A DNA stretch of 64,000 nucleotides from an uncultured Oscillospiraceae bacterium (GTDB taxonomy: Bacteria; Bacillota; Clostridia; Oscillospirales; Acutalibacteraceae), in NCBI GenBank assembly GCA_948471205.1, contig CAOKRT010000006.1:44966-108965 (forward strand), given 5' to 3'. This document shows positions 1 to 64,000 of this stretch, in pieces; the stretch's first letter is position 1, and every line of letters begins with the position of its first letter. The position numbers and the translations under genes were made by a program. The notes beneath the pieces were generated by a model. It saw only the letters and a program-made list of their open reading frames with translations, ran no database searches and had not been told where the DNA came from.

Positions 1-777
1 ATACAAATCAAATATATTTTTATAATTTTCTGCGAATTCAAAGCTTATTTTCTTTGCTGCATCAGAAGTTAAATCAATGTTATTCTTTTTGAATTCATAA
101 TACACAGGAATATTTGCAAGATGCGTCTGCCAGCGCCAGTCTTCGCCTGCTTTCAGTGATGTTGAAGAAAATACACCTTCAATTCCAAGTGCATCTGCGT
201 GCTTTTGCATATCCTGAACCAGTGCCGAAAGGGCAGCAAAATTATTTATATCTGCCATAGAAGTATATTTAGTTGCTTTGTCCTGAAGGGCAAAATATTT
301 ATCTGTTATTTCACTGTTATATATAATTCCATAGCCTTCAACAACATACGGAATGCCGTAAACACCGCCGTTTGCCGTTACAGCCATATCCTTATCCGTA
401 AGATGCTTATAAATATCTGTTGATGATAATTCGGCACAGTAATCTTTCCAGTTATTATAGCCGTGCGGGCCGTTTATCTGAAAAATAGTAGGTGCATCAT
501 CCGTTGCCATTTTTGCTGTTAAGGTTTGTTCATACGTGTTGTTGGCAGCCGTTTCCACAATCACCTTAATACCTGTTTCTTTTTCATATTCTTCGGAAAT
601 TTTCTGATATTTATCTGCTATTTCCGGTTTAAAATTTAGATAACGTATTGTTTTTACAGCAGTATTTTGTGTATTGCTGCCGTCATTTGTATCTTTATCG
701 CTTTTGCAGGCTGTAAATAACGCCGAAACAATAACACAAACCGTTAAAACAGCCATAAACTTTTTAAGAATTTTCAT
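1..777 (-). CDS. Carbohydrate ABC transporter substrate-binding lipoprotein (3' part outside window)
   Basis: The start is the ATG whose complement lies at 775-777, preceded on the minus strand by a GGAGGA ribosome-binding site (785-790). The reading frame stays open for 259 codons to the window edge, so only the N-terminal part is present. The product begins with a lipoprotein signal peptide: a basic start, a hydrophobic stretch and the lipobox LFTAC, then a polar linker. What follows fits an extracellular solute-binding protein of family 1 (a YxxxTGIKV-like segment, then a SMADI/NNFAALSALVQDMQ-like region). Its likely role is to capture a sugar or oligosaccharide outside the cell for an ABC importer encoded beyond the left edge. 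Substrate cannot be told. Confidence 0.8.
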   Translation of the reverse strand, partial: MKILKKFMAVLTVCVIVSALFTACKSDKDTNDGSNTQNTAVKTIRYLNFKPEIADKYQKISEEYEKETGIKVIVETAANNTYEQTLTAKMATDDAPTIFQINGPHGYNNWKDYCAELSSTDIYKHLTDKDMAVTANGGVYGIPYVVEGYGIIYNSEITDKYFALQDKATKYTSMADINNFAALSALVQDMQKHADALGIEGVFSSTSLKAGEDWRWQTHLANIPVYYEFKKNNIDLTSDAAKKISFEFAENYKNIFDLY

Positions 778-867
778 AATAAATTCCTCCAATTTTTATT
801 CCTTTTTTGATTATTGGTTATTTCTTCGTTTTTATGCGTTTTTGAAAAAAATATATAAAAAAACAGC

Positions 868-898
868 GCCGGCAATTATAAAAATATAAATTGCCGGC
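868..898 (-). terminator. Rho-independent terminator of the ecf operon
   Basis: A 10-bp inverted repeat (GCCGGCAATT and its complement) is followed on the minus strand by a U-rich run corresponding to 851-865. It lies just after the ecfT stop and before the binding-protein gene. Confidence 0.8.
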
Positions 899-923
899 AC
901 CTTGCGAAAGCGTATAAATTTTA

Positions 924-1715
924 TTAAAAAACAAAAATCTGCAGTGCACACAGCGCTGCACATACACAGAATGATATAATTTCAATTTTTCCCATATGGA
1001 ATTTTTTTCTTATTTTATTATTTTTATCCAAACAGCAGCCCCTTGCCTCCATCGCAAGCGCAAGCTCGTCCGCCCGCCTGAATGCAGATATAAAAACCGG
1101 AACAAGCATGGGCAAAACCGCTTTCGCTCTGGAAAAAATCCGTTTGCTGTCAAAACCTGCACCCCGTGCCGTTTGCACCTTTTTAATCATTTGCGCTTCA
1201 AATGTTAAAACAGGAATAAACTGAACGGCGGCGGAAATAATCAGCGCCGCCTGACCGACAGGCACTTTAAATACCGAAAGCGGCGAAAGAAAATTTTCTA
1301 TTGCATCTGTAAGCCCTGCAGGCGGTGTTGTTGAATTCAGAATATTTGAAAACAGTACAAACAGAGTAACCCGCACCACCACTTTCATTCCCTGCAGCAT
1401 TCCGGCATAGGAAGGACTGAATATCCAAAGGCGAATCCATGCATGATCGGCATCAAAAAACAAAAGATTCATTATAAATATAACAATAAAAAACCATAAA
1501 AGCGCCGGAATGCCGCCGATTGCCTGCCTGAATCCGATGCGGGACAGCAACAGCACAAAAAGCACAAATACAATCATTACTGCATATCCCACAGGTGAAT
1601 GTGCCGCAGAAACAGCGGCGGCAAGTATTAAAAACAAAACCAGCTTTACAGTTATATCCATACGGTGAATCACCGAATTTCCATACTGATACATACCGTT
1701 CGGAAGATTTTTCAT
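924..1715 (-). CDS. ecfT: ECF transporter transmembrane subunit EcfT
   Basis: Integral membrane coupling subunit of an energy-coupling factor vitamin transporter. The start chosen is the ATG at 1715, with GGAGG 8 bases upstream; a longer in-frame start at 1742 has no ribosome-binding site. The product is 263 aa with several hydrophobic segments. It carries the two short Ala-Arg-Gly coupling motifs of EcfT (TARGAGF and EARGC) that dock on the ATPases. The ATG overlaps the ecfA2 stop by 4 bases (ATGA), so translation is probably coupled. It is the last gene of an ecfA1-ecfA2-ecfT operon and is expected to serve several S components. Confidence 0.93.
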   Translation of the reverse strand: MKNLPNGMYQYGNSVIHRMDITVKLVLFLILAAAVSAAHSPVGYAVMIVFVLFVLLLSRIGFRQAIGGIPALLWFFIVIFIMNLLFFDADHAWIRLWIFSPSYAGMLQGMKVVVRVTLFVLFSNILNSTTPPAGLTDAIENFLSPLSVFKVPVGQAALIISAAVQFIPVLTFEAQMIKKVQTARGAGFDSKRIFSRAKAVLPMLVPVFISAFRRADELALAMEARGCCLDKNNKIRKKFHMGKIEIISFCVCAALCALQIFVF

Positions 1716-2557
1716 TTTTCTTTCCTCCCGTATACTCTGCATATTTCATCTATAAGCTGATTAAACGTGACAGTACCCGGCGATATATCGGCGCCGTTTT
1801 CCCTGAGCATTTCGGCAATTTCACAAACCTGCCCCGCACCAATGCCGTTTTGTTTCAAAAAAGGATACTCTGCCAGTACATTTTCTGTTTTTCCGTCTTT
1901 TAACACCTGTCCGTTTTTCATAATGATCAGCCGCCGGGTATATTCTGCAAGAAAATCTGTATTATGAGAAACAATAATGATTGTTTTCCCCTGTTTGTTT
2001 AAATCCGAAACAAGCTTTTCAAACCATTCTCTGTTCTCACAATCCAGCCCGGAAACAGGTTCGTCAAATATAAATATTTCCGGATTTGCTGCCAGAATGC
2101 CGGCTATAGCAATACGGCGTTTTTCACCGCCGGAAAAACTGAGCGGAGACCGATTTTTTACCTTTTCATAATCAAAGCCTGTATCTGCCAGTGCTTTTTT
2201 AACAGCATTTTTCCTTTCACTTCGCCTGAAGCCTGCTTGTTTCAGACCGAATGCAACATCCCTTTCAACCGTTGTTTCAAAAAGCTGATAATCCGGAAAC
2301 TGAAAAACAACACCTATCCCTGCGCGTAGAATGCTTCGGTCAAAATTTACAGCATGTATATCCTGTCCGTTAAGCAACACTGTGCCCTCATATGGCTTCA
2401 GAAGCCCGTCCATCATCTGTATCAGCGTTGTTTTGCCGCTTCCCGTTTCACCCATTATTCCAATAAATTCGCCCTGTTCAATTTGCAGGCTTACCTTATT
2501 CAAAGCGTCTGATTCGGGCGAATATTTATATGAAACGGATTTTAATTCAAGGCGCAT
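1712..2557 (-). CDS. ecfA2: ECF transporter ATPase EcfA2
   Basis: ATP-binding subunit (281 aa) that powers vitamin uptake with EcfA1 and EcfT. Walker A (GETGSGKTT), Q-loop region (VFQFPDYQLFE), ABC signature (FSGGEKRR) and Walker B (IFIFDEPVSGLD) are all present. The FPDYQLF sequence in the Q-loop is typical of EcfA subunits. The first codons overlap the 3' end of ecfA1 by 16 bases, and the stop overlaps the ecfT start. Confidence 0.94.
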   Translation of the reverse strand: MRLELKSVSYKYSPESDALNKVSLQIEQGEFIGIMGETGSGKTTLIQMMDGLLKPYEGTVLLNGQDIHAVNFDRSILRAGIGVVFQFPDYQLFETTVERDVAFGLKQAGFRRSERKNAVKKALADTGFDYEKVKNRSPLSFSGGEKRRIAIAGILAANPEIFIFDEPVSGLDCENREWFEKLVSDLNKQGKTIIIVSHNTDFLAEYTRRLIIMKNGQVLKDGKTENVLAEYPFLKQNGIGAGQVCEIAEMLRENGADISPGTVTFNQLIDEICRVYGRKEK

Positions 2558-3381
2558 AATTCACCCGCCAGTTCTTTATTGGTTAAAGGACATCTTTGAA
2601 GCTTAATGCCTCTTTTTTCAAGTTCATAATATACGCTTACTGCCATCGGCGGCCGTATGCCGGCACGGTTCAGCAAGTTTATATCTGTTAAAATATCATA
2701 CGGTGTTCCTTCAGCCAAAACCGTTCCGTTTTTTAAAAGGATTATCCTGTCTGAATACACAGCCTCTTCAACATAATGCGTGGTCATGATAACGGTATGC
2801 CCCATACTGTGAAGCTTTTGTATAACGGAAAGGATTTCCTGTCTGCTGTTTGGATCAAGCATTGCCGTTGCTTCGTCAAAAAGAATAATATTCGGCTGAA
2901 TGGCAAGAACGCCGGCAATTGCGATACGCTGTTTCTGACCGCCGGAAAGAGAATAGACCGATTTCTTTTCATATCCGTTCATTCCGACTGCTTCAAGCGC
3001 AGCTTTGATTCTTAATGCTGTCTCCTCCTCTGAAACACCAAAATTTTGAGGACCGAAAGCCAAATCTTCTTCAACAAGCGAAGAAACAAACTGATTATCG
3101 GGATTCTGAAAAACCATTGCACATTTGCTTCGGATTTTTTGCACAGCGCTTTTGTCCGAAACATCCAGTCCGGCAACACGCAGACGACCGCTCTGAAGCA
3201 AAATCAGCATATTCAAATGCCTTGCAAGTGTTGTTTTTCCGCTGCCGTTTTCTCCGAGCACAGAAATAAATTCACCTTTTTTAATATCAAAGCTTACACC
3301 GTTAAGCGAACGGCATTGTGCGCCGTTCAAAAAATAAGTATGTATTAAATTTTCGGCTGAAACAGAATTCAGAAAACTCAC
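2542..3381 (-). CDS. ecfA1: ECF transporter ATPase EcfA1
   Basis: First gene of the ecf operon; 279 aa ABC ATPase. It has Walker A (GENGSGKTT), the Q-loop (VFQNPDNQFVSS, characteristic of EcfA1), signature LSGGQKQR and Walker B (IILFDEATAMLD). It pairs with EcfA2 as a heterodimer on the cytoplasmic face of EcfT. The operon is divergent from the S-component gene at 3541, suggesting that the module energises that protein and also the distant RibU at 32.6 kb (group II ECF arrangement). Confidence 0.94.
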   Translation of the reverse strand: MSFLNSVSAENLIHTYFLNGAQCRSLNGVSFDIKKGEFISVLGENGSGKTTLARHLNMLILLQSGRLRVAGLDVSDKSAVQKIRSKCAMVFQNPDNQFVSSLVEEDLAFGPQNFGVSEEETALRIKAALEAVGMNGYEKKSVYSLSGGQKQRIAIAGVLAIQPNIILFDEATAMLDPNSRQEILSVIQKLHSMGHTVIMTTHYVEEAVYSDRIILLKNGTVLAEGTPYDILTDINLLNRAGIRPPMAVSVYYELEKRGIKLQRCPLTNKELAGELCALN

Positions 3382-3475
3382 CGCCGTTCCTCTATTTTAA
3401 ATTTATATTATATGAAAAAGAAGCAGAATGCAAGTTTCCGGATAAAATATCGGAAAATTATTATTAAGCGGCATC

Positions 3476-3504
3476 TTGAAAACAGAAAAGCAGTATGTTA
3501 TTTT
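3476..3504 (+). promoter_or_regulatory. Possible sigma-A promoter of the ECF S-component gene
   Basis: TTGAAA, 17 bases, then TATTTT. The -35 is good and the -10 is weak (4 of 6). The 3382-3540 gap also holds an imperfect hairpin (TTTCCG...CGGAAA near 3434-3456) but no riboswitch I recognise. Confidence 0.35.
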
Positions 3505-3540
3505 ATATCTATAACTTTTTCTGATGGGATATAAATATAA

Positions 3541-4122
3541 ATGAATACTATGACCGCTGTTAAAAAATCAATCATTACTGCTGTGTGCGCGGCACTGTGC
3601 GTTGTTTTGCCGCAGGCATTTCACGCAATACCCAATGCCGCTTTGGTTTACAGCCCTATTCATATTCCGGTATTGCTCTGCGGTATTCTGTGCGGACCGT
3701 ATCTCGGCGCTGTGTGCGGAATTGCCGGTCCCGTTCTTTCAAGTCTGTTTACCGGAATGCCTGCCGCCGCCATTCTGCCGCAAATGATGATAGAGTGCGG
3801 CGTTTACGGCCTTATATCCGGGCTTATGATGAAATTTGTATCAACAAAAAACATGTATGCCGATTTGTATATCAGCCTGATTACTGCTATGCTTTTCGGC
3901 CGTATTATTGCCGGACTTGCAAAGGCTTTCATTTTTGCAAAAGGTGAATATACCATAGCTGCGTGGGCTACTGTTTATTTTGCAACAGCGCTTCCCGGCA
4001 TTGCCGTGCATCTGATTTTAATTCCCGCTGTTGTTTTTGCGCTTGCAAAAGCCGGGCTTGTTCCGTTAAAATATTCTGCAAAAACAAATGAACCGCCGAC
4101 GGAAAATATAACCGTACAGTAA
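3541..4122 (+). CDS. ECF transporter S component, unknown substrate
   Basis: A 193-aa, strongly hydrophobic protein with about six membrane segments. Its N-terminal sequence (ITAVCAALCVVLPQAFH) and the repeated GPYLGAVCGIAGPVLSSL / GMPAAAILPQMMIE pattern fit the ECF_trnsprt S-component family, which binds the vitamin and docks on EcfT. It lies divergently next to ecfA1A2T. No nearby biosynthetic gene or riboswitch shows the substrate. The start ATG is in the AT-rich context TATAAATATAA, without a clear Shine-Dalgarno sequence, which is unusual here. Confidence 0.78.
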   Translation: MNTMTAVKKSIITAVCAALCVVLPQAFHAIPNAALVYSPIHIPVLLCGILCGPYLGAVCGIAGPVLSSLFTGMPAAAILPQMMIECGVYGLISGLMMKFVSTKNMYADLYISLITAMLFGRIIAGLAKAFIFAKGEYTIAAWATVYFATALPGIAVHLILIPAVVFALAKAGLVPLKYSAKTNEPPTENITVQ

Positions 4123-4124
4123 AC

Positions 4125-4148
4125 AAGGGAGAGCATATGCTCTCCCTT
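4125..4148. terminator. Palindromic terminator between convergent genes
   Basis: A 24-bp perfect palindrome (AAGGGAGAGCAT and its complement). It sits just after the S-component stop and 39 bases before the stop of the convergent esterase, with only a modest T tail (TTTAATAATT). Confidence 0.65.
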
Positions 4149-4186
4149 TAATAATTGCAATATAAAATCCAATCTGTTTACCTGTA

Positions 4187-5089
4187 TTATTTTATGTACT
4201 TCTTAAAAAAATCAGCCATTTCTTTTATTACCACTTCTGCAGGTCTGGACGCTGAATCAAGCACAGCAAAACAATGCGGCAGTCTTTTTCCTTTGTATCG
4301 GAACTGCCAGTCACGCAGTTTGTTCGGCACGCCCAATTCATCAAGCACCTTTTTCAGCTTATAGCTTTGTGCATGAACAAAATCTCCGCTTGATGTTAAA
4401 ATATAAAATGGCGGCATTTCGGCAGATGCAATATTGTCAAATTTCATATACTTATAAAACGGTGATTTTTTCAGATTGCTGCCAAGCAGCATTCTCAGAT
4501 TAACATTCAGAATAATATTCGGGCTTAGCAAATCCACAACAGGAGACGTTGCACCAACTGCATTGAACTGAAGCGGATTATCTTCTATATCAAATTCCCT
4601 GCGAAGTTTCCCGCTTTTTGTGAGCGCTGTGCACACGCAGGCAAAATGACCGCCGGCTGAATCTCCTGTCAAAAAAACATTGTTCATATCGGCAGGATAG
4701 CTTTTCATATTTTCATGAATCCATTTGAAAGCGGCAAAAATATCTTTAATCTGATCTTTAAACAAAACGGTTCCCGCAAGATTATAGTTTATTCCAACAA
4801 CAATAAAACCCTGCTGAGCAAGCCTGTGGCAATAGCACTTGTTGATTTCCTTTGTGCCGTACATCCAGCCGCCGCCGTGAATATCTATCAGAACAGGCAG
4901 GCTTGTTCCTGCGTTTTCCGGCATATAAATATCCAGCAAATGGTAAACATCGGAATCTTCTGCATAAGGAATATCCTTAAACTCCTTAATTCCGCCCGGA
5001 TATTTTTCGGTTTTCATTCTTTTTGCGTCAATTCGCCTTGTTCGTTCCCAAACAATTTTCAAAACAGGTCTGAAAGCGTCCATAAACAT
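4187..5089 (-). CDS. Alpha/beta hydrolase, HSL-type esterase/lipase
   Basis: 300-aa cytoplasmic hydrolase of the hormone-sensitive-lipase type. The oxyanion motif HGGGW lies about residue 90, and the nucleophile elbow GDSAGGH about residue 165. A D...H pair follows near the C-terminus (SSGDFVHAQS, LPHCFAVLD). There is no signal peptide. It probably cleaves small acyl or acetyl esters; the natural substrate is unknown. Two ATGs two codons apart (5089 and 5083) both fit the AGGAAAAGAGG ribosome-binding site, so the exact start is uncertain. Confidence 0.85.
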   Translation of the reverse strand: MFMDAFRPVLKIVWERTRRIDAKRMKTEKYPGGIKEFKDIPYAEDSDVYHLLDIYMPENAGTSLPVLIDIHGGGWMYGTKEINKCYCHRLAQQGFIVVGINYNLAGTVLFKDQIKDIFAAFKWIHENMKSYPADMNNVFLTGDSAGGHFACVCTALTKSGKLRREFDIEDNPLQFNAVGATSPVVDLLSPNIILNVNLRMLLGSNLKKSPFYKYMKFDNIASAEMPPFYILTSSGDFVHAQSYKLKKVLDELGVPNKLRDWQFRYKGKRLPHCFAVLDSASRPAEVVIKEMADFFKKYIK

Positions 5090-5155
5090 CCTCTTTTCCT
5101 GACAGGTTAATTTAATATTATCACAAATATCAGCAAAATCAAGATAAAAGGTTTG

Positions 5156-6082
5156 TTAATTGAATATTTCTTCTTTGAAAACAGTTGAAATTTCCTTGGG
5201 CGCATTCGCAGTTGAATAATCAAAACGGTCAATATGGTCCGAATGAATAAAATATGTAAGTTCACCGTTCATTTGAGCTTCTCCGAATGCTTCCACAATA
5301 ACAAGTTTGATTTTCATTTTATCAGGAAGAACAGATTTTATATATACGGCTACCTGCTGTCCTTCAAAAAGATAATCGCACGGTTCTGCCAAACCTGCCA
5401 GATTCGGCATAAGCTCAACAAACACGCCATACGGCTCTATGCTTCTTACAATGCCCGTTACCGTTTCACCGGGTGAAAAAAGCATGGCATTTTCTTTCCA
5501 CGTACCAAGCAGTTCTTTAAGTGAAAATGTTAATTTTTCAGGTTCTTTCTTTCTGAGAACCACCTTAATATTTTCACCTTCAACCAATCTTTCCCTTGGA
5601 TGATTTATTCTTGAAACAGAAAGCATATCTATCGGAATAAGCGCATTTATTCCTGCACCGATATCAATAAAGGCACCGAATTTTTCAAGATGTGTTACCC
5701 TTGCATTTATAATATCGCCCACATTCAGTTTATCAATAAAATTTCTTTTGCAGCCAAGCTGAACGGCCTTTCGGGAAAGAATGGCGCTGATATTTCCGAA
5801 ATCATCCCGCTGAAAACCTAAAATTGTAAAACACACATATTTGTTTACCTTTGAAATCAGCGCAATATCCCTTGTTGTGCCGTCATCTATGCCCACGGCG
5901 CCCTCTTCACGCGGAATTACACCTCTTATAATTCCCAGATCAACATGCAGATTATGCTCACTGTCACAAAGAAGAACACGTGATTCAATAACCGTTCCGT
6001 TCATCATAGCTGTTTTAACCTCGTCAAGAGAATCAAACTTTCTCTGCAAGGCTTCGTTCTGCCCTTCCGGGTAAAAAATCAT
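5156..6082 (-). CDS. S1 RNA-binding domain protein
   Basis: 308 aa with at least two recognisable S1 (OB-fold) RNA-binding domains. One is about residues 120-195 (GDIINARVTHLEKFGAFIDI...INALIPIDMLS) and another about 205-265 (GETVTGIVRSIEPYGVFVEL). A degenerate S1-like region lies at 30-110. It is shorter than ribosomal protein S1 and lacks the IspH fusion of some Clostridia. Its probable role is RNA binding linked to translation. Monocistronic, divergent from the DUF951-prfA pair. Confidence 0.82.
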   Translation of the reverse strand: MIFYPEGQNEALQRKFDSLDEVKTAMMNGTVIESRVLLCDSEHNLHVDLGIIRGVIPREEGAVGIDDGTTRDIALISKVNKYVCFTILGFQRDDFGNISAILSRKAVQLGCKRNFIDKLNVGDIINARVTHLEKFGAFIDIGAGINALIPIDMLSVSRINHPRERLVEGENIKVVLRKKEPEKLTFSLKELLGTWKENAMLFSPGETVTGIVRSIEPYGVFVELMPNLAGLAEPCDYLFEGQQVAVYIKSVLPDKMKIKLVIVEAFGEAQMNGELTYFIHSDHIDRFDYSTANAPKEISTVFKEEIFN

Positions 6083-6148
6083 AACATCACTCTCTTTAAA
6101 TACATTTCGTTTTACAACTATTTATATGCGTTTATCAAAGCAATTATG

Positions 6149-6177
6149 TTGTAAACCGGCCATAATTGTGCTACAAT
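6149..6177 (+). promoter_or_regulatory. Sigma-A promoter of DUF951-prfA
   Basis: TTGTAA, 17 bases, TACAAT. The predicted start is about 20 bases before the DUF951 ATG. Confidence 0.6.
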
Positions 6178-6205
6178 ATAGCATATTAACAAAAACGGTG
6201 ATATT

Positions 6206-6385
6206 ATGGATTTAAAGCTTCACGATATTATTATTATGAAAAAGCCTCACCCCTGCGGCTGCAGGGAATTTGAACTGCTTCGCCTTGGAGTAGACTATAA
6301 AATCAAATGCACCAAATGCGGCAGAGAAGTAATGGTGCCGAGAATTAAGGCAGAAAAAAATATAAAAGGTGTTAAAAATGTTTGA
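6206..6385 (+). CDS. DUF951 family small zinc-ribbon-like protein
   Basis: 59-aa protein, [19 protein letters not shown] at the N-terminus, then a CxxCG pair ([12 protein letters not shown]). The pattern (KKPHPCG, LKCxxCGxxVMxPR) matches the DUF951/YyzM family common in Firmicutes. That family is often near the origin or translation genes; its function is unknown. The Cys residues suggest bound metal. Its last 8 bases overlap the start of prfA, so the two are probably translationally coupled. Confidence 0.85.
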
Positions 6386-7451
6386 TAAATTACTTGAAGT
6401 TGAAAAAAGATTTGAAGAAGTAAATGAAATGGTGTGCCGCCCTGAAATTGTTACGGATCAGGAGCAGTATACAAAACTGATGAAAGAAATGAAGCAGCTT
6501 TCTCCTGTTGTTGAAAAATTCCGCGAATATAAAACGGCAAAGGAAACAAATGAGGAAAGCCGCGCCATGCTGGATGAGGGCGGAATGGATGCCGATTTTG
6601 CTGAAATGGTGAAAGAAGAATTTGAGCAAAGCAAAGCAGATATTGAAAGAATTGCCGAAGAACTTAAAATTTTGCTTCTTCCGAGAGACCCGAATGACGA
6701 CAGAAACGTTATAATAGAAATAAGAGGCGGTGCAGGCGGGGAAGAAAGTGCACTTTTTGCCGGTGTGCTTTACCGTATGTATTCCATGTATGCCGAAACA
6801 AAAGGATTTAAAACCGAGATTCTGAATGCAAATGAAACCGGACTGGGAGGATATAAGGAAATCAGTTTTTCTGTGGAAGGTGACGGCGCCTACAGCCGAT
6901 TTAAATTTGAAAGCGGTGTTCACAGAGTACAGCGTGTGCCCGAAACCGAAAGCCAGGGGCGTATACACACTTCAACCGTTACAGTTGCCGTTTTGCCGGA
7001 GGCAGAGGATATTGATTTTGAACTGAATGAAAAGGATTTGCAGATAGATACCTTCCGTTCAAGCGGAGCCGGCGGTCAGCATATCAACAAAACCTCTTCT
7101 GCTATCAGAATCACGCATCTGCCCACGGGCACGGTTGTGGAATGCCAGGATGAAAGAAGCCAGCATAAAAATAAGGAAAAGGCTATGAAGGTGCTTCGTT
7201 CAAGACTTTACGATGCGGAAAAGGCCAAGCATGACGCTGAAATTGCCGGTGAACGCAAAGCACAGGTAGGCACAGGAGACAGAAGCGAAAGAATACGCAC
7301 GTACAATTATCCCCAGGGCAGAATTTCAGACCACAGAATCGGACTTACATTATATAAAATAGAGCAGATGCTGAACGGCGATATTGATGAACTGATTGAT
7401 GCACTTATTACTGCAGATACTGCTGAAAAACTGAAAGCAAGCGAGGGTTAA
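6378..7451 (+). CDS. prfA: Peptide chain release factor 1
   Basis: 357-aa class I release factor that reads UAA/UAG in the ribosomal A site and triggers peptide release. The catalytic GGQ motif is in [14 protein letters not shown] (about residue 230). The ATG at 6378 is used ([12 protein letters not shown]), with AAAGGTG upstream. A GTG three codons earlier is in frame, but its ribosome-binding context is worse. It overlaps the DUF951 gene. Confidence 0.97.
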
Positions 7452-7607
7452 TTGTTTTCAGTTTTACAAAATGATAAAACCTTCCGCTGCTGCGGAGAGC
7501 ATTATGTATTACTTAACGAAAAAACAATCATTATTCTTTGATAGGATACAATACCGCACCGCACACCATTCAATGCAAACGATAAACGGATAATAAAAGG
7601 ACTTTTT

Positions 7608-9176
7608 ATGGAAACAAAGATTTTATCTACAAGTGAATATGATATTGCCCTTGCAGGTGAAATACTGAAAAACGGCGGTTTGGTTGCTTTTCCGACAGAA
7701 ACGGTTTACGGTCTGGGCGCAGATGCACTGAATGACGAGTCGGTTAAAAAAATATATATAGCAAAGGGAAGACCAAGCGATAATCCGCTGATTGTTCACA
7801 TTGCGGAAAAAAACGATATTTTTCCGCTTGTGAAAGAGGTAACGCCTGCTGCAAAGGCACTGATTGATTATTTTTTTCCGGCACCATTAACCATTATTCT
7901 GCCAAAAAGCGATAAAATCGGAAATACGGTAAGCGGCGGATTGAAAACCGTGGCAGTTCGTATGCCGCAGAATGAAACAGCGCGGGCACTGATTAAAGCA
8001 GCAGGAACACCGATTGCCGCACCAAGCGCAAACACCAGCGGGCTTCCCAGCCCCACAAAAGCAAAACATGTTATTGACGATATGGAAGGAAAAATTGACG
8101 CTGTAATCAACGGTGAAGACTGCGATTTCGGCATTGAATCCACCGTTATCACACTTGCATCGGATGTTCCCACTATTTTAAGACCCGGTGCCGTTACCAA
8201 AGAAATGCTTGAAGCTGTAATAGGCAGAGTTGAAATAGATTCTGCTGTGCTTGAGGGTATGAAAAACAATGAAACAGCGGCATCTCCCGGTATGAAATAC
8301 AAGCATTACGCACCCAAAGCCAAAATTATGCTTGTTCATGCTTCAGGGGAAAAATACGAGCGCTTTGTCAATGCTAAAAAGGACGCTTTTGCACTTTGCT
8401 TTGAAGAAGATAATATCACTATACCGAAAGTAACTTTCGGCAGAAAAAGCGACGATGCGTCACAGGCAAAGGAATTGTTTGATGCGTTAAGACAGCTTGA
8501 TGAACGAGGTGCAAAAAAAGTTTATGCAAGAATTCCGAACAAAAACGGAGTAGGAATGGCAGTTTACAACAGACTGATTCGTGCCGCTGCTTTCTGCATT
8601 ATTGACCTTGAAAAACCTTTCACCATCGGCTTGACAGGACCGACAGGTGCCGGTAAAGGACATGTTGGCAAATATCTTGCCGAACTTGGATTTCATATTC
8701 TGGACACAGATATTTATGCAAGAAAAGTATGCGAAAAAAATTCACCTTATCTGTCTGTATTAGCAGATGAATTTGGAAATGATATTATAGAAAACGGCAT
8801 TTTAAACAGACAGCTTCTTGCCGACAGAGCCTTTTGTTCTGCCGAAAAAACAGCGCAGCTTAATGCGATTCTGCACCCGGCAATTCTTGAATTATGCCGA
8901 AAAGATGCCGAATTTCCCAGTATTCTTGATGCGCCGCTGCTTTTTGAATGCAGGGGAAACGAAATGTGTTATAAAACAATTGCTGTTATAGCTTGTGCTG
9001 AAATACGAAAAAAAAGAATTATGCATAGGGATAATATTTCAGCCGAACAGGCGCAGGCAAGAATGCGTGCGCAAAAAAGCGAAGAATATTACAAAGCAAA
9101 TTCCGATTTTATTATTATGAATGACGGCAGCGATATAAAAACACAAATTAATACAATTCTGGAGGAAATACTATGA
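7608..9176 (+). CDS. Fusion: threonylcarbamoyl-AMP synthase (Sua5) + dephospho-CoA kinase (CoaE)
   Basis: 522 aa made of two complete enzymes. Residues about 1-205 are the YrdC/Sua5 domain (FPTETVYGLGADA, KGRPSDNPL, RMPQNETARAL, APSANTSG), followed by the Sua5 linker (SPGMKYKHYAPK, 227-236) and C-terminal domain to about 333. This part makes threonylcarbamoyl-AMP for tRNA t6A37. Residues about 338-522 are a dephospho-CoA kinase: P-loop GPTGAGKG (344-351), the ILDTDIYAR acid, then APLLFE and HRDN motifs, for the last step of CoA synthesis. The join is in frame with no internal stop. The next gene overlaps by 4 bases. Each family is normally a separate protein; the reason for joining them is not evident. 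Confidence 0.9.
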   Translation: METKILSTSEYDIALAGEILKNGGLVAFPTETVYGLGADALNDESVKKIYIAKGRPSDNPLIVHIAEKNDIFPLVKEVTPAAKALIDYFFPAPLTIILPKSDKIGNTVSGGLKTVAVRMPQNETARALIKAAGTPIAAPSANTSGLPSPTKAKHVIDDMEGKIDAVINGEDCDFGIESTVITLASDVPTILRPGAVTKEMLEAVIGRVEIDSAVLEGMKNNETAASPGMKYKHYAPKAKIMLVHASGEKYERFVNAKKDAFALCFEEDNITIPKVTFGRKSDDASQAKELFDALRQLDERGAKKVYARIPNKNGVGMAVYNRLIRAAAFCIIDLEKPFTIGLTGPTGAGKGHVGKYLAELGFHILDTDIYARKVCEKNSPYLSVLADEFGNDIIENGILNRQLLADRAFCSAEKTAQLNAILHPAILELCRKDAEFPSILDAPLLFECRGNEMCYKTIAVIACAEIRKKRIMHRDNISAEQAQARMRAQKSEEYYKANSDFIIMNDGSDIKTQINTILEEIL

Positions 9177-10576
9177 GCGAAAAAAAAGCAAAAGAGCTTA
9201 AAGAAAAGCTTTTTTACAAAAAGGAAAACGGTATCGATTTTTTAACGGAAGATGAACTGAATACCTGCGACCGATTCTGCGATGGTTACAAAGATTTTCT
9301 TTTTTCCTGCAAAACAGAACGTGAAGTTGCCTGCTGGGCAGAAGAAACCGCAAAAAAAGCAGGTTTTCTTCCGTTTGATGCTTTCGGCAAACCGCTGAAT
9401 ACCGGAGATAAGGTTTATCTGATGAACAGAGGAAAAGCCATTATCCTGTGCGTAAAAGGCAAAAAGCCGATTAATGAGGGTGTGAGAATATCCGCCGCCC
9501 ACATTGATTCACCGCGCATTGACTTAAAACAGAACCCTGTTTTTGAGGACAGTTCCATTGCTTATTTCAAAACCCATTATTACGGCGGTGTAAAAAAATA
9601 CCAGTGGGTAGCCGTTCCGCTTTCCCTGCACGGAAGAATATGCAAAAACGACGGTTCGTTTATTGATATCACCATCGGCGAAAAAGACGGAGAACCCAAA
9701 TTTTGCATTACCGATATACTGCCGCACCTTGCAGCCGAGCAATATACAAGAAAACCAAACGAGCTTGTTAAGGGCGAAGAACTGAATGTGCTTATCGGTT
9801 CACGCCCGTTCAGAGATGATTCGGAAAGCGAACGTGTGAAGCTGAATATTCTGAATCTGCTTTATGAAAAATACGGAATTGTTGAACGTGATTTCACATC
9901 GGCAGAACTTGAGCTTGTTCCTGCTTTCACAGTTGACGACATAGGCTTTGACAGAAGCCTTATCGGCGGATACGGACATGACGACAGAGTTTGTGCATAT
10001 CCTGCTTTTGAAGCCATTTTAAATATAAATGAAATACCGGAATATACGGCAATAACCGTGCTGACCGATAAAGAAGAAATCGGAAGTGACGGAAACACCG
10101 GACTGAATTCCTCCTATATGAAATATTTTATAGAAGACCTTGCACGCCTTGAAGGCTTTGAAGGCAGAGATGTGTTCAAAAACAGCAAGTGCCTTTCTGC
10201 TGATGTGAATGCAGCATATGACCCGACATGGGCTTCTGTTTTTGAAAAAAACAATGCAAGTGTTATAAACGGCGGTGTTTGCGTAACAAAGTACACCGGT
10301 TCAAGGGGAAAAAGCGGCACAAGTGATGCCAGCGCAGAATATGTAAGCTGGGTTAAAAACCTTCTTGAAAGCAACCATGTTTTATGGCAGAGCGGTGAGC
10401 TTGGAAAAGTTGACGCAGGCGGCGGCGGTACGGTTGCCATGTATGTTGCAAACCTGGATATAGATACAATTGATGTAGGCGTGCCTGTGCTTTCTATGCA
10501 TGCACCATATGAAATTGTAAGCAAAATTGATGTTTATATGGCATATAAAGCTTTTGTTACTTTCTTTACAAAATAA
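9173..10576 (+). CDS. M18 family aminopeptidase (aspartyl/leucyl type)
   Basis: 467-aa cytoplasmic zinc aminopeptidase of family M18. Metal ligands and catalytic residues are recognisable: AAHIDSPRIDLK (first His), GHDDRVCAYPAFEAI (bridging Asp), DKEEIGSDG (catalytic Glu pair), SADVNAAYDPT and the last His in SMHAPYEIVSKIDVY. It trims N-terminal residues from peptides. Its ATG overlaps the stop of the Sua5-CoaE fusion (ATGA), so the two form an operon; a strong terminator follows. Confidence 0.95.
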   Translation: MSEKKAKELKEKLFYKKENGIDFLTEDELNTCDRFCDGYKDFLFSCKTEREVACWAEETAKKAGFLPFDAFGKPLNTGDKVYLMNRGKAIILCVKGKKPINEGVRISAAHIDSPRIDLKQNPVFEDSSIAYFKTHYYGGVKKYQWVAVPLSLHGRICKNDGSFIDITIGEKDGEPKFCITDILPHLAAEQYTRKPNELVKGEELNVLIGSRPFRDDSESERVKLNILNLLYEKYGIVERDFTSAELELVPAFTVDDIGFDRSLIGGYGHDDRVCAYPAFEAILNINEIPEYTAITVLTDKEEIGSDGNTGLNSSYMKYFIEDLARLEGFEGRDVFKNSKCLSADVNAAYDPTWASVFEKNNASVINGGVCVTKYTGSRGKSGTSDASAEYVSWVKNLLESNHVLWQSGELGKVDAGGGGTVAMYVANLDIDTIDVGVPVLSMHAPYEIVSKIDVYMAYKAFVTFFTK

Positions 10577-10580
10577 AAAA

Positions 10581-10605
10581 AACGGGAGAAATAAATTCTC
10601 CCGTT
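10581..10605. terminator. Bidirectional terminator
   Basis: Stem AACGGGAGAA / TTCTCCCGTT with a 5-base loop, flanked by an A run on the left and a T run on the right. It serves the aminopeptidase (+) and sleB (-) genes. Confidence 0.9.
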
Positions 10606-10633
10606 TTTTTATTCCTTCTTTTCAAACACAAAA

Positions 10634-11341
10634 TTATTTGCAGAATTTATGACTGCCGATCACCTTTGTTACAGGCCGGGAATGCATAAATTTATCATTG
10701 GTTTTTGCCGGATTGAAATAATATATGGCGCCTCCGGTCGGGTCCCATCCGTTCAGCGCATCTTTGGCGGCCTTTCTGGAAGTATCAGAAATAGGCTGAT
10801 ACCAGTTGCTGTCGTTTACACAGGAAAAAGCACCGTTCTGATAAACAACACCGCTTATTGAATCGGGAAAGGAACTGTGTGCAACTCTGTTGAGTATTAC
10901 TGCACCTACCGCAACCTGCCCTTCATAGCTTTCTCCCCTTGCTTCTGCCGAAATAACCTTTCCGAGAAGCTGGACATCCGCATCACTGTATGCACCGGAG
11001 CCTGATGAACTGCCGCCGCTCAGACCGAGATAAAGCAGCGTTGCCTGACCTACAATACCGTCTGCCGTTAAGCCTACATTTCTTTGGAAACTTTTAACGG
11101 CCTTTTGTGTGTTTGAACCGAAAATACCGTCTACATTGTCTTTATAATAGCCAAGCTCCTGAAGCTTTTTCTGAATTCTTCTGACCTCATCACCACTTGA
11201 ACCGTATCGTGAAACCGCATAAACTGCGTTTTCCTTATAATAAAGCTCATATCCTGCGATTCCTGCCATTGTACCGCCTGCAGCGATTGCAACAACAAGC
11301 AGAAAAATATAAAAATTCCGGAAGGCTTTATAAACTGTCAT
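10634..11341 (-). CDS. sleB: Cell wall hydrolase of SleB type (spore cortex lytic enzyme family)
   Basis: 235 aa from the ATG at 11341, which has AAAGGAGAG upstream; a longer in-frame start at 11371 is less likely. Order: an N-terminal membrane segment (FLLVVAIAAGGTMAGIAGY), a PG_binding_1 repeat (SSGDEVRRIQKKLQELGYY...), a Ser/Gly linker, then a Hydrolase_2 domain (LLGKVISAEARGESYEGQVAVGA, catalytic Glu in AEARGE). It is a lytic transglycosylase-type enzyme acting on spore cortex or peptidoglycan outside the membrane. Downstream of a small membrane-protein gene by 30 bases. Confidence 0.88.
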   Translation of the reverse strand: MTVYKAFRNFYIFLLVVAIAAGGTMAGIAGYELYYKENAVYAVSRYGSSGDEVRRIQKKLQELGYYKDNVDGIFGSNTQKAVKSFQRNVGLTADGIVGQATLLYLGLSGGSSSGSGAYSDADVQLLGKVISAEARGESYEGQVAVGAVILNRVAHSSFPDSISGVVYQNGAFSCVNDSNWYQPISDTSRKAAKDALNGWDPTGGAIYYFNPAKTNDKFMHSRPVTKVIGSHKFCK

Positions 11342-11371
11342 ACCAATCTCTCCTTTTATCAAATTAAACAA

Positions 11372-11638
11372 TTAAACTATAACATTAAGCAGAAAGGTAA
11401 TCGCCGCGCCTGCGCCAAGACAAAGAATTGCCTGTGCAATTATATAGCGGATTTCTTTTCTTGTTTTTCTGCTTTTCGGCGGCTTATGTGCTTTTAAAGC
11501 AAAGTTTTCCGCTTCTTTTTTTAATTTTGCCCTGTCTGCCGCTGTGTATTCAGGCTTTACAAAAAAAATTATTCTTTCAAAATACGGATTTTCCGTGTTG
11601 GTAATTTCCAACACCTGTCTGTTTACACCCTTTATCAT
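11372..11638 (-). CDS. Small membrane protein of unknown function upstream of sleB
   Basis: 88 aa from the ATG at 11638 (MIKGVNRQVLEI), which has GAAAGGATTAGG upstream. A start 21 codons earlier lacks a ribosome-binding site. The front is soluble (ENPYFERIIFFVKPEY). A basic stretch (AHKPPKSRKTRKEIR) leads into one C-terminal membrane helix (IIAQAILCLGAGAAITFLL), i.e. a probable tail-anchored protein. I recognise no family. Gene order with sleB and the shared operon suggest a cell-envelope or spore role, which is only inference. Confidence 0.6.
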   Translation of the reverse strand: MIKGVNRQVLEITNTENPYFERIIFFVKPEYTAADRAKLKKEAENFALKAHKPPKSRKTRKEIRYIIAQAILCLGAGAAITFLLNVIV

Positions 11639-11983
11639 CGTTTGCCTAATCCTTTCAAAATTATACAAATAGTGTTGGATTTTCCTTTGTAAAATATTCA
11701 TGTTTTTAAAAATGATTTTTAGCTATTTTTGCCACAAAATTTATCTTGACAGGCGTATAAAATAACAATTTGTATATCAACTTTTACAGTTTAAAATTGT
11801 TCAAAACTTTGTTGAAAATGTTAAAAACCCCTTTCAAACATCGCATATTCAGCCATTTTTTACTGTTCAAAAGTATTTTAAAAGATAATTTTTCAAGTTT
11901 TGAATAGTTTACACAGAGTTTTCAACAATTTGTAAAGTTACAAATTATTACAAAATGTTTTAGCTATTTTGCTATTTTTAATA
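11639..11983. promoter_or_regulatory. AT-rich intergenic region with a cluster of variant DnaA-box motifs
   Basis: This gene-free stretch contains five exact TTWTNAACA motifs. Three lie on the minus strand almost head to tail: 11798-11806 (TTTTGAACA), 11810-11818 (TTTTCAACA) and 11819-11827 (TTTTTAACA), followed on the plus strand by CCCC. One more is on the minus strand at 11864-11872 (TTTTGAACA) and one on the plus strand at 11919-11927 (TTTTCAACA). The same 9-mer fills the dnaA-dnaN gap. A function in titrating or loading DnaA, or in controlling the flanking genes, is inference. Confidence 0.5.
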
Positions 11984-12012
11984 TTCACTATTGACACAAA
12001 ATATGTTATAAT
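11984..12012 (+). promoter_or_regulatory. Likely promoter of ogg
   Basis: TTCACT, 17 bases, TATAAT with an extended -10 TG (TGTTATAAT). A nearby TTGACA at 11991-11996 is out of register. Confidence 0.5.
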
Positions 12013-12046
12013 TCAGATAGAAAATAAAAAGGAAATTATACTGACA

Positions 12047-12868
12047 ATGATAATGACCGAAGATAAAAACAGTATTATTTTAAAGGACATAAAATGTCTG
12101 AATCTTGCACTTACGCTTGACTGCGGACAGGCTTTCAGATGGGAAAAACAAAAAGACGGTTCCTGGAGCGGAGCCGCATACGGAAAATTTTTAAATATCA
12201 GGCAAAACGACGCCGGCGATTTTATTTTAAAAACCACAGCGGCTGATTTTGAAAAAGTATGGAAGCATTATTTTGATTTAAACAGAGATTACGAAAACAT
12301 ATGCAGCAAACTTAAGGAAGACAGCCTTGTTTCTTCTACGATTGATGCATATTACGGTATACGTATTTTGAATCAGGACCCGTGGGAAGCGCTTGTCTCT
12401 TTTGTAATAAGCCAGCAGAACAATATAAAGCGCATTAAGGGCATTATTAAAAAACTTTGCTGTACATATGGGAAAGAAATCTGTGACGGATGGTATTCTT
12501 TTCCCGATGCAGAAACACTCAGCCGTTTATCTGTTTCTGATTTTGAAGCCCTGGGCACAGGATACAGAGGAAAATATTTAAAAAAGCTTGCTGATGACAC
12601 AGTAAGCGGCAAAATTAACCTTTATGAAATTAAAAATATGCCATTGGAACAGGCAAGAACAGCTTTGCTGGACATTTACGGCGTTGGAATAAAAGTGGCA
12701 AACTGTGCTTTGCTTTTCGGTTTCCGGTTTACAGAATGCTTTCCTGTTGACGTTTGGATGAAGCGGGTGCTGGATTTTTACCCTGACGGTCTGCCGGAGT
12801 GCTTCAAAGGATACGAAGGAATTGCCCAGCAGTATCTTTTCCACTGGGCACGAAATAATTTAAAATAA
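12047..12868 (+). CDS. ogg: 8-oxoguanine DNA glycosylase (Ogg1 family)
   Basis: 273 aa from the ATG at 12047. It removes 8-oxoguanine from DNA (base excision repair). The N-terminal OGG_N domain is seen in LALTLDCGQAFRWEKQKDG. The HhH-GPD domain includes SFVISQQNNIKRI, the hairpin YGVGIKVANCALLFGF with the catalytic Lys, and CFPVDVWMKRV with the catalytic Asp. This is the eukaryotic-like Ogg1 type found in Clostridia rather than MutM. Followed by rsmE after 13 bases. Confidence 0.93.
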   Translation: MIMTEDKNSIILKDIKCLNLALTLDCGQAFRWEKQKDGSWSGAAYGKFLNIRQNDAGDFILKTTAADFEKVWKHYFDLNRDYENICSKLKEDSLVSSTIDAYYGIRILNQDPWEALVSFVISQQNNIKRIKGIIKKLCCTYGKEICDGWYSFPDAETLSRLSVSDFEALGTGYRGKYLKKLADDTVSGKINLYEIKNMPLEQARTALLDIYGVGIKVANCALLFGFRFTECFPVDVWMKRVLDFYPDGLPECFKGYEGIAQQYLFHWARNNLK

Positions 12869-12881
12869 GCAGGATTTTATT

Positions 12882-13607
12882 ATGCAGAAATTATTTATTG
12901 ATTATGAATTTGATGACAAAATTGTTCTTAACGAGGAACAAAGCCGCCATATTTCAAAAAGCCTCAGAATGAAAACGGGCGATATGATAACCGTATGCAA
13001 CGGAAACGGCACGGATTACGGCTGTATGATTGAAGATATTACAAAAAGCAGTGTAACGCTTTCTGTTTGTTACCGGCAGGCTTCTGACAGCGAGCCAAAC
13101 ATTAAGGTATCCCTTTATCAGGGCGTGCCTAAGGGCGATAAAATGGAAGATATTATTCAGAAATGCGTTGAACTTGGCGTGCACAGCATTACACCCGTAC
13201 TTACGAAACGCAGTATAAGCCGCCCTGATGAAAAACAGGCGGCAAAAAAGAAAATAAGATACAATAAAATAGCGCTTGAAGCGGCACAGCAGAGCGGACG
13301 CGGAATTGTGCCTGAAATAAAGGCAATGACCGGCTTTAAACAGGCAGTTGAAACATGTTGTGCAGATTTAATTATTCTTTTTTATGAGGGCGGCGGAAAA
13401 AGCCTTAAAAATATCATCGAAACCGAAAACGCCGAAACAATAGCTGTTTTTATAGGACCGGAAGGCGGTTTCGAAAAAGAAGAAGTTGAAACCGTGCTCA
13501 AAAAAGGCGGAATCAATGCAACGCTTGGAAAAAGAATACTTCGAACACAAACTGCGCCTGTTGCCGCGCTTTCATCCATCATGCTTTTAACCGGCAATCT
13601 GGAATAA
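12882..13607 (+). CDS. rsmE: 16S rRNA m3U1498 methyltransferase RsmE
   Basis: 241-aa SPOUT-class methyltransferase. N-terminal PUA-like domain (EEQSRHISKSLRMKTGD), then the knotted catalytic domain with VSLYQGVPKGDKMEDIIQKC, the IGPEGGFEKEE motif and LGKRILRTQTAPVAALS. It methylates U1498 of 16S rRNA using S-adenosylmethionine. Probably co-transcribed with ogg; a terminator follows. Confidence 0.95.
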   Translation: MQKLFIDYEFDDKIVLNEEQSRHISKSLRMKTGDMITVCNGNGTDYGCMIEDITKSSVTLSVCYRQASDSEPNIKVSLYQGVPKGDKMEDIIQKCVELGVHSITPVLTKRSISRPDEKQAAKKKIRYNKIALEAAQQSGRGIVPEIKAMTGFKQAVETCCADLIILFYEGGGKSLKNIIETENAETIAVFIGPEGGFEKEEVETVLKKGGINATLGKRILRTQTAPVAALSSIMLLTGNLE

Positions 13608-13647
13608 GCAAAATCATATACTATTATATTGTTACACAAATAAAAGG

Positions 13648-13671
13648 AAAGGAGGGCAAATGCCCTCCTTT
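13648..13671. terminator. Bidirectional terminator
   Basis: AAAGGAGGGCA / TGCCCTCCTTT with a two-base loop, followed by TTCTTTA on the right. It separates rsmE (+) from the convergent metY (-). Confidence 0.8.
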
Positions 13672-13691
13672 TCTTTATACATATTTTTCTT

Positions 13692-14960
13692 TTAAATCTG
13701 ATCAAGTGCCTGCTGAATATCCTCTATAATATCCTCTGCCGCTTCAATACCGCAGGAAAAACGGATTAAATCAGGCGTAACCCCTGCTTCGGCAAGCTCT
13801 GCATCCGTAAGCTGACGGTGTGTGGAGGACGCAGGATGCAGACAGCATGTGCGTGCATCGGCAACATGTGTAACAATTGCCGCAAGCTTCAAACTGTCCA
13901 TAAACTGAATGCCGGCTTCCCTGCCGCCCTTAATTCCAAAGGAAACTACGCCGCAGGTACCGTTTGGCATATATTTTTTTGCAATTTCATACTGCTCGTC
14001 GCTTTCAAGCATCGGGCATTTAACCCAAGTGATTTTTTCATTGTTTTTAAGATATTCTGCCACTTTTTTTGCATTTTCACAGTGACGTGCCATTCTTAAA
14101 TGAAGCGATTCAAGCCCCACATTCAGAAGAAATGCATTATGCGCCGCCGGAATGGAGCCAAGATCTCTCATAAGCTGAACCGTTGCTTTTGTAATATAAG
14201 CAGCTTCGCCGAAATCTTTTGCATAAGTCAGCCCATGGTAGCTTTCGTCCGGTGTTGTAAGCCCCGGAAATTTATCGTTCTGCTCCCAATTGAATTTGCC
14301 GCTGTCTACAATTGCGCCGCCGATTGTGGTTGCATGACCTTCCATATATTTTGTTGTAGCATGCGTAACAATATCGCATCCGAAATCAAACGGACGGCAG
14401 TTTACCGGTGTTGCAAATGTATTGTCTATAATAAGCGGAATGCCGTTTTTATGTGCAACATCTGCAAAAAGTTCAATATCCAGTACATCCAAACTGGGAT
14501 TGGAAATAGTCTCCCCGAAAATGCACTTTGTATTCGGCTTTATTGCTGCCTGAATTTCATCTGCCGATGCATGCGGAGAAACAAAGGTAAAATCAAGACC
14601 CAGCTTTCTTAAAGTAACATTAAAAAGATTGAATGTACCGCCGTAAATTGCAGAACTGGAAACAATATGATCGCCTGCCTGCGCAATATTGAGCACAGCA
14701 TAAAAATTCGCAGCCTGACCCGATGACGTGAGCATACCTGCCACACCGCCCTCCAAAAGTGCAATTTTTGCCGCAGCATAATCGCAGGTTGGGTTTTGAA
14801 GACGTGAATAAAAATAACCCGAAGCCTTTAAATCAAACAAATCGCCCATTGCTTCACTGGAATCATATTTAAAAGTTGTGCTCTGCACAATCGGAATCAC
14901 TCTCGGCTCGCCGCTTTTCGGCTTATATGCACCCTGAACACAAATTGTATCTAAACGCAT
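13692..14960 (-). CDS. metY: O-acetylhomoserine sulfhydrylase family enzyme
   Basis: 422-aa PLP enzyme of the Cys/Met metabolism family. It starts MRLDTICVQGAY, with AAAGGTG upstream. Landmarks are SGQAANFYAVLNI, the IIDNTFATP motif and the PLP lysine in VTHATTKYMEGHATTIGG. The RTCCLHPASSTHRQL segment near residue 370 is typical of MetY. It replaces acetate of O-acetylhomoserine with sulfide to give homocysteine. The gene upstream, 16 bases away, is an ApgM-family protein that may act on homoserine. Confidence 0.92.
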   Translation of the reverse strand: MRLDTICVQGAYKPKSGEPRVIPIVQSTTFKYDSSEAMGDLFDLKASGYFYSRLQNPTCDYAAAKIALLEGGVAGMLTSSGQAANFYAVLNIAQAGDHIVSSSAIYGGTFNLFNVTLRKLGLDFTFVSPHASADEIQAAIKPNTKCIFGETISNPSLDVLDIELFADVAHKNGIPLIIDNTFATPVNCRPFDFGCDIVTHATTKYMEGHATTIGGAIVDSGKFNWEQNDKFPGLTTPDESYHGLTYAKDFGEAAYITKATVQLMRDLGSIPAAHNAFLLNVGLESLHLRMARHCENAKKVAEYLKNNEKITWVKCPMLESDEQYEIAKKYMPNGTCGVVSFGIKGGREAGIQFMDSLKLAAIVTHVADARTCCLHPASSTHRQLTDAELAEAGVTPDLIRFSCGIEAAEDIIEDIQQALDQI

Positions 14961-14976
14961 AATATATCACCTTTCT

Positions 14977-16185
14977 TTAATCTTTTATAAAATGAAGCAT
15001 AATACCCGGTCCGAAATCAATAAAGTTTCCTGTTTCCCCGGCAGTTTCTTCGTTAATTGTTTCCACACCCTCTATCTCCTTATTTTTATGATAAATAAGA
15101 TAAGGAACCGGGTCCGACGCATGTGTTCTTGTAACTATCGGAGTCGGATGGTCCGGAAGAATCATAATTTTATAATCATCATATTTTTTAAGACCTTCAA
15201 ACAATATCGGCAATACCCTCTCATCTATCATTTCAATAGACTTCACTTTGTTCTCCGGCTCGTTTCTATGTCCGCATTCATCAGGCGCTTCAAAATGGAT
15301 ATATACAAGATCGTTTCTTTCAAGAATATCAAGAGCAGCGTTTGCCTTTCCTTCAAAATTCGTATCAATATATCCTGTAGCACCCGGAACCTCGGCAACC
15401 TCCATTTTTGCACAACCGCCGATTCCCTTAATAAGATCCACAGCGGAAACAACACCGCCTTTCAGTCCGGTTACTGCTTCAAAAGAACTGAATGCCGGCC
15501 GTGTGCCCTCGCCCCAAAGCCAGATTGAATTTGCAGGCCGCTTTCCCTGCGCCTTTCTGGAAATGTTTACCGGATGGTTTTTAAGAATTTCATAAGATTT
15601 CTTCATCATTTCAATAAGCGGTTTTGCATGCTCGCTTTCGGAAAGATATTTTGTAATCACTTTTCCCGTAATATCGTGAGGCGGAGTCATTTTGCCAAGA
15701 TCCGTTGTTCCGTTTGACCAAATAAGGCAGTGACGGTAGGAAACACCGGCATAAAATTTAAAAATATCATTGCCAAGCTTTTCTTCAACCGTTTTAATAA
15801 TTTCCTCTGCCTCTTCCGTTGAAATATCATCCGCACAATAATCTTCAATGGTTTTTTCCTCATAAGGCTTATCATCCTCAGAAAGCGTAACAAGATTACA
15901 CCTTAACGAAACATCCGTAGGGAGCATATCAATTCCTATGGAAGCCGCTTCAAGCGGACTTCTGCCTGTATAATACTTCATGGGATCAAAGCCCATAACA
16001 CTCATATTGGCAACATCAGAACCGGGGTTTAAGCCCTCAGCAACCGTGCGGATTAAACCCACCTCTGCACGCTGTGCAAGGTAATCCATATTCGGCTTAA
16101 CGGCAGCCATCATCGGTGTTTTGCCGCCAAGCGCAGGCACGGGATAATCTGCCATGCCATCGTAAAGAACAACTGCATATTTCAT
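14977..16185 (-). CDS. ApgM-family phosphoglycerate mutase homologue, candidate homoserine kinase
   Basis: 402-aa member of the archaeal-type cofactor-independent phosphoglycerate mutase (alkaline phosphatase superfamily) family. Metal and catalytic positions include VLYDGMADYP at the N-terminus, GSDVANMSVMGFDP (Ser nucleophile region), HFEAPDECGHRNE, and PDHPTPIVTRTHASDPVP. A subset of this family next to methionine/threonine genes has been proposed to be an alternative homoserine kinase (the TIGR02535 type). Here it sits 16 bases upstream of metY, which supports that reading. Glycolytic mutase activity remains possible. Confidence 0.8.
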   Translation of the reverse strand: MKYAVVLYDGMADYPVPALGGKTPMMAAVKPNMDYLAQRAEVGLIRTVAEGLNPGSDVANMSVMGFDPMKYYTGRSPLEAASIGIDMLPTDVSLRCNLVTLSEDDKPYEEKTIEDYCADDISTEEAEEIIKTVEEKLGNDIFKFYAGVSYRHCLIWSNGTTDLGKMTPPHDITGKVITKYLSESEHAKPLIEMMKKSYEILKNHPVNISRKAQGKRPANSIWLWGEGTRPAFSSFEAVTGLKGGVVSAVDLIKGIGGCAKMEVAEVPGATGYIDTNFEGKANAALDILERNDLVYIHFEAPDECGHRNEPENKVKSIEMIDERVLPILFEGLKKYDDYKIMILPDHPTPIVTRTHASDPVPYLIYHKNKEIEGVETINEETAGETGNFIDFGPGIMLHFIKD

Positions 16186-16206
16186 ATTTTCTGTCCTCCA
16201 AAATAT

Positions 16207-16228
16207 GTGAAAGGGTTTCCCCTTTCAC
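16207..16228 (-). other. Intercistronic hairpin between purL and the apgM-metY pair
   Basis: Stem GTGAAAGGG / CCCTTTCAC with a 4-base loop. It lies between the purL stop and the next start on the minus strand. No U run follows (ATATTTTGG), so it could be a weak terminator or an mRNA-stabilising structure. Confidence 0.45.
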
Positions 16229-16239
16229 CGTTATATTTA

Positions 16240-19200
16240 TTATTTAAAATATTTTACGCCGCTTTCAAATATTTTCATATCCTTTTCAAAAGGAACATTT
16301 GCATAAAGGTTTGTTCCCTTTCTTTCGCTGTGACCCATTTTACCGAATACTCTGCCGTCCGGTGAAGTAATACCCTCTACTGCGCAAACGGAACCGTTTG
16401 GATTAAACGGCATATCAGCCACAGGATTTCCGTTCGGATCCACATACTGTGTTGCAACCTGACCGTTTTCAATCAGTTTTTTCATTACTTCGTTATTTGC
16501 AACAAATCTGCCTTCACCGTGTGAAATCGGAATTGCAAACATATCGCCTGCTTCCACACCGGCAAGCCATGGTGATTTTGTGCTTGCAACACGGGTATAT
16601 GCCATGGAAGATATATGCCTGCCGATTGTATTGAATGTAAGCGTAGGATCATCCGGCTTGATTTCAACAATTTCGCCGTACGGAACAAGACCGAGTTTTA
16701 TAAGCGCCTGGAAGCCGTTGCATATACCGAGCATAAGTCCGTCTCTGCAGTTAAGAAGCTTGGAAACCGCTTCACGCACCTTTGGATTGCGGAAAGTGGT
16801 TGCAATGAATTTACCTGAACCTTCCGGTTCATCACCGCCCGAAAATCCGCCGGGAAGCATAATAATCTGGCTTTCTTCTATGGATTTTACCATTTTATCA
16901 ATTGTTTCATTAATTGCAGATGAGGAAAGGTTATTAACAACAAGAATTTCTGTTTCTGCGCCGGCTTTTTCAAATGCCCTTGCAGAATCAACCTCGCAGT
17001 TTGTGCCCGGGAATGCAGGAATGAACACTTTTGGCTTTGCAACCTTATTTTTGGCAATGAAGATGGAACGCTCTTTATAAAGAGGAACATCGTAAGGCAT
17101 TGCCGCCTGCGTTCTGCTGTCGGTAGGAAATACGCTTTCCAGCTTTCCTGCCCATGCTTCAATAAGCTCATCTGCCGTAAGAACCTCGCCGTCTATAATA
17201 AACACGCCGTTATCGTTTACTGTGCCGAGTTCAACAGCATTCTCAAGTTCTGTGCCTGCTGCAAGTTCTGCAACAATATCGCCCTGTTTTGCAGCAAAAA
17301 GTGTTTCTTTGCTAAGATTCTGTGCAAAAGTAAAGCCCATTTTATCACCGAATGCCATTTTGCACACGCAGGCAGCCGAACCGCCTTCCTTAACCACACT
17401 TGCCGAAAGAATACTGCCGTTTCTTACACCTTCATAAATATGCATCATAAATGTCATTGCTTTTTCATAGTCAGGCATTCCTGTTTCTTCATTAACGGGA
17501 AGCGGCGCCATAACAACCTTTGAACCCGCACGTTTAAACTGCGCAGAAACAGTTTTTGACGCTTCACTCATACCTACTGCAAAGGAAACAAGCGTAGGCG
17601 GAACATCCAACTCATTGAAAGAGCCGCTCATACTGTCTTTTCCGCCGATAGACGGTGTGCCGTAGCCAACCTGGGCAGAAATTGCACCGAGAAGAGCAGC
17701 AGCCGGCTTTCCCCATCGCTTCGGATCACTGTTTAATCTTTCAAAATATTCCTGGAATGTAAGCCTTGCTTCGCTTGGATTACAGCCCACACAAGCAAGC
17801 TTTGCAAGAGATTCCGTTACGGCAAAAGCAGAGGAATGGAACGGACTCCAGCGGGAAAGCTTTGGAATGAAACCGTAAGACATAACCGTTGCCGTATCGG
17901 TTTCGCCGTCGAGAAGCGGAATTTTTGCAACCATTGCTTCTTCGGGGGTAAGCTGATATTTGCCTGCATACGGCATAAGAACAGTTGCTGCGCCGATGGA
18001 TGAATCAAATCTTTCAACAAGTCCCTTTTGGCTGCATACCTCCAGTCTTGAAAGATTTGCTTTAAGCGCCTGCGCATTTGACTGATTCTGCAGTTCGGCA
18101 GGCACGGCATTTCTGTAGTTTTCTTTTTCATCAACAGCGCTGATTACCGCATCTGCATGCTGTGTTACGCCGTTGGTATTAAGAAAATCACGACTTATAT
18201 CCACAATTTTATCGCCGCGCCATGTCATAACAAGGCGGTTTGTATCTGTTACAACAGCAACAGGCGTTGCTTCAAGATTTTCCTGATTGGAAAGTGCAAT
18301 AAATTTATCAACATCATTTTTATCCAGCACAACTGCCATTCTTTCCTGTGATTCGGAAATAGCAAGCTCTGTACCGTCAAGCCCGTCATATTTCTTAGGA
18401 ACTTTATCAAGGTCTATATTGAGTCCGTCTGCAAGTTCACCGATAGCAACCGATACACCGCCCGCACCGAAATCGTTGCATCTTTTAATCATTTTTGATA
18501 CAGCGGGATTACGGAATAATCTTTGAATTTTTCTTTCAGTGGGCGGATTTCCCTTCTGCACTTCTGCACCGCAGGTTTCGATGGATGAACTGTTGTGCGC
18601 CTTTGACGATCCTGTTGCACCGCCGCAGCCGTCACGGCCTGTACGACCGCCGAGAAGCACAATAATATCACCGTCATCCGGAACTTCACGTATTACGTTT
18701 TCTTTTGGAGATGCACCGATAACAGCGCCGATTTCCATACGCTTTGCCACATAGCCGTCATCATAAAGCTCCGTAACCTGACCGGTTGCCAAACCAATCT
18801 GGTTTCCGTAGCTGGAATAGCCCTGTGCAGCGCCTGTTGTAATCTTCTTCTGAGGAAGCTTTGCATCAAGCGTTTCCTCAAACGGCGTTGTAGGGTCGCC
18901 CGAGCCGGTTACACGCATTGCCTGATAAACATATGCTCTGCCCGAAAGCGGATCACGGATTGCGCCGCCGAGACAGGTTGCCGCACCGCCGAAAGGTTCA
19001 ATTTCCGTGGGATGGTTATGCGTTTCGTTTTTAAACTGAACAAGCCACTGCTCTGTTTGTCCGTCTATAACAACAGGAACTTCTATTGAGCATGCATTGA
19101 TTTCTTCGCTTTCATCCAGATTTGTTACAAATCCGCGCTTTTTAAGCACCTTTGTGCCGATACATGCCATATCCATAAGGCAAACATCTTTTTCACGGCT

Positions 19201-19992
19201 GCCGTATACTTCTTTTCTGATTTCAAAATACTGATTAAGTGCCTCTTCAACAGCCTTTTTATATCTGCCTTCTTCAATTTCAATACTGTCAAGTTTTGTG
19301 CTGAAGGTGGTGTGGCGGCAATGATCGCTCCAATAAGTATCTATTACCTTAACTTCCGTAAGACTCGGATCTCTGTTTTCGGTTTTAAAATAATCACGCA
19401 CCCAGCATAAATCGGCAACACTCATAGCGAAGCCCATTTCTGCATGATATGCCGCTATTTCATCATCTGTTTTTCCGATAAAACCGTTTATACGAACGAT
19501 ATCGGCAGGGATATCAGCAGATATATCCAGCGTTTCCGGCAGCGCCATTGACGCTTCTCTTGATTCAACAGGGTTAATTATGTATGCTTTAATTTTATTA
19601 AAATCTTCATCACTGATATCACCTTTAACGGCAATAACCTTTGCACTTGCCACAACCGGGCGGTCGCCTGCCGTAAGAAGCTGAATGCACTGTGCGGCAC
19701 TGTCTGCCCTTTGGTCATACTGACCCGGAAGAAATTCTGTTGCAAAATATCTCCAGTCTGACGGAATATCCATTTTATCATAAATATTATCAAGATTAGG
19801 CTCTGAAAGAATTTCATTTACGGCACGGGAAAATTCAGATTCCGAAACACCCTGTGCATCATAACGGTTGATTATCCTGAGCTTTTCAATTCCTTTTATG
19901 CCCACATTCGTTTTAAGGTCTTCAAGAATGCGGCATGCCTCAATATCGTTTCCTGTTTTCTTTTCAACATAAACACGAAATACTTTTGCCAT
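16240..19992 (-). CDS. purL: Phosphoribosylformylglycinamidine synthase, single-chain PurL
   Basis: 1250-aa enzyme converting FGAR, glutamine and ATP to FGAM in purine synthesis. It is the long form with synthetase and glutaminase in one chain. Synthetase landmarks: SDHCRHTTFSTKL and KNETHNHPTEIEPFGGAATC. The C-terminal class I glutaminase starts near residue 985 (VFIPAFPGTNCEVDSARAF); the catalytic Cys is in LGICNGFQAL and the His/Glu in ISHGEGRF. An AAAGGAGAA ribosome-binding site precedes the ATG. No purine riboswitch was found in the 19993-20223 leader. Confidence 0.96.
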   Translation of the reverse strand: MAKVFRVYVEKKTGNDIEACRILEDLKTNVGIKGIEKLRIINRYDAQGVSESEFSRAVNEILSEPNLDNIYDKMDIPSDWRYFATEFLPGQYDQRADSAAQCIQLLTAGDRPVVASAKVIAVKGDISDEDFNKIKAYIINPVESREASMALPETLDISADIPADIVRINGFIGKTDDEIAAYHAEMGFAMSVADLCWVRDYFKTENRDPSLTEVKVIDTYWSDHCRHTTFSTKLDSIEIEEGRYKKAVEEALNQYFEIRKEVYGSREKDVCLMDMACIGTKVLKKRGFVTNLDESEEINACSIEVPVVIDGQTEQWLVQFKNETHNHPTEIEPFGGAATCLGGAIRDPLSGRAYVYQAMRVTGSGDPTTPFEETLDAKLPQKKITTGAAQGYSSYGNQIGLATGQVTELYDDGYVAKRMEIGAVIGASPKENVIREVPDDGDIIVLLGGRTGRDGCGGATGSSKAHNSSSIETCGAEVQKGNPPTERKIQRLFRNPAVSKMIKRCNDFGAGGVSVAIGELADGLNIDLDKVPKKYDGLDGTELAISESQERMAVVLDKNDVDKFIALSNQENLEATPVAVVTDTNRLVMTWRGDKIVDISRDFLNTNGVTQHADAVISAVDEKENYRNAVPAELQNQSNAQALKANLSRLEVCSQKGLVERFDSSIGAATVLMPYAGKYQLTPEEAMVAKIPLLDGETDTATVMSYGFIPKLSRWSPFHSSAFAVTESLAKLACVGCNPSEARLTFQEYFERLNSDPKRWGKPAAALLGAISAQVGYGTPSIGGKDSMSGSFNELDVPPTLVSFAVGMSEASKTVSAQFKRAGSKVVMAPLPVNEETGMPDYEKAMTFMMHIYEGVRNGSILSASVVKEGGSAACVCKMAFGDKMGFTFAQNLSKETLFAAKQGDIVAELAAGTELENAVELGTVNDNGVFIIDGEVLTADELIEAWAGKLESVFPTDSRTQAAMPYDVPLYKERSIFIAKNKVAKPKVFIPAFPGTNCEVDSARAFEKAGAETEILVVNNLSSSAINETIDKMVKSIEESQIIMLPGGFSGGDEPEGSGKFIATTFRNPKVREAVSKLLNCRDGLMLGICNGFQALIKLGLVPYGEIVEIKPDDPTLTFNTIGRHISSMAYTRVASTKSPWLAGVEAGDMFAIPISHGEGRFVANNEVMKKLIENGQVATQYVDPNGNPVADMPFNPNGSVCAVEGITSPDGRVFGKMGHSERKGTNLYANVPFEKDMKIFESGVKYFK

Positions 19993-20138
19993 TTATTTAT
20001 TCTCCTTTATTTTAATAAGCATTAAAATACTAATGTTTATATAATATCACAAAGAATTTATTTTGCATATAGAAATTCTGAAATTTTAATCAATATTTTG
20101 TAAAAAAGAAGTTAACTTTCCCATTTTATTTGATAATG

Positions 20139-20147
20139 TGATATACT
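20139..20147 (+). promoter_or_regulatory. Possible extended -10 promoter of the PAS gene
   Basis: TGATATACT, an extended -10 element, about 75 bases upstream of the PAS-protein start; no good -35. The rest of the 19993-20223 gap is plain AT-rich sequence. Confidence 0.4.
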
Positions 20148-20223
20148 GTACATAAAGATTATAATGACGGATATTTATTTTATACCGCAATTTAATAAAA
20201 CAGAGGGGAGTTTTTGACTGATT

Positions 20224-21354
20224 GTGACAGAAAACAACGATATTGCCGTAAATCTTTATGAGGTGGAATTTTTAAACTGCTCGGTTGACAAAGCGCAGGA
20301 TTTTAAAATAATTGACTGTGACAGCCATTTTTCGGATTTTGCAGGAATTCACCCATCCAAAATAAAACAGGGCAAATTATTTTTAAGAGATATTCTGAAA
20401 CCCGTTGACAGGGAATATGTTTTTAAAAAAATCTGTAAAAAAGACACTAAATATGTTTATATGGATTTTGATATATTAAACAATAAAAACGAACCGGTTT
20501 TTATTCACTGCACAGCAAAAAACTGCGAAAATTCTTCACTTTGCCGGCTTGTTTTTGCCGATGTATCCAAAAGCCGTGAAAAAAGCGAAAAACTAAAGCA
20601 GCAGGCAACTGCGGCAAACAGCCTGATTGACCTTGTTGCAGGCGGCGTATGCATTTTCAGAGTTACAACCGAAATGCATTTTGATGCGCTTTATATGAAC
20701 GAAGCCTGCTGCCGTCTTTTCGGAACCACAAAGGAAAGCTACCGCAAAAGAGAATACAGACTGGATGAGCTTATTCACAGCGAGGATAAAACGCTTGTTT
20801 TTCAGGCAATAGGCAAAGCAATGGCAACAGGCGAGGATTTCAACCTTGAATACAGGGTAATGACACACAGAAACAAATTTATATGGTGCAGCTGCAGCGC
20901 CGCCGTTCAGAAATACGAAGCAGACGGAAGCCCTGTGTTTCAGGCAGTTTTCACGGATATTACAAGAATTAAACAGGCGGAAGAAAAGGCCGATGCAGCA
21001 AATGAAAAACTGATAAATCTGCTTGAAAATCTTGCAGGCGCAATGTTTTTTGCAAGTCTTGAAAAACCGTTTTCCGCAGATTATATAAGCGGTGATTTTG
21101 TAAGGCTGATCGGATATTCAAGAGATGAATTTGAAGAAAGATTCGGCAATGATTTGGGCAGACTTACGGAAAATACCGCATTGCTGGAAAATGAAATAAA
21201 GAAACAGGTTTCAAAAGGCGGGAAATCAGAAATTACATACAGAATAAAAGCAAAAGGCGCCAGAACCGCACTGGTGCGCGACATAAGAAAGCTGGTAACC
21301 CAGCAGGACGGCACAAAAACACTTATTTGTGAGTTGGAGGAGTTAAGCAATTAA
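20224..21354 (+). CDS. Soluble protein with three PAS-like domains and no output domain
   Basis: 376 aa, no membrane segment. A PAS-like domain lies at about 10-120 (IIDCDSHFSDFAGIHPSKI) and a clear PAS/PAC at about 135-260 (MNEACCRLFGTTKESYRKRE, LEYRVMTHRNKFIWCSCSA, FTDITRIKQAEEKA). A third lies at about 265-376 (ISGDFVRLIGYSRDEFEERFG). No GGDEF, EAL, kinase or HTH domain follows, so it is a sensor or scaffold whose partner is encoded elsewhere. The GTG start is 13 bases from GGGGAG; an in-frame stop at 20215-20217 limits alternatives to CTG (20218) or ATT (20221). A GH5 enzyme follows after 9 bases and is probably in the same operon. Confidence 0.75.
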   Translation: MTENNDIAVNLYEVEFLNCSVDKAQDFKIIDCDSHFSDFAGIHPSKIKQGKLFLRDILKPVDREYVFKKICKKDTKYVYMDFDILNNKNEPVFIHCTAKNCENSSLCRLVFADVSKSREKSEKLKQQATAANSLIDLVAGGVCIFRVTTEMHFDALYMNEACCRLFGTTKESYRKREYRLDELIHSEDKTLVFQAIGKAMATGEDFNLEYRVMTHRNKFIWCSCSAAVQKYEADGSPVFQAVFTDITRIKQAEEKADAANEKLINLLENLAGAMFFASLEKPFSADYISGDFVRLIGYSRDEFEERFGNDLGRLTENTALLENEIKKQVSKGGKSEITYRIKAKGARTALVRDIRKLVTQQDGTKTLICELEELSN

Positions 21355-21363
21355 CTGAATATT

Positions 21364-22860
21364 ATGGATACTATAAAAACCTTATCAACACGTTTTGTAG
21401 ATGAATACGCAAGGGAACGCATTTTTTACGGCGTAAATTTCGGTTCAAAAATTCTTCCTGTATCACAGGTTGCTGCCAATTATGCGGATACTATGCCGTA
21501 TCTTCTTTCCTATCTGAAAGAACACGGCTTAAACACCATAAGATATATTCTTAACTGGCAGTATCTTGAACCGGAACCGAACCGTTATAACAAAGATGTG
21601 CTGAATGAAATACAGGATTTTCTTGATTTATGCGAAAAAAACAGCATCTATGTTATTTTGGATATGCATCAGGATTTATTCGGTGCATTCATCAATAAAA
21701 CCTTTAACGCGGATGACACGGGATACGGAAACGGCGCACCGTACTGGGCATGTGTTACAAACGGCAAACGGTACAAACGCCATCTTCTGTTATGGGCTGC
21801 AGGTTATTTTAAAGACAAGGCAGTTCAAAATGCATTTGATAATTTTTGGAACAATACCAAGGTATACGACCGCGGACTGCAGGACAGATTTTGTGATTTA
21901 TGGCGGTTGCTTGCCCGAAAATTCGGAGATCACCCAGCCGTTTTAGGATTTGATATTTTAAACGAGCCTTTTCCCGGCACCGACGGCGAAAAAATATTTA
22001 ACCGGCTTGTTAAATCAGCCGTTATTACAAGCATTAAAAGCAAAAATCTGAATAAAAAGAATTTGGCTCAATCTCTTTTTACAAAAAATCCTGTAAAAAA
22101 CGTGCTAAGTCAGTTCAGCGGCGAATTTATAAATGAAATAACCGAACCTTGCACCGAACTTGTAAAAAAATTTGATGAGGAAAGATATTTTCCCTTTATA
22201 AACAAGGTTTCCGCCGCTATAAGAGAAGAAACGCAAAACGGAATTATTTTCAGGGAAAACTGCTATTATTCAAATATAGGAATTCCGTTTTCGGCTCCGC
22301 CGGCACAGGTGAATAACAGCCGTGAGCCAAATCAGGCATTTGCACCGCACGCATATGACTTTATGGTGGATACACCGCTTTACAAATATGCAGACAACGG
22401 CAGAATCAACGCCATCTTCAGCAAAAGAAAAGCGGAGCAGGCATTATTTGACACCCCTGTGCTTGTTGGAGAATGGGGAGGCGGCAGAACAGATACCGAA
22501 TGGCTTGAACACGGTGAATTTATATTAAATCTTTTCGACAGTTTTAAATGGAGCAGTACATACTGGAGCTTCGGGCGGGAACTGATTGACAGACCGATTA
22601 TGGAAATGCTGTGCCGCCCGCATCCTGTTGCCGTGTGCGGAGAAATAAATCAGTATTATTACGATAAAAAACGACAGCTTTTTTACCTTTCATTTAAACA
22701 AACAGATTCATTTGAAGTGCCCACAGAAATTTTTTGTCATAAAAAACCCGTGCAAATAAAAACAAACGGCAGATACAAGCTTGAAGCGTTAAGCAGATAC
22801 ACCTATATCCTGAAACTGTTTACCGATTCCGGAAACAATGAAATTACTGTTGCATTTTAA
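21364..22860 (+). CDS. GH5 family glycoside hydrolase, endoglycoceramidase-like
   Basis: 498 aa without signal peptide. The (beta/alpha)8 GH5 core has LNTIRYILNWQYLEP, VILDMHQDLFG (about 97-107), the acid/base Glu201 in GFDILNEPFPG and the nucleophile Glu370 in VLVGEWGGGRTD. A beta-sandwich-like tail follows (about 420-498). The MHQDLFG and LNEPFPG motifs resemble bacterial and eukaryotic endoglycoceramidases, which cut the oligosaccharide from glycosphingolipids. Those usually have signal peptides; this one appears cytoplasmic. The substrate could also be another glycolipid or beta-glycoside. Preceded by the PAS protein and followed by a strong terminator. Confidence 0.8.
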   Translation: MDTIKTLSTRFVDEYARERIFYGVNFGSKILPVSQVAANYADTMPYLLSYLKEHGLNTIRYILNWQYLEPEPNRYNKDVLNEIQDFLDLCEKNSIYVILDMHQDLFGAFINKTFNADDTGYGNGAPYWACVTNGKRYKRHLLLWAAGYFKDKAVQNAFDNFWNNTKVYDRGLQDRFCDLWRLLARKFGDHPAVLGFDILNEPFPGTDGEKIFNRLVKSAVITSIKSKNLNKKNLAQSLFTKNPVKNVLSQFSGEFINEITEPCTELVKKFDEERYFPFINKVSAAIREETQNGIIFRENCYYSNIGIPFSAPPAQVNNSREPNQAFAPHAYDFMVDTPLYKYADNGRINAIFSKRKAEQALFDTPVLVGEWGGGRTDTEWLEHGEFILNLFDSFKWSSTYWSFGRELIDRPIMEMLCRPHPVAVCGEINQYYYDKKRQLFYLSFKQTDSFEVPTEIFCHKKPVQIKTNGRYKLEALSRYTYILKLFTDSGNNEITVAF

Positions 22861-22893
22861 GAAAAGCCTGCAAAATTTTGGTTTTTCGCATAA

Positions 22894-22930
22894 AAAAACG
22901 GTGCAGCCCTGTTTGAGCTGCACCGTTTTT
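22894..22930. terminator. Bidirectional terminator
   Basis: 14-bp stem AAAAACGGTGCAGC and its complement with a 9-base loop, then T run. It separates the GH5 gene (+) from glmU (-). Confidence 0.9.
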
Positions 22931-22955
22931 TATATATGTTTATGTTTCAGAAAGA

Positions 22956-24335
22956 TTATTTCATATCTTTATAAGGCTTCTTTTCTGTTACCCAACCTTC
23001 CTTGTTCTGCTGTTTTGCCCTTGCAACGGCAAGTGCATTTTCGGGCACATCCTCTGTAATGGTTGAACCGGCGGCAGTGAAAGCATAATCGCCGATTTCA
23101 ACAGGCGCAATCAAATTGGTGTTGCAGCCTAAAAACGCATGATTTCCGATTTTGCAGCGGCTTTTGTTTTTTCCGTCATAATTAACTGTAACCGTACCGC
23201 AGCCGAAATTGACATTTTCACCGACATCAGAATCGCCGATATACGTAAGATGCGCACTTTTTGTGCCCGCACCGACAACAGAGTTTTTAACTTCAACAAA
23301 ATCTCCTATGTGAACACCTTTGCAAAGTTTGCTGCCGGCTCTTACCTGAACAAACGGTCCGCAATCTACGCCGTCCTCAACTTCACTGTCCGTAAGCTTC
23401 ACATTATCAAGCACAGCGTTATCACCGATAACACCGTCTTTAATATACGTATTCGGACCGATAATGCAGTCCCTGCCGATAACCGTGTTTCCGAGAATAA
23501 TTGTATTCGGAAGTATGGTTGTGCATGCGCCGATTTTAACATCCATTCCGATCATAACACCGTCTGTACACGGAATATCAACACCGTTTACCATATGCGC
23601 AGTGTTTATGTTTCTTCTCATAATCGTATTAAGCTCATTAAGCTGTTTTCTGTCGTTAGCGCCAAGAATAACCTCGCTGTTTTCACAGATATACGCACCT
23701 GCGTTTTTGCCTTTGTTAATGAGAATTTCAAGGCTGTCCGTCAAATAATATTCATTCTGGGCATTCTGATTATTGATATTGGAAAGCGCATAAAGCAAAT
23801 CTGCACCGTTAAACCAATACATGCCTGCATTGGATTCGTTGATTTTCTTTTCCTCGTCCGTAGCGTCTTTATGCTCAACAATGCGCAGCAATGTGCCGTT
23901 TTCATCTCTTTTAATGTGACCTATTCCGTTTGTATCATCCACAAGCGCAGATGTAAGCGTTATGGAATTTTTATTTTCCATATGATATTCATATACCTTG
24001 TTAATTGTTTCGGCTGTCATCATAGGTCCGTCGCCGTTAAGAATCAGTATTTCATCATCTTTATGCTTTTCAACAAAATCACGGGCCATCATAACAGCAT
24101 GACCGGTACCGAGCTGCGGATTCTGATAAGCTGTTTCTATACCATCCTCAAGATACGCTTCCACAATTTCATGCTTATAACCTGTAACAACACAGATTTT
24201 TTCGCAGCCGGCCTCTTTAACGGCTCTTAAAACATAGTGAAGCATTGGCTTGAACAGCACTTCGCACATAACCTTCGGTGCTTCTGATTTCATTCTTGTT
24301 CCTTTGCCGCCGGCAAGAATTATTGCACATTTCAT
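22956..24335 (-). CDS. glmU: Bifunctional GlcNAc-1-phosphate uridyltransferase / glucosamine-1-phosphate acetyltransferase
   Basis: 459 aa. The N-terminal pyrophosphorylase begins ILAGGKGTRMKS, with the GTGHAVMMA motif near residue 75. From about 250 there is a left-handed beta-helix of hexapeptide repeats, with the acetyltransferase residues in RAGSKLCKGVHIGDFVEVKNS and AHLTYIGDSDVG. It makes UDP-GlcNAc for peptidoglycan. A good AAGGAGATAG ribosome-binding site precedes the ATG. Confidence 0.97.
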   Translation of the reverse strand: MKCAIILAGGKGTRMKSEAPKVMCEVLFKPMLHYVLRAVKEAGCEKICVVTGYKHEIVEAYLEDGIETAYQNPQLGTGHAVMMARDFVEKHKDDEILILNGDGPMMTAETINKVYEYHMENKNSITLTSALVDDTNGIGHIKRDENGTLLRIVEHKDATDEEKKINESNAGMYWFNGADLLYALSNINNQNAQNEYYLTDSLEILINKGKNAGAYICENSEVILGANDRKQLNELNTIMRRNINTAHMVNGVDIPCTDGVMIGMDVKIGACTTILPNTIILGNTVIGRDCIIGPNTYIKDGVIGDNAVLDNVKLTDSEVEDGVDCGPFVQVRAGSKLCKGVHIGDFVEVKNSVVGAGTKSAHLTYIGDSDVGENVNFGCGTVTVNYDGKNKSRCKIGNHAFLGCNTNLIAPVEIGDYAFTAAGSTITEDVPENALAVARAKQQNKEGWVTEKKPYKDMK

Positions 24336-24392
24336 TCCTTACTATCTCCTTGAAACATATTATTTTGCATTCGGTAAATTACCACTTATAAT

Positions 24393-24421
24393 ATTATGCA
24401 CGAAAACTGTTCAGATTTCAA
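24393..24421 (-). promoter_or_regulatory. Likely sigma-A promoter of glmU
   Basis: Minus strand TTGAAA, 17 bases, CATAAT, about 60 bases before the glmU start. Confidence 0.55.
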
Positions 24422-24459
24422 TTGCAATTTCCATTTTTTCTATTTTTTTCAAAATTTAT

Positions 24460-24488
24460 TTGTATTTTTAAAATATGTATGATATAAT
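24460..24488 (+). promoter_or_regulatory. Sigma-A promoter of ppdK
   Basis: TTGTAT, 17 bases, TATAAT. A strong TAGGAGGT ribosome-binding site stands before the ATG at 24571. Confidence 0.65.
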
Positions 24489-24570
24489 GCTATCACAATA
24501 TACAATGAAACAGCCCTGCTGTTTATAAGTGTATAATAATAAAATATAAAATTTAGGAGGTATTCCCAAC

Positions 24571-27201
24571 ATGGCAAAGAAATATTGTTACCTTTTCTCA
24601 GAGGGTAATGCCGGAATGAGAGAGCTTCTCGGCGGTAAGGGTGCAAACCTTGCTGAAATGACCAATATCGGTCTTCCGGTACCACAGGGATTCACAATCA
24701 CAACAGAAGCTTGTACTCAGTATTATGAAGACGGCCGCAAAATCAATGACGATATCATGGCTGAAATTGAAGAGTACATTGTAAAAATGGAGGAAATCAC
24801 AGGCAAGAAGTTCGGTGATATGGAAAATCCTCTTCTTGTTTCCGTTCGTTCCGGCGCACGTGCTTCCATGCCCGGCATGATGGACACCATTCTTAACCTT
24901 GGTCTTAACGAAGATGTTGTTAATGCAATTGCCGAAAAATCAGGCAATCCAAGATGGGCTTGGGACTGTTACAGAAGATTTATTCAGATGTATTCAGACG
25001 TTGTTATGGAAGTAGGCAAAAAGTATTTTGAAGAGCTTATCGACAAAATGAAGGAAGAAAAAGGCGTTAAACTTGACGTTGAGCTTACTGCTGAAGACCT
25101 TAAAGAGCTTGCTGCCCAGTTCAAGGCAGAATATAAAGAGAAAATCGGTTCTGATTTCCCTGCTGATCCTAAAGAACAGCTTATGGGCGCTGTTATGGCT
25201 GTATTCCGTTCATGGGACAACCCGCGTGCAAACGTTTACCGCCGTGACAACGATATTCCTTACTCATGGGGTACTGCCGTTAACGTTCAGTCAATGGCAT
25301 TCGGCAATATGGGTGATGACTGCGGAACAGGTGTTGCTTTCACACGTGACCCTGCAACAGGCACAAAAGGTCTTTTCGGTGAATTCTTAACAAACGCACA
25401 GGGCGAAGATGTTGTTGCCGGCGTTCGTACACCAATGCACATTTCAGAAATGGAACAGAAGTTCCCGGAAGCATTTGCAGAATTCACAAAGGTTTGTGCA
25501 CTTCTTGAAGATCACTACAAAGATATGCAGGATATGGAATTTACTGTTGAACACGGTAAACTCTTTATGCTTCAGACACGTAACGGCAAGAGAACTGCTC
25601 AGGCTGCATTACAGATTGCCTGCGATCTTGTTGATGAAGGCATGAGAACACCGCAGGAAGCTGTTGAAATGATTGACCCGCGTAACCTTGACACACTTCT
25701 TCACCCACAGTTTGATGCTGCTGCTATCAAGGCTGCAACACCTGTCGGCAAGGGTCTCGGCGCTTCTCCGGGTGCTGCATGCGGTAAAATTGTATTCACT
25801 GCTGACGATGCTGTTGAATGGAACGATAGAGGCGAGAAGGTTGTTCTTGTTCGTCTTGAAACATCACCTGAAGATATTACCGGTATGAAAGCTGCTCAGG
25901 GTATCCTTACCGTTCGCGGTGGTATGACATCACACGCTGCTGTTGTTGCCCGCGGAATGGGTACTTGCTGCGTTTCAGGCTGCGGCGATATCAACATGGA
26001 TGAAGAAAACAAGAAATTCACACTTGCAGGCAAAGAATACCACGAGGGTGATTATCTTTCAATTGACGGTTCAACCGGTAATATTTATGACGGTCTTATT
26101 CCTACTGTTGATGCCACAATCGCAGGTACATTCGGTAGAATTATGGGCTGGGCTGACGAATTCAGAACATTAAAGGTTCGCACAAATGCAGATACTCCTT
26201 CTGATGCTAAAAAAGCAAGAGAGCTTGGCGCTGAAGGTATTGGTCTTTGCCGTACAGAGCATATGTTCTTCGAGGAAGACAGAATTGCTGCTTTCCGTGA
26301 AATGATTTGTTCAGACACTGTTGAAGAAAGAGAAGCTGCTCTTGAAAAGATTCTTCCGTATCAGCAGAGCGATTTCAAGGCTCTTTATGAAGCACTTGAA
26401 GGCTGTCCTGTAACTATCCGTTTCCTTGATCCTCCTCTTCATGAATTTGTTCCTACCGAAGAAGAAGATATTAAGAAGCTTGCTGATTCACAGGGCAAAT
26501 CTGTAGAAGACATCAAAGCGCTTATCGCTTCTCTTCACGAATTCAACCCGATGATGGGTCATCGTGGACTTCGTCTTGCAGTAACATATCCTGAAATTGC
26601 AAAAATGCAGACAAAAGCTGTTATCCGCGCTGCTATCGAGGTACAGAAAGAGCATGCTGACTGGAATGTTTGTCCGGAAATCATGATTCCTCTTGCCTGC
26701 GATACAAAAGAACTTAAATATGTTAAGACTGTTGTTGTTGAAACTGCAGATGCAGAAATTGCAGCAGCCGGCATTGATATGAAATACGAAGTTGGTACTA
26801 TGATTGAAATTCCGCGTGCTGCTCTTACAGCAGACGAAATTGCAACAGAGGCTGAATTCTTCTGCTTTGGTACAAACGACCTTACACAGATGACATACGG
26901 CTTCAGCCGTGATGATGCAGGTAAGTTCCTTAATGCTTACTATGATGCAAAGATTTTTGAGAACGATCCGTTTGCTAAGCTTGACACTGTTGGTGTAGGC
27001 TCACTTATGAAGATGGCTGTTGAAAAGGGTAAGGCTACCCGCGCAAGCCTTCACTGCGGTATCTGCGGTGAGCACGGCGGCGACCCAAGCTCTGTTGAAT
27101 TCTGCCACGAAATCGGTCTTGATTATGTATCATGCTCACCGTTCCGTGTTCCGATTGCCCGCCTTGCTGCTGCACAGGCTGCAATCAAAAATTCAAAATA
27201 A
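24571..27201 (+). CDS. ppdK: Pyruvate, phosphate dikinase
   Basis: 876-aa enzyme interconverting pyruvate + ATP + Pi and PEP + AMP + PPi. Order: ATP-grasp N-terminal domain (GGKGANLAEMTNIGLPVPQGF; SVRSGARASMPGMMDTILNLGL), swivelling phosphohistidine domain (GGMTSHAAVVARGMGTCCVSG) and PEP/pyruvate TIM-barrel (GLCRTEHMFF, FGTNDLTQMTYGFSRDD, CGICGEHGGDP). Codon use is visibly biased to pyrimidine-ending codons (CTT, GTT, GCT), unlike most neighbours. That fits high expression in fermentative glycolysis. Own promoter, strong ribosome-binding site and terminator. Confidence 0.98.
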   Translation: MAKKYCYLFSEGNAGMRELLGGKGANLAEMTNIGLPVPQGFTITTEACTQYYEDGRKINDDIMAEIEEYIVKMEEITGKKFGDMENPLLVSVRSGARASMPGMMDTILNLGLNEDVVNAIAEKSGNPRWAWDCYRRFIQMYSDVVMEVGKKYFEELIDKMKEEKGVKLDVELTAEDLKELAAQFKAEYKEKIGSDFPADPKEQLMGAVMAVFRSWDNPRANVYRRDNDIPYSWGTAVNVQSMAFGNMGDDCGTGVAFTRDPATGTKGLFGEFLTNAQGEDVVAGVRTPMHISEMEQKFPEAFAEFTKVCALLEDHYKDMQDMEFTVEHGKLFMLQTRNGKRTAQAALQIACDLVDEGMRTPQEAVEMIDPRNLDTLLHPQFDAAAIKAATPVGKGLGASPGAACGKIVFTADDAVEWNDRGEKVVLVRLETSPEDITGMKAAQGILTVRGGMTSHAAVVARGMGTCCVSGCGDINMDEENKKFTLAGKEYHEGDYLSIDGSTGNIYDGLIPTVDATIAGTFGRIMGWADEFRTLKVRTNADTPSDAKKARELGAEGIGLCRTEHMFFEEDRIAAFREMICSDTVEEREAALEKILPYQQSDFKALYEALEGCPVTIRFLDPPLHEFVPTEEEDIKKLADSQGKSVEDIKALIASLHEFNPMMGHRGLRLAVTYPEIAKMQTKAVIRAAIEVQKEHADWNVCPEIMIPLACDTKELKYVKTVVVETADAEIAAAGIDMKYEVGTMIEIPRAALTADEIATEAEFFCFGTNDLTQMTYGFSRDDAGKFLNAYYDAKIFENDPFAKLDTVGVGSLMKMAVEKGKATRASLHCGICGEHGGDPSSVEFCHEIGLDYVSCSPFRVPIARLAAAQAAIKNSK

Positions 27202-27222
27202 TATATTTGAATATGCACAATA

Positions 27223-27248
27223 AAAAAGCTCCCTTCGGGGAGCTTTTT
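27223..27248. terminator. Bidirectional terminator after ppdK
   Basis: AAAAAGCTCCC / GGGAGCTTTTT around a TTCG tetraloop. The convergent zinc-ATPase gene ends at 27290. Confidence 0.92.
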
Positions 27249-27289
27249 GTTTTTATAAACAGAAATGTTTTGCTGAATATTGCAATATT

Positions 27290-29296
27290 TTATTTCTTTT
27301 TTCTGTAATACAATGCCCTTAATGAGTTTGCCACGGCAATCAGGCAAACGCCCACATCACCAAAAACAGCAAGCCACATTGCATTTTCATCGAAAATTCC
27401 GACTGCGCAGCCAATTATAATCAGAACTTTAATTCCGATACTGAATACGATATTCTGTTTTACAATACGCATGGTTTTCCGTGCAATTTTTCTGCCTGCA
27501 GGAATCTTGGACAGGCTGTCGCCCATAATAACAACATCTGCGGCTTCAATGGCGGCATCTGCGCCTATTCCGCCCATTGCAACACCTAAATCAGCTTCTG
27601 CAAGCACCGGTGCATCATTTATTCCGTCACCGGTATAAAGAACGACCGCACCGTCCTGTTTTTTTAATTCGCGAACCTTTTCAACTTTTTCATCCGGAAG
27701 CAAGCGTGCGTAATAGCTGTCTATGCCTGCCTTTTGTGAAATATCGTTTGCTATGGGTTCTTTATCTCCCGTAAGCATAACTGTTTTGTTTATTCCGAGT
27801 TTTTTCATCTCTGAAATTGCGGCTTTGCTGTCTGTTTTAATAACATCGGCAAACACAATATCTCCAAGAAATTCTGTTTCACTGCACAAATAAATGGCTG
27901 TTCCGATTAATTTTGTTTCCCTGAAATCAACACCTGCCATTGTCATCAGTTTTTCATTTCCTGCAAAATATGTTTTTCCGTTGATAACTGCCGAAACTCC
28001 CATTCCTGCATAGTTTTTTGAATCCGTTACCTCAAATTCGTCTGCCAGATGCCCGAAAGCAAGACTTACAGACTTTGCAATCGGATGATTTGAATATCTT
28101 TCACAAGCTGCAATAAGCCCAAGCAATTCTCTGTGTTCAACAGTATTATTGCAATGGCAGTTTACACATTCGCAGTTTACAAATTCAAATTTTCCGCTTG
28201 TAATTGTTCCTGTTTTGTCAAACACGCCAACATTGCATTTTGCAAGCATTTCCAGATAACTGCTTCCCTTTATAAGAATGCCCTGCTTTGATGAAGCACC
28301 CAGTCCGGCAAAAAATCCGAGCGGAATGGAAATAACAATTGCACACGGGCATGATACAACAAGTGCGGACAGCCCTCTGTATGCCCATTCGCTCCAATCG
28401 CCGCCAAAGAAAAGCGGGGGAACAACAATAATGAGCAGTGCCGCAAGACATACAATCGGAGTATAAATTTTTGCAAAACGGCTTATAAATTTTTCTGCAC
28501 TGCTTTTTTTATTTGAACCCTCAATCATTTCAAGAATTCTTGCAACGGTTGATTCGCTGTACGGCTTTGTTGCTCTGATTGTCAGTGTTCCGTCCAAATT
28601 AACAGACCCGGAAAGAACTTCGCTGCCCTCAGACATGGAAACAGGTATACTTTCACCTGTAAGTGCCGACATATCAATTTCCGCACTGCCTTTAACAATA
28701 ACACCGTCCAAATCAATTTTCTGCCCTGCGTTTACTATGAATTCCTCGCCGGCAAGCACATCTTCCGGCTTAACATCCTGTGTTTTTCCGTTTCTGAGCA
28801 CCGTTACAGCCTGCGGCTTCATTTCAATCATATCGGAAATGGATTTACGGCTTTTTCCGACTGCCATATCCTGAAGAAATTCGCCGATTGTATAAAGAAG
28901 AACCACTGCGCACCCTTCTGTATATTCACCGATTACAAAAGCACCCAGCGATGCAATAGCCATAAGAAAATTTTCATTGAATATATTGCCGTGAAGAATT
29001 CCTTCAACCGCTTCTTTTATAATATTGAAGCCTATTATCAAATAAGATATACCAAAACAGATAAGCGGAATATAACCGTTTATTTCCGTAAATTCATGAA
29101 GTATGTAGCCAAGCACAAGAAAAACGCCGCCGCATATGATTTTAAACAGAAATTCTCCCTTATTTACTTCCCCGCCGTGCTCATGATCATGACCGCAGCC
29201 GCAGCCGTCATCATGCCGGTGATTATGACTGTGCCCATGTTCACAGCAGGAACAGCCGCTCTTATGATTATGATTATGTTTGTGTTTATTTTCCAT
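27290..29296 (-). CDS. Heavy-metal-exporting P1B-type ATPase (Zn/Cd type)
   Basis: 668 aa from the ATG at 29296, with AGGAG 8 bases upstream (a GTG three codons earlier overlaps the regulator stop). The first 45 residues form a His/Cys-rich tail (HKHNHNHKSGCSCC, HGHSHNHRHDD, CGCGHDHEHGG) instead of an HMA domain. Membrane segments follow, with the SCPCAIVIS metal site of Zn/Cd/Pb ATPases, the TGES actuator motif, the DKTGTIT phosphorylation site, SNHPIAKS and GDGINDAPVLAEAD. An unusual Cys-rich insert (CECVNCHC) lies just after DKTGTIT. It probably exports Zn2+ or Cd2+; co-transcribed with the ArsR gene 5 bases upstream. Confidence 0.93.
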   Translation of the reverse strand: MENKHKHNHNHKSGCSCCEHGHSHNHRHDDGCGCGHDHEHGGEVNKGEFLFKIICGGVFLVLGYILHEFTEINGYIPLICFGISYLIIGFNIIKEAVEGILHGNIFNENFLMAIASLGAFVIGEYTEGCAVVLLYTIGEFLQDMAVGKSRKSISDMIEMKPQAVTVLRNGKTQDVKPEDVLAGEEFIVNAGQKIDLDGVIVKGSAEIDMSALTGESIPVSMSEGSEVLSGSVNLDGTLTIRATKPYSESTVARILEMIEGSNKKSSAEKFISRFAKIYTPIVCLAALLIIVVPPLFFGGDWSEWAYRGLSALVVSCPCAIVISIPLGFFAGLGASSKQGILIKGSSYLEMLAKCNVGVFDKTGTITSGKFEFVNCECVNCHCNNTVEHRELLGLIAACERYSNHPIAKSVSLAFGHLADEFEVTDSKNYAGMGVSAVINGKTYFAGNEKLMTMAGVDFRETKLIGTAIYLCSETEFLGDIVFADVIKTDSKAAISEMKKLGINKTVMLTGDKEPIANDISQKAGIDSYYARLLPDEKVEKVRELKKQDGAVVLYTGDGINDAPVLAEADLGVAMGGIGADAAIEAADVVIMGDSLSKIPAGRKIARKTMRIVKQNIVFSIGIKVLIIIGCAVGIFDENAMWLAVFGDVGVCLIAVANSLRALYYRKKK

Positions 29297-29301
29297 ACAT
29301 G

Positions 29302-29586
29302 TCACTCCTCTATATGTTCTATACCGCAGTTTATAATTGTTTTAACATGATCATCAGCCAAAGAATAAACAACCTGTTTTCCATCGCGTTTATATTTAAC
29401 AAGATGATTTTGCTTTAATATTCTTAGCTGATGCGAAACTGCGGTTTGACTTACACCTGTAGCCGCTGTAATTTCGGTTACATTTCGTTCGCTCTCAAAA
29501 AGAGAACAGAGTACTTTAACCCTTGTGGAATCAGAAAATATTTTAAATAAATCCGCAAGGTCATAAATTAACTCTTCATTCATCAT
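29302..29586 (-). CDS. ArsR/SmtB-family metal-sensing repressor
   Basis: 94 aa from the ATG at 29586 (AGGTG 6 bases upstream; a GTG at 29595 is an alternative). Winged-helix core: LADLFKIFSDSTRVKVLCSL, recognition helix in GVSQTAVSHQLRIL, wing KRDGKQVVYSL. The last helix has Asp-x-His-x10-His-x2-Glu (DDHVKTIINCGIEHIEE). That is the alpha-5 zinc site of CzrA/SmtB with Glu in place of the last His. It should release DNA when zinc binds and so derepress the ATPase behind it. Its 12-2-12 operator lies directly upstream. Confidence 0.92.
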   Translation of the reverse strand: MMNEELIYDLADLFKIFSDSTRVKVLCSLFESERNVTEITAATGVSQTAVSHQLRILKQNHLVKYKRDGKQVVYSLADDHVKTIINCGIEHIEE

Positions 29587-29597
29587 TTTCTTCACCT

Positions 29598-29623
29598 CTC
29601 ATATGAACAAGTGTTCATATGAG
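29598..29623. promoter_or_regulatory. Operator of the ArsR/SmtB-type repressor
   Basis: A perfect 12-2-12 inverted repeat with half-site CTCATATGAACA. It resembles known SmtB/CzrA operators (ATATGAACA). It lies between the -10 box and the repressor start. Confidence 0.88.
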
Positions 29624-29624
29624 C

Positions 29625-29653
29625 ATTATATACTATTTATCAAACAATGTCAA
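29625..29653 (-). promoter_or_regulatory. Consensus sigma-A promoter of the arsR-ATPase operon
   Basis: Minus strand TTGACA (29648-29653), 17 bases, TATAAT (29625-29630), matching the consensus in all 12 bases. The -35 and spacer lie inside the last codons of the upstream DUF421 gene. Confidence 0.88.
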
Positions 29654-30304
29654 TACCCCATTTGAATCCATTATGCCCAAAAATATATTTTTTACCTCTT
29701 TTTCCTGGCTGTGTACACGGTTTATCAGCGTGCTTCGGTCAATTCCCGCATCTGCCAAATCATCCTCCATTATTTTTCCGTCCATAATCACATTTACTGT
29801 AAGACCTTCGTTTTCAGGCGCAAAATTAAAATCTTTCGGATTAAGCGGTCTTTTAAGAGGCACAGGCAAAAAGCTGATTTTACCTGTTGTTTCCATAATT
29901 GCATAATTAACATCGCTTATATTAAAATATCCGGCTGCCCTTGCAGATGTTAACAGATCGTTCAATTCTATGCGTGCTTTTCTTAAATTTCTTTTATATA
30001 TTTTTCCTTTATATATAAGCACAATCGGACTGCCCGATATAATCTGCCTGGCCGCAGCGCTTTTCTGCGATATAACAGTGAAAATAATATCGAGCACAGC
30101 ATAAATAACCATTGCTGTTACACCTTTCCACCATTCAAGATCTATATTTGTAGACATTTCTGCGGCAATAGAACCGATTGTGATTCCGACAACATAATCA
30201 AAAAAAGACAGTTCCGAAATTGCTCTGTACCCCATAATTCGTGATAGAATAAATAAAACCAGAAAAGAAACCAAGCCAAGAATAACAATATTTAAAAATT
30301 CCAT
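29633..30304 (-). CDS. DUF421 (YetF/YrbG-like) membrane protein
   Basis: 223 aa. About three N-terminal membrane segments (FLNIVILGLVSFLVLFILSR, then FFDYVVGITIGSIAAEMS and VIYAVLDIIFTVIS). A cytoplasmic DUF421 domain follows (GSPIVLIYKGKIYKRNLRKARIELNDLL; ISDVNYAIMETTGKISFLP). Homologues occur in many spore-formers; the function is unknown. The 3' end contains the promoter of the next operon. Confidence 0.88.
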   Translation of the reverse strand: MEFLNIVILGLVSFLVLFILSRIMGYRAISELSFFDYVVGITIGSIAAEMSTNIDLEWWKGVTAMVIYAVLDIIFTVISQKSAAARQIISGSPIVLIYKGKIYKRNLRKARIELNDLLTSARAAGYFNISDVNYAIMETTGKISFLPVPLKRPLNPKDFNFAPENEGLTVNVIMDGKIMEDDLADAGIDRSTLINRVHSQEKEVKNIFLGIMDSNGVLTLFDK

Positions 30305-30395
30305 AAAATCACCCTTTTTATTTTATTTTTATTATCTGCATAATTTCTTTTTTCATTAAAACAAAATTAATAATGAAATACTGTAAAATTTATGC

Positions 30396-30401
30396 TATAA
30401 T
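30396..30401 (+). promoter_or_regulatory. -10 element of the CDF-like gene
   Basis: TATAAT with an extended TG (TGCTATAAT), about 30 bases before the start; ATGAAA 17 bases upstream is a fair -35. Confidence 0.5.
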
Positions 30402-30430
30402 TCAAATATAATGTTTTTTAAGGAGTTTTT

Positions 30431-31039
30431 ATGGGTAAAAGAGGAGTAAAAATTGCCGCATTCGGCATATTATGCAATTTTTTTCTGTTTTTGGTAAAGC
30501 TCTATGTCGGCATAAGTTCAAATTCACTTGCCGTTTACTGTGATTCCGTTAACAATTTAGGCGACACATTTTCCTGTCTTATTGCACTTTTCGGATTTAT
30601 TTTTATTTTAAAATCCAATTCCGGCACAAGAAAAAACAAAAGAGTTCAGGCATTATGCTCTTTTGTTATCGGAAGTATTGTTGCCGTTACAGGCGCTTAC
30701 TGTGTATATACCGGGCTTGAAAGATTTATATATCCGGTTCTTGTATCATATTCTTTTAAGTATGCAATTCTGATTGTGCTTACAGCGTTTGTAAAGCTTG
30801 TTATGGGAATGGTATATATTATCAGCAACAGAAGGTCTCCGTCTCCTGTTTACAAGGCGCTTATTTTGGACAGTTTTCTTGATTTCGGCATAACTGTAAC
30901 GGCAGTTATGGGCTTTTTCCTGGTTCAGAAAATCAACTATGCTGCAGACGGTATTTTCGGCATTATAATCGGAATTATCATTCTTATCAATTCGGCAAAA
31001 TCTGTTTTTGAACAGGCAAAATTTCTTATAAACGATTAG
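30431..31039 (+). CDS. Cation diffusion facilitator-like membrane protein lacking the C-terminal domain
   Basis: 202 aa with about six membrane segments. TM2 has YCDSVNNLGDTFS, like the CDF metal-site motif DxxxNxxxD, and TM5 has ILDSFLDFGIT in place of the usual HxxxD. The chain ends right after TM6, without the ferredoxin-like cytoplasmic domain (usually about 80-90 residues) that senses metal. It could be a minimal metal/proton antiporter or a remnant. The ribosome-binding site AAGGAG is good. Confidence 0.72.
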   Translation: MGKRGVKIAAFGILCNFFLFLVKLYVGISSNSLAVYCDSVNNLGDTFSCLIALFGFIFILKSNSGTRKNKRVQALCSFVIGSIVAVTGAYCVYTGLERFIYPVLVSYSFKYAILIVLTAFVKLVMGMVYIISNRRSPSPVYKALILDSFLDFGITVTAVMGFFLVQKINYAADGIFGIIIGIIILINSAKSVFEQAKFLIND

Positions 31040-31089
31040 GCGGCGTTTAAGTGTGCCTGATTTTTTATAATAATGAAAGGGGTATTTTT

Positions 31090-32325
31090 ATGACAGTTAA
31101 AACAAAAAAGAGAGGAAAAACAGTGCTTATTGTGTTTGCATCATTGATTGGAGTTATTATGCTGGCGCTTTGTATTTGCGCTGCTGTGAGCTTTGTGGGC
31201 ATAAAATCCAATCAGAATTTTATCAAATCCGTTAAAACGGTTGAATATGAAAATCAGCTTGCTCCCGAAATCGGAAATGACGGTTATTATACCTTTACAA
31301 CAGATAATGATTTCAAAATTATGCAGCTTACAGATGTTCATATTGGCGGCGGCTTTCTGAGCATAAAAAAAGATACAATGGCGCTTAATTCCGTTGCTTC
31401 TATGATTGCTGCCGAAAAGCCCGATTTGGTTGTTGTTACGGGGGATATAGCATACCCTGTTCCTTTTCAGTCAGGCACTTTCAACAATAAAAATTCTGCA
31501 AAACTGTTTGCCGAGCTGATGGAACAGCTTGGTGTATACTGGGCACCGGCTTTCGGAAATCATGATACAGAATCTTATTCGTTTTATACAAGAAAACAGA
31601 TTTGTGATTTTTATACAAGCGGTGAATTCAAGCACTGTCTGCTTCAGGCCGGTCCGGAAGATGTTGACGGTGAAGGAAATTACATAATCAATATAAAAAA
31701 TACGCTTGGAAAAATCACACAAAGCCTAATTGTTATGGATTCACAGTCTTATCAGGGCACTGGAATTATAGACGGAATTATTATGAAATATGACCGTATT
31801 CACGACAATCAGGTGGAATGGTACACAAAGCAGATTGATGCCTTAACGCAGGAAAACGGCGGAGAAACACCAAAATCTCTTGCATTTTTCCATATTCCGC
31901 TTATAGAATTCAAAGATGCATGGCAGGAATATGTTAATAATGGCTGTAAAGATACCGAAAATGTAAAATATTTATACGGCAAGGTGGGCGAGAAAAACGA
32001 CGCCATATTCTGCCCGGATGAAAACTGCGGACTTTTTGATGCTGCGCTTGAAGCAGGTTCTACACAGGGCTTTTTCTGCGGACACGACCACATGAATAAC
32101 TTTTCCGTTGACTATAAAGGCATTCGCCTTACATACGGATATTCCATAGATTACCTTGCTTATTTCGGAATTATGAAATACGGCGCGCAGCGCGGATGCA
32201 CCATGATTACGGTTTCGCCGGACGGAAGCTTTACTTCACAGCTTGAAAATTATTATCAGGACAAATACAGCCCTGTTAACCAAAAAGAACAGGTAAGCAT
32301 GGACACATGGATACCTAAATATTAA
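31090..32325 (+). CDS. Membrane-anchored calcineurin-like metallophosphoesterase
   Basis: 411 aa from the ATG at 31090 (AAAGGGG upstream). The N-terminus has KTKKRGKT then one hydrophobic helix (VLIVFASLIGVIMLALCICAAV), so it is a signal anchor or uncleaved signal and the domain is outside. Metallophosphoesterase motifs are LTDVHIGG, VVTGDIAYP, FGNHDTES, FFHIPL and CGHDHMNN. The substrate is unknown; homologues act on phosphodiesters or phosphomonoesters at the cell surface. Confidence 0.88.
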   Translation: MTVKTKKRGKTVLIVFASLIGVIMLALCICAAVSFVGIKSNQNFIKSVKTVEYENQLAPEIGNDGYYTFTTDNDFKIMQLTDVHIGGGFLSIKKDTMALNSVASMIAAEKPDLVVVTGDIAYPVPFQSGTFNNKNSAKLFAELMEQLGVYWAPAFGNHDTESYSFYTRKQICDFYTSGEFKHCLLQAGPEDVDGEGNYIINIKNTLGKITQSLIVMDSQSYQGTGIIDGIIMKYDRIHDNQVEWYTKQIDALTQENGGETPKSLAFFHIPLIEFKDAWQEYVNNGCKDTENVKYLYGKVGEKNDAIFCPDENCGLFDAALEAGSTQGFFCGHDHMNNFSVDYKGIRLTYGYSIDYLAYFGIMKYGAQRGCTMITVSPDGSFTSQLENYYQDKYSPVNQKEQVSMDTWIPKY

Positions 32326-32338
32326 ATTTAAAAAGTGG

Positions 32339-32367
32339 TTGACAAATTAATATTTCAGACATATAAT
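32339..32367 (+). promoter_or_regulatory. Consensus sigma-A promoter of the FMN riboswitch-ribU unit
   Basis: TTGACA, 17 bases, TATAAT: full consensus. It lies just after the phosphoesterase stop and 15 bases before the riboswitch. Confidence 0.88.
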
Positions 32368-32381
32368 ACTATTACAAAATA

Positions 32382-32500
32382 TTTTCAGGGCGGGGTGAAA
32401 TTCCCCACCGGCAGTAAAGTCTGCGACCTGTAATTGAAAATTACAGCTGAATCGGTGAAATTCCGATACCGACGGTTAAAGTCCGGATGAGAGAAAATGT
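32382..32500 (+). ncRNA. FMN riboswitch (RFN element)
   Basis: The conserved RFN core is seen in order: AGGGCGGGGTGAAATTCCCC, ACCGGCAGTA, CTGCGAC, a variable hairpin, GAATCGGTGAAATTCCGAT, ACCGACGGT and AGTCCGGATGAGAG. It binds FMN and should cause premature termination at the hairpin 45 bases downstream, shutting riboflavin uptake when FMN is plentiful. Confidence 0.96.
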
Positions 32501-32544
32501 TTAAGGCAAATACTATTATTATGCCTTTATGTCAGAACATTTAC

Positions 32545-32571
32545 GCCCTTGGTATATAAAATACCAAGGGC
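32545..32571 (+). terminator. Riboswitch-controlled terminator
   Basis: Stem GCCCTTGGTAT / ATACCAAGGGC with a 5-base loop, followed by TTCTCTTTT. It lies between the FMN aptamer and ribU. Confidence 0.85.
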
Positions 32572-32601
32572 TTCTCTTTTGCCCAAAAAGGAGAAAAGGA
32601 A

Positions 32602-33201
32602 ATGAAAACAAACAAAAAAGTAAACGTAACCAAACTAACAACCATTGCAATGCTTACAGCAATCGGAACCATTCTTCAGTATCTTGAAGTTTCCATTCCG
32701 ATTATGCCCGAATTTATCAAACTTGATTTTTCGGATTTGCCCCAGCTTATAGGTGCAATAACCTTAGGTCCCGTTTCCGGCGTTATTATTTGCCTTGTAA
32801 GAAACATTATACATATGCTTGTAAGCAACAGCGGCTTTGTGGGCGAACTTTCAAATTTCATAATCGGTTCCGCACTTGCTTTAACCGCCGGTTTTATTCA
32901 TAAAAAATTTCCCGGCTTTAAAGGTGCTGTTATCGGAAGTATTGCCGGTTCCGTTGTAATGGGACTTATCTCTCTTCCAAGCAATTATTTTTTAATTTAT
33001 CCGCTTTATTACAACGTGGTGGGCTTTCCCGAACAGGCAATTTTGGGCATGTACCAAGTTTTAAGACCTTCAACTAAAAGCATTTTTGAAGCGTTGCTTG
33101 TTTTTAATGTTCCTTTTACAATTGTTAAGGGGCTTATCAGCGCAGTCATCGCCATTCTTATTTACAAGCCGCTGAACAAAGTTTTAAAATTATCAAAATA
33201 A
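32602..33201 (+). CDS. ribU: Riboflavin ECF transporter S component RibU
   Basis: 199 aa, about six membrane segments. RibU features include LTTIAMLTAIGTILQYLEV, FIKLDFSDLPQLIGAI and the VRNIIHMLVS segment. The FMN riboswitch upstream fixes the substrate as riboflavin. It has no ATPase of its own here and should use EcfA1A2T at 0.9-3.4 kb. The strong AAAAGGAG ribosome-binding site lies within reach of the riboswitch terminator. Confidence 0.96.
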   Translation: MKTNKKVNVTKLTTIAMLTAIGTILQYLEVSIPIMPEFIKLDFSDLPQLIGAITLGPVSGVIICLVRNIIHMLVSNSGFVGELSNFIIGSALALTAGFIHKKFPGFKGAVIGSIAGSVVMGLISLPSNYFLIYPLYYNVVGFPEQAILGMYQVLRPSTKSIFEALLVFNVPFTIVKGLISAVIAILIYKPLNKVLKLSK

Positions 33202-33267
33202 ATATTTTAATTGCTTTTAATGATCTGCACATTTTAAGCAATTGCAAAATATTATATATCCTCTTTT

Positions 33268-33290
33268 TGCCTTCCTTTAAAAGGAAGGCA
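33268..33290 (+). terminator. Terminator of ribU
   Basis: TGCCTTCCTTT / AAAGGAAGGCA followed by TTTTTT. Confidence 0.85.
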
Positions 33291-33361
33291 TTTTTTATCA
33301 AATTAACCAAAAAGAAATACTTTCTTTGTGCATTTTTCTATTAGCCATGCCAACAATATTA

Positions 33362-33390
33362 TTGCTATTTTTTTAACAATGCTGTATAAT
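33362..33390 (+). promoter_or_regulatory. Sigma-A promoter of fba
   Basis: TTGCTA, 17 bases, TATAAT, about 42 bases before the start. Confidence 0.65.
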
Positions 33391-33432
33391 ATTTATCGTA
33401 ACATTATAATTAAAATTAAGGAGATAATAATT

Positions 33433-34302
33433 ATGTTAGTTTCTGCAACCGAAATGCTGAAAAAAGCAAAAGCAGGTCATTATGCTGTCGGCCAGTTCAA
33501 CATCAATAACCTTGAATGGACAAAATCCGTTCTTTTAACTGCACAGGAATTGAACAGCCCTGTTATTCTTGGTGTTTCAGAAGGCGCAGGCAAATATATG
33601 ACAGGCTTTAAAACAGTAGCTGCTATGGTTAAAGCAATGGATGAGGAACTTGGAATTACAGTTCCTGTTGCACTTCATCTTGACCATGGTTCATACGAGG
33701 GCTGCTATAAATGTATTAAAGCAGGATTTACTTCAATTATGTTTGACGGTTCCCATTATCCAATTGATGAAAATGTTGCTAAAACAACAGAGCTTGTTAA
33801 TGTTGCACACGCACTTGGACTTTCAATAGAAGCTGAGGTTGGATCTATCGGCGGCGAGGAAGACGGTGTTATCGGCACAGGTGAATGCGCAGACCCTGCA
33901 GAATGCAAAATGGTTGCTGATCTTGGTGTTGATATGCTTGCAGCAGGTATCGGTAATATTCACGGCAAATATCCTGAAAACTGGGCAGGTCTTTCATTTG
34001 ATACACTTGACGCTATTCAGCAGAAAACAGGTATTATGCCTCTTGTTCTTCACGGCGGCACAGGTATTCCTGAGGATATGATAAAAAAAGCAATTGACCT
34101 TGGCGTTTCAAAAATCAATGTAAACACAGAATGTCAGCTTTCATTCCAGGAAGCAACACGCAAATATATTGAAGAAGGAAAGGATTTACAGGGCAAAGGA
34201 TTTGACCCGCGTAAACTTCTTGCACCGGGCGCTGAAGCAATCAGAGCAACCGTTAAGGAAAAAATGGAACTCTTCGGTTCAATCGGCAAAGCAAACGACT
34301 GA
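33433..34302 (+). CDS. fba: Class II fructose-1,6-bisphosphate aldolase
   Basis: 289 aa from the ATG at 33433 (AAGGAGAT upstream). Zinc-dependent aldolase of glycolysis. Landmarks are GHYAVGQFNINNLEW, the VALHLDHG zinc and catalytic site, MFDGSHYP, EAEVGSIGGEEDGV, GIGNIHGKYP, LVLHGGTGIPEDMIKKA and VSKINVNTEC. Codon use resembles ppdK, as expected for a highly expressed gene. Own promoter and terminator. Confidence 0.97.
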   Translation: MLVSATEMLKKAKAGHYAVGQFNINNLEWTKSVLLTAQELNSPVILGVSEGAGKYMTGFKTVAAMVKAMDEELGITVPVALHLDHGSYEGCYKCIKAGFTSIMFDGSHYPIDENVAKTTELVNVAHALGLSIEAEVGSIGGEEDGVIGTGECADPAECKMVADLGVDMLAAGIGNIHGKYPENWAGLSFDTLDAIQQKTGIMPLVLHGGTGIPEDMIKKAIDLGVSKINVNTECQLSFQEATRKYIEEGKDLQGKGFDPRKLLAPGAEAIRATVKEKMELFGSIGKAND

Positions 34303-34310
34303 TAATAATA

Positions 34311-34339
34311 AAAAAGGCTGTGGTTTTCACAGCCTTTTT
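34311..34339 (+). terminator. Terminator of fba
   Basis: 12-bp stem AAAAAGGCTGTG and its complement, 5-base loop, T run. Confidence 0.9.
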
Positions 34340-34469
34340 TTATTTTTTAAAATTTTTTACTAAAAATATTATTGAATAACATTTATTAATAGTTTTATTT
34401 TTTTCTTCTTTACAAACAATATTACAGCACGGAAAACCGTGATAAAATTTTTGAATTGAGGAGAAAATT

Positions 34470-34646
34470 ATGAAAAAGAAAACGGTAAACATCATAAAAG
34501 GCGTTGGTGTTGCCATGGCAGTTGGTTCTGCCGTTGCAGCAGCAAGTGCATCCATGGGTCAAAACAGTAAAAACACAAGAAAAACAATGCAGAAAGCTGT
34601 AAACAAGGTTTCTGATTTTGTTGATACTGTTTCTTCCTTGATGTAA
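34470..34646 (+). CDS. Small 58-aa protein with a glycine/alanine-rich hydrophobic segment
   Basis: The start ATG has GAGGAG upstream and the reading frame is isolated between two strong terminators. It has a basic start (MKKKTVNIIKG), then a short Ala/Gly/Val-rich stretch (VGVAMAVGSAVAAASASMG) that could be a membrane segment, then a basic, amphipathic tail ending VSDFVDTVSSLM. I do not recognise a family. It resembles YtxH-like small envelope proteins only in general layout. Confidence 0.65.
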   Translation: MKKKTVNIIKGVGVAMAVGSAVAAASASMGQNSKNTRKTMQKAVNKVSDFVDTVSSLM

Positions 34647-34651
34647 AAAAC

Positions 34652-34678
34652 AAAACGGACGGTGTTGCCGTCCGTTTT
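34652..34678. terminator. Bidirectional terminator
   Basis: AAAACGGACGG / CCGTCCGTTTT around a short loop, between the 58-aa gene (+) and folK (-). Confidence 0.88.
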
Positions 34679-34684
34679 TCATTT

Positions 34685-35182
34685 TTATATAATTTCGTAA
34701 TCAATTTTTTCTTCTTTTTTAATAACTTCCTGTCCTTCTATTTTATCAATAAAATGTTTAAATTCTGTTCCGAATGCATTTCCGTCTTCAAATATATCAA
34801 GCAATGGCTGCAAAACAAACCGCCTTTCAAACATACGAGGATGCGGAACCGTAAGATTTTTTGTATGTGTATTAAAATCTTCTGCCATAAGCAGATCCAC
34901 ATCAAGAATTCTTGGTCCGTTTTTTATTCCTCTTTTTCTTCCGAACGCACTTTCTATTCCAAGGCACAAACCAAGCATTTCATTCGGTTCAAGCTGACTT
35001 TCAACAAGCACATTGCAATTATAAAAATTCTGCTGTCTTGCATAACCTACAGGCTCTGTTTCATAAATTCCAGACCGTATCAAAACATCTGTATACGGAG
35101 TCAGATTAATGGCTTCAATGCAATTTTCAATATTTTCTTTTCTGTTTCCTATATTGGTACCGATACCTAAAATGTATTTCAT
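34685..35182 (-). CDS. folK: 2-amino-4-hydroxy-6-hydroxymethyldihydropteridine pyrophosphokinase
   Basis: 165 aa. HPPK motifs: LGIGTNIGNRKENI, ETEPVGYARQQNFYN, GRKRGIKNGPRILDVDLLMAED and VPHPRMFERRFVLQPLLDI. It transfers pyrophosphate from ATP to hydroxymethyl-dihydropterin in folate synthesis. Last gene of the fol operon, 3 bases after folB. Confidence 0.96.
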   Translation of the reverse strand: MKYILGIGTNIGNRKENIENCIEAINLTPYTDVLIRSGIYETEPVGYARQQNFYNCNVLVESQLEPNEMLGLCLGIESAFGRKRGIKNGPRILDVDLLMAEDFNTHTKNLTVPHPRMFERRFVLQPLLDIFEDGNAFGTEFKHFIDKIEGQEVIKKEEKIDYEII

Positions 35183-35185
35183 AAA

Positions 35186-35548
35186 TTAACTCCTGCTGCG
35201 TGAAATCTGCACACCCATATATTCAAATTCTGCCGAAACCGGTGCCTGCGGTTTTTTTAAGGTTAAATCTATTTGCATAACTGCAGGATATTCGTTAAAC
35301 ACTGCATCTGCCACAACCTGTGCACAGCGTTCCAGCAAATCATATTTTTCTGCAGTAAATACTCTGCGTACTGTTTTAACAACCTTTGCATAACTGACTG
35401 TATCATTTACATTATCACTGAAACATGCTTTGCTTATGTCAACGGAAATTGCAATATCAAAAATAAAATTCTGTCCCTGTTCTTTTTCTTCGGGATTAAC
35501 GCCGTGATATGCAAAAAGCTTTAAGCCTTTTATTAAAATTTTATCCAT
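35186..35548 (-). CDS. folB: Dihydroneopterin aldolase
   Basis: 120 aa. DHNA features: ILIKGLKLFAYHGVNPEEKEQG with the catalytic Glu/Tyr, DTVSYAKVVKTVRRV, LLERCAQVVADAV, and LTLKKPQAP with the conserved Lys. It cleaves dihydroneopterin to hydroxymethyl-dihydropterin. Lies 8 bases after folP and 3 bases before folK. Confidence 0.95.
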   Translation of the reverse strand: MDKILIKGLKLFAYHGVNPEEKEQGQNFIFDIAISVDISKACFSDNVNDTVSYAKVVKTVRRVFTAEKYDLLERCAQVVADAVFNEYPAVMQIDLTLKKPQAPVSAEFEYMGVQISRSRS

Positions 35549-35556
35549 AATATTTA

Positions 35557-36360
35557 TTAAACCCTTTCGTTTTTTAAAGCTTCTGCCATTCTTATTCCCT
35601 GTATTTCATTTTCCACATCATGAAGCCTGATAATATCTGTTCCGCCGAAAACAGCAACCGTATCTGCAGCTATATTTCCATAAATGCGCATTTTCGGATT
35701 TTCCTGACCTGTTCCTTCTTTAATGACACGTTTTCTGCTTGTTCCGAGAAGAAGCGGAAAACCGGCTTTTTTATAAAGACTTATATTACTGATTAACTGC
35801 ATATCCTGCTTTCTTGTTTTTCCGAAACCGATTCCCATATCAAAACAGATTTGTTTTTCATTTATTTTCTGTTTTTTTATTTCATTTAAAGAAAAATCAA
35901 AAAATTTTCGCACTTCTTCTGCGCCGCCGTCACCGTTATGCATTATAATCCACCCAGCACCGCTCTTTTTGACGATTTCTGACATTTCAGGTGATATAAC
36001 ACCGGAAACATCATTAATGATGTTTACACCGTTTTCTAATGCTTTTTCAGCTACATAAGGATAATATGTATCAACCGATACAGGAATGCTTATTTTGCCG
36101 TTTAAAGCTGTCAGAACAGGTTTTAATCTTGCCCATTCTTCTTCTGCAGAAACGGGAATATGACCCGGACGTGTTGACTGCGCACCGATATCTATTATAT
36201 CAGCTCCCTGTTTTTCCATTAAAACGGCTGTTTTTACTGCATTTTTTGCGTCAAAATTGTCGCCGCCATCTGAAAATGAATCCGGCGTAACATTTACGAT
36301 TCCCATAATCAGAATTTTTTTTCCGTATTCTATTTTATATTTTCCGCAATTCCAAATCAT
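35557..36360 (-). CDS. folP: Dihydropteroate synthase
   Basis: 267 aa from the ATG at 36360 (AAAGGA upstream; an in-frame TTG at 36381 overlaps folE and is less likely). DHPS motifs are MGIVNVTPDSFSDGGD, DIGAQSTRPG, SVDTYYP, INDVSG, FDMGIGFGKT and LLGTSRKR. It joins p-aminobenzoate to the pterin, the sulfonamide target. Third gene of the operon after folE. Confidence 0.96.
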   Translation of the reverse strand: MIWNCGKYKIEYGKKILIMGIVNVTPDSFSDGGDNFDAKNAVKTAVLMEKQGADIIDIGAQSTRPGHIPVSAEEEWARLKPVLTALNGKISIPVSVDTYYPYVAEKALENGVNIINDVSGVISPEMSEIVKKSGAGWIIMHNGDGGAEEVRKFFDFSLNEIKKQKINEKQICFDMGIGFGKTRKQDMQLISNISLYKKAGFPLLLGTSRKRVIKEGTGQENPKMRIYGNIAADTVAVFGGTDIIRLHDVENEIQGIRMAEALKNERV

Positions 36361-36370
36361 ATTTTTTCCT

Positions 36371-36940
36371 TTATTTATCAAGAAGCGCCAGCACTTCTGC
36401 CCTTGTTCTCATATCTGATCTCATAATGCCTCTTAGTGCCGAAGTCTGTGTTTTACTTCCTGGAGCCTTTGCCCCTCTGATTGTCATGCACATATGCTCC
36501 GCTTCAAGAATAACAGCAACACCTTTTGGCTGCATATTTTTTTCAAGAAAATCTGCAATATCATGTGTTAATCTTTCCTGCACCTGTGGTTTTTTTGCAA
36601 AATTATCAACAATTCTTGCAAGCTTTGATAATCCTATAATTTTATTATTACTTGGTATATACGCTATATGTGCTTTTCCCACAAACGGAAGCAAGTGATG
36701 CTCACACATAGAGGAAAAAGGAATATCCCTTACAATTACCATATCATCATTTGAACTTTCATCAAAAAATTTAAGATGTTTTTCGGGATTTTCACTTAAT
36801 CCTGCAAATATTTCTTCATACATATTTGCAACTCTTTTCGGTGTTTCCAAAAGACCTGCCCTTTCGGGATTTTCTCCTACCGCAATAAGAATTTCTCTTA
36901 CTGCCTTTTCTATTTTTCTTTTATTTTCTTCTGTAATCAT
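36371..36940 (-). CDS. folE: GTP cyclohydrolase I
   Basis: 189 aa. Family motifs: [16 protein letters not shown], the zinc-binding [42 protein letters not shown] and a second zinc Cys in [16 protein letters not shown]. It opens GTP to dihydroneopterin triphosphate, the first step of folate synthesis. Lies 24 bases after the degenerate LCP gene, so the whole set 37.9-34.7 kb may be one transcript. Confidence 0.97.
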
Positions 36941-36964
36941 TTTTATCTCTTTTCTGAAATTATT

Positions 36965-37879
36965 TTATTTTACAAAATATCCTCTTATATCATCTACAGA
37001 TGAAGACAAAATGGAATGATTTTCATAAACAGGACTTACACCGTAAACATTCGGTCCCGTTGTTTCATCAGATAAAACCGTCATTGTATCGATTCCTTCA
37101 TTAAAATCACGAATCGTAATATTTGTTACAGAATTATCAATCAGCCGTGAAAAATGCTTTTCCTTAATTCTGTAATTTTCCGGATTTATCTGCTGTGTAA
37201 GTGCCGTATAAAAAATTTCATTTACTTTATCATAATTTTCCTGAATCATATAATAACGAATTAATTTTGATGCCTTGCTGCCGTTTATATTCTGATTTCC
37301 GTTATTTAATTTAATATTAAAACCATAATATGAATTATCTTTATATTTTATGTCTTCAGTTAACGTATAATTTATATCACCCATGTAATCAAACATATCT
37401 TCATACTGTTTAACATTCTGATCTATAAAATAATCAATTTCTATTGAAAAAAGTGTGCTTACTGCCTGAACTGCATTTCCGGCATTTCCTTTTTTGTAAA
37501 TATCATTAATCGTTACGCCTTCCACTTCCGTATCTCCTTTAAAAGAGCAAACTTTATAAGAAAGATTATCCATATCTACCTGAATAAGCGTTAATACATA
37601 AATTTCCTGCATATCTTCATTTTTCAAAATAAACAGAAAATTATTTTTTCCTTTTACGGACGGAAGATTTTTTGTTTCTGAAATTTCTGTATTATTCAGA
37701 TTTTTCGGTTTAAAAAAACTTTTAAAAGAAAAATCATATTTTATGCCAACAATCAGCACAAAAACCAAAGTAAAAGATACAATGAAAGAAAGAACGCCGA
37801 AAAGTATTTTTTGTTCCAAATCCGATTTTAATTTTGTAGACGGAATATATATATCGCCGCGGTTTTTAAATAAACGCAT
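36965..37879 (-). CDS. Degenerate LCP (LytR-CpsA-Psr)-like membrane protein
   Basis: 304 aa. A basic cytoplasmic start (MRLFKNRGDIYIPSTKLKSD), then one membrane helix (ILFGVLSFIVSFTLVFVLIVGI), then an extracellular domain. The order and spacing of that domain follow the LCP fold: LTLIQVDMDNLSYKVCSFKGDTEV, the GNAVQAVSTLFSIEIDYFID segment, and NGSKASKLIRYY. The catalytic arginines of active LCP enzymes are missing: SIPRD is SFKGD, and the R-x-R near the end is only IRYY. It is probably a non-catalytic relative. It is divergent from dnaA and heads the folate cluster. Confidence 0.68.
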   Translation of the reverse strand: MRLFKNRGDIYIPSTKLKSDLEQKILFGVLSFIVSFTLVFVLIVGIKYDFSFKSFFKPKNLNNTEISETKNLPSVKGKNNFLFILKNEDMQEIYVLTLIQVDMDNLSYKVCSFKGDTEVEGVTINDIYKKGNAGNAVQAVSTLFSIEIDYFIDQNVKQYEDMFDYMGDINYTLTEDIKYKDNSYYGFNIKLNNGNQNINGSKASKLIRYYMIQENYDKVNEIFYTALTQQINPENYRIKEKHFSRLIDNSVTNITIRDFNEGIDTMTVLSDETTGPNVYGVSPVYENHSILSSSVDDIRGYFVK

Positions 37880-38112
37880 AATAATATCACCTTCTTAAAA
37901 TTCAATAACATTATACATTAGTTATAAAATCAAAACAAGATGATTTTATATATATAATTTTAATATTATATTAATTATATATTATATATCTATATAATAT
38001 TTATAAATAAGTATTGAATATAATTTAAAACAATGATATAATAAAACATATGCTGGATTTTTCCACAATTAAAATATTTTTTGTTAAAAATGATTAAAAT
38101 AAAGGAGAAATA
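37880..38112. promoter_or_regulatory. Very AT-rich region upstream of dnaA
   Basis: About 230 bases, nearly pure A/T from 37945 to 38050. It holds the dnaA promoter TTGAAT (38014-38019), 17 bases, TATAAT (38037-38042, extended TG). One consensus-type DnaA box TTTTCCACA lies at 38059-38067 and one variant box TTTTTAACA on the minus strand at 38082-38090. Both boxes lie downstream of the predicted transcription start, so DnaA autoregulation is plausible. Confidence 0.65.
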
Positions 38113-39504
38113 ATGGATACATATAACGATGTATGTGAAGAAGTTTTAAAATACTGCAAAACAAAAACTTCTTCAAATGCTTTTAAATTATGGCTTTCGG
38201 AAATCACTGTTACAGGATTTGAAAACAATACTTTTACTTTATTTTTACCAAGTTCTTTCAAAAGAAAAATTGTTATTGATACATATGATTCTCTTCTCAA
38301 TGAAGCATTTGAAAATGTGATGGGCTTCAGTGTAAATATAAATTATGATTGCCCAGATGAACAAAAGTCTATTTTTGATAATACGCAATCAGATTTGAAA
38401 AGGGATCTTGAAACAGCAAAAAATGTTAAAAATAATATTGAAAAATCCGATAATCTGCCAATAGAGCAGTTTACCTTTGATACTTTTATTGAAGGACCAT
38501 CAAACAGATTTGCTTACCGTGCAGCAATGGCTGTTGCCGATAATCCCGGCGGCACAATGAAAAATGAAAATTCCTATAATAATTACAACCCTCTTTTTAT
38601 TTACGGTAAATCCGGGCTGGGAAAAACCCATATTTTAAATGCCGTTTGCTTTGAAATAAGAAAAAATTATCCTGCAATGAGAATTCTTTACGTTCGTTCT
38701 GAAGATTTTGTTAATGAATTTATTGCAGCGCTCGGAAATAAAACGGTTGATGAATTTCATGACAAATTCAGAAATATTGATGTTCTTTTAATTGACGATA
38801 TTCAGCTTATCGGCGGAAAAGACAGAACAGAAGAGGAATTTTTCCATACTTTCAATTCTCTTATTGAAAACGGAAAACAGATTGTGTTGACATCAGACCG
38901 CCCGCCGAAAGAAATAAAAAGCTTAACGGACAGGCTATGCACCCGTTTTGAACAGGGACTTCTTGCCGATATTCAGTCACCGGAATATGAAACAAGATGC
39001 GCTATCATAAAAAGAAAAGCACAGCTTCTTAATTTTGAAATTCCCAATTCCGTTGTAGAATACATAGCTGAAAAAATAAAAACAAATATCAGACAGCTTG
39101 AAGGCACAACGAAAAAAATTTATGCCATGAGCAAGCTTTCCGGAACAACACCTTCTATTCCACTTGCACAAAGGGTAATTAAAGATGTTACAACAGATAC
39201 ACAGCCTATTCCCGTTACCATTCAGAAAATAGTGGAAGAAGTAAGCAGAACGGAAGGTGTTTCCGTTGATGACCTTTACAGTAAAAAGCGCAGGGCAAAT
39301 ATTGTTAATGCAAGAAAAATTGCAATTTATGTTATAAGAGAAATAACAAACTGCAGCTACGAAATGATCGGAGAAAATTTCGGTTTGAATCATTCTACTA
39401 TTATTTATAATATCAATCAGCTAACGGAAAGCATGGAAAAAAATTCAAAACTTGCAAGAAAAGTTGAAGATATGATTAATAATATCAAAGAAGATAATTA
39501 TTAA
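38113..39504 (+). CDS. dnaA: Chromosomal replication initiator DnaA with altered box-recognition signature
   Basis: 463 aa. Domain I is about 1-85, a short linker to about 115, and the AAA+ domain about 115-335. That domain has Walker A GKSGLGKTH (165-173), Walker B LLIDDIQ (225-231) and the sensor region LTSDRPPKEIKSLTDRL. Domain IV is about 370-463 and begins SVDDLYSKKRRANIVNARKIAIYVIREIT. Its DNA-reading helix normally reads GGRDHTTV; here it is GLNHSTI (424-430). One residue is missing, the Arg is Leu and the Asp is Asn. The start has AAAGGAG upstream. DnaA boxes downstream are changed in parallel (see findings). Confidence 0.97.
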   Translation: MDTYNDVCEEVLKYCKTKTSSNAFKLWLSEITVTGFENNTFTLFLPSSFKRKIVIDTYDSLLNEAFENVMGFSVNINYDCPDEQKSIFDNTQSDLKRDLETAKNVKNNIEKSDNLPIEQFTFDTFIEGPSNRFAYRAAMAVADNPGGTMKNENSYNNYNPLFIYGKSGLGKTHILNAVCFEIRKNYPAMRILYVRSEDFVNEFIAALGNKTVDEFHDKFRNIDVLLIDDIQLIGGKDRTEEEFFHTFNSLIENGKQIVLTSDRPPKEIKSLTDRLCTRFEQGLLADIQSPEYETRCAIIKRKAQLLNFEIPNSVVEYIAEKIKTNIRQLEGTTKKIYAMSKLSGTTPSIPLAQRVIKDVTTDTQPIPVTIQKIVEEVSRTEGVSVDDLYSKKRRANIVNARKIAIYVIREITNCSYEMIGENFGLNHSTIIYNINQLTESMEKNSKLARKVEDMINNIKEDNY

Positions 39505-39745
39505 GTTTTAAACAAATTATCAGTTATTAACAATAAAGTTTCTAATGGAACTGTTCAAAATAAAATTTATAAACATTTTGATAAAATTATAAACATTTGC
39601 GTGTTTATAAAAAAGGATAAAAAAACAGCGTAAAATAAAGCGATTTATCAGTTTTGAACAATTTGAACACCCCTTACTATTACTACTATAACTATCATAA
39701 TAATAATGAATGAAAATTTTTCATTTTCTTGAACGGAGGAACATT
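39505..39745. other. Putative oriC in the dnaA-dnaN gap: variant DnaA boxes and DnaA-trio-like unwinding site
   Basis: Seven exact TTWTNAACA motifs. Plus strand: 39506-39514, 39524-39532, 39567-39575, 39587-39595 and 39652-39660. Minus strand: 39552-39560 and 39602-39610. An eighth copy with one mismatch (ATTTGAACA, 39661-39669) directly follows the last. CCCC (39670-39673) and the trio block TTA-CTA-TTA-CTA-CTA (39674-39688) come next. No TTWTNCACA box is present. The 16-mer TTATCAGTTNTNAACA occurs at both ends of the array (39517-39532 and 39645-39660). Position and layout fit a Bacillus-type origin unwinding region. Confidence 0.75.
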
Positions 39746-40858
39746 ATGAAATTTACCTGCAATACGAAAAAATTAAATGAAGCCTGCTCCAATGTAATAA
39801 AAGCAGTAAGCCAGAAAGTAACAATTCCGACAATTGAAGGTATTTTAATTGAATGCGGAACAGAAATACTCAGTTTAACAGGATATGATTTTGAATTCGG
39901 AATAACAACCACACTGAATGCAACGGTAACGGAGCCGGGTTCTATTGTTATAAATGCAAAAATAATGTGTGATATTATTCGTAAACTTGCAGCAGACGTT
40001 GTTACTTTTGAAACAAGCGGAAATTCCGTTTCTATTATTTCAGGTGCTGCACAGTATAATATTACAGGAATAGATGCAGATGATTATCCGGAGCTTCCAA
40101 GTGTTTCCGGCGGATATCCTTTGTTTATTGAAAAAAAACTTCTTCATAAAATGGTTATGCAAACGCTTTTTGCTGTTGCCGAAAATGAAAATGCAAAACC
40201 TGTTCATACTGGCCTTAAATTTGAAATGACCTTGAATCAACTCAGATTAATTGGTGTGGACGGATACAGACTTGCTATTTCTACAGAAAAAATCAATTAT
40301 GAAGGAGAAGATTTTTCTTTTATTGTTCCTAAAAAAACAATCAGAGAATTAATTAAAATTACCGGTGTGGACGAAGAAGAAAAAATTTCAATCAGTGTAG
40401 GAAAACGCCATATTATTTTTGAAATAGGGGATTACAGTATTATAAGCCGTCTTCTTGACGGAGATTTTCTTGATTATAATGCTGCTGTTCCGAAAAACAG
40501 TTCAACAACAGTGGTTGTAAATACAAGAGAGGCTGTTTTATGTATTGAAAGAGCGATACCGGTTGTTGAAAACAATGCAAAAAATCCTATAAGATGCCTT
40601 TTTGATAAAAATGAAATGAGAGTTTCTACCGTTTCTGCAAGAGGAAGAGTTGTAGACTATACAAAAGCAGAAATAAAAGGGGAAAGAGTGGAAATCGGCT
40701 TTAATTCAAAATATATGCTTGATGCGCTTAATGCAGCAGATACGGATGAAGTAAGAATAGAACTCGGAGGTCCGGTAAGCCCGGTTAAAGTATTGCCGTT
40801 AAACGACGAAAGTTTCTTATTCTTGGTTCTTCCTATGAGGTTAAAAAGTGAAATTTAA
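39746..40858 (+). CDS. dnaN: DNA polymerase III beta sliding clamp
   Basis: 370 aa from the ATG at 39746 (CGGAGGA upstream). Three clamp domains. The start MKFTCNTKKLNEACSNVIKAVS and the NAKIMCDIIRKL, GVDGYRLAIS and LPMRL C-terminal pocket motifs are typical. It holds the replicative polymerase on DNA. Follows oriC and overlaps the next gene by 11 bases. Confidence 0.97.
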   Translation: MKFTCNTKKLNEACSNVIKAVSQKVTIPTIEGILIECGTEILSLTGYDFEFGITTTLNATVTEPGSIVINAKIMCDIIRKLAADVVTFETSGNSVSIISGAAQYNITGIDADDYPELPSVSGGYPLFIEKKLLHKMVMQTLFAVAENENAKPVHTGLKFEMTLNQLRLIGVDGYRLAISTEKINYEGEDFSFIVPKKTIRELIKITGVDEEEKISISVGKRHIIFEIGDYSIISRLLDGDFLDYNAAVPKNSSTTVVVNTREAVLCIERAIPVVENNAKNPIRCLFDKNEMRVSTVSARGRVVDYTKAEIKGERVEIGFNSKYMLDALNAADTDEVRIELGGPVSPVKVLPLNDESFLFLVLPMRLKSEI

Positions 40859-41096
40859 ATTAAAAATTGCCGAAAGGCACGAAGAAATAATAAAAATTAA
40901 AACAGATTATATAAAGCTTGACAGTTTGCTTAAATTTTCAGGAATTGCCGAAAGCGGAAGTTTTGCAAAAATGATGATTGAGGAAAGCATTATTAAAGTA
41001 AATGGTGAAAGATGCACGGCAAGAGGAAAGAAAATAAGAAACGGCGATGTTGTATCTGTCAGAAATATTGATTTAAAAGTTATTAATGAAGATTAA
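40848..41096 (+). CDS. yaaA: S4-domain RNA-binding protein (YaaA family)
   Basis: 82 aa with a GTG start inside the dnaN tail (GAGG upstream). S4 motif: IKLDSLLKFSGIAESGSFAKMMIEESIIKVNGERCTARGKKIRNGD is the alpha-L RNA-binding fold. In Firmicutes a gene of this type always sits between dnaN and recF; it is thought to bind ribosomal RNA. Overlaps recF by 11 bases. Confidence 0.88.
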   Translation: MKFKLKIAERHEEIIKIKTDYIKLDSLLKFSGIAESGSFAKMMIEESIIKVNGERCTARGKKIRNGDVVSVRNIDLKVINED

Positions 41097-42180
41097 TCAT
41101 ATAGAAATACAAAATTACAGAAATATAGATAATTTGTCTGTTTCTTTTGATGATATCAATATAATTTACGGAGAAAATGCCCAGGGAAAAACAAATTTAC
41201 TTGAGGCGGTATATCTTTTTACAGGTTCAAAATCTTTCCGCGGTGTGAAAGACAGCAATTTAATAAAAAAAGGCTGTGATTTTTCAAAATTAAAAGCTGA
41301 TTTTTATAGCTGTAAAAGAGAACAGAATGCGGAAATTACCATAAAAGGAAAAAGAATAGCAGTTTTGAACGGTATAAAAAAATCAACACCTGCTTTGCTT
41401 GGTGAAAATATAAAAGCTGTTATTTTCAGTCCTGTTCATCTTTCTATGATAAAAGATGGACCTGCAGAAAGAAGAAAATTTATTGATAATGCACTTTGCC
41501 AGCTTAATTCCAATTACAGAAATGTTTTAAAAGAATACAACAGATGTCTTGCCCAAAGAAATATTATTCTGAAAGATATTCAGCAATTCGGCGGTCTTGA
41601 TGATATTCTTTATGTTTGGAATGTGAATTTTGCGAAAGCAGGAGCAAAAATTATTTACCAAAGGCAGAAATATATAGAAGCGCTTATTCCTTATGCAAAA
41701 GACATTTTCTGCGGCATATCATCGGGAACGGAAGAAATTGATTTAGTATTAAAAGGCAGTTTTGATTATAAGGGGCTCAGTGTTTCTGAAATAGAAACAG
41801 AATTGCTTTTGAAACTTGAAGAAAAGAAAAAGGATGATTTTTTCAATAAAATAACAGGAACAGGTCCTCACAGGGATGATATTGAAATTTATATCAACGG
41901 CAGTGAAGCGAAAATTTACGGAAGTCAGGGACAGCAGAGAAGCTGTGTTATTGCATTAAAACTGGCAGAAGCAAGCCTTCTTTGTGAAATGACGGAAATT
42001 ATGCCTGTTGCCTTGCTTGATGATGTTATGAGCGAACTGGATGAAAAACGGCAGGATTATATTTTAAATCATATAAAAAATTGGCAGGTTTTTATTACAT
42101 GCTGTGATAAAAATACGATTTTACGATTGAAAAAAGGAAAAACAATTCATATAGAAAACGGAAAAATAACGGGTGATTAA
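41086..42180 (+). CDS. recF: DNA replication and repair protein RecF
   Basis: 364 aa SMC-like ATPase. Walker A GENAQGKTNLLEAVYLF (about 33-49), signature GSQGQQRSCVIALKLAE and Walker B PVALLDDVMSELDEKRQDYIL. It loads RecA at gaps. The start overlaps the S4 gene and the stop touches remB. Confidence 0.96.
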   Translation: MKINHIEIQNYRNIDNLSVSFDDINIIYGENAQGKTNLLEAVYLFTGSKSFRGVKDSNLIKKGCDFSKLKADFYSCKREQNAEITIKGKRIAVLNGIKKSTPALLGENIKAVIFSPVHLSMIKDGPAERRKFIDNALCQLNSNYRNVLKEYNRCLAQRNIILKDIQQFGGLDDILYVWNVNFAKAGAKIIYQRQKYIEALIPYAKDIFCGISSGTEEIDLVLKGSFDYKGLSVSEIETELLLKLEEKKKDDFFNKITGTGPHRDDIEIYINGSEAKIYGSQGQQRSCVIALKLAEASLLCEMTEIMPVALLDDVMSELDEKRQDYILNHIKNWQVFITCCDKNTILRLKKGKTIHIENGKITGD

Positions 42181-42429
42181 ATGTATCTGCATTTGGGTGA
42201 AGATACGGTTATAAACAGCAAACAGGTTGTTGGTATTTTTGATATGGATACATCAACCGTAAATAAAGCAACAAGAGATTATCTTGAAAAAGCCGAAAAA
42301 GAAAATAAAATCATTTATGTTAACTACGAACTTCCGAAAAGTTTTGTGGTAACAGACGAAAAAATTTATGTAAGCCCTCTTAATACAGGCACATTACTTA
42401 AAAGAACAAGACAGGAGTTTAAATTATGA
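42181..42429 (+). CDS. remB: RemB / DUF370 family regulator
   Basis: 82 aa. [26 protein letters not shown] start, then [19 protein letters not shown], the DUF370 pattern. Members (RemA, RemB/YaaB) bind DNA or act with matrix and osmotic regulators in Bacillus. Starts directly after the recF stop and overlaps gyrB by 4 bases (ATGA). Confidence 0.88.
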
Positions 42430-44393
42430 GTGAAGAAAATAAAACAGTTCTTGAAGAAGAGGATATAGATACAGTTGTAACCGAAGAATATTCCGCAAAG
42501 GATATTCAGGTTCTTGAAGGTCTTGAAGCTGTACGGAAAAGACCGGGAATGTATATCGGATCAACAGGACCGCGCGGTCTTCATCATCTTGTTTATGAAA
42601 TTGTTGATAATTCAATAGACGAAGCGCTTGCCGGCGTGTGTACGCATATTGAATGTGATATATTGCCGGATAATATTATTGCTGTTCGTGATAACGGACG
42701 AGGTATACCGACCGGAATTAATGAAAAAACAGGACTGCCGGCTGTTACGGTTGTTCTTACAGTGCTTCATGCCGGCGGAAAATTCGGCGGCAGCGGTTAT
42801 AAAGTTTCGGGCGGACTTCACGGTGTTGGTTCTTCTGTTGTAAATGCACTTTCCGAATGGCTTGAGGTTGAGGTTACACAAAACGGACATATTTATGCAC
42901 AGCGCTTTGAAAGAGGTGTGCCTGTTGATGATTTACATATTATAGGTGATGCAGACGGACACGGAACACTTATAAGATTTAAGGCAGACAGCGAAGTTTT
43001 CAGTGAAACAACGGTTTATGATTATGAAGTGCTTGCAAGAAGACTTCGTGAGCAGGCATTTTTGAATGCCGGTCTTTCAATTACACTTTCAGATAAAAGA
43101 GAAATCACTGGGGAAGAACAAATCAGTGAAGAATTCTGCTATGAAGGCGGTATTAAATCCTTCGTTGAATATATAAATACAAGCAGAGGACTTAATCCTA
43201 TTCAGGAAGATATTATACATCTTTCGGCAACAAAAGATGACAGAAGCGCCGAAGTAGCAATCTGTTATACAGATTCTTATAATGAAACAATGCTGTCCTT
43301 TGCAAATAATATTAATACAGTGGACGGCGGAACACATGAAACAGGATTTAAAACAGCGCTTACAAGAGTTTTCAACGATTACGGAAAAAAATTCGGTATT
43401 CTGAAAGACAGTGATAAAAAATTAAGCGGAGAGGATGTAAGAGAAGGTATAACCGCAGTAATCAGCGTGAAGCTTACAGAAGCACAGTTTGAAGGACAGA
43501 CAAAAGGAAAACTCGGAAATACGGATATAACAGGACTTGTTTCATCCATGGTTTATGAAAAATTGATGACTTATTTTGAAGAAAATCCTGCAGCGGCAAG
43601 AGTAATTCTTAATAAATCACTGGATGCATCAAGAGCAAGAGAGGCTGCAAGAAAAGCAAGGGATTCTGCAAGAAGTAAATCAGGACTTGAAAGCACAAAG
43701 CTGCCGGGAAAACTTGCCGACTGTTCTTCCAATGAGCCTGAACTCTGCGAAATATATATCGTAGAGGGAGATTCTGCAGGCGGTTCCGCAAAAGACGGAA
43801 GAGACAGAGTGCACCAGGCAATTCTTCCTCTGTGGGGAAAAATGCTTAATGTTGAAAAAGCAAGACTTGATAAGGTTTACGGAAATGAAAAACTTATGCC
43901 GGTTGTTACGGCTTTGGGCACAGGAATAGGCGAAGATTTTGATATAAATAAATTAAGATATCATAAAATCGTTATTATGGCCGATGCCGATGTGGACGGT
44001 GCACATATCAGAACGCTTCTTTTAACATTTTTCTTCCGTTATATGAAACCTCTTGTAGAGGGCGGATTTATTTATCTTGCACAGCCCCCGCTTTTCAAAT
44101 TAAGCAAGGGCAAAAAAAGTGTTTATGCTTATTCTGATGAAGAAAGAGATAAATATATTGAAGAAATGGGCGGACAGTGCGATATTCAGCGCTATAAAGG
44201 TCTTGGTGAAATGGACCCGACACAGCTTTGGGAAACAACCATGGACCCTGAATTCCGCACAATGCTCAGAGTAACGATTGACGATGCGCAAAAGGCGAGC
44301 GAAAACTTTTCTATACTTATGGGAGATAATGTTGAACCGCGCCGTGATTTTATAGTTAAGAATGCTAAATTCGTTCAGAATTTGGATATTTGA
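42426..44393 (+). CDS. gyrB: DNA gyrase subunit B
   Basis: 655 aa. GHKL ATPase ([39 protein letters not shown]), transducer, and TOPRIM ([37 protein letters not shown]). C-terminal [21 protein letters not shown] is gyrase-like rather than ParE. The start overlaps remB. Forms the supercoiling enzyme with GyrA. Confidence 0.97.
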
Positions 44394-44432
44394 TTTTAAT
44401 TTTTTAACAAAATAACTCCCAAGGAGATTAAA

Positions 44433-46943
44433 ATGGCTGAAGAAATAATTAGATATGACAATCAGAAAATTGTTAATGTTGAAATAAGTGATGAAATAAG
44501 AAAAGCATTTCTTGATTATTCAATGACTGTTATTGTGAGCCGTGCTCTTCCCGATGTAAGAGACGGTTTGAAACCTGTTCACAGGCGAATTCTTTACACA
44601 ATGTTTGAAAATAATCTTTATCCCGATAAAGCTTACAGAAAATGTGCAGATACAGTGGGTTCTGTTTTGGGAAGATATCATCCGCACGGTGATGCATCTG
44701 TTTATGATGCGATGGTGCGTCTTGCGCAAACCTTTTCTATGAGATATATGCTTGTGGACGGACACGGAAACTTCGGAACAGTAGACGGGGATCCTGCTGC
44801 CGCATACAGATATACAGAATCAAGAATGAGTAAAATAAGCATGAAAATGCTTGCTGATATTGATAAGGACACAGTGGATTTTGCACCGAACTATGATGAC
44901 CGTTTAAAAGAACCCACTGTTTTGCCGTCAAGATTTCCGAATCTGCTTGTAAACGGTTCTTCCGGTATTGCTGTTGGTATGGCAACAAATATTCCGCCTC
45001 ACAATATGAAAGAGGTTTCGGAAGGTGTTAATTATCTTATTGATCATCCGGATTGTGATGTTCCGGAATTAATGCAGTACATAAAGGGTCCTGATTTTCC
45101 GACAGCGGGAATTATTATGGGCACAAAAGGTATAAAAGAAGCATATTCAACGGGAAGAGGAAAAATATATCTTCGCGCAAGAGCAGAAATTGTTGAAGAT
45201 AAGGGAGACAGATATAAAATTATTGTTACAGAACTTCCTTATCAGGTAAAAAAGGCGGAGCTTATATCCAAAATTGCCGAGCTTGCCAAGGACAAGCGTC
45301 TTGAAGGAATTGCTGATATTAAGGACTTTTCAAACCGTAAGGGAATGCATATTGAAATAACAGTAAAAAGAGATGCAAATGCACAGGTGGTTTTAAACAA
45401 TCTGTTTAAAATGACACAGATGCAGGTTACCTTCGGTGTTATTATGCTTGCGCTTGTTGACGGCGTGCCGAAATGTCTTTCTCTTAAAGAAATGCTTACC
45501 AATTACATTAAGTTCAGAGAAGAAATTATCACACGCAGAACAAAATTTGATTTGAAAAAAGCGCAGGACAGAAAGCATATTTTAGACGGTCTTGCCAAAG
45601 CAATTGATATTGTTGATGAAATCATTGCAACAATCCGTGCATGCAAAGGCGGAAAATCAGAAGCCAAGCAGGCAATTATTGAGAAATTCGGTTTTGATGA
45701 CCCACAAGCAACAGCCATTGTTAATTTCCAACTTGGTCAGCTTGCCGGATTGGAAATTGAAAAAATAAACAATGAAATCAGCGAACTTAAAGCAAAAATT
45801 GAAGATTTTATGGATATTCTTGCCCATGAAGAAAGAGTTTTTCAAATAATCAAAGAAGAATCTGCAGAAATTGTTGATAAATTCGGAGATGAAAGAAGAA
45901 CAGAGATAAGCGCTGTTATAGGTTCTGTTGAAGATGAAGATTTAATTCCCGTTGAAGAATCCATTCTTACACTTACAAATATGGGTTATATGAAACGCAT
46001 GACGGTTGATACCTACAAGGCACAGAACAGAGGCGGCCGAGGAATAATGGGTATGAGTAGAAGAGAAGAGGATGTTGCAAAAACAATGTTTTCCTGTTCT
46101 TCACATGATGTTATCTTTATCTTCACAAATAAGGGAAAGGTTTTCAGAAAAAAAGCATATGAAATTCCTGCTTCTTCAAGAACGGGAAAAGGTATGAATG
46201 TTGTTAATCTGCTTCCGCTTGAAAAGGAAGAAACCGTTTCGGCAATGGTTAAAATTCCGGAGGATGAAAGCAGAAAGTATTTGTGTATGGTTACGAAAAA
46301 GGGTGTAATCAAAAGAACAGATATTAATGAATATCAGCATATCCGCCAAAGCGGTATTATTGCAATTAACCTGGATGAAGGTGATGAACTTGCATATGTT
46401 GAAATCACAGACGGCGAAAGAAAGCTTGTTGTTGCTACGCATGATGGAATGTGTATTTGCTTTAATGAATCGGATGCAAGACTTATTGGAAGAACAGCAA
46501 GAGGCGTGAGGGCAATAACACTTTCAGAGGATGATTATGTTGTTGGCTTTGCCGCATCGCTTGAAGGCTATACATTGCTTACGGTTTCTGAAACCGGCTT
46601 CGGCAGAAAGAGCAGTTTTGATGATTACAGAGTGCAGAGCCGCGGCGGCAAGGGACTTATCAATTACCGCACAGCGCAGTACGGCAAGGTTGCAATGATT
46701 GCGCCGGTAACAGACAAGGAAGATGTTATTATGATTACAAGCGACGGTATTGTTATCAGAACACATGTTGACCAGATTTCAACATTCCAGAGACCAAGCA
46801 AGGGTGTTAAGGTAATGAGAGTGAATGACGGAGAAAAGGTTGCCACCATTTCTGTTGTGGACAGATTTGAAGAGGAAACTGAAGAAGTACAGGATTCTGA
46901 AAATACGCAAGCAGAAAATCAGCCGGAAGACAATAACGAATAA
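44433..46943 (+). CDS. gyrA: DNA gyrase subunit A
   Basis: 836 aa. Catalytic Tyr in [16 protein letters not shown], quinolone region [17 protein letters not shown], then coiled-coil and the beta-pinwheel. Pinwheel blades include [16 protein letters not shown] (the GyrA-box type QRGGRG-like), [10 protein letters not shown] and [13 protein letters not shown] 25-residue acidic tail ends the protein. Lies 39 bases after gyrB with CAAGGAG upstream. Confidence 0.97.
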
Positions 46944-46946
46944 GTA

Positions 46947-46974
46947 AAAAAGCGGTGAGAAATCACCGCTTTTT
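46947..46974 (+). terminator. Terminator of the gyrB-gyrA operon
   Basis: AAAAAGCGGTGA / TCACCGCTTTTT with GAAA loop. A second imperfect hairpin (AAAAGCGG...CCGCTTTT) follows at about 47029-47057 without a U tail. Confidence 0.88.
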
Positions 46975-47106
46975 TTGTAATCAAATTTACATGTTTTTGT
47001 ATTTGATGAATAAAAAAATGTATGCAGCAAAAAGCGGATGAAAGCATGCCGCTTTTACAAAAAAATTTATGATTCATTTTCCATTATTTTATTTACAATT
47101 TATTTA

Positions 47107-47135
47107 TTGAAATATATGCTGTTTTGATATATAAT
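47107..47135 (+). promoter_or_regulatory. Sigma-A promoter of the LCP gene
   Basis: TTGAAA, 17 bases, TATAAT, 42 bases before the ATG. Confidence 0.72.
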
Positions 47136-47176
47136 GCTTTTGTGTATGAAAAATTTTTGAGGGGAGTTGTTCACCA

Positions 47177-48853
47177 ATGAGTGACCGTTCTTTTGATTTA
47201 GATGATATTCTTAATGAAATAATAAGCAAAAATGTTGGCGAGGATATGAAGGCCAAAGTGGATGAAATTGACAAAGCCAAGAAAAATGAAAATATTAAGG
47301 CAGACAAGCCTGTTGAAGAAAAAGCTGAAAAAGTTAAGGAAGATAAGAAAGAAGCAGTGCCGGAAAAACCGGCAGAAGAAAAGAAACCGGCTGCAGCCGA
47401 GGAAAAAAAGGATGAAACTGTTTCTGAAGATAAAAAGGAAAATATTGCAGAAGTGAAAGAAGAGAAGCCGGCAAAGCAGGAAACAATTTCCGAAGAAGCG
47501 GCAGAGGATAATACCGCTGTTTTTGAACAGCCGCCGGCAGGCTTTGATTTTGAAAATATTTTGGATAATAGGGATTCAACACTGCCGGAAGCAAATGACA
47601 ACAGTGATTTATTTGAACTTGGCGGTTATGAAAATGAAACATTGAACAGACAAAGCAGATCAAAAAAGAAAAATAAGAAAAAATGGCATAAAACACCAAA
47701 AGGAAAAATATTTATTTCTGTAATCGTTTTGCTTTTTGCGGCAATTGCCGGAACAGCAGCATACGGCTTTTGGTTTGTTAATAATACGCTTAATACAATT
47801 ACAAATAACGACCCGAACAGAGATCAGGATAATTCCACAATTGATGAATGGAAGGGAATGGACGAATTTTCAGAATCCTTTATTACAATTACGGAGGATT
47901 CAAGAGCAAATGTTTCCTCTTACCGTGATATGGTAAAAAAATGGTATTACAACGGTGAACCTGTAAGATCAAGCAATGTTATAAATGTTATGCTTATAGG
48001 CGAAGATACAAGAGGAGAAAATATTACAGACAAGGGCACAAGAGCCGATTCTGCCATTATTGCCAGTGTTAATACAAGCACAGGCGAAATTGTGTTAACT
48101 TCTATTCTTCGTGATGCTTATGTTTACTATGAAACAACCATTGGTGATGAAACAACAGGCAGATGGGATAAAATAAACAGTGCCATGTCTTACGGCGGTG
48201 TTAACTGCTATATCAACGCTGTTGAAAGAATGTTTAAAGTAAATATAGATAACTATGTTATTGTAAATTTCTCAAGCTTCCAGAAAATTATTGATTCTTT
48301 GGGCGGAGTAAATATTACTATGACAAATGCGGAAATAAAAGAAATAAACAATCATCCCGGAACATACGGCGGAGTAAAAATAGACGGTTCGGCAGGCGAA
48401 CTTCTTCTGAACGGAGAGCAGGCGCTTGCTTACTGCAGAATCAGACATCTTGATTCAGATAATGTTCGTGCAGACAGGCAGAAAACCGTGCTTCTTCAGC
48501 TATTCAAACAGATTAAAGGCGCTTCGGCATTTAAGCTGGCTGAAGTTGTTACAACACTTCTTCCTTATGTAAAAACAGGTTATTCAAAATCAGAAATTAT
48601 TTCAATAGGCCAGTATGCACTGTCACACGGCTGGATTGCATATAAAACGGTTACATATACCGTTCCTACAAATGAAACAGACACAGACGGTTCGGCAATT
48701 ACCACCTGCAAGGGCGGCACATATTACGGCGCATGGATATGGAAAGTGGACTGCCCGCTTGCTTCGCAGATTCTGCAGAAGAAGATATACGGAAAAACAA
48801 GTATTGTCTTGGCAGAAAACAGACCGAATTTTTCAGCAATCAGCGATTATTAA
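47177..48853 (+). CDS. LCP family (LytR-CpsA-Psr) cell wall polymer ligase
   Basis: 558 aa. The first ~155 residues are cytoplasmic, very Lys/Glu-rich and low complexity (repeated KPVEEKAEKVKEDKK-like). A membrane helix lies about 178-200 (IFISVIVLLFAAIAGTAAYGFWF). The extracellular LCP domain has TRADSAIIASVNTSTGEIVL, TSILRDAYVYY, INSAMSYGGVNCYINAVERM, IDSLGGVNI and LNGEQALAYCRIRHLDSDNVRADR. All catalytic Arg/Asp positions are present, so it should transfer lipid-linked anionic glycopolymers to peptidoglycan. Contrast the degenerate relative left of dnaA. Confidence 0.93.
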   Translation: MSDRSFDLDDILNEIISKNVGEDMKAKVDEIDKAKKNENIKADKPVEEKAEKVKEDKKEAVPEKPAEEKKPAAAEEKKDETVSEDKKENIAEVKEEKPAKQETISEEAAEDNTAVFEQPPAGFDFENILDNRDSTLPEANDNSDLFELGGYENETLNRQSRSKKKNKKKWHKTPKGKIFISVIVLLFAAIAGTAAYGFWFVNNTLNTITNNDPNRDQDNSTIDEWKGMDEFSESFITITEDSRANVSSYRDMVKKWYYNGEPVRSSNVINVMLIGEDTRGENITDKGTRADSAIIASVNTSTGEIVLTSILRDAYVYYETTIGDETTGRWDKINSAMSYGGVNCYINAVERMFKVNIDNYVIVNFSSFQKIIDSLGGVNITMTNAEIKEINNHPGTYGGVKIDGSAGELLLNGEQALAYCRIRHLDSDNVRADRQKTVLLQLFKQIKGASAFKLAEVVTTLLPYVKTGYSKSEIISIGQYALSHGWIAYKTVTYTVPTNETDTDGSAITTCKGGTYYGAWIWKVDCPLASQILQKKIYGKTSIVLAENRPNFSAISDY

Positions 48854-48860
48854 TAAAAAA

Positions 48861-48886
48861 GAAATCCGAACTTAGGTTCGGATTTC
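48861..48886 (+). terminator. Terminator-like hairpin after the LCP gene
   Basis: GAAATCCGAAC / GTTCGGATTTC with loop TTAG. The U tail is weak (CGTTTATTA), so some readthrough to the mgtC-like gene is likely. Confidence 0.6.
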
Positions 48887-48925
48887 CGTTTATTATATAA
48901 CAAAATTAAAAGGGGTTTTTATTTT

Positions 48926-49636
48926 ATGCCTGCAATTACAACATTTTTGGGATTTACAATCAGAATGCTGTTATCGGTTCTTCTTGGTGCAATTATTGGT
49001 ACCGAGCGGGAACTGACAAAACATTATGCGGGAATCGTAACCAATATTATTGTTTGTGTGGGTGCATTTGCATTTACTTCATTTTCTTATATTGCCGGCG
49101 GTGCAAATGTTGATGTTACCAGAATTGCCGCGCAGATTGTTTCAGGAATCGGCTTTTTGGGCGCCGGCGTAATTTTAAGTGACGGTACAAAAGTAAAAGG
49201 AATCAACACTGCCGCAACAATATGGGCATCAGCCGCGGTTGGTACACTTTGCTGTCTTGATAAATTCTGGTATGCCGTGCTTGTTGCAGCAGCTATTCTT
49301 ATTTCACATCTTGTTATTCATCCGATAACAGAGGCAATAAAAAAGAAAAGCGAATATGATAAAACAAAGCCAAGCAAAACGGAAACCTATTACAGTGTTT
49401 CTGTTGTATGTGCCGAAGAAAATGCACCGAAAATTAAGGCGGATATGATAGAACAGATAAGAAATACAAATGATGTTTTGTTAAGAAAGCTCCAGACCAC
49501 AGATTTGGACAGCGGAAATGTTAAGGTAAGAGCGGAAATTTCGGCAAAAAACAAAAATCATGAACTGATTGAAAGTATCATTGCAGTGATAGCGGCAAAT
49601 AAAAATATCATTTCCACAGGATGGAAGCATGTATAA
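48926..49636 (+). CDS. MgtC/SapB family membrane protein
   Basis: 236 aa. Four to five N-terminal helices with the family motifs LLGAIIGTERELTKHYAGIVTNI, TRIAAQIVSGIGFLGAGVIL and KVKGINTAATIWASAAVG. A C-terminal ACT-like cytoplasmic domain lies about 150-236. The family is linked to magnesium homeostasis and inhibition of F-type ATPase in pathogens; the role here is unknown. Confidence 0.9.
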   Translation: MPAITTFLGFTIRMLLSVLLGAIIGTERELTKHYAGIVTNIIVCVGAFAFTSFSYIAGGANVDVTRIAAQIVSGIGFLGAGVILSDGTKVKGINTAATIWASAAVGTLCCLDKFWYAVLVAAAILISHLVIHPITEAIKKKSEYDKTKPSKTETYYSVSVVCAEENAPKIKADMIEQIRNTNDVLLRKLQTTDLDSGNVKVRAEISAKNKNHELIESIIAVIAANKNIISTGWKHV

Positions 49637-49661
49637 AAAACAGCACAATCTAAAGACAAAT

Positions 49662-49687
49662 AAAAACCCCGTCTAATCGGGGTTTTT
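49662..49687. terminator. Bidirectional terminator
   Basis: AAAAACCCCG / CGGGGTTTTT with a 6-base loop, between convergent genes. Confidence 0.88.
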
Positions 49688-49710
49688 ATTTATGTAACAG
49701 ATTCTATTTA

Positions 49711-50493
49711 TCAGAGAAAAGAAATAAAGTTTTTCAGTTCTTTTTTTGCCGCAGAATTCGGTCTTCCGACAAAACTGTGCCCGCCGTTTTTTATTAATTT
49801 AAAACAGATATTTCTTTTGGGATTTGAATTTTTATATACTTCAAACGCTTTCATGGAATAATTCGGGTCCACCACACTGTCTTTTGTTCCGTGAAGCAAA
49901 AGAACACTATTTTTGTAATGTTTGATTTCATTGCAAAAATCAATATTTATAACGTCTTCAACATAACATTTTCCAAGTTTCATGGGACCGCACCAAATTG
50001 TTTTGGGTGGATTGGACGGATTAAATTTTGCAAGCATCATTTTGCCTTTGCGTGCATCATCGGGAATACAGAAGGCAGGATAAAACAAAATCAGTTTTGA
50101 TATATCATATGTTTCTTTTGCCGCCAGTAAAGAGCAGACAAATCCGCCTTGGCTACAGCCCATTAGCGTTATGCCGCTTTTTCGGGAATAATTTTTTGAA
50201 AGTGCGTATTCAACAACACATGCAAGGTCTTTTACTTCTGTAAGAACAGACATTTCATTTGTTGAACCGTCACTTTTTCCTTTCAGTAAGCTTCCGCCGC
50301 AGAAATCAAAGGTATAGGTTAAGTATCCGGCTGAAGCAAGAATTTTAGCATACTGTTTAACGGTTGCCTGAAAAGCCATAAATCCGTGGCAGACAATTGC
50401 AATCGGAAGATGATTTCCCTGCGGTCTGTACTCTGTTCCCCTTATTGTTAAAGTATCTCTTTGGCAGGAAAAAACAGATTTCGTTATTTTCAT
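49711..50493 (-). CDS. Alpha/beta hydrolase
   Basis: 260 aa. HGFMAFQATVKQYAKILASAGY at the front, the nucleophile elbow GCSQGGFVC (about residue 125), Asp in LLHGTKDSVVDPNYS and a His in IKNGGHSFVG. It is cytoplasmic and looks like a serine aminopeptidase/esterase of the S33 type. The substrate is unknown. An AGGAGCAA ribosome-binding site precedes the ATG. Confidence 0.88.
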   Translation of the reverse strand: MKITKSVFSCQRDTLTIRGTEYRPQGNHLPIAIVCHGFMAFQATVKQYAKILASAGYLTYTFDFCGGSLLKGKSDGSTNEMSVLTEVKDLACVVEYALSKNYSRKSGITLMGCSQGGFVCSLLAAKETYDISKLILFYPAFCIPDDARKGKMMLAKFNPSNPPKTIWCGPMKLGKCYVEDVINIDFCNEIKHYKNSVLLLHGTKDSVVDPNYSMKAFEVYKNSNPKRNICFKLIKNGGHSFVGRPNSAAKKELKNFISFL

Positions 50494-50526
50494 ATATTGC
50501 TCCTGTTATATGTTCAAAAAAACAAT

Positions 50527-51150
50527 TTATTTTTTTGCTGAAATAGGAGAGGTATCTGCAACTTCAAGCTTATTTGCCTGCATCCACAGAGAAGGTGTGA
50601 TGCGCAGCTTAAAGCCATAGCCCGCTTCCATCTGCCAGTGTGCCATTGGGGCTTCCGGTATGCCGTAGCAGGAAAGGATTGCCATAAGAACGCCTGCATG
50701 ACCGACGATAGCGGCAGTTTCCGTACCGCTTTTTATCATGCCCTGCACAATTTTTTCAAAAGCAGAACAAACCCTTGCAAAAAATTCCGCATTGCTTTCG
50801 CCGTAAGGCGTTTTTGCATGCATATCACCGCGAATCCATGTTTTAAAATCTTCATTATCTTTTAAATCTTCTGCCGTACAGCCTTCAAATTCACCGAAGT
50901 TATATTCAATCAAATCATTTATTACAATTGGGTTTTGATTCGGAAACATGATATCGGCGCTTTCAATACATCTTTTTAAAGGGGAAACAAATACTGCCTG
51001 CACCTGAGGATAATGATGATGTGCTTTTATGCTTCTTAGTGAAGATATACTATCTGTAGTAAGCGGTAAATCTGTATGCCCAATATACTGTGCGTTTAGA
51101 TTTCCTTTTGTTAATCCATGGCGAAAAAGATAAATTGTGTATGTTTTCAT
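50527..51150 (-). CDS. Histidine phosphatase family protein
   Basis: 207 aa. The phosphohistidine motif is LFRHGLTKGNLNAQ (RHGxT), later Arg in FVSPLKRCIESADI, Glu in YNFGEFEG and the second His in AIVGHAGVLMAI. Close to phosphoglycerate-mutase-like small phosphatases (CobC/GpmB type). The substrate is unknown. A CGGAGG ribosome-binding site precedes the ATG. Confidence 0.9.
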   Translation of the reverse strand: MKTYTIYLFRHGLTKGNLNAQYIGHTDLPLTTDSISSLRSIKAHHHYPQVQAVFVSPLKRCIESADIMFPNQNPIVINDLIEYNFGEFEGCTAEDLKDNEDFKTWIRGDMHAKTPYGESNAEFFARVCSAFEKIVQGMIKSGTETAAIVGHAGVLMAILSCYGIPEAPMAHWQMEAGYGFKLRITPSLWMQANKLEVADTSPISAKK

Positions 51151-51207
51151 TTTTAAACCTCCGTATTAAGCCAATAATTACAATTTATTTACAAAACAAA
51201 GTTTTCA

Positions 51208-51236
51208 TTTACTTATGCGACTACAAAGTGTATAAT
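51208..51236 (+). promoter_or_regulatory. Possible promoter of the XRE regulator
   Basis: TTTACT, 17 bases, TATAAT. Confidence 0.5.
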
Positions 51237-51274
51237 ACTGAATGTATAAAAAAGAGAAAAAAGGATATGTAAAA

Positions 51275-51904
51275 ATGGTAGGAAACAGGGAAAGAAATTC
51301 CAAATTTGCCGCAGTATTATCACAGTTGAGAAAAGAAAGAGGAAGCAGTCAGAAAAAGGCTGCAGCCGATTTGGGAATAAGCCAGGCGCTCTTAAGCCAT
51401 TATGAAAAAGGAATAAGAGAATGCGGACTGGACTTTATTATCAAATGCAGTGATTATTACGGGGTTACCACAGATTATCTGCTTGGTGTTTCGGAAAGCC
51501 GGTACGGAATAGACGAGGATTATCTTTATAAAATCACAACAGAAGAAAATGAGGGTTCTTCCATCAGCTCGGTTTCACAGGGAATGAAAATTTTGCTTGA
51601 AACCGCAGTAGCATCATCTGAAGGAACAGATGTTATTCGCTATCTTCACGATTATTATATGCTGTGTCTATACCGCGGCGCACTTACACTTGCCAAATCG
51701 GGCAAGCTGCCGTCTGAGATGTTCAGCCTGGATTATACAATCGGACACGAGCTTGCATCTGCCGCAATATCCCTTCTGGATGCCCGTTTTGTTTTTATTG
51801 AGGATAAATCCAGAACCGGTGCGGATTTTATAAATAAATCAGAGCTTCACACAATTATCAGAGAAGCTGAACAATATCTTATGGAAAATCTGATTTCAGA
51901 ATAA
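51275..51904 (+). CDS. XRE-family transcriptional regulator
   Basis: 209 aa from the ATG at 51275 (AAGGATATG upstream); an earlier in-frame start at 51242 is possible. The N-terminal HTH_3 is clear (SQLRKERGSSQKKAAADLGISQALLSHYEKGIRECGL, about 13-50) with the usual CSDYYGVTTDYLLGVSE ending. The remaining 130 residues are alpha-helical with no known ligand domain. Its targets are unknown. The 3' end overlaps the convergent mtnN by 9 bases. Confidence 0.88.
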   Translation: MVGNRERNSKFAAVLSQLRKERGSSQKKAAADLGISQALLSHYEKGIRECGLDFIIKCSDYYGVTTDYLLGVSESRYGIDEDYLYKITTEENEGSSISSVSQGMKILLETAVASSEGTDVIRYLHDYYMLCLYRGALTLAKSGKLPSEMFSLDYTIGHELASAAISLLDARFVFIEDKSRTGADFINKSELHTIIREAEQYLMENLISE

Positions 51905-52606
51905 TAGTTCAAGCTGTGTTTTTTCGGCAGAAATATATTTTAAAATGATCGCTGTGGATTTTTCCGCGGCGATTTTTTTGAATGCAGGATAATCAATTTG
52001 GGCATTTTCGTCGCCGCCGTCGCTTACAGAGCGAAGAACGGCAAAAGGAATACCGTTTGCTTCGCATACATGGCCGATTGCCGCACCCTCCATTTCACCG
52101 CATATGGCGCCGAAATGGTTTTTCAAAAAGGATTTCAGCGAGCTTTCGGCAATAAAGGTATCACCGCTTGCAATGGTGCCGCGGCGGATTTTTTCTCCGG
52201 AAAGAATAGCAATTCTTGCAAGCTTATCGGATATTTCCCGGTTTGTTTCTATTTTTATTTTATTAAGCCCGTTTATATATCCCCTTGGTTCGCCGAGTGC
52301 GGTAATATCAATATCATATTCACACACGTCATCTGCAATAACAATGTTTTTTATGACCACATCATCGGAAAGAGAACAGCCCACGCCGATATTTATAATT
52401 TTATCCGTATCAAAATTATCTATCATTGCCTGTGTGCAGACAGCGGCGTTTACCTTGCCCGGATTGCACTGTGCAACGCATACCATTACATCATCAATAT
52501 AGCCGCAGACAAAGCAGCAGCCGGCAAGATTTGTTGAAACAGGATGAATGATTTTCTTTTTTAATGTATTAACTTCAACATCCATTGCGCCGATAATGCC
52601 AATCAT
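51896..52606 (-). CDS. mtnN: 5'-methylthioadenosine/S-adenosylhomocysteine nucleosidase
   Basis: 236 aa. MIGIIGAMDVEVNTLKKKI, then NIGVGCSLSDDVVIKN, ASGDTFIAES, GEMEGAAIGHVCEANGIPF and RSVSDGGDENA, the PNP_UDP nucleosidase motifs with Glu in EMEGAA. It removes adenine from MTA and SAH. GTGAGGTA precedes the ATG. The last codons overlap the XRE gene on the other strand. Confidence 0.94.
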   Translation of the reverse strand: MIGIIGAMDVEVNTLKKKIIHPVSTNLAGCCFVCGYIDDVMVCVAQCNPGKVNAAVCTQAMIDNFDTDKIINIGVGCSLSDDVVIKNIVIADDVCEYDIDITALGEPRGYINGLNKIKIETNREISDKLARIAILSGEKIRRGTIASGDTFIAESSLKSFLKNHFGAICGEMEGAAIGHVCEANGIPFAVLRSVSDGGDENAQIDYPAFKKIAAEKSTAIILKYISAEKTQLELLF

Positions 52607-52714
52607 AATTCGTACCTCACAGTTAAAAATTAGTGTTTACGGAAAAGTTATCCCCAATATGTAGTATTATTATAATATATATAATTAAAAAAAACAAGAT
52701 TTATTAATTTTATG

Positions 52715-52744
52715 TTGACAAGGTGGCGAATTATATAATATAAT
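52715..52744 (+). promoter_or_regulatory. Promoter of rpmH operon
   Basis: TTGACA, 18 bases, TATAAT (with a second TATAAT at 52734-52739 closer in). A leader of about 80 bases follows; it includes a CTGTGC...GCACAG hairpin around 52769-52786. A TTATCCCCA sequence near 52649 is one base off a DnaA box, alone. Confidence 0.7.
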
Positions 52745-52833
52745 GTTTATCGCTATTGGTATAAGCCTGTGCTATGCCGCACAGAGAATATAAAGATTAA
52801 GACAAGTTTAGTCTGTGAAAGGTAGTGAATTTA

Positions 52834-52968
52834 ATGAAAAGAACATTTCAGCCAAAGAAAAGACACGCACAGAAGGAGCATGGCTTCAGAAAGAGAATGT
52901 CAACAAGAAGCGGAAGAAAAGTTTTGGCAAGACGCCGCGCAAAGGGCAGAAAGCAGCTTTCTTATTAA
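52834..52968 (+). CDS. rpmH: 50S ribosomal protein L34
   Basis: 44-aa basic protein beginning [20 protein letters not shown] and ending with [12 protein letters not shown], the L34 pattern. GAAAGGTAG precedes the ATG. First gene of the rpmH-rnpA-yidD-yidC-jag set; here this set points in the same direction as dnaA, on its right. Confidence 0.97.
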
Positions 52969-53068
52969 TTAGGAACAAACACAGAAAATTTTGTGTGTTT
53001 CCGCAGTTTAAAACAAATAAATGGGCAGAAAGCAGTACTTGCCGTTTCTGTCTAAGGGAAACGAAATC

Positions 53069-53401
53069 GTGAAAAGCAATACCTTAAAGGAAAACAAGGA
53101 TTTTCGCCGTTTATATTACCGTGGAAAAAGTGCCGCCTCGCCATGTCTTGTTACATATGTAATGAAGAACCGGAGCGGACATGTCAGAGTGGGTATAACA
53201 AGCGGGAAAAAAATAGGAAAGGCAGTGCAGCGAAACAGAGCGCGAAGAGTGATCAGAGCCGCGTTTTCAGAACTTGAAAACCGCATTTCTTCAGGCTGTG
53301 ATATTGTGTTTGTTGCACGCACTAAGACAACAGAGGTTAAAATGCAGAGCGTTTTGGCAGATATGGAAAAGCAGCTTGCTTTCTTGGGGGTTATCAAATG
53401 A
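53069..53401 (+). CDS. rnpA: Ribonuclease P protein component
   Basis: 110 aa from a GTG at 53069 (AAGGGAAA upstream). RnpA motifs: [42 protein letters not shown] (the RNR box) and GCDIVFVAR. It assists the RNase P RNA in maturing tRNA 5' ends. The stop overlaps yidD by 4 bases. Confidence 0.94.
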
Positions 53402-53652
53402 AAAGCCTTCTGAAAAAGCTGTTGATATTTCTTATCCGCACATATCAGCTCACAATCAGCCCCCGTTTTTCTAACGGTGCCTGCCGCTATGTGCCAACCT
53501 GTTCTCAGTATGCTGTTGAGGCAATAGAGATACACGGTATTTTTAAAGGCACGTTTCTTGCCGCAAAGCGAATTTTAAGGTGCAACCCCTTTTTCAAAGG
53601 CGGTTACGACCCGGTTCCCCCAAAAAAGATTAAAAATGAGGAAAACAAATGA
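53398..53652 (+). CDS. yidD: Membrane protein insertion efficiency factor YidD
   Basis: 84 aa. [29 protein letters not shown], the DUF37/YidD signature with its Cys residues, and [15 protein letters not shown]. It is peripheral on the membrane and helps YidC. ATGA overlaps with both neighbours. Confidence 0.94.
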
Positions 53653-54671
53653 TTATGTTTAATCCTAATTTACTTGCAATGTCTGCAGACGGCGGCCTGT
53701 TCGGCACTATATTTATGCCGCTTTACTGGCTGTTCGGAAAGTGTATGCACATTTTGCTTGAGCTGCTGAGCAATGAGTATTTTATTGCGATTGTTTTATT
53801 TACTGTTCTTACACGATTGGTGCTTCTGCCTATAAATATTCATCAGCAGAAAACAACCTCCAAAAGTGCAAGACTGCAGCCAAAAATTCAGAAAATTCAG
53901 AAGAAATATAATGTTCGCGGAATCAGCGATGCAAGAGAACGCCAGAGGGCACAGGCGAAGCTTAATGAAGAAATGCAGGCGCTTTATGCCCGTGAAGGTC
54001 ATAACCCTATGCAAATGGGATGCGGACCGATGGTTTTTCAGATGCTTTTTCTTATGGGAATTGTGGGAATTATCTACTATCCGCTTTCTTATGTAATCGG
54101 AATGGGAAATATAGGCGACAGCACAGATGTTCTTACAAAGCTTTTGGAGGGTGTTAACTATTCGGGCAATTACCTTCAGCTCGGAATTCTTGAAAACTGG
54201 GAGGCGCTCAGAGATACTGTTGCAGCCCAGCTTCCGGAATTGTTTACTGCCGACAGAATTGCCGATATAGATGCATTTCGCGCCGGTCTTAATATAGGAA
54301 GCCTTGATATGACAGCGATTCCGCACTGGAAAGACGGAATCATTGTGATTGTTCCTATTTTATCGCTTATAACCTCGCTTGGTTCAACCATTATTTCTTC
54401 ATTGATTCAAAAGAAAAACAACCCTGCCGCCGCACAGCAGATGAGCCAGATGATGATAATGATGCTTATGATGCCGTTATTTTCATTTTATATTGCATTT
54501 AAGGTGCCTGCAGCCGTTGGTTTTTACTGGATTATTTCAAACTTAATTGCAATAATTCAGCAGTTGTTTATTGCAAAGTTTTTCCCTCCGAAAAAGAGTC
54601 AGGCAAAGCTTATGGTTGAGAATACGATATACCGCCGCTCAAGAGAGGAAAATATCAAGAAAATTAAATAA
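53649..54671 (+). CDS. yidC: Membrane protein insertase YidC
   Basis: 340 aa. About five membrane segments; the 60KD_IMP core includes [27 protein letters not shown], with the hydrophilic-groove Arg, and [24 protein letters not shown]. An insertion of about 75 residues (GDSTDVL to PHWKDGI) separates two helices, and [25 protein letters not shown] closes the fold. No lipobox Cys at the start. Inserts membrane proteins alone or with Sec. Confidence 0.93.
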
Positions 54672-54683
54672 TCGGAGGATTGT

Positions 54684-55616
54684 ATGATAAAGGAATTTAT
54701 CGGAACCGGAAAAACGGTTGCAGAAGCTACCGTTGCAGCAAAAACCGGTCTGAATGCTCCGGCTTTAGCTGATATAAATGTAGAAGTTGTTGTAATGCCT
54801 GCCAAGGGTTTTCTTGGATTCGGCAAAAAAGATGCGAAGGTTAAAGCATGGTACGATGACGGAAGAAAAGAAGAAAAGCCGAAGCAAAGAAAGAATGCGC
54901 CTGCAAAGCGTGTTGAAAAAAAGGCAGAAAAGAAAGCTCAGCCGAAGAAAGAGCCGGTAAAAAAGGAAGCTGTTAAAAAAGCTGCATCACAAAAAGCAGA
55001 GGCTTCTGTGGAAAAAGCTGAGAATTCAGAAGTGAAAATTACAGATGCTGATATTGATAAGAATATAGCAGTCGGTTATCTTAAAAATATGCTTAGCGGT
55101 CTTAAAATCGAAGATGCAGAAATCAGTGCTGCCGTTGTTGACGGTGTGCTTCAGATGGAAATAAGCTGTGATGATTACGGCATTATTATCGGACGCCGCG
55201 GTGAAACGCTGGATTCACTTCAGTATCTTACAAGTCTTGCAGTTAAGAAAAGCTGTGATAAATATGTAAGAGTAACAATTAATGTTGGCAATTACAGAGA
55301 AAAGAGAATGGATACTCTTAAAAATCTTGCCATAAAAAATGCAAATTATGTTTTGAGAACCGGCAGAAGATATACCTTTGAGCCTATGAATCCGTATGAA
55401 AGAAGAATTATTCATACAACCGTTCAGGAAATTGAAGGTGTTGAATCATTATCTGTTGGTTACGGTCAGGACAGAAAGGTTGTCATTCAGTCTGTTAACG
55501 GCGGAAGAAACCGCAGAAGCAGTTCACAGAATGCAGCAGCACTAAAAAACGCTGCGCATAAAGCAGACCGTGCTGATTTGCCGAAATTCGGTAAAATTGA
55601 GGTTAAGAAAGACTGA
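54684..55616 (+). CDS. jag: Jag / KhpB RNA-binding protein
   Basis: 310 aa. Jag_N about 1-52 (MIKEFIGTGKTVAEATVAAK, GFLGFGKKDAKVKAWYD), a Lys/Ala-rich linker about 60-125, a KH domain about 150-210 (DYGIIIGRRGETLDSLQYLTS) and R3H about 220-285 (FEPMNPYERRIIHTTVQE). It pairs with KhpA to bind many RNAs and influences cell division. CGGAGG precedes the ATG. Confidence 0.94.
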   Translation: MIKEFIGTGKTVAEATVAAKTGLNAPALADINVEVVVMPAKGFLGFGKKDAKVKAWYDDGRKEEKPKQRKNAPAKRVEKKAEKKAQPKKEPVKKEAVKKAASQKAEASVEKAENSEVKITDADIDKNIAVGYLKNMLSGLKIEDAEISAAVVDGVLQMEISCDDYGIIIGRRGETLDSLQYLTSLAVKKSCDKYVRVTINVGNYREKRMDTLKNLAIKNANYVLRTGRRYTFEPMNPYERRIIHTTVQEIEGVESLSVGYGQDRKVVIQSVNGGRNRRSSSQNAAALKNAAHKADRADLPKFGKIEVKKD

Positions 55617-55657
55617 TTGAAACGATTTAAAACAGTTTTTGTATAAAAGAATAAAAG

Positions 55658-55676
55658 CGGCGGAATCTTTCCGCCG
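55658..55676 (+). terminator. Terminator after jag
   Basis: CGGCGGAA / TTCCGCCG with loop TCT, then TTTTTT. It separates rpmH-jag from mnmE-rsmG. Confidence 0.85.
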
Positions 55677-55702
55677 TTTTTTGAACGTGGAAGGAGAGAA
55701 TT

Positions 55703-57067
55703 ATGGAAAAAACCATTGCAGCCGTGGCAACAGGAAATGCCGCAGGAGGAATAGGCGTTATCAGAATAAGCGGTGAAAATGCAGTTGAAATTGCAGACAA
55801 GGTTTTTTTTGCTGCAGACGGTTCTTCTCTTTCTGAATTAAAAGGCTACAGAGCAAAGTACGGCAGCATAATGGAGCAGGGCAAACCCCTTGATAATGCG
55901 GTTGCGCTTGTTTTTCGTGCTCCGAAAAGTTATACAGGTGAGGACGTTTGTGAACTTTCGGTTCACGGCGGAATTTTTATTGTTGAAAAAACACTTGAAG
56001 CAGTTTTTAACGCCGGTGCGGTGCCTGCAGAAGCAGGTGAATTTACAAAACGTGCATTTTTAAACGGAAAAATGGATTTAACCCAGGCGGAAAGTGTGGC
56101 AGATTTAATATCGGCAGAGGGTGAAACGGCAGCGCTTGCTTCATTCAATGCGCTTCAGGGTTCTTTGAGCAATAAAATAAACAGTATTCTGCAAATTCTT
56201 ACCGACTGTTCGGCCAATATGGCAGCATGGGTTGATTATCCTGATGAAGAAATTCCCGATCTTGAGGATGAGGAGCTTGAAAAGTCTTTATCTTCTGCGG
56301 CAAAGGCTTTAAAAGAGCTTGTTGAAAATTATGAAAACGGCAGAGCGATGATTCAGGGAATTGATACGGCGATAGCCGGGCGTCCCAATGCCGGCAAATC
56401 AACACTTATGAATTTGCTTTCCGGAACAGATAAAAGTATTGTTACAAATATTGAAGGAACAACAAGAGATATTGTGGAAGAAAGCGTTCGGCTTGGCAGT
56501 CTTGTTCTGCATCTGAGCGATACGGCGGGGCTTCGGAAATCCGCCGATAAGGTTGAGGCTATCGGAATTGACCGTGCATACGGAAAAATTGAAAGTGCTT
56601 CACTTATTTTGCCTGTGTTTGACAGCAGCCGTATTCTGAACAAAGAGGATATTCATCTTATTGAACTGTGCAGAGGAAAAAAGGCAGTTGCAATTATCAA
56701 TAAAACAGACCTTGTTCAAAGAGCGGATGTGGATTTAATTACGGGTGCGTTTGAACATTATGTTTTTATCAGTGCAAAAAACAGCAAATGCACAGCGGAA
56801 ATTGAAAATCAAATCAAGGAGCTTTTCGGAAGTTCTGATTTTGATGCATCTTCTCCAATACTTGCCAATCAAAGGCAGAAGCAGTGCTGCCGCAAGGCAA
56901 TGGATTATATTTTTGATGCGGTATCTTCCCTTGTTATGGGTGTTACAAGAGATGCGGTGAATGTTTTGATAGATTCGGCAATTGATGAATTGCTTTCTTT
57001 AACAGGAAAAAAGGCGAATGTTGAAGTTGTTAATAACATTTTCAGCAAATTCTGTGTGGGTAAATAA
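55703..57067 (+). CDS. mnmE: tRNA modification GTPase MnmE
   Basis: 454 aa. N-terminal folate-binding domain (AAVATGNAAGGIGVIRISG), central G domain (GRPNAGKSTLMNLL, DTAGLRKS, INKTDLV) and the C-terminal CxGK (FCVGK). With MnmG it makes the cmnm5 group on U34 of tRNAs. GAAGGAGAG precedes the ATG; mnmG starts 2 bases after the stop. Confidence 0.97.
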   Translation: MEKTIAAVATGNAAGGIGVIRISGENAVEIADKVFFAADGSSLSELKGYRAKYGSIMEQGKPLDNAVALVFRAPKSYTGEDVCELSVHGGIFIVEKTLEAVFNAGAVPAEAGEFTKRAFLNGKMDLTQAESVADLISAEGETAALASFNALQGSLSNKINSILQILTDCSANMAAWVDYPDEEIPDLEDEELEKSLSSAAKALKELVENYENGRAMIQGIDTAIAGRPNAGKSTLMNLLSGTDKSIVTNIEGTTRDIVEESVRLGSLVLHLSDTAGLRKSADKVEAIGIDRAYGKIESASLILPVFDSSRILNKEDIHLIELCRGKKAVAIINKTDLVQRADVDLITGAFEHYVFISAKNSKCTAEIENQIKELFGSSDFDASSPILANQRQKQCCRKAMDYIFDAVSSLVMGVTRDAVNVLIDSAIDELLSLTGKKANVEVVNNIFSKFCVGK

Positions 57068-57069
57068 TT

Positions 57070-58935
57070 ATGGAATATTTTTCGGGAAATTATGATGTTA
57101 TTGTTATCGGTGCCGGGCATGCAGGAATTGAAGCCGGGCTTGCTTCCGCGCGTCTTGGCTGTAAAACGGCTGTTTTTACAATTAATCTTGACTGGATTGG
57201 AAATATGCCGTGCAATCCTTCCATCGGCGGTACATCCAAGGGGCATCTTGTAAGAGAAATTGATGCGCTTGGCGGAGAAATGGGAAAGGCGGCAGATAAG
57301 TACAGCCTTCAGAGCAGAATGCTGAACCTTGGAAAAGGTCCTGCTGTTCATTCGCTTCGTGCCCAGATTGACCGGCGTGAATATTCTAAGGGAATGAAGC
57401 ATGTTCTTGAGCTTGAGCCAAACCTGGAAGTACGGCAGGCAGAGATAACGGATATTTTAAAAACAGAAAACAGTTTGTGGAAGGTTAAAACAAGACTGAA
57501 TGCGGTATTTACATCAAAAGCTGTTATTTTAGCAACCGGAACGTTTCTTGGCGGAAGAGTTTATATCGGCGAAGTATCGTATGAAAGCGGACCGGACGGT
57601 ATGTTTCCGGCGGCACAGCTTTCTGAAAGTCTGAAAAAACTTAATATTCCGCTCAGACGGTTTAAAACCGGCACACCGGGAAGAGTGAACAGAAAAAGCA
57701 TTGATTTTTCCAAAACCGAGGTGCAGACAGGCGATGAACACACAGTTCCTTTCAGTTTTGATACGGAAACCCCGCCTGAAAATAAAGTTTGCTGTCATAT
57801 AACATATACAAATGAAAAAACAAAACAGGTTATTCTTGAAAATCTGCACCGTTCGCCTATGTACAGCGGAAAGATTGAGGGAAAAGGACCCCGTTACTGT
57901 CCAAGCTTTGAAGATAAAATTGTAAGGTTTGCCGATAAAGAAAGACATCAGTTGTTTATTGAACCGTGCGGACTTGAAACAGAAGAAATGTATCTTCAGG
58001 GGCTGTCTTCTTCTTTGCCGGAAGAGGTGCAAATTGCTTTTATTCATACAATTCCCGGCCTTGAAAATGCGCAGGTTATGAGAACGGCTTATGCAATTGA
58101 ATATGATTGTGTTGATCCGACTGCGCTGAAGGCAACATTGGAATTTAATGATATAGAAGGGCTTTACGGTGCAGGTCAGTTCAACGGTTCAAGCGGATAT
58201 GAAGAAGCAGCGGCGCAGGGTTTGGTTGCAGGTATAAATGCTGCACTTAAAATCAAAGGAAAAAGTCCGCTTGTTCTTGACAGAGGCGGCTCCTATATCG
58301 GAACACTGATAGATGATCTTGTTACAAAAGGCTGTTCGGACCCATACAGAATGATGACAAGCAGAAGTGAATACAGGCTTGTGTTAAGACAGGACAATGC
58401 TGATGTTCGCCTTACACCGATTGGATATGAAATCGGACTTATCAGCGAAGCAAGATACAAAAAATTCATTGAAAAACAGCGCATGGTTTCGGATGAACTG
58501 CAAAGGATAACAAACACATCGCTGCATATATCGGATGAACTGCAGAATATTTTGGAAAAATGTTCAACAGCGCCCTTAAAGAAGGGATGCAAAATTGTTG
58601 AACTGCTGAAAAGACCGCAGGTTACATATAAAGATTTGGAAAGTGTGGATGTTACACGGCCGGATTATCCCTTTGAGGTTTTTGAGCAGGTGGAAATTGC
58701 TGTAAAATATGAAGGATATATTGTTCGTCAGGAACAGCAGATAAAAGAAATGCGCCGTATTGAATGTAAAAAAATACCGGAAGATATAGATTATGCATCC
58801 CTGAAAGGCTTACGTCTGGAGGCTGTTGAAAAGCTTTCTAAAATTCGCCCTCAGAATTTGGGACAGGCCAGCCGTATCAGCGGCGTTAACCCTGCCGATA
58901 TTACTGCGCTTAATATAATTTTGGAGACATTATGA
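57070..58935 (+). CDS. mnmG: tRNA uridine-5-carboxymethylaminomethyl modification enzyme MnmG
   Basis: 621 aa FAD protein. Rossmann start VIVIGAGHAGIEAGLASARLG, then PCNPSIGGTSKGHLVREIDALGGEMG, ATGTFLGG, RFKTGTPGR, GQFNGSSGYEEAAAQGLVAGINA and the C-terminal helix bundle. Works with MnmE. Overlaps rsmG by 4 bases. Confidence 0.97.
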   Translation: MEYFSGNYDVIVIGAGHAGIEAGLASARLGCKTAVFTINLDWIGNMPCNPSIGGTSKGHLVREIDALGGEMGKAADKYSLQSRMLNLGKGPAVHSLRAQIDRREYSKGMKHVLELEPNLEVRQAEITDILKTENSLWKVKTRLNAVFTSKAVILATGTFLGGRVYIGEVSYESGPDGMFPAAQLSESLKKLNIPLRRFKTGTPGRVNRKSIDFSKTEVQTGDEHTVPFSFDTETPPENKVCCHITYTNEKTKQVILENLHRSPMYSGKIEGKGPRYCPSFEDKIVRFADKERHQLFIEPCGLETEEMYLQGLSSSLPEEVQIAFIHTIPGLENAQVMRTAYAIEYDCVDPTALKATLEFNDIEGLYGAGQFNGSSGYEEAAAQGLVAGINAALKIKGKSPLVLDRGGSYIGTLIDDLVTKGCSDPYRMMTSRSEYRLVLRQDNADVRLTPIGYEIGLISEARYKKFIEKQRMVSDELQRITNTSLHISDELQNILEKCSTAPLKKGCKIVELLKRPQVTYKDLESVDVTRPDYPFEVFEQVEIAVKYEGYIVRQEQQIKEMRRIECKKIPEDIDYASLKGLRLEAVEKLSKIRPQNLGQASRISGVNPADITALNIILETL

Positions 58936-59636
58936 TTAACATTGAATTTTTAAACAGTGAAGCCTGCAGGCTTGGTATCAATTTGGATGCAAAAGCACTT
59001 AAACGTTTTGACCTGCTTGCACAAAGACTTGTTTCTTGGAATAAAAATGTAAATTTAACGGCTATAACCGAACCGGATGAAATTGTTTTAAAACATTTTA
59101 TAGACAGTATAACGCCGCTTGCTTATATTTCACCTGAACATGGGGCAAAAATAATAGACGTTGGATGCGGCGCAGGCTTTCCGGGTCTTCCTTTGCTGAT
59201 TGCCAGGGAAGATTTTGATGTTACGTTTCTTGATTCCATTCAAAAGAAATTGAAATTTATTGACGATGTTCTTGAAAACACGGCACTCTTCGGAACAACT
59301 GTTCACGGAAGAGCAGAGGATTTCGGAAATAATCCTGAATTCAGAGAAGCATATGACTATGCATTTACACGTGCTGTTGCGCCGCTGAATGTTTTGGCTG
59401 AATACTGTTTGCCTTTTGTTAAAACAGGCGGTTTATATGTTTCTATGAAAGGTGCAGATGATGAAACAGAAACAGGAAAAAATGCGATAAATATACTTGG
59501 CGGTAAAATAGAAGATGTTGTTTCATTTAAACTTTCAAACGGAGACAGCAGAAATTTAATTATTATAAGGAAAGTATCGCAAACTTCGCCAAAATACCCC
59601 AGAAAGGCAAAGAAAATAGCAGGTGCACCACTCTGA
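58932..59636 (+). CDS. rsmG: 16S rRNA m7G527 methyltransferase RsmG
   Basis: 234 aa. Rossmann SAM domain with IIDVGCGAGFPGLPLLIA and VTFLDSIQKKLKFIDDV, then FTRAVAPLNVLAEYCLP. Methylates G527 of 16S rRNA; loss gives low-level streptomycin resistance in other bacteria. Overlaps mnmG (ATGA). Confidence 0.95.
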   Translation: MINIEFLNSEACRLGINLDAKALKRFDLLAQRLVSWNKNVNLTAITEPDEIVLKHFIDSITPLAYISPEHGAKIIDVGCGAGFPGLPLLIAREDFDVTFLDSIQKKLKFIDDVLENTALFGTTVHGRAEDFGNNPEFREAYDYAFTRAVAPLNVLAEYCLPFVKTGGLYVSMKGADDETETGKNAINILGGKIEDVVSFKLSNGDSRNLIIIRKVSQTSPKYPRKAKKIAGAPL

Positions 59637-59657
59637 TTTAACAATATTATGTCGATT

Positions 59658-59690
59658 AAAAAGGATTTCTTGTGTTAAGAAATCCTTTTT
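59658..59690 (+). terminator. Terminator after rsmG
   Basis: AAAAAGGATTTCTT and its complement, 5-base loop, T run. Confidence 0.9.
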
Positions 59691-59737
59691 TTCTGTTAAA
59701 CTTTATGGTATTATTTAAACAAGGAGTTGAGGACAAG

Positions 59738-60568
59738 ATGCCCGAGGAAGTAATAAGAATACCGACTGAAAAGCTATTGCCCAATCCTTATCAGCCAAGA
59801 AAACAGTTCAAATCCGAAGATTTGCTCAGTCTGGCAGATTCTATAAAAGAAAACGGCGTTTTGCAGCCGCTTCTGGCGAGGCGTATTAATAACAGTGATT
59901 ATTTTGAAATCATTGCCGGAGAGAGAAGACTCCGTGCGTCTATACTTGCAAACATGCAAACGGTTCCGTGTTTGGTCGTTGACTGTGATTATGAAGAAAG
60001 CGCAATTTATTCCATACTGGAAAACATTCAGCGTGCAGATTTAAGTTTTTTTGAAGAGGCCCAGGCGATTGCTCATATGCAAAGTCATTTTAATCTTACG
60101 CAGGAGCAGATTTCCAAAAGGCTTGGAAAAAGCCAGAGTGCGCTTTCAAATAAGTTGCGGATTCTTCGCTTGCCGATTGATGTAAGATATTTTATTGAAA
60201 AGGAAAATCTTACAGAACGTCATGCACGTGCATTGCTGAAATGTGAAAATGAAAAGCAAATGTGGACGGTTCTTAATACAGTTAAGGACAGACAGCTTAA
60301 TGTTGAACAAACAGAAGCATTTATTGCATCGCTGACCAGACCGAAAGAAAAGAAACCGAAAAATGTAGTTAAAATATTCAGAGATGTCAGAATTTTTGTT
60401 AATACAGTGAATAAAGCCATTAATACAATGATTCAGTCCGGTATTCCGGCCGAAACAAATAAAACAGAAACTGACGATTATATAGAGTTTTATGTAAAAA
60501 TACCTAAGAACGCCCAAAATGACGGGCAAAATACGCTTTTACAACAAAAAGCGTCTGATTCTGCTTAA
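59738..60568 (+). CDS. noc: ParB-family protein, Noc-like
   Basis: 276 aa from the ATG at 59738 (AAGGAGTTGAGG upstream). ParB/CTPase N-terminal domain (LLPNPYQPRKQFKSEDLLSLADSIKENGVLQPLL, GERRLRASIL, ENIQRADLSFFEEAQAIA), HTH (LTQEQISKRLGKSQSALSNKLRIL) and a C-terminal dimer region. Position after rsmG matches noc of Bacillus. The short amphipathic membrane-binding N-terminus of Bacillus Noc is absent, so nucleoid-occlusion function is uncertain. It is one of two ParB paralogues here, 1.1 kb apart. Confidence 0.82.
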   Translation: MPEEVIRIPTEKLLPNPYQPRKQFKSEDLLSLADSIKENGVLQPLLARRINNSDYFEIIAGERRLRASILANMQTVPCLVVDCDYEESAIYSILENIQRADLSFFEEAQAIAHMQSHFNLTQEQISKRLGKSQSALSNKLRILRLPIDVRYFIEKENLTERHARALLKCENEKQMWTVLNTVKDRQLNVEQTEAFIASLTRPKEKKPKNVVKIFRDVRIFVNTVNKAINTMIQSGIPAETNKTETDDYIEFYVKIPKNAQNDGQNTLLQQKASDSA

Positions 60569-60611
60569 AACGGGAAACCGTTTTAACATATTCTCCTCTT
60601 TTCATCACGTG

Positions 60612-60639
60612 GAATAGCCTGCCGACCGGCAGGCTATTC
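60612..60639 (+). terminator. Terminator of the noc-like gene
   Basis: A long perfect stem, GAATAGCCTGCCG and its complement, with a minimal loop and then CTTTTTATTT. Confidence 0.85.
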
Positions 60640-60746
60640 TGCTTTTTATTTCTCTTGTGTTCCATATGAAACATAAACACAATATATAGATTTTCATTGA
60701 AACAATGTTTCATCAAGCAATTGTTCTTCTTTTTTCTCTTTTGTTA

Positions 60747-60762
60747 TGTTTCACGTGAAACA
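60747..60762. other. parS site 1
   Basis: Exact TGTTTCACGTGAAACA, the Spo0J/ParB recognition palindrome. A 3-mismatch relative lies near 60658-60673. Confidence 0.95.
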
Positions 60763-60817
60763 TCTATATATAGTTGCATTTAATTATACAACCACAATTT
60801 TATAAAAAAATATGATG

Positions 60818-60833
60818 TGTTTCACGTGAAACA
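60818..60833. other. parS site 2
   Basis: A second exact TGTTTCACGTGAAACA, 71 bases from the first and just upstream of the parA promoter. Confidence 0.95.
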
Positions 60834-60845
60834 TAATGTTTGATA

Positions 60846-60874
60846 TTGAATATCGTATTTCAATATTGTATAAT
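60846..60874 (+). promoter_or_regulatory. Promoter of parA-parB
   Basis: TTGAAT, 17 bases, TATAAT. parS site 2 lies 13 bases upstream, so ParB spreading could influence it. Confidence 0.65.
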
Positions 60875-60895
60875 GACTAAGACGGAGGTGCATAT

Positions 60896-61672
60896 ATGGG
60901 AAAAACCGTAGCGATATTTAATCAGAAGGGCGGAGTCGGAAAAACAACAACCTGTGTAAACTTTGCAGCGGCACTTGGCGATAGAGGAAAAAAAACCTTG
61001 CTTGTGGATGCTGACCCGCAGGGAAATACAACAAGCGGTGTTGGTGTTGATAAATCCGTTATAGCAAATTCCACCTATGATATATTAATAAATAAAATAC
61101 CGGCAAAAGATATAGTAACGCAAACGCAGTTTAAGAATCTATACATTCTGCCGGCAACCATGAATCTCGCAGGCGCTGAGCTGGAACTTGCCGAAGCGGA
61201 AGACAGATATACTGCTTTAAAAAAAGCGCTTGCTCCGCTTGTGGCAGATTTTGATTACATTGTTATTGACTGTCCGCCGAGTTTGGGACTGCTTAGTTTG
61301 AATGCGTTAACGGCATCCGACACTTTAATTGTGCCGCTTCAATGTGAATATTATGCACTTGAAGGATTAAGCCAGCTTTTAAGCACGGTAAGAACAGTTA
61401 AGCAGTATTATAATGAACATCTTGAGCTTGAAGGTGTTGTTTATACCATGTATGACAGCAGACTGAAGCTTACACAGCAGGTAATTGATGAGGTAAATAA
61501 ATATTTTCCGAATAAAGCGTACAATACAATGATTCCGCGAAGTGTAAAGCTTGCCGAAGCACCAAGCTTTGGACTGCCTGTTATTTATTATGAAAAATAT
61601 TCAAAGCCAAGCTTTGCGTATAAGAAGTTTGCAGATGAATTCTTAAAAAAACAGAAGAAATGGAAAATTTAA
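60896..61672 (+). CDS. parA: Chromosome partitioning ATPase ParA/Soj
   Basis: 258 aa. Deviant Walker A KGGVGKTTT, then LLVDADPQGNTTSGVG, VIDCPPSLGLLSLNAL and PLQCEYYALEGLSQL. Binds DNA and DnaA/ParB to segregate origins and time replication. GACGGAGGTG precedes the ATG. parB follows after 15 bases. Confidence 0.96.
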   Translation: MGKTVAIFNQKGGVGKTTTCVNFAAALGDRGKKTLLVDADPQGNTTSGVGVDKSVIANSTYDILINKIPAKDIVTQTQFKNLYILPATMNLAGAELELAEAEDRYTALKKALAPLVADFDYIVIDCPPSLGLLSLNALTASDTLIVPLQCEYYALEGLSQLLSTVRTVKQYYNEHLELEGVVYTMYDSRLKLTQQVIDEVNKYFPNKAYNTMIPRSVKLAEAPSFGLPVIYYEKYSKPSFAYKKFADEFLKKQKKWKI

Positions 61673-61687
61673 AGTAAGAGGTGTGAT

Positions 61688-62539
61688 ATGGCAAGAAAAC
61701 AATCGGGGCTGGGGAAAGGTCTTGGAGCATTACTGCTTGAAAACACAACCGAGGATATGGTTGCAACAAATACGCTGCCAATAAGTGAAATTATTCCGAA
61801 CAAAGAACAGCCCAGAAAAACATTTGACGAAACAGCGCTTTCAGAATTAGCGGAAAGCATTAAACAGCACGGTGTGTTGCAGCCGCTGCTTGTAAGACCG
61901 CTGACAGACGGCGGTTATCAGCTTGTGGCAGGAGAACGGCGCTGGCGTGCAAGCCGAATGGCAGGACTGCGCGAAGTTCCCGTTGTGGTTAAGGAATTAA
62001 CCGATACGGAAACAATGGAAATAGCAATCATTGAAAATTTACAGCGAGAAGACCTTAATCCCATTGAAGAAGCGGAGGGTCTTCAGGCGCTGATTGACAA
62101 ATGCGGATTTACGCAGGAGGATATAGCTGCAAGTGTGGGAAAATCGCGTCCGGCTATTGCAAACAGCCTCAGACTTCTGCGGCTTCCCGAAAATGTAAGA
62201 GACATGACTCGAAACGGAAGTATATCTGCCGGACATGCAAGAGCCTTGCTGGCGCTGGATAGTGAAGATATAATTTATGAAACCGCGCAGAACATAATCA
62301 AAAACAAGCTGACGGTGCGTGATGTTGAACGCCTGGCGAAAATTCAGGACAAGGGCGGCACACCGCTTCAGAAACGGTATAAAAGACGTGACAGTTTTTA
62401 TGATGAAGTGGAATTGACATTATCAGAGGTGCTTGGCAGAAGGGTTAAAGTATATAACGGAAAAGGAAAGGGCACACTGGAAATAGAATTCTATTCACAG
62501 GAAGATTTAAAAAATATAGCAAATAAATTAGGAGAATAA
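61688..62539 (+). CDS. parB: Chromosome partitioning protein ParB/Spo0J
   Basis: 283 aa. Begins KQSGLGKGLGALL (ParA-stimulating basic start), CTPase/arginine box GERRWRASRMAGL, ENLQREDLNPIEEAEGLQ, HTH FTQEDIAASVGKSRPAIANSLRLL and the C-terminal dimer domain. Loads SMC at parS. Two exact parS sites lie upstream. Confidence 0.96.
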   Translation: MARKQSGLGKGLGALLLENTTEDMVATNTLPISEIIPNKEQPRKTFDETALSELAESIKQHGVLQPLLVRPLTDGGYQLVAGERRWRASRMAGLREVPVVVKELTDTETMEIAIIENLQREDLNPIEEAEGLQALIDKCGFTQEDIAASVGKSRPAIANSLRLLRLPENVRDMTRNGSISAGHARALLALDSEDIIYETAQNIIKNKLTVRDVERLAKIQDKGGTPLQKRYKRRDSFYDEVELTLSEVLGRRVKVYNGKGKGTLEIEFYSQEDLKNIANKLGE

Positions 62540-62541
62540 AC

Positions 62542-63828
62542 ATGCTTGATATAAGATTTGTCAGGGAAAACCCGGAAACAGTAAAAGAAAATATAAAAAA
62601 GAAGTTTCAGGACAGCAAGCTGCCGCTGGTTGACGAAGTAATTGCACTGGATGAAGAAAAACGTGAAACACAAAAGAAAGCAGATGAGCTTCGTGCAAAC
62701 AGAAACAAGATTTCAAAAGAGATAGGAAATCTTATGGCGCAGGGCAAAAAAGAAGAGGGAATGGCACTTCGTGCAAAAGTTAAAGAACAGGCAGAAGAAC
62801 TTGAAGCGCTTTCTGCAAAGGAAACAGAGCTTAATGAAAAAGTAACATCTATTATGATGACCATTCCGAACATCATTGATGAAAGTGTACCGATTGGAAA
62901 AGACGACAGTGAAAATGTAGAAATTGAAAAATTCGGCGAGCCGATTGTGCCTGAATATGAAATTCCGTATCATACAGATATTATGGAAAGATTCAACGGA
63001 ATTGATTTAGATGCAGCCGGTAGAGTTGCGGGCAATGGATTTTATTATCTTATGGGAGATATTGCAAGGCTTCATTCGGCGGTGCTTTCTTATGCGCGTG
63101 ATTTTATGATAAACAGAGGTTTCACATATTGCATACCGCCTTATATGATTCGTTCTGCTGTGGTTGAGGGTGTAATGAGTTTTGCCGAAATGGATGCCAT
63201 GATGTATAAAATAGAAGGTGAGGATCTTTATCTTATCGGAACCTCGGAGCATTCCATGATCGGAAAGTTTATAGATACAATTACGCCTGAAGCAGAACTT
63301 CCGAAAACATTAACCTCATATTCTCCGTGCTTCAGAAAAGAAAAAGGCGCACACGGAATAGAGGAAAGAGGGGTTTACAGAATTCATCAGTTTGAGAAGC
63401 AGGAAATGATTGTTGTTTGTAAGCCGGAGGAATCAAAAATGTGGTTTGACAGGCTTTGGCAGAATACCGTAGATTTGTTCAGGTCTCTTGATATACCTGT
63501 GCGCACACTGGAATGCTGTTCCGGCGACCTTGCAGATTTAAAGGTAAAATCAATAGATGTTGAAGCATGGTCTCCCCGTCAGAAAAAATATTTTGAAGTA
63601 GGATCCTGTTCAAATCTTTCAGACGCACAGGCAAGACGTTTGAAAATCAGAGCAAAAGGAGAAAACGGAAATTATCTTGCGCATACACTTAACAACACCG
63701 TTGCGGCGCCGCCGAGAATGCTTATTGCATTTCTTGAGAACAATCTGCAGGCAGACGGATCGGTTCTGATTCCGGAAGCCCTTCGTATGTATATGGGCGG
63801 AATGGATAAAATTGTTCCACAGAAATAA
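62542..63828 (+). CDS. serS: Seryl-tRNA synthetase
   Basis: 428 aa class II synthetase. N-terminal coiled-coil arm about 30-105 (DEEKRETQKKADELRANRNKISKEIG). Motif 2 reads YSPCFRKEKGAHGIEERGVYRIHQFEK, and motif 3 region is LNNTVAAPPRMLIAFLENN. The usual TAEVPL is TSEHSM and the usual NGSGLAVGR is NNTVAAPPR, so this is a variant SerRS subtype. Starts 2 bases after the parB stop, so it is in the par operon. Confidence 0.93.
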   Translation: MLDIRFVRENPETVKENIKKKFQDSKLPLVDEVIALDEEKRETQKKADELRANRNKISKEIGNLMAQGKKEEGMALRAKVKEQAEELEALSAKETELNEKVTSIMMTIPNIIDESVPIGKDDSENVEIEKFGEPIVPEYEIPYHTDIMERFNGIDLDAAGRVAGNGFYYLMGDIARLHSAVLSYARDFMINRGFTYCIPPYMIRSAVVEGVMSFAEMDAMMYKIEGEDLYLIGTSEHSMIGKFIDTITPEAELPKTLTSYSPCFRKEKGAHGIEERGVYRIHQFEKQEMIVVCKPEESKMWFDRLWQNTVDLFRSLDIPVRTLECCSGDLADLKVKSIDVEAWSPRQKKYFEVGSCSNLSDAQARRLKIRAKGENGNYLAHTLNNTVAAPPRMLIAFLENNLQADGSVLIPEALRMYMGGMDKIVPQK

Positions 63829-63832
63829 CAGA

Positions 63833-63864
63833 AAAAGCACCGTGAATAATTTCACGGTGCTTTT
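63833..63864 (+). terminator. Terminator after serS
   Basis: 14-bp stem AAAAGCACCGTGAA and its complement with loop TAAT, T run. Confidence 0.92.
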
Positions 63865-63880
63865 GTTTTGTTTAGCAATG

Positions 63881-64000
63881 GTTGATAACCCCCGGTTCTA
63901 CCGGGGGAGGAATAGAAAGCTTCAGTAAAAATAAAACCGCCGAGTTTGAAGCAAGGCGAGAGTTTTGGCGAAAAAATAACCTCGCAGTATAATAGAAACG
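63881..64000 (-). mobile_element. Possible end of an IS200/IS605-type element (continues outside window)
   Basis: A 7-bp GC stem CCCCCGG / CCGGGGG with a 5-base loop (63889-63907) is bordered by GTTGATAA. On the minus strand it reads as a hairpin followed by TTATCAAC. This resembles the right end and guide-RNA 3' hairpin of tnpB-carrying IS605 elements. The following 90 bases have no gene. No transposase is in the window, so this is tentative. Confidence 0.4.

Follow-up and report, generated by a model that had tools for sequence, protein, structure and literature searches.

The DnaA initiators of Escherichia coli and Bacillus subtilis read the 9-mer DnaA box TTATCCACA (consensus TTWTNCACA) with the helix-turn-helix of domain IV. 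In the available parts of the cited papers, the base-specific contacts are assigned to helix-5 residues 432–435 and 438–439 (PMC5043019) or to D433, H434, and T435 (PMC7561715), and include the base pair at box position 6, in other-strand numbering (PMC6727663). An altered box consensus (TTCAC core) is also known from Epsilonproteobacteria, where helix-5 changes have been put forward as the cause; there, however, position 5 is T, residues 435, 438, and 439 are suspected, and residues 433–434 are called highly conserved in the accessible part of the report (PMC5043019). Boxes with A at position 6 (A6) were reported earlier, from sequence, in Mollicutes, as TTWTC(C/A)ACA (PMC3322544) and as TTATTAACA, with two copies in M. 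hominis (PMC2751442); the accessible parts of these two papers do not tie them to a DnaA residue. In B. subtilis, the basal unwinding system (BUS) consists of two co-oriented tandem boxes, a short GC spacer, and DnaA-trio repeats (PMC8287927, PMC10721633, available parts), and oriC-proximal DnaA-box clusters also exist outside oriC (Okumura 2012, as covered in the available part of the review PMC5295017).

The DNA analysed here (the window, a stretch of 64,000 nucleotides from an uncultured Oscillospiraceae bacterium) encodes an initiator of the same family, with a helix-turn-helix and 9-mer boxes that share TTWT and ACA with those of E. coli and B. subtilis, but N426 stands in place of D433 and A replaces C at box position 6. 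The features of the dnaA–dnaN locus were as follows.

38059..38067, plus strand: single canonical-type box TTTTCCACA, from motif scan; its end lies 45 bp upstream of dnaA
38113..39504, plus strand: dnaA, 463 aa; Pfam PF00308, PF08299, and PF11638 (Bac_DnaA, Bac_DnaA_C, and DnaA_N); domain IV aligned with E. coli and B. subtilis
39382..39402, plus strand: GLNHSTI codons (residues 424–430), with N426 at 39388–39390
39506..39514, plus strand: putative DnaA box TTTTAAACA, slot s1, from motif scan, relatives aligned
39524..39532, plus strand: putative DnaA box TTATTAACA, slot s2, from motif scan, relatives aligned
39552..39560, minus strand: putative DnaA box TTTTGAACA, slot s4, from motif scan, relatives aligned
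39567..39575, plus strand: putative DnaA box TTATAAACA, slot s5, from motif scan, relatives aligned
39587..39595, plus strand: putative DnaA box TTATAAACA, slot s6, from motif scan, relatives aligned
39602..39610, minus strand: putative DnaA box TTATAAACA, from motif scan
39652..39660, plus strand: putative DnaA box TTTTGAACA, B1, the first tandem box of the unwinding module, from motif scan, relatives aligned
39661..39669, plus strand: ATTTGAACA, B2, the second tandem box of the unwinding module, aligned in relatives
39670..39698, minus strand: CCCC spacer, then DnaA-trio-like repeats (3'-GAT-5' units, bottom strand), by eye
39746..40858, plus strand: dnaN; the ORF opens at 39710, and the ATG at 39746 was adopted as the start

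A motif scan of the 241-bp dnaA–dnaN gap bore out what had been read from the sequence alone: TTWTNCACA had no copy there, and TTWTNAACA had seven exact copies (39506+, 39524+, 39552-, 39567+, 39587+, 39602-, and 39652+), so that position 6 was C in none and A in seven of these boxes. The chance expectation, previously estimated by hand as well below one, came to 0.25 when the gap sequence was dinucleotide-shuffled 20,000 times, with a maximum of 4 and no shuffle reaching seven. The accompanying statement that C is near-universal at position 6 was too strong, given the Mollicutes boxes cited above. B1 at 39652 directly adjoins B2 at 39661, and CCCC and trinucleotide repeats come next. Because this arrangement of tandem boxes, spacer, and DnaA-trios at 39652–39698, recognized by eye and aligned in relatives, matches the unwinding module of B. 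subtilis, the gap looks like a conventional B. subtilis-type unwinding origin with unconventional boxes, both tandem boxes being of the GAACA type versus the CCACA type in the BUS as described in the available parts of its reports. Cumulative GC skew reverses at dnaA, and dnaN is followed by an S4-domain ORF, recF, and gyrB, as read from the ORFs. Upstream of dnaA, a minus-strand gene run at 34685–36940, which resembles folate biosynthesis when its ORFs are read by eye, occupies the place of the usual rpmH neighbourhood.

The window protein has the AAA+ domain and C-terminal helix-turn-helix of bacterial DnaA initiators at Pfam cut-offs. GLNHSTI at residues 424–430, with Asn (residue 426) for the family Asp, was found as first described. 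In HMMER alignments, N426 corresponds to E. coli D433 and H427 to H434, and N426 pairs with the D of GGRDHTT in both E. coli (1J1V) and B. subtilis (8BTG); it lies immediately N-terminal to the predicted recognition helix (427–443). Instead of the E. coli D433-H434-T435 signature, the window has N-H-S. On these alignments, the protein is a DnaA with a variant recognition helix, and many of its relatives vary there too.

For comparison, we collected DnaA loci at the levels of genus (a search of 80 genomes), family, and order. The 349 loci yielded 263 distinct DnaAs after removal of loci that were not dnaA, duplicates, genes running off the locus end, and unreadable signatures; the near relatives listed were uncultured Clostridia, Eubacterium sp., and Oscillospiraceae and Ruminococcaceae MAGs. 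D433-H434 was the commonest pair (156 of 263 DnaAs), and H, N, T, Q, and E were also found at 433 and Y and R at 434. In one genome (locus L160, genome G098), the dnaA reading frame was discontinuous in the locus. The sequence-only reading had taken three signature changes together, of which the Asp-to-Asn substitution tracks the boxes and the other two do not. The one-residue loop deletion was rejected as a cause, since D433 relatives and M. tuberculosis DnaA (3PVP; FGRDHTT, with a loop equal in length to the shortened loop of the window) share it, and the N433 species L056 and L199, which lack the deletion, are A6-biased too. The Arg-to-Leu change was rejected likewise, as Leu at 432 is unique to the window among the 263 DnaAs. 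By this comparison, both changes stand outside the switch, the box change being tracked by neither.

Within the genus, the gaps of 67 species (the genus and its nearest neighbours) align, and nine box slots were comparable; the genus tree was built from DnaA minus domain IV. The aligned oriC slots contained 104 A6, 8 C6, and 5 G6 in the 16 N433 species, 98 A6 and 89 C6 in the 25 D433/H434 species, and 91 A6 and 45 C6 in the 22 H433 species. Six of the eight C6 slots of N433 species are the B2 slot in one clade; with B2 excluded, 14 of 16 N433 species had no C6, versus 7 of 51 others. A phylogenetic regression over the 67 species gave an N effect of -0.46 (se 0.14, p 0.002). In the order tree, dnaN adjoined dnaA for 233 DnaAs, of which 196 had two or more boxes and 195 entered the regression. 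With gap A+T as a covariate, the effect of N/T/Q433 on the C6 share was -0.51 (se 0.11, p 4e-6). Among nine independent order-level pairs of N/T/Q versus D, a mean of 5.4 went as predicted, 0.0 went the opposite way, and 3.6 were tied (median sign-test p 0.06); the corresponding values for N alone versus D were 5.2, 0.1, and 3.7.

The oriC boxes alone nevertheless overstate the switch, because D/H433 relatives share AACA boxes and A+T weighs strongly. In several D433 species, every oriC gap box is A6 (e.g., 8:0 A:C in L210), and AACA at oriC was therefore discarded as a stand-alone mark of Asn. The alignment of relatives proposed in the sequence-only reading, with A+T now in the model, thus upheld the co-occurrence of Asn with TTWTNAACA, whereas AACA proved non-diagnostic and Leu was confined to the window.

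A second dense stretch of AACA boxes was found in the window at 11798–11927, 26 kb from dnaA. It is intergenic (11702–11968), with a SleB-type hydrolase gene and a 109-aa ORF on one side and an 8-oxoguanine glycosylase-type gene on the other.

10634..11371, minus strand: cell-wall hydrolase (SleB-type) gene, PF07486 and PF01471
11372..11701, minus strand: 109-aa ORF, 'ypeB-like' by position only, with no Pfam match
11798..11806, minus strand: anchor box d1, TTTTGAACA, from motif scan
11810..11818, minus strand: d2, TTTTCAACA, from motif scan
11819..11827, minus strand: d3, TTTTTAACA, from motif scan
11864..11872, minus strand: second-cluster box TTTTGAACA, from motif scan
11919..11927, plus strand: second-cluster half 2 box TTTTCAACA, from motif scan
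11969..12868, plus strand: 8-oxoguanine glycosylase-type gene, PF07934 and PF00730

Tandem boxes were present at this cluster in the 54 of 80 genus genomes in which it was read, 53 of them upstream of the glycosylase-type gene and one beside the 109-aa ORF. The site is thus a conserved oriC-proximal DnaA-box cluster outside oriC, like those of B. subtilis, and possibly a titration or regulatory site. Tandem pairs were scored without positions 5, 6, and 9, and the highest score defined the anchor pair; 50 of the 54 genomes had a readable DnaA signature. In all 50, d1 followed the DnaA residue: it had C6 in 15/15 D433/H434 and 16/16 H433 species, A6 in 15/15 N433 species and the one T433 species, T6 (TTTTCTACA) in the one E433 species, and the form TTTTCCACC, with its ACC end, in 2/2 R434 species, position 9 being A in 30 of 31 D/H433 species with H434. 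Many cluster loci had been fetched via motif hits allowing A or C, and 30 were taken by gene similarity alone; among the 26 of these 30 with a readable DnaA, N/T species had A6 in 13/13 and D/H species C6 in 13/13. The adjacent d2 was looser (C6 in 15/15 D and 14/16 H, A6 in 12/15 N). On the tree, the residue and d1 states need four changes each and match in 46/46 rows, with the E433 row and three off-tree species omitted. The strength of the d1 evidence is the specificity of the match and not the count of origins, because well-supported branches provide no more than two independent pairs. Five D/H species (L014, L023, L025, L030, and L088) have no C6 in oriC slots s1–s6 and B1 and still hold C6 in d1, which suggests that d1 reports the preferred base and that oriC tolerates weaker sites. 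One further assembly (G034, loci L385/L407) yielded no dnaA; from its cluster boxes, GAACA and GCACC, an NR-clade DnaA with N433 would be predicted.

We also counted box pairs within 30 bp, oriC included, in the 80 genus genomes, 67 of which had a readable DnaA signature; a reversed-pattern control gave 0–4 pairs per genome. The 17 N433 genomes contained 162 A-pairs and 5 C-pairs, and none had two or more C-pairs, whereas the 24 D433 genomes (117 A-pairs, 60 C-pairs) and the 22 H433 genomes (121 and 46, respectively) included 16 and 13 with two or more C-pairs. The window's genome (28 contigs, 98.9% complete) contained 14 A-pairs and one C-pair, and thus gave no sign of a competing origin built on paired canonical boxes. 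The protein and box changes co-occur at two separate loci and, for N433, genome-wide.

Two further substitutions come with box changes of their own. Species L155 carries Glu at 433, unlike the six N433 species that make up the rest of its clade, and it has T6 in three oriC slots (dnaA locus L155) and in d1 (cluster locus L354); at those three oriC slots, the six N433 sisters have A, apart from one sister with G at s6. In L044 and L049 (cluster loci L361 and L364), H434 is replaced by Arg in two separate lineages on the tree, and position 9 of their 15 aligned oriC slots is C in 10, T in 3, and A in 2. Since a change from A9 to C9 opposes the A+T bias, it argues against drift. In the H434 relatives L035 and L045, the last base of at least three boxes is other than A; position 9 was therefore already loose in that clade. 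Genome-wide ACC pairs, considered as a test of H434R, were dropped because the signal did not rise above background (3 and 2 in the two R434 genomes versus 0–6 in others). Outside the genus, the signal of H434R is weak in L071, an R434 species of another family with 3 of 5 boxes ending in ACA, and L272 and L275 are uninformative because they have no dnaN beside dnaA. In the latter two, dnaA is followed by an ORF that looks ftsY-like by eye, there are at most two box-like sites within 700 bp, and oriC is probably located elsewhere in those genomes.

Taken with the order regression, the aligned genus oriC boxes, and above all d1 (50/50), these data support the originally proposed match of D433-to-N with C6-to-A. 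We consider it very probable that the window holds a normal DnaA–oriC unwinding origin in which the specificity of domain IV shifted and the boxes followed. Residue 433 would set box position 6 (Asp or His with C; Asn, and also Thr and Gln, with A; Glu with T, in one species), and residue 434 would influence position 9 (His or Tyr with A; Arg with C, in two genus lineages).

The most serious competitor, which we hold to be possible with odds somewhat against it, is that neighbouring residues (432, 434, 435, 439, or others) co-determine the switch and that 433 is one of several. Four N433 species (L121–L123 and L280) speak for it, keeping C6 boxes at C:A ratios of 4:1, 3:0, 3:1, and 4:0. The remaining six species of their group of 10 are D433 and have no boxes other than C6. 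Below 0.70 gap A+T, N433 species have 17 C6 boxes in all, 14 of them in these four, whose own gaps lie at 0.53–0.60. The four may not be one clade, and the pattern would correspond to one or two gains of Asn without a box change. Because these four retain CACA boxes, Asn433 is not, in this sample, sufficient everywhere for A6. Relatives with the same signature and normal boxes had been named beforehand as the observation to count against the match; these species come partway, but their signature, KNHTT, differs from that of the window. KNHTT itself was rejected as the reason, since other KNHTT species use A6 (A:C of 2:0 in L058, 3:1 in L064, and 2:0 in L324), and another residue may keep the C preference there. 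Y434 also often goes with N433, and the gap boxes of those species are 46 A and 0 C; within the genus, however, N with H434 and N with Y434 are both A6, and the N species L056 and L199 outside the genus, with undeleted loops, are A6-biased as well. Position 5 is G in 21/60 slots of N433/H434 species versus 10/191 of D433/H434 species, an observation that fits co-determination and may reflect a possible second preference of the N433/H434 initiators.

Some C6 sites persist beside N433. In the N433 species of the NR clade, B2 keeps C6 (TTTTGCACC or TTTTACACC) in 6/6, and d2 keeps it (TTTTGCACC) in 3 of the 4 read. The half-2 box TTTTACACA is identical across D, NR-N, E, and R species where read. 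Either such retained sites (B2, d2, half 2, and the box at 38059) have another function, or an N433 DnaA still binds some C6. As a separate observation on half 2 (loci L350–L364), NR-N, E, and R species and several D species retain TTTTACACATAGTTTTCAACA or a closely similar sequence regardless of residue, and the window has GTTTACACA instead (about 11908–11928); the half-2 sequence may serve another protein or a promoter.

We regard it as unlikely that A+T mutation pressure alone made A6 out of C6, with neutral DnaA substitutions and an incidental association. Gap A+T is a strong predictor of A6 use among the 195 order species (p 5e-14), many D433 species in A+T-rich genomes have A6 oriC boxes, and the four C6-keeping N433 species have gap A+T of 0.53–0.60. 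However, the N/T/Q effect persists with A+T in the model. At gap A+T of 0.70–0.82, the A:C counts are 125:4 in N species and 163:101 in D species; below 0.70, they are 14:17 and 51:146, respectively. Moreover, d1 stays C6 in all 31 D/H species of the same genus, and the change from A9 to C9 with H434R runs opposite to the bias.

Even less probable, in our view, is shared ancestry, in which DnaA and the boxes changed a few times in coinciding lineages without functional coupling. N arose only 2–4 times within the genus, a number with which independent-pair sign tests cannot reach 0.05. The substitutions and the position-specific changes that go with them are nonetheless distinct (N with A6, E with T6, and R with C9), they recur at two loci 26 kb apart, and the order pairs agree in a mean of 5.4 of 9 with none opposed. 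It is highly improbable that the AACA repeats are bound by another protein or belong to a promoter and that the real DnaA boxes lie elsewhere, e.g., at the one canonical-type box upstream of dnaA (TTTTCCACA at 38059). Against this, the box slots align over 67 species, with many C6 in D/H species; two boxes border directly on CCCC and DnaA-trio-like repeats, an arrangement like that of the unwinding module in B. subtilis; the window's genome has 14 A6 pairs versus one C6 pair; and GC skew turns at dnaA.

For the favoured reading, a shift in domain IV specificity followed by the boxes, a plausible chemical basis can be outlined. Classically, adenine is recognized by Asn and guanine by Arg. Domain IV would bind the changed boxes better: Asp433 would accept a bond from the amino group of C6, whereas Asn could bond adenine, and Arg434 would read the G opposite C9. 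In E. coli DnaA, the G opposite C6 stays DMS-exposed (PMC5043019, available part), which fits a contact from the C side, as an Asp–cytosine amino bond would be. A likely route has two steps. A+T pressure would have loaded oriC with tolerated A6 boxes, and a D/H-to-N substitution would then have made A6 preferred, with the leftover C6 anchor boxes being converted.

A more far-reaching version, which we offer tentatively and to which we give less than an even chance, is that residues 433 and 434 form a small modular code (D/H for C6, N/T/Q for A6, and E for T6; H for A9 and R for C9), so that the initiator–origin pairs of sister species would be mutually incompatible, having been reached via oriC boxes that both tolerate. 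If so, neither sister's DnaA would be able to fire the origin of the other.

A6 boxes and helix-5 explanations were already known. Our literature search, with most subscription journals outside its scope, found no report that residues 433/434 and box positions 6/9 co-vary between species; such co-variation is new as far as that search reached. The DnaA–box interaction is generally regarded as almost invariant, and origin finding commonly begins with TTATCCACA; fixed-motif prediction may miss origins such as this one. Within one genus, the DNA-reading residues of an essential initiator have undergone several natural changes, matched at oriC and at a second locus. This makes it directly testable how an initiator and its origin can change together without cell death, and it offers candidate orthogonal DnaA–origin pairs.
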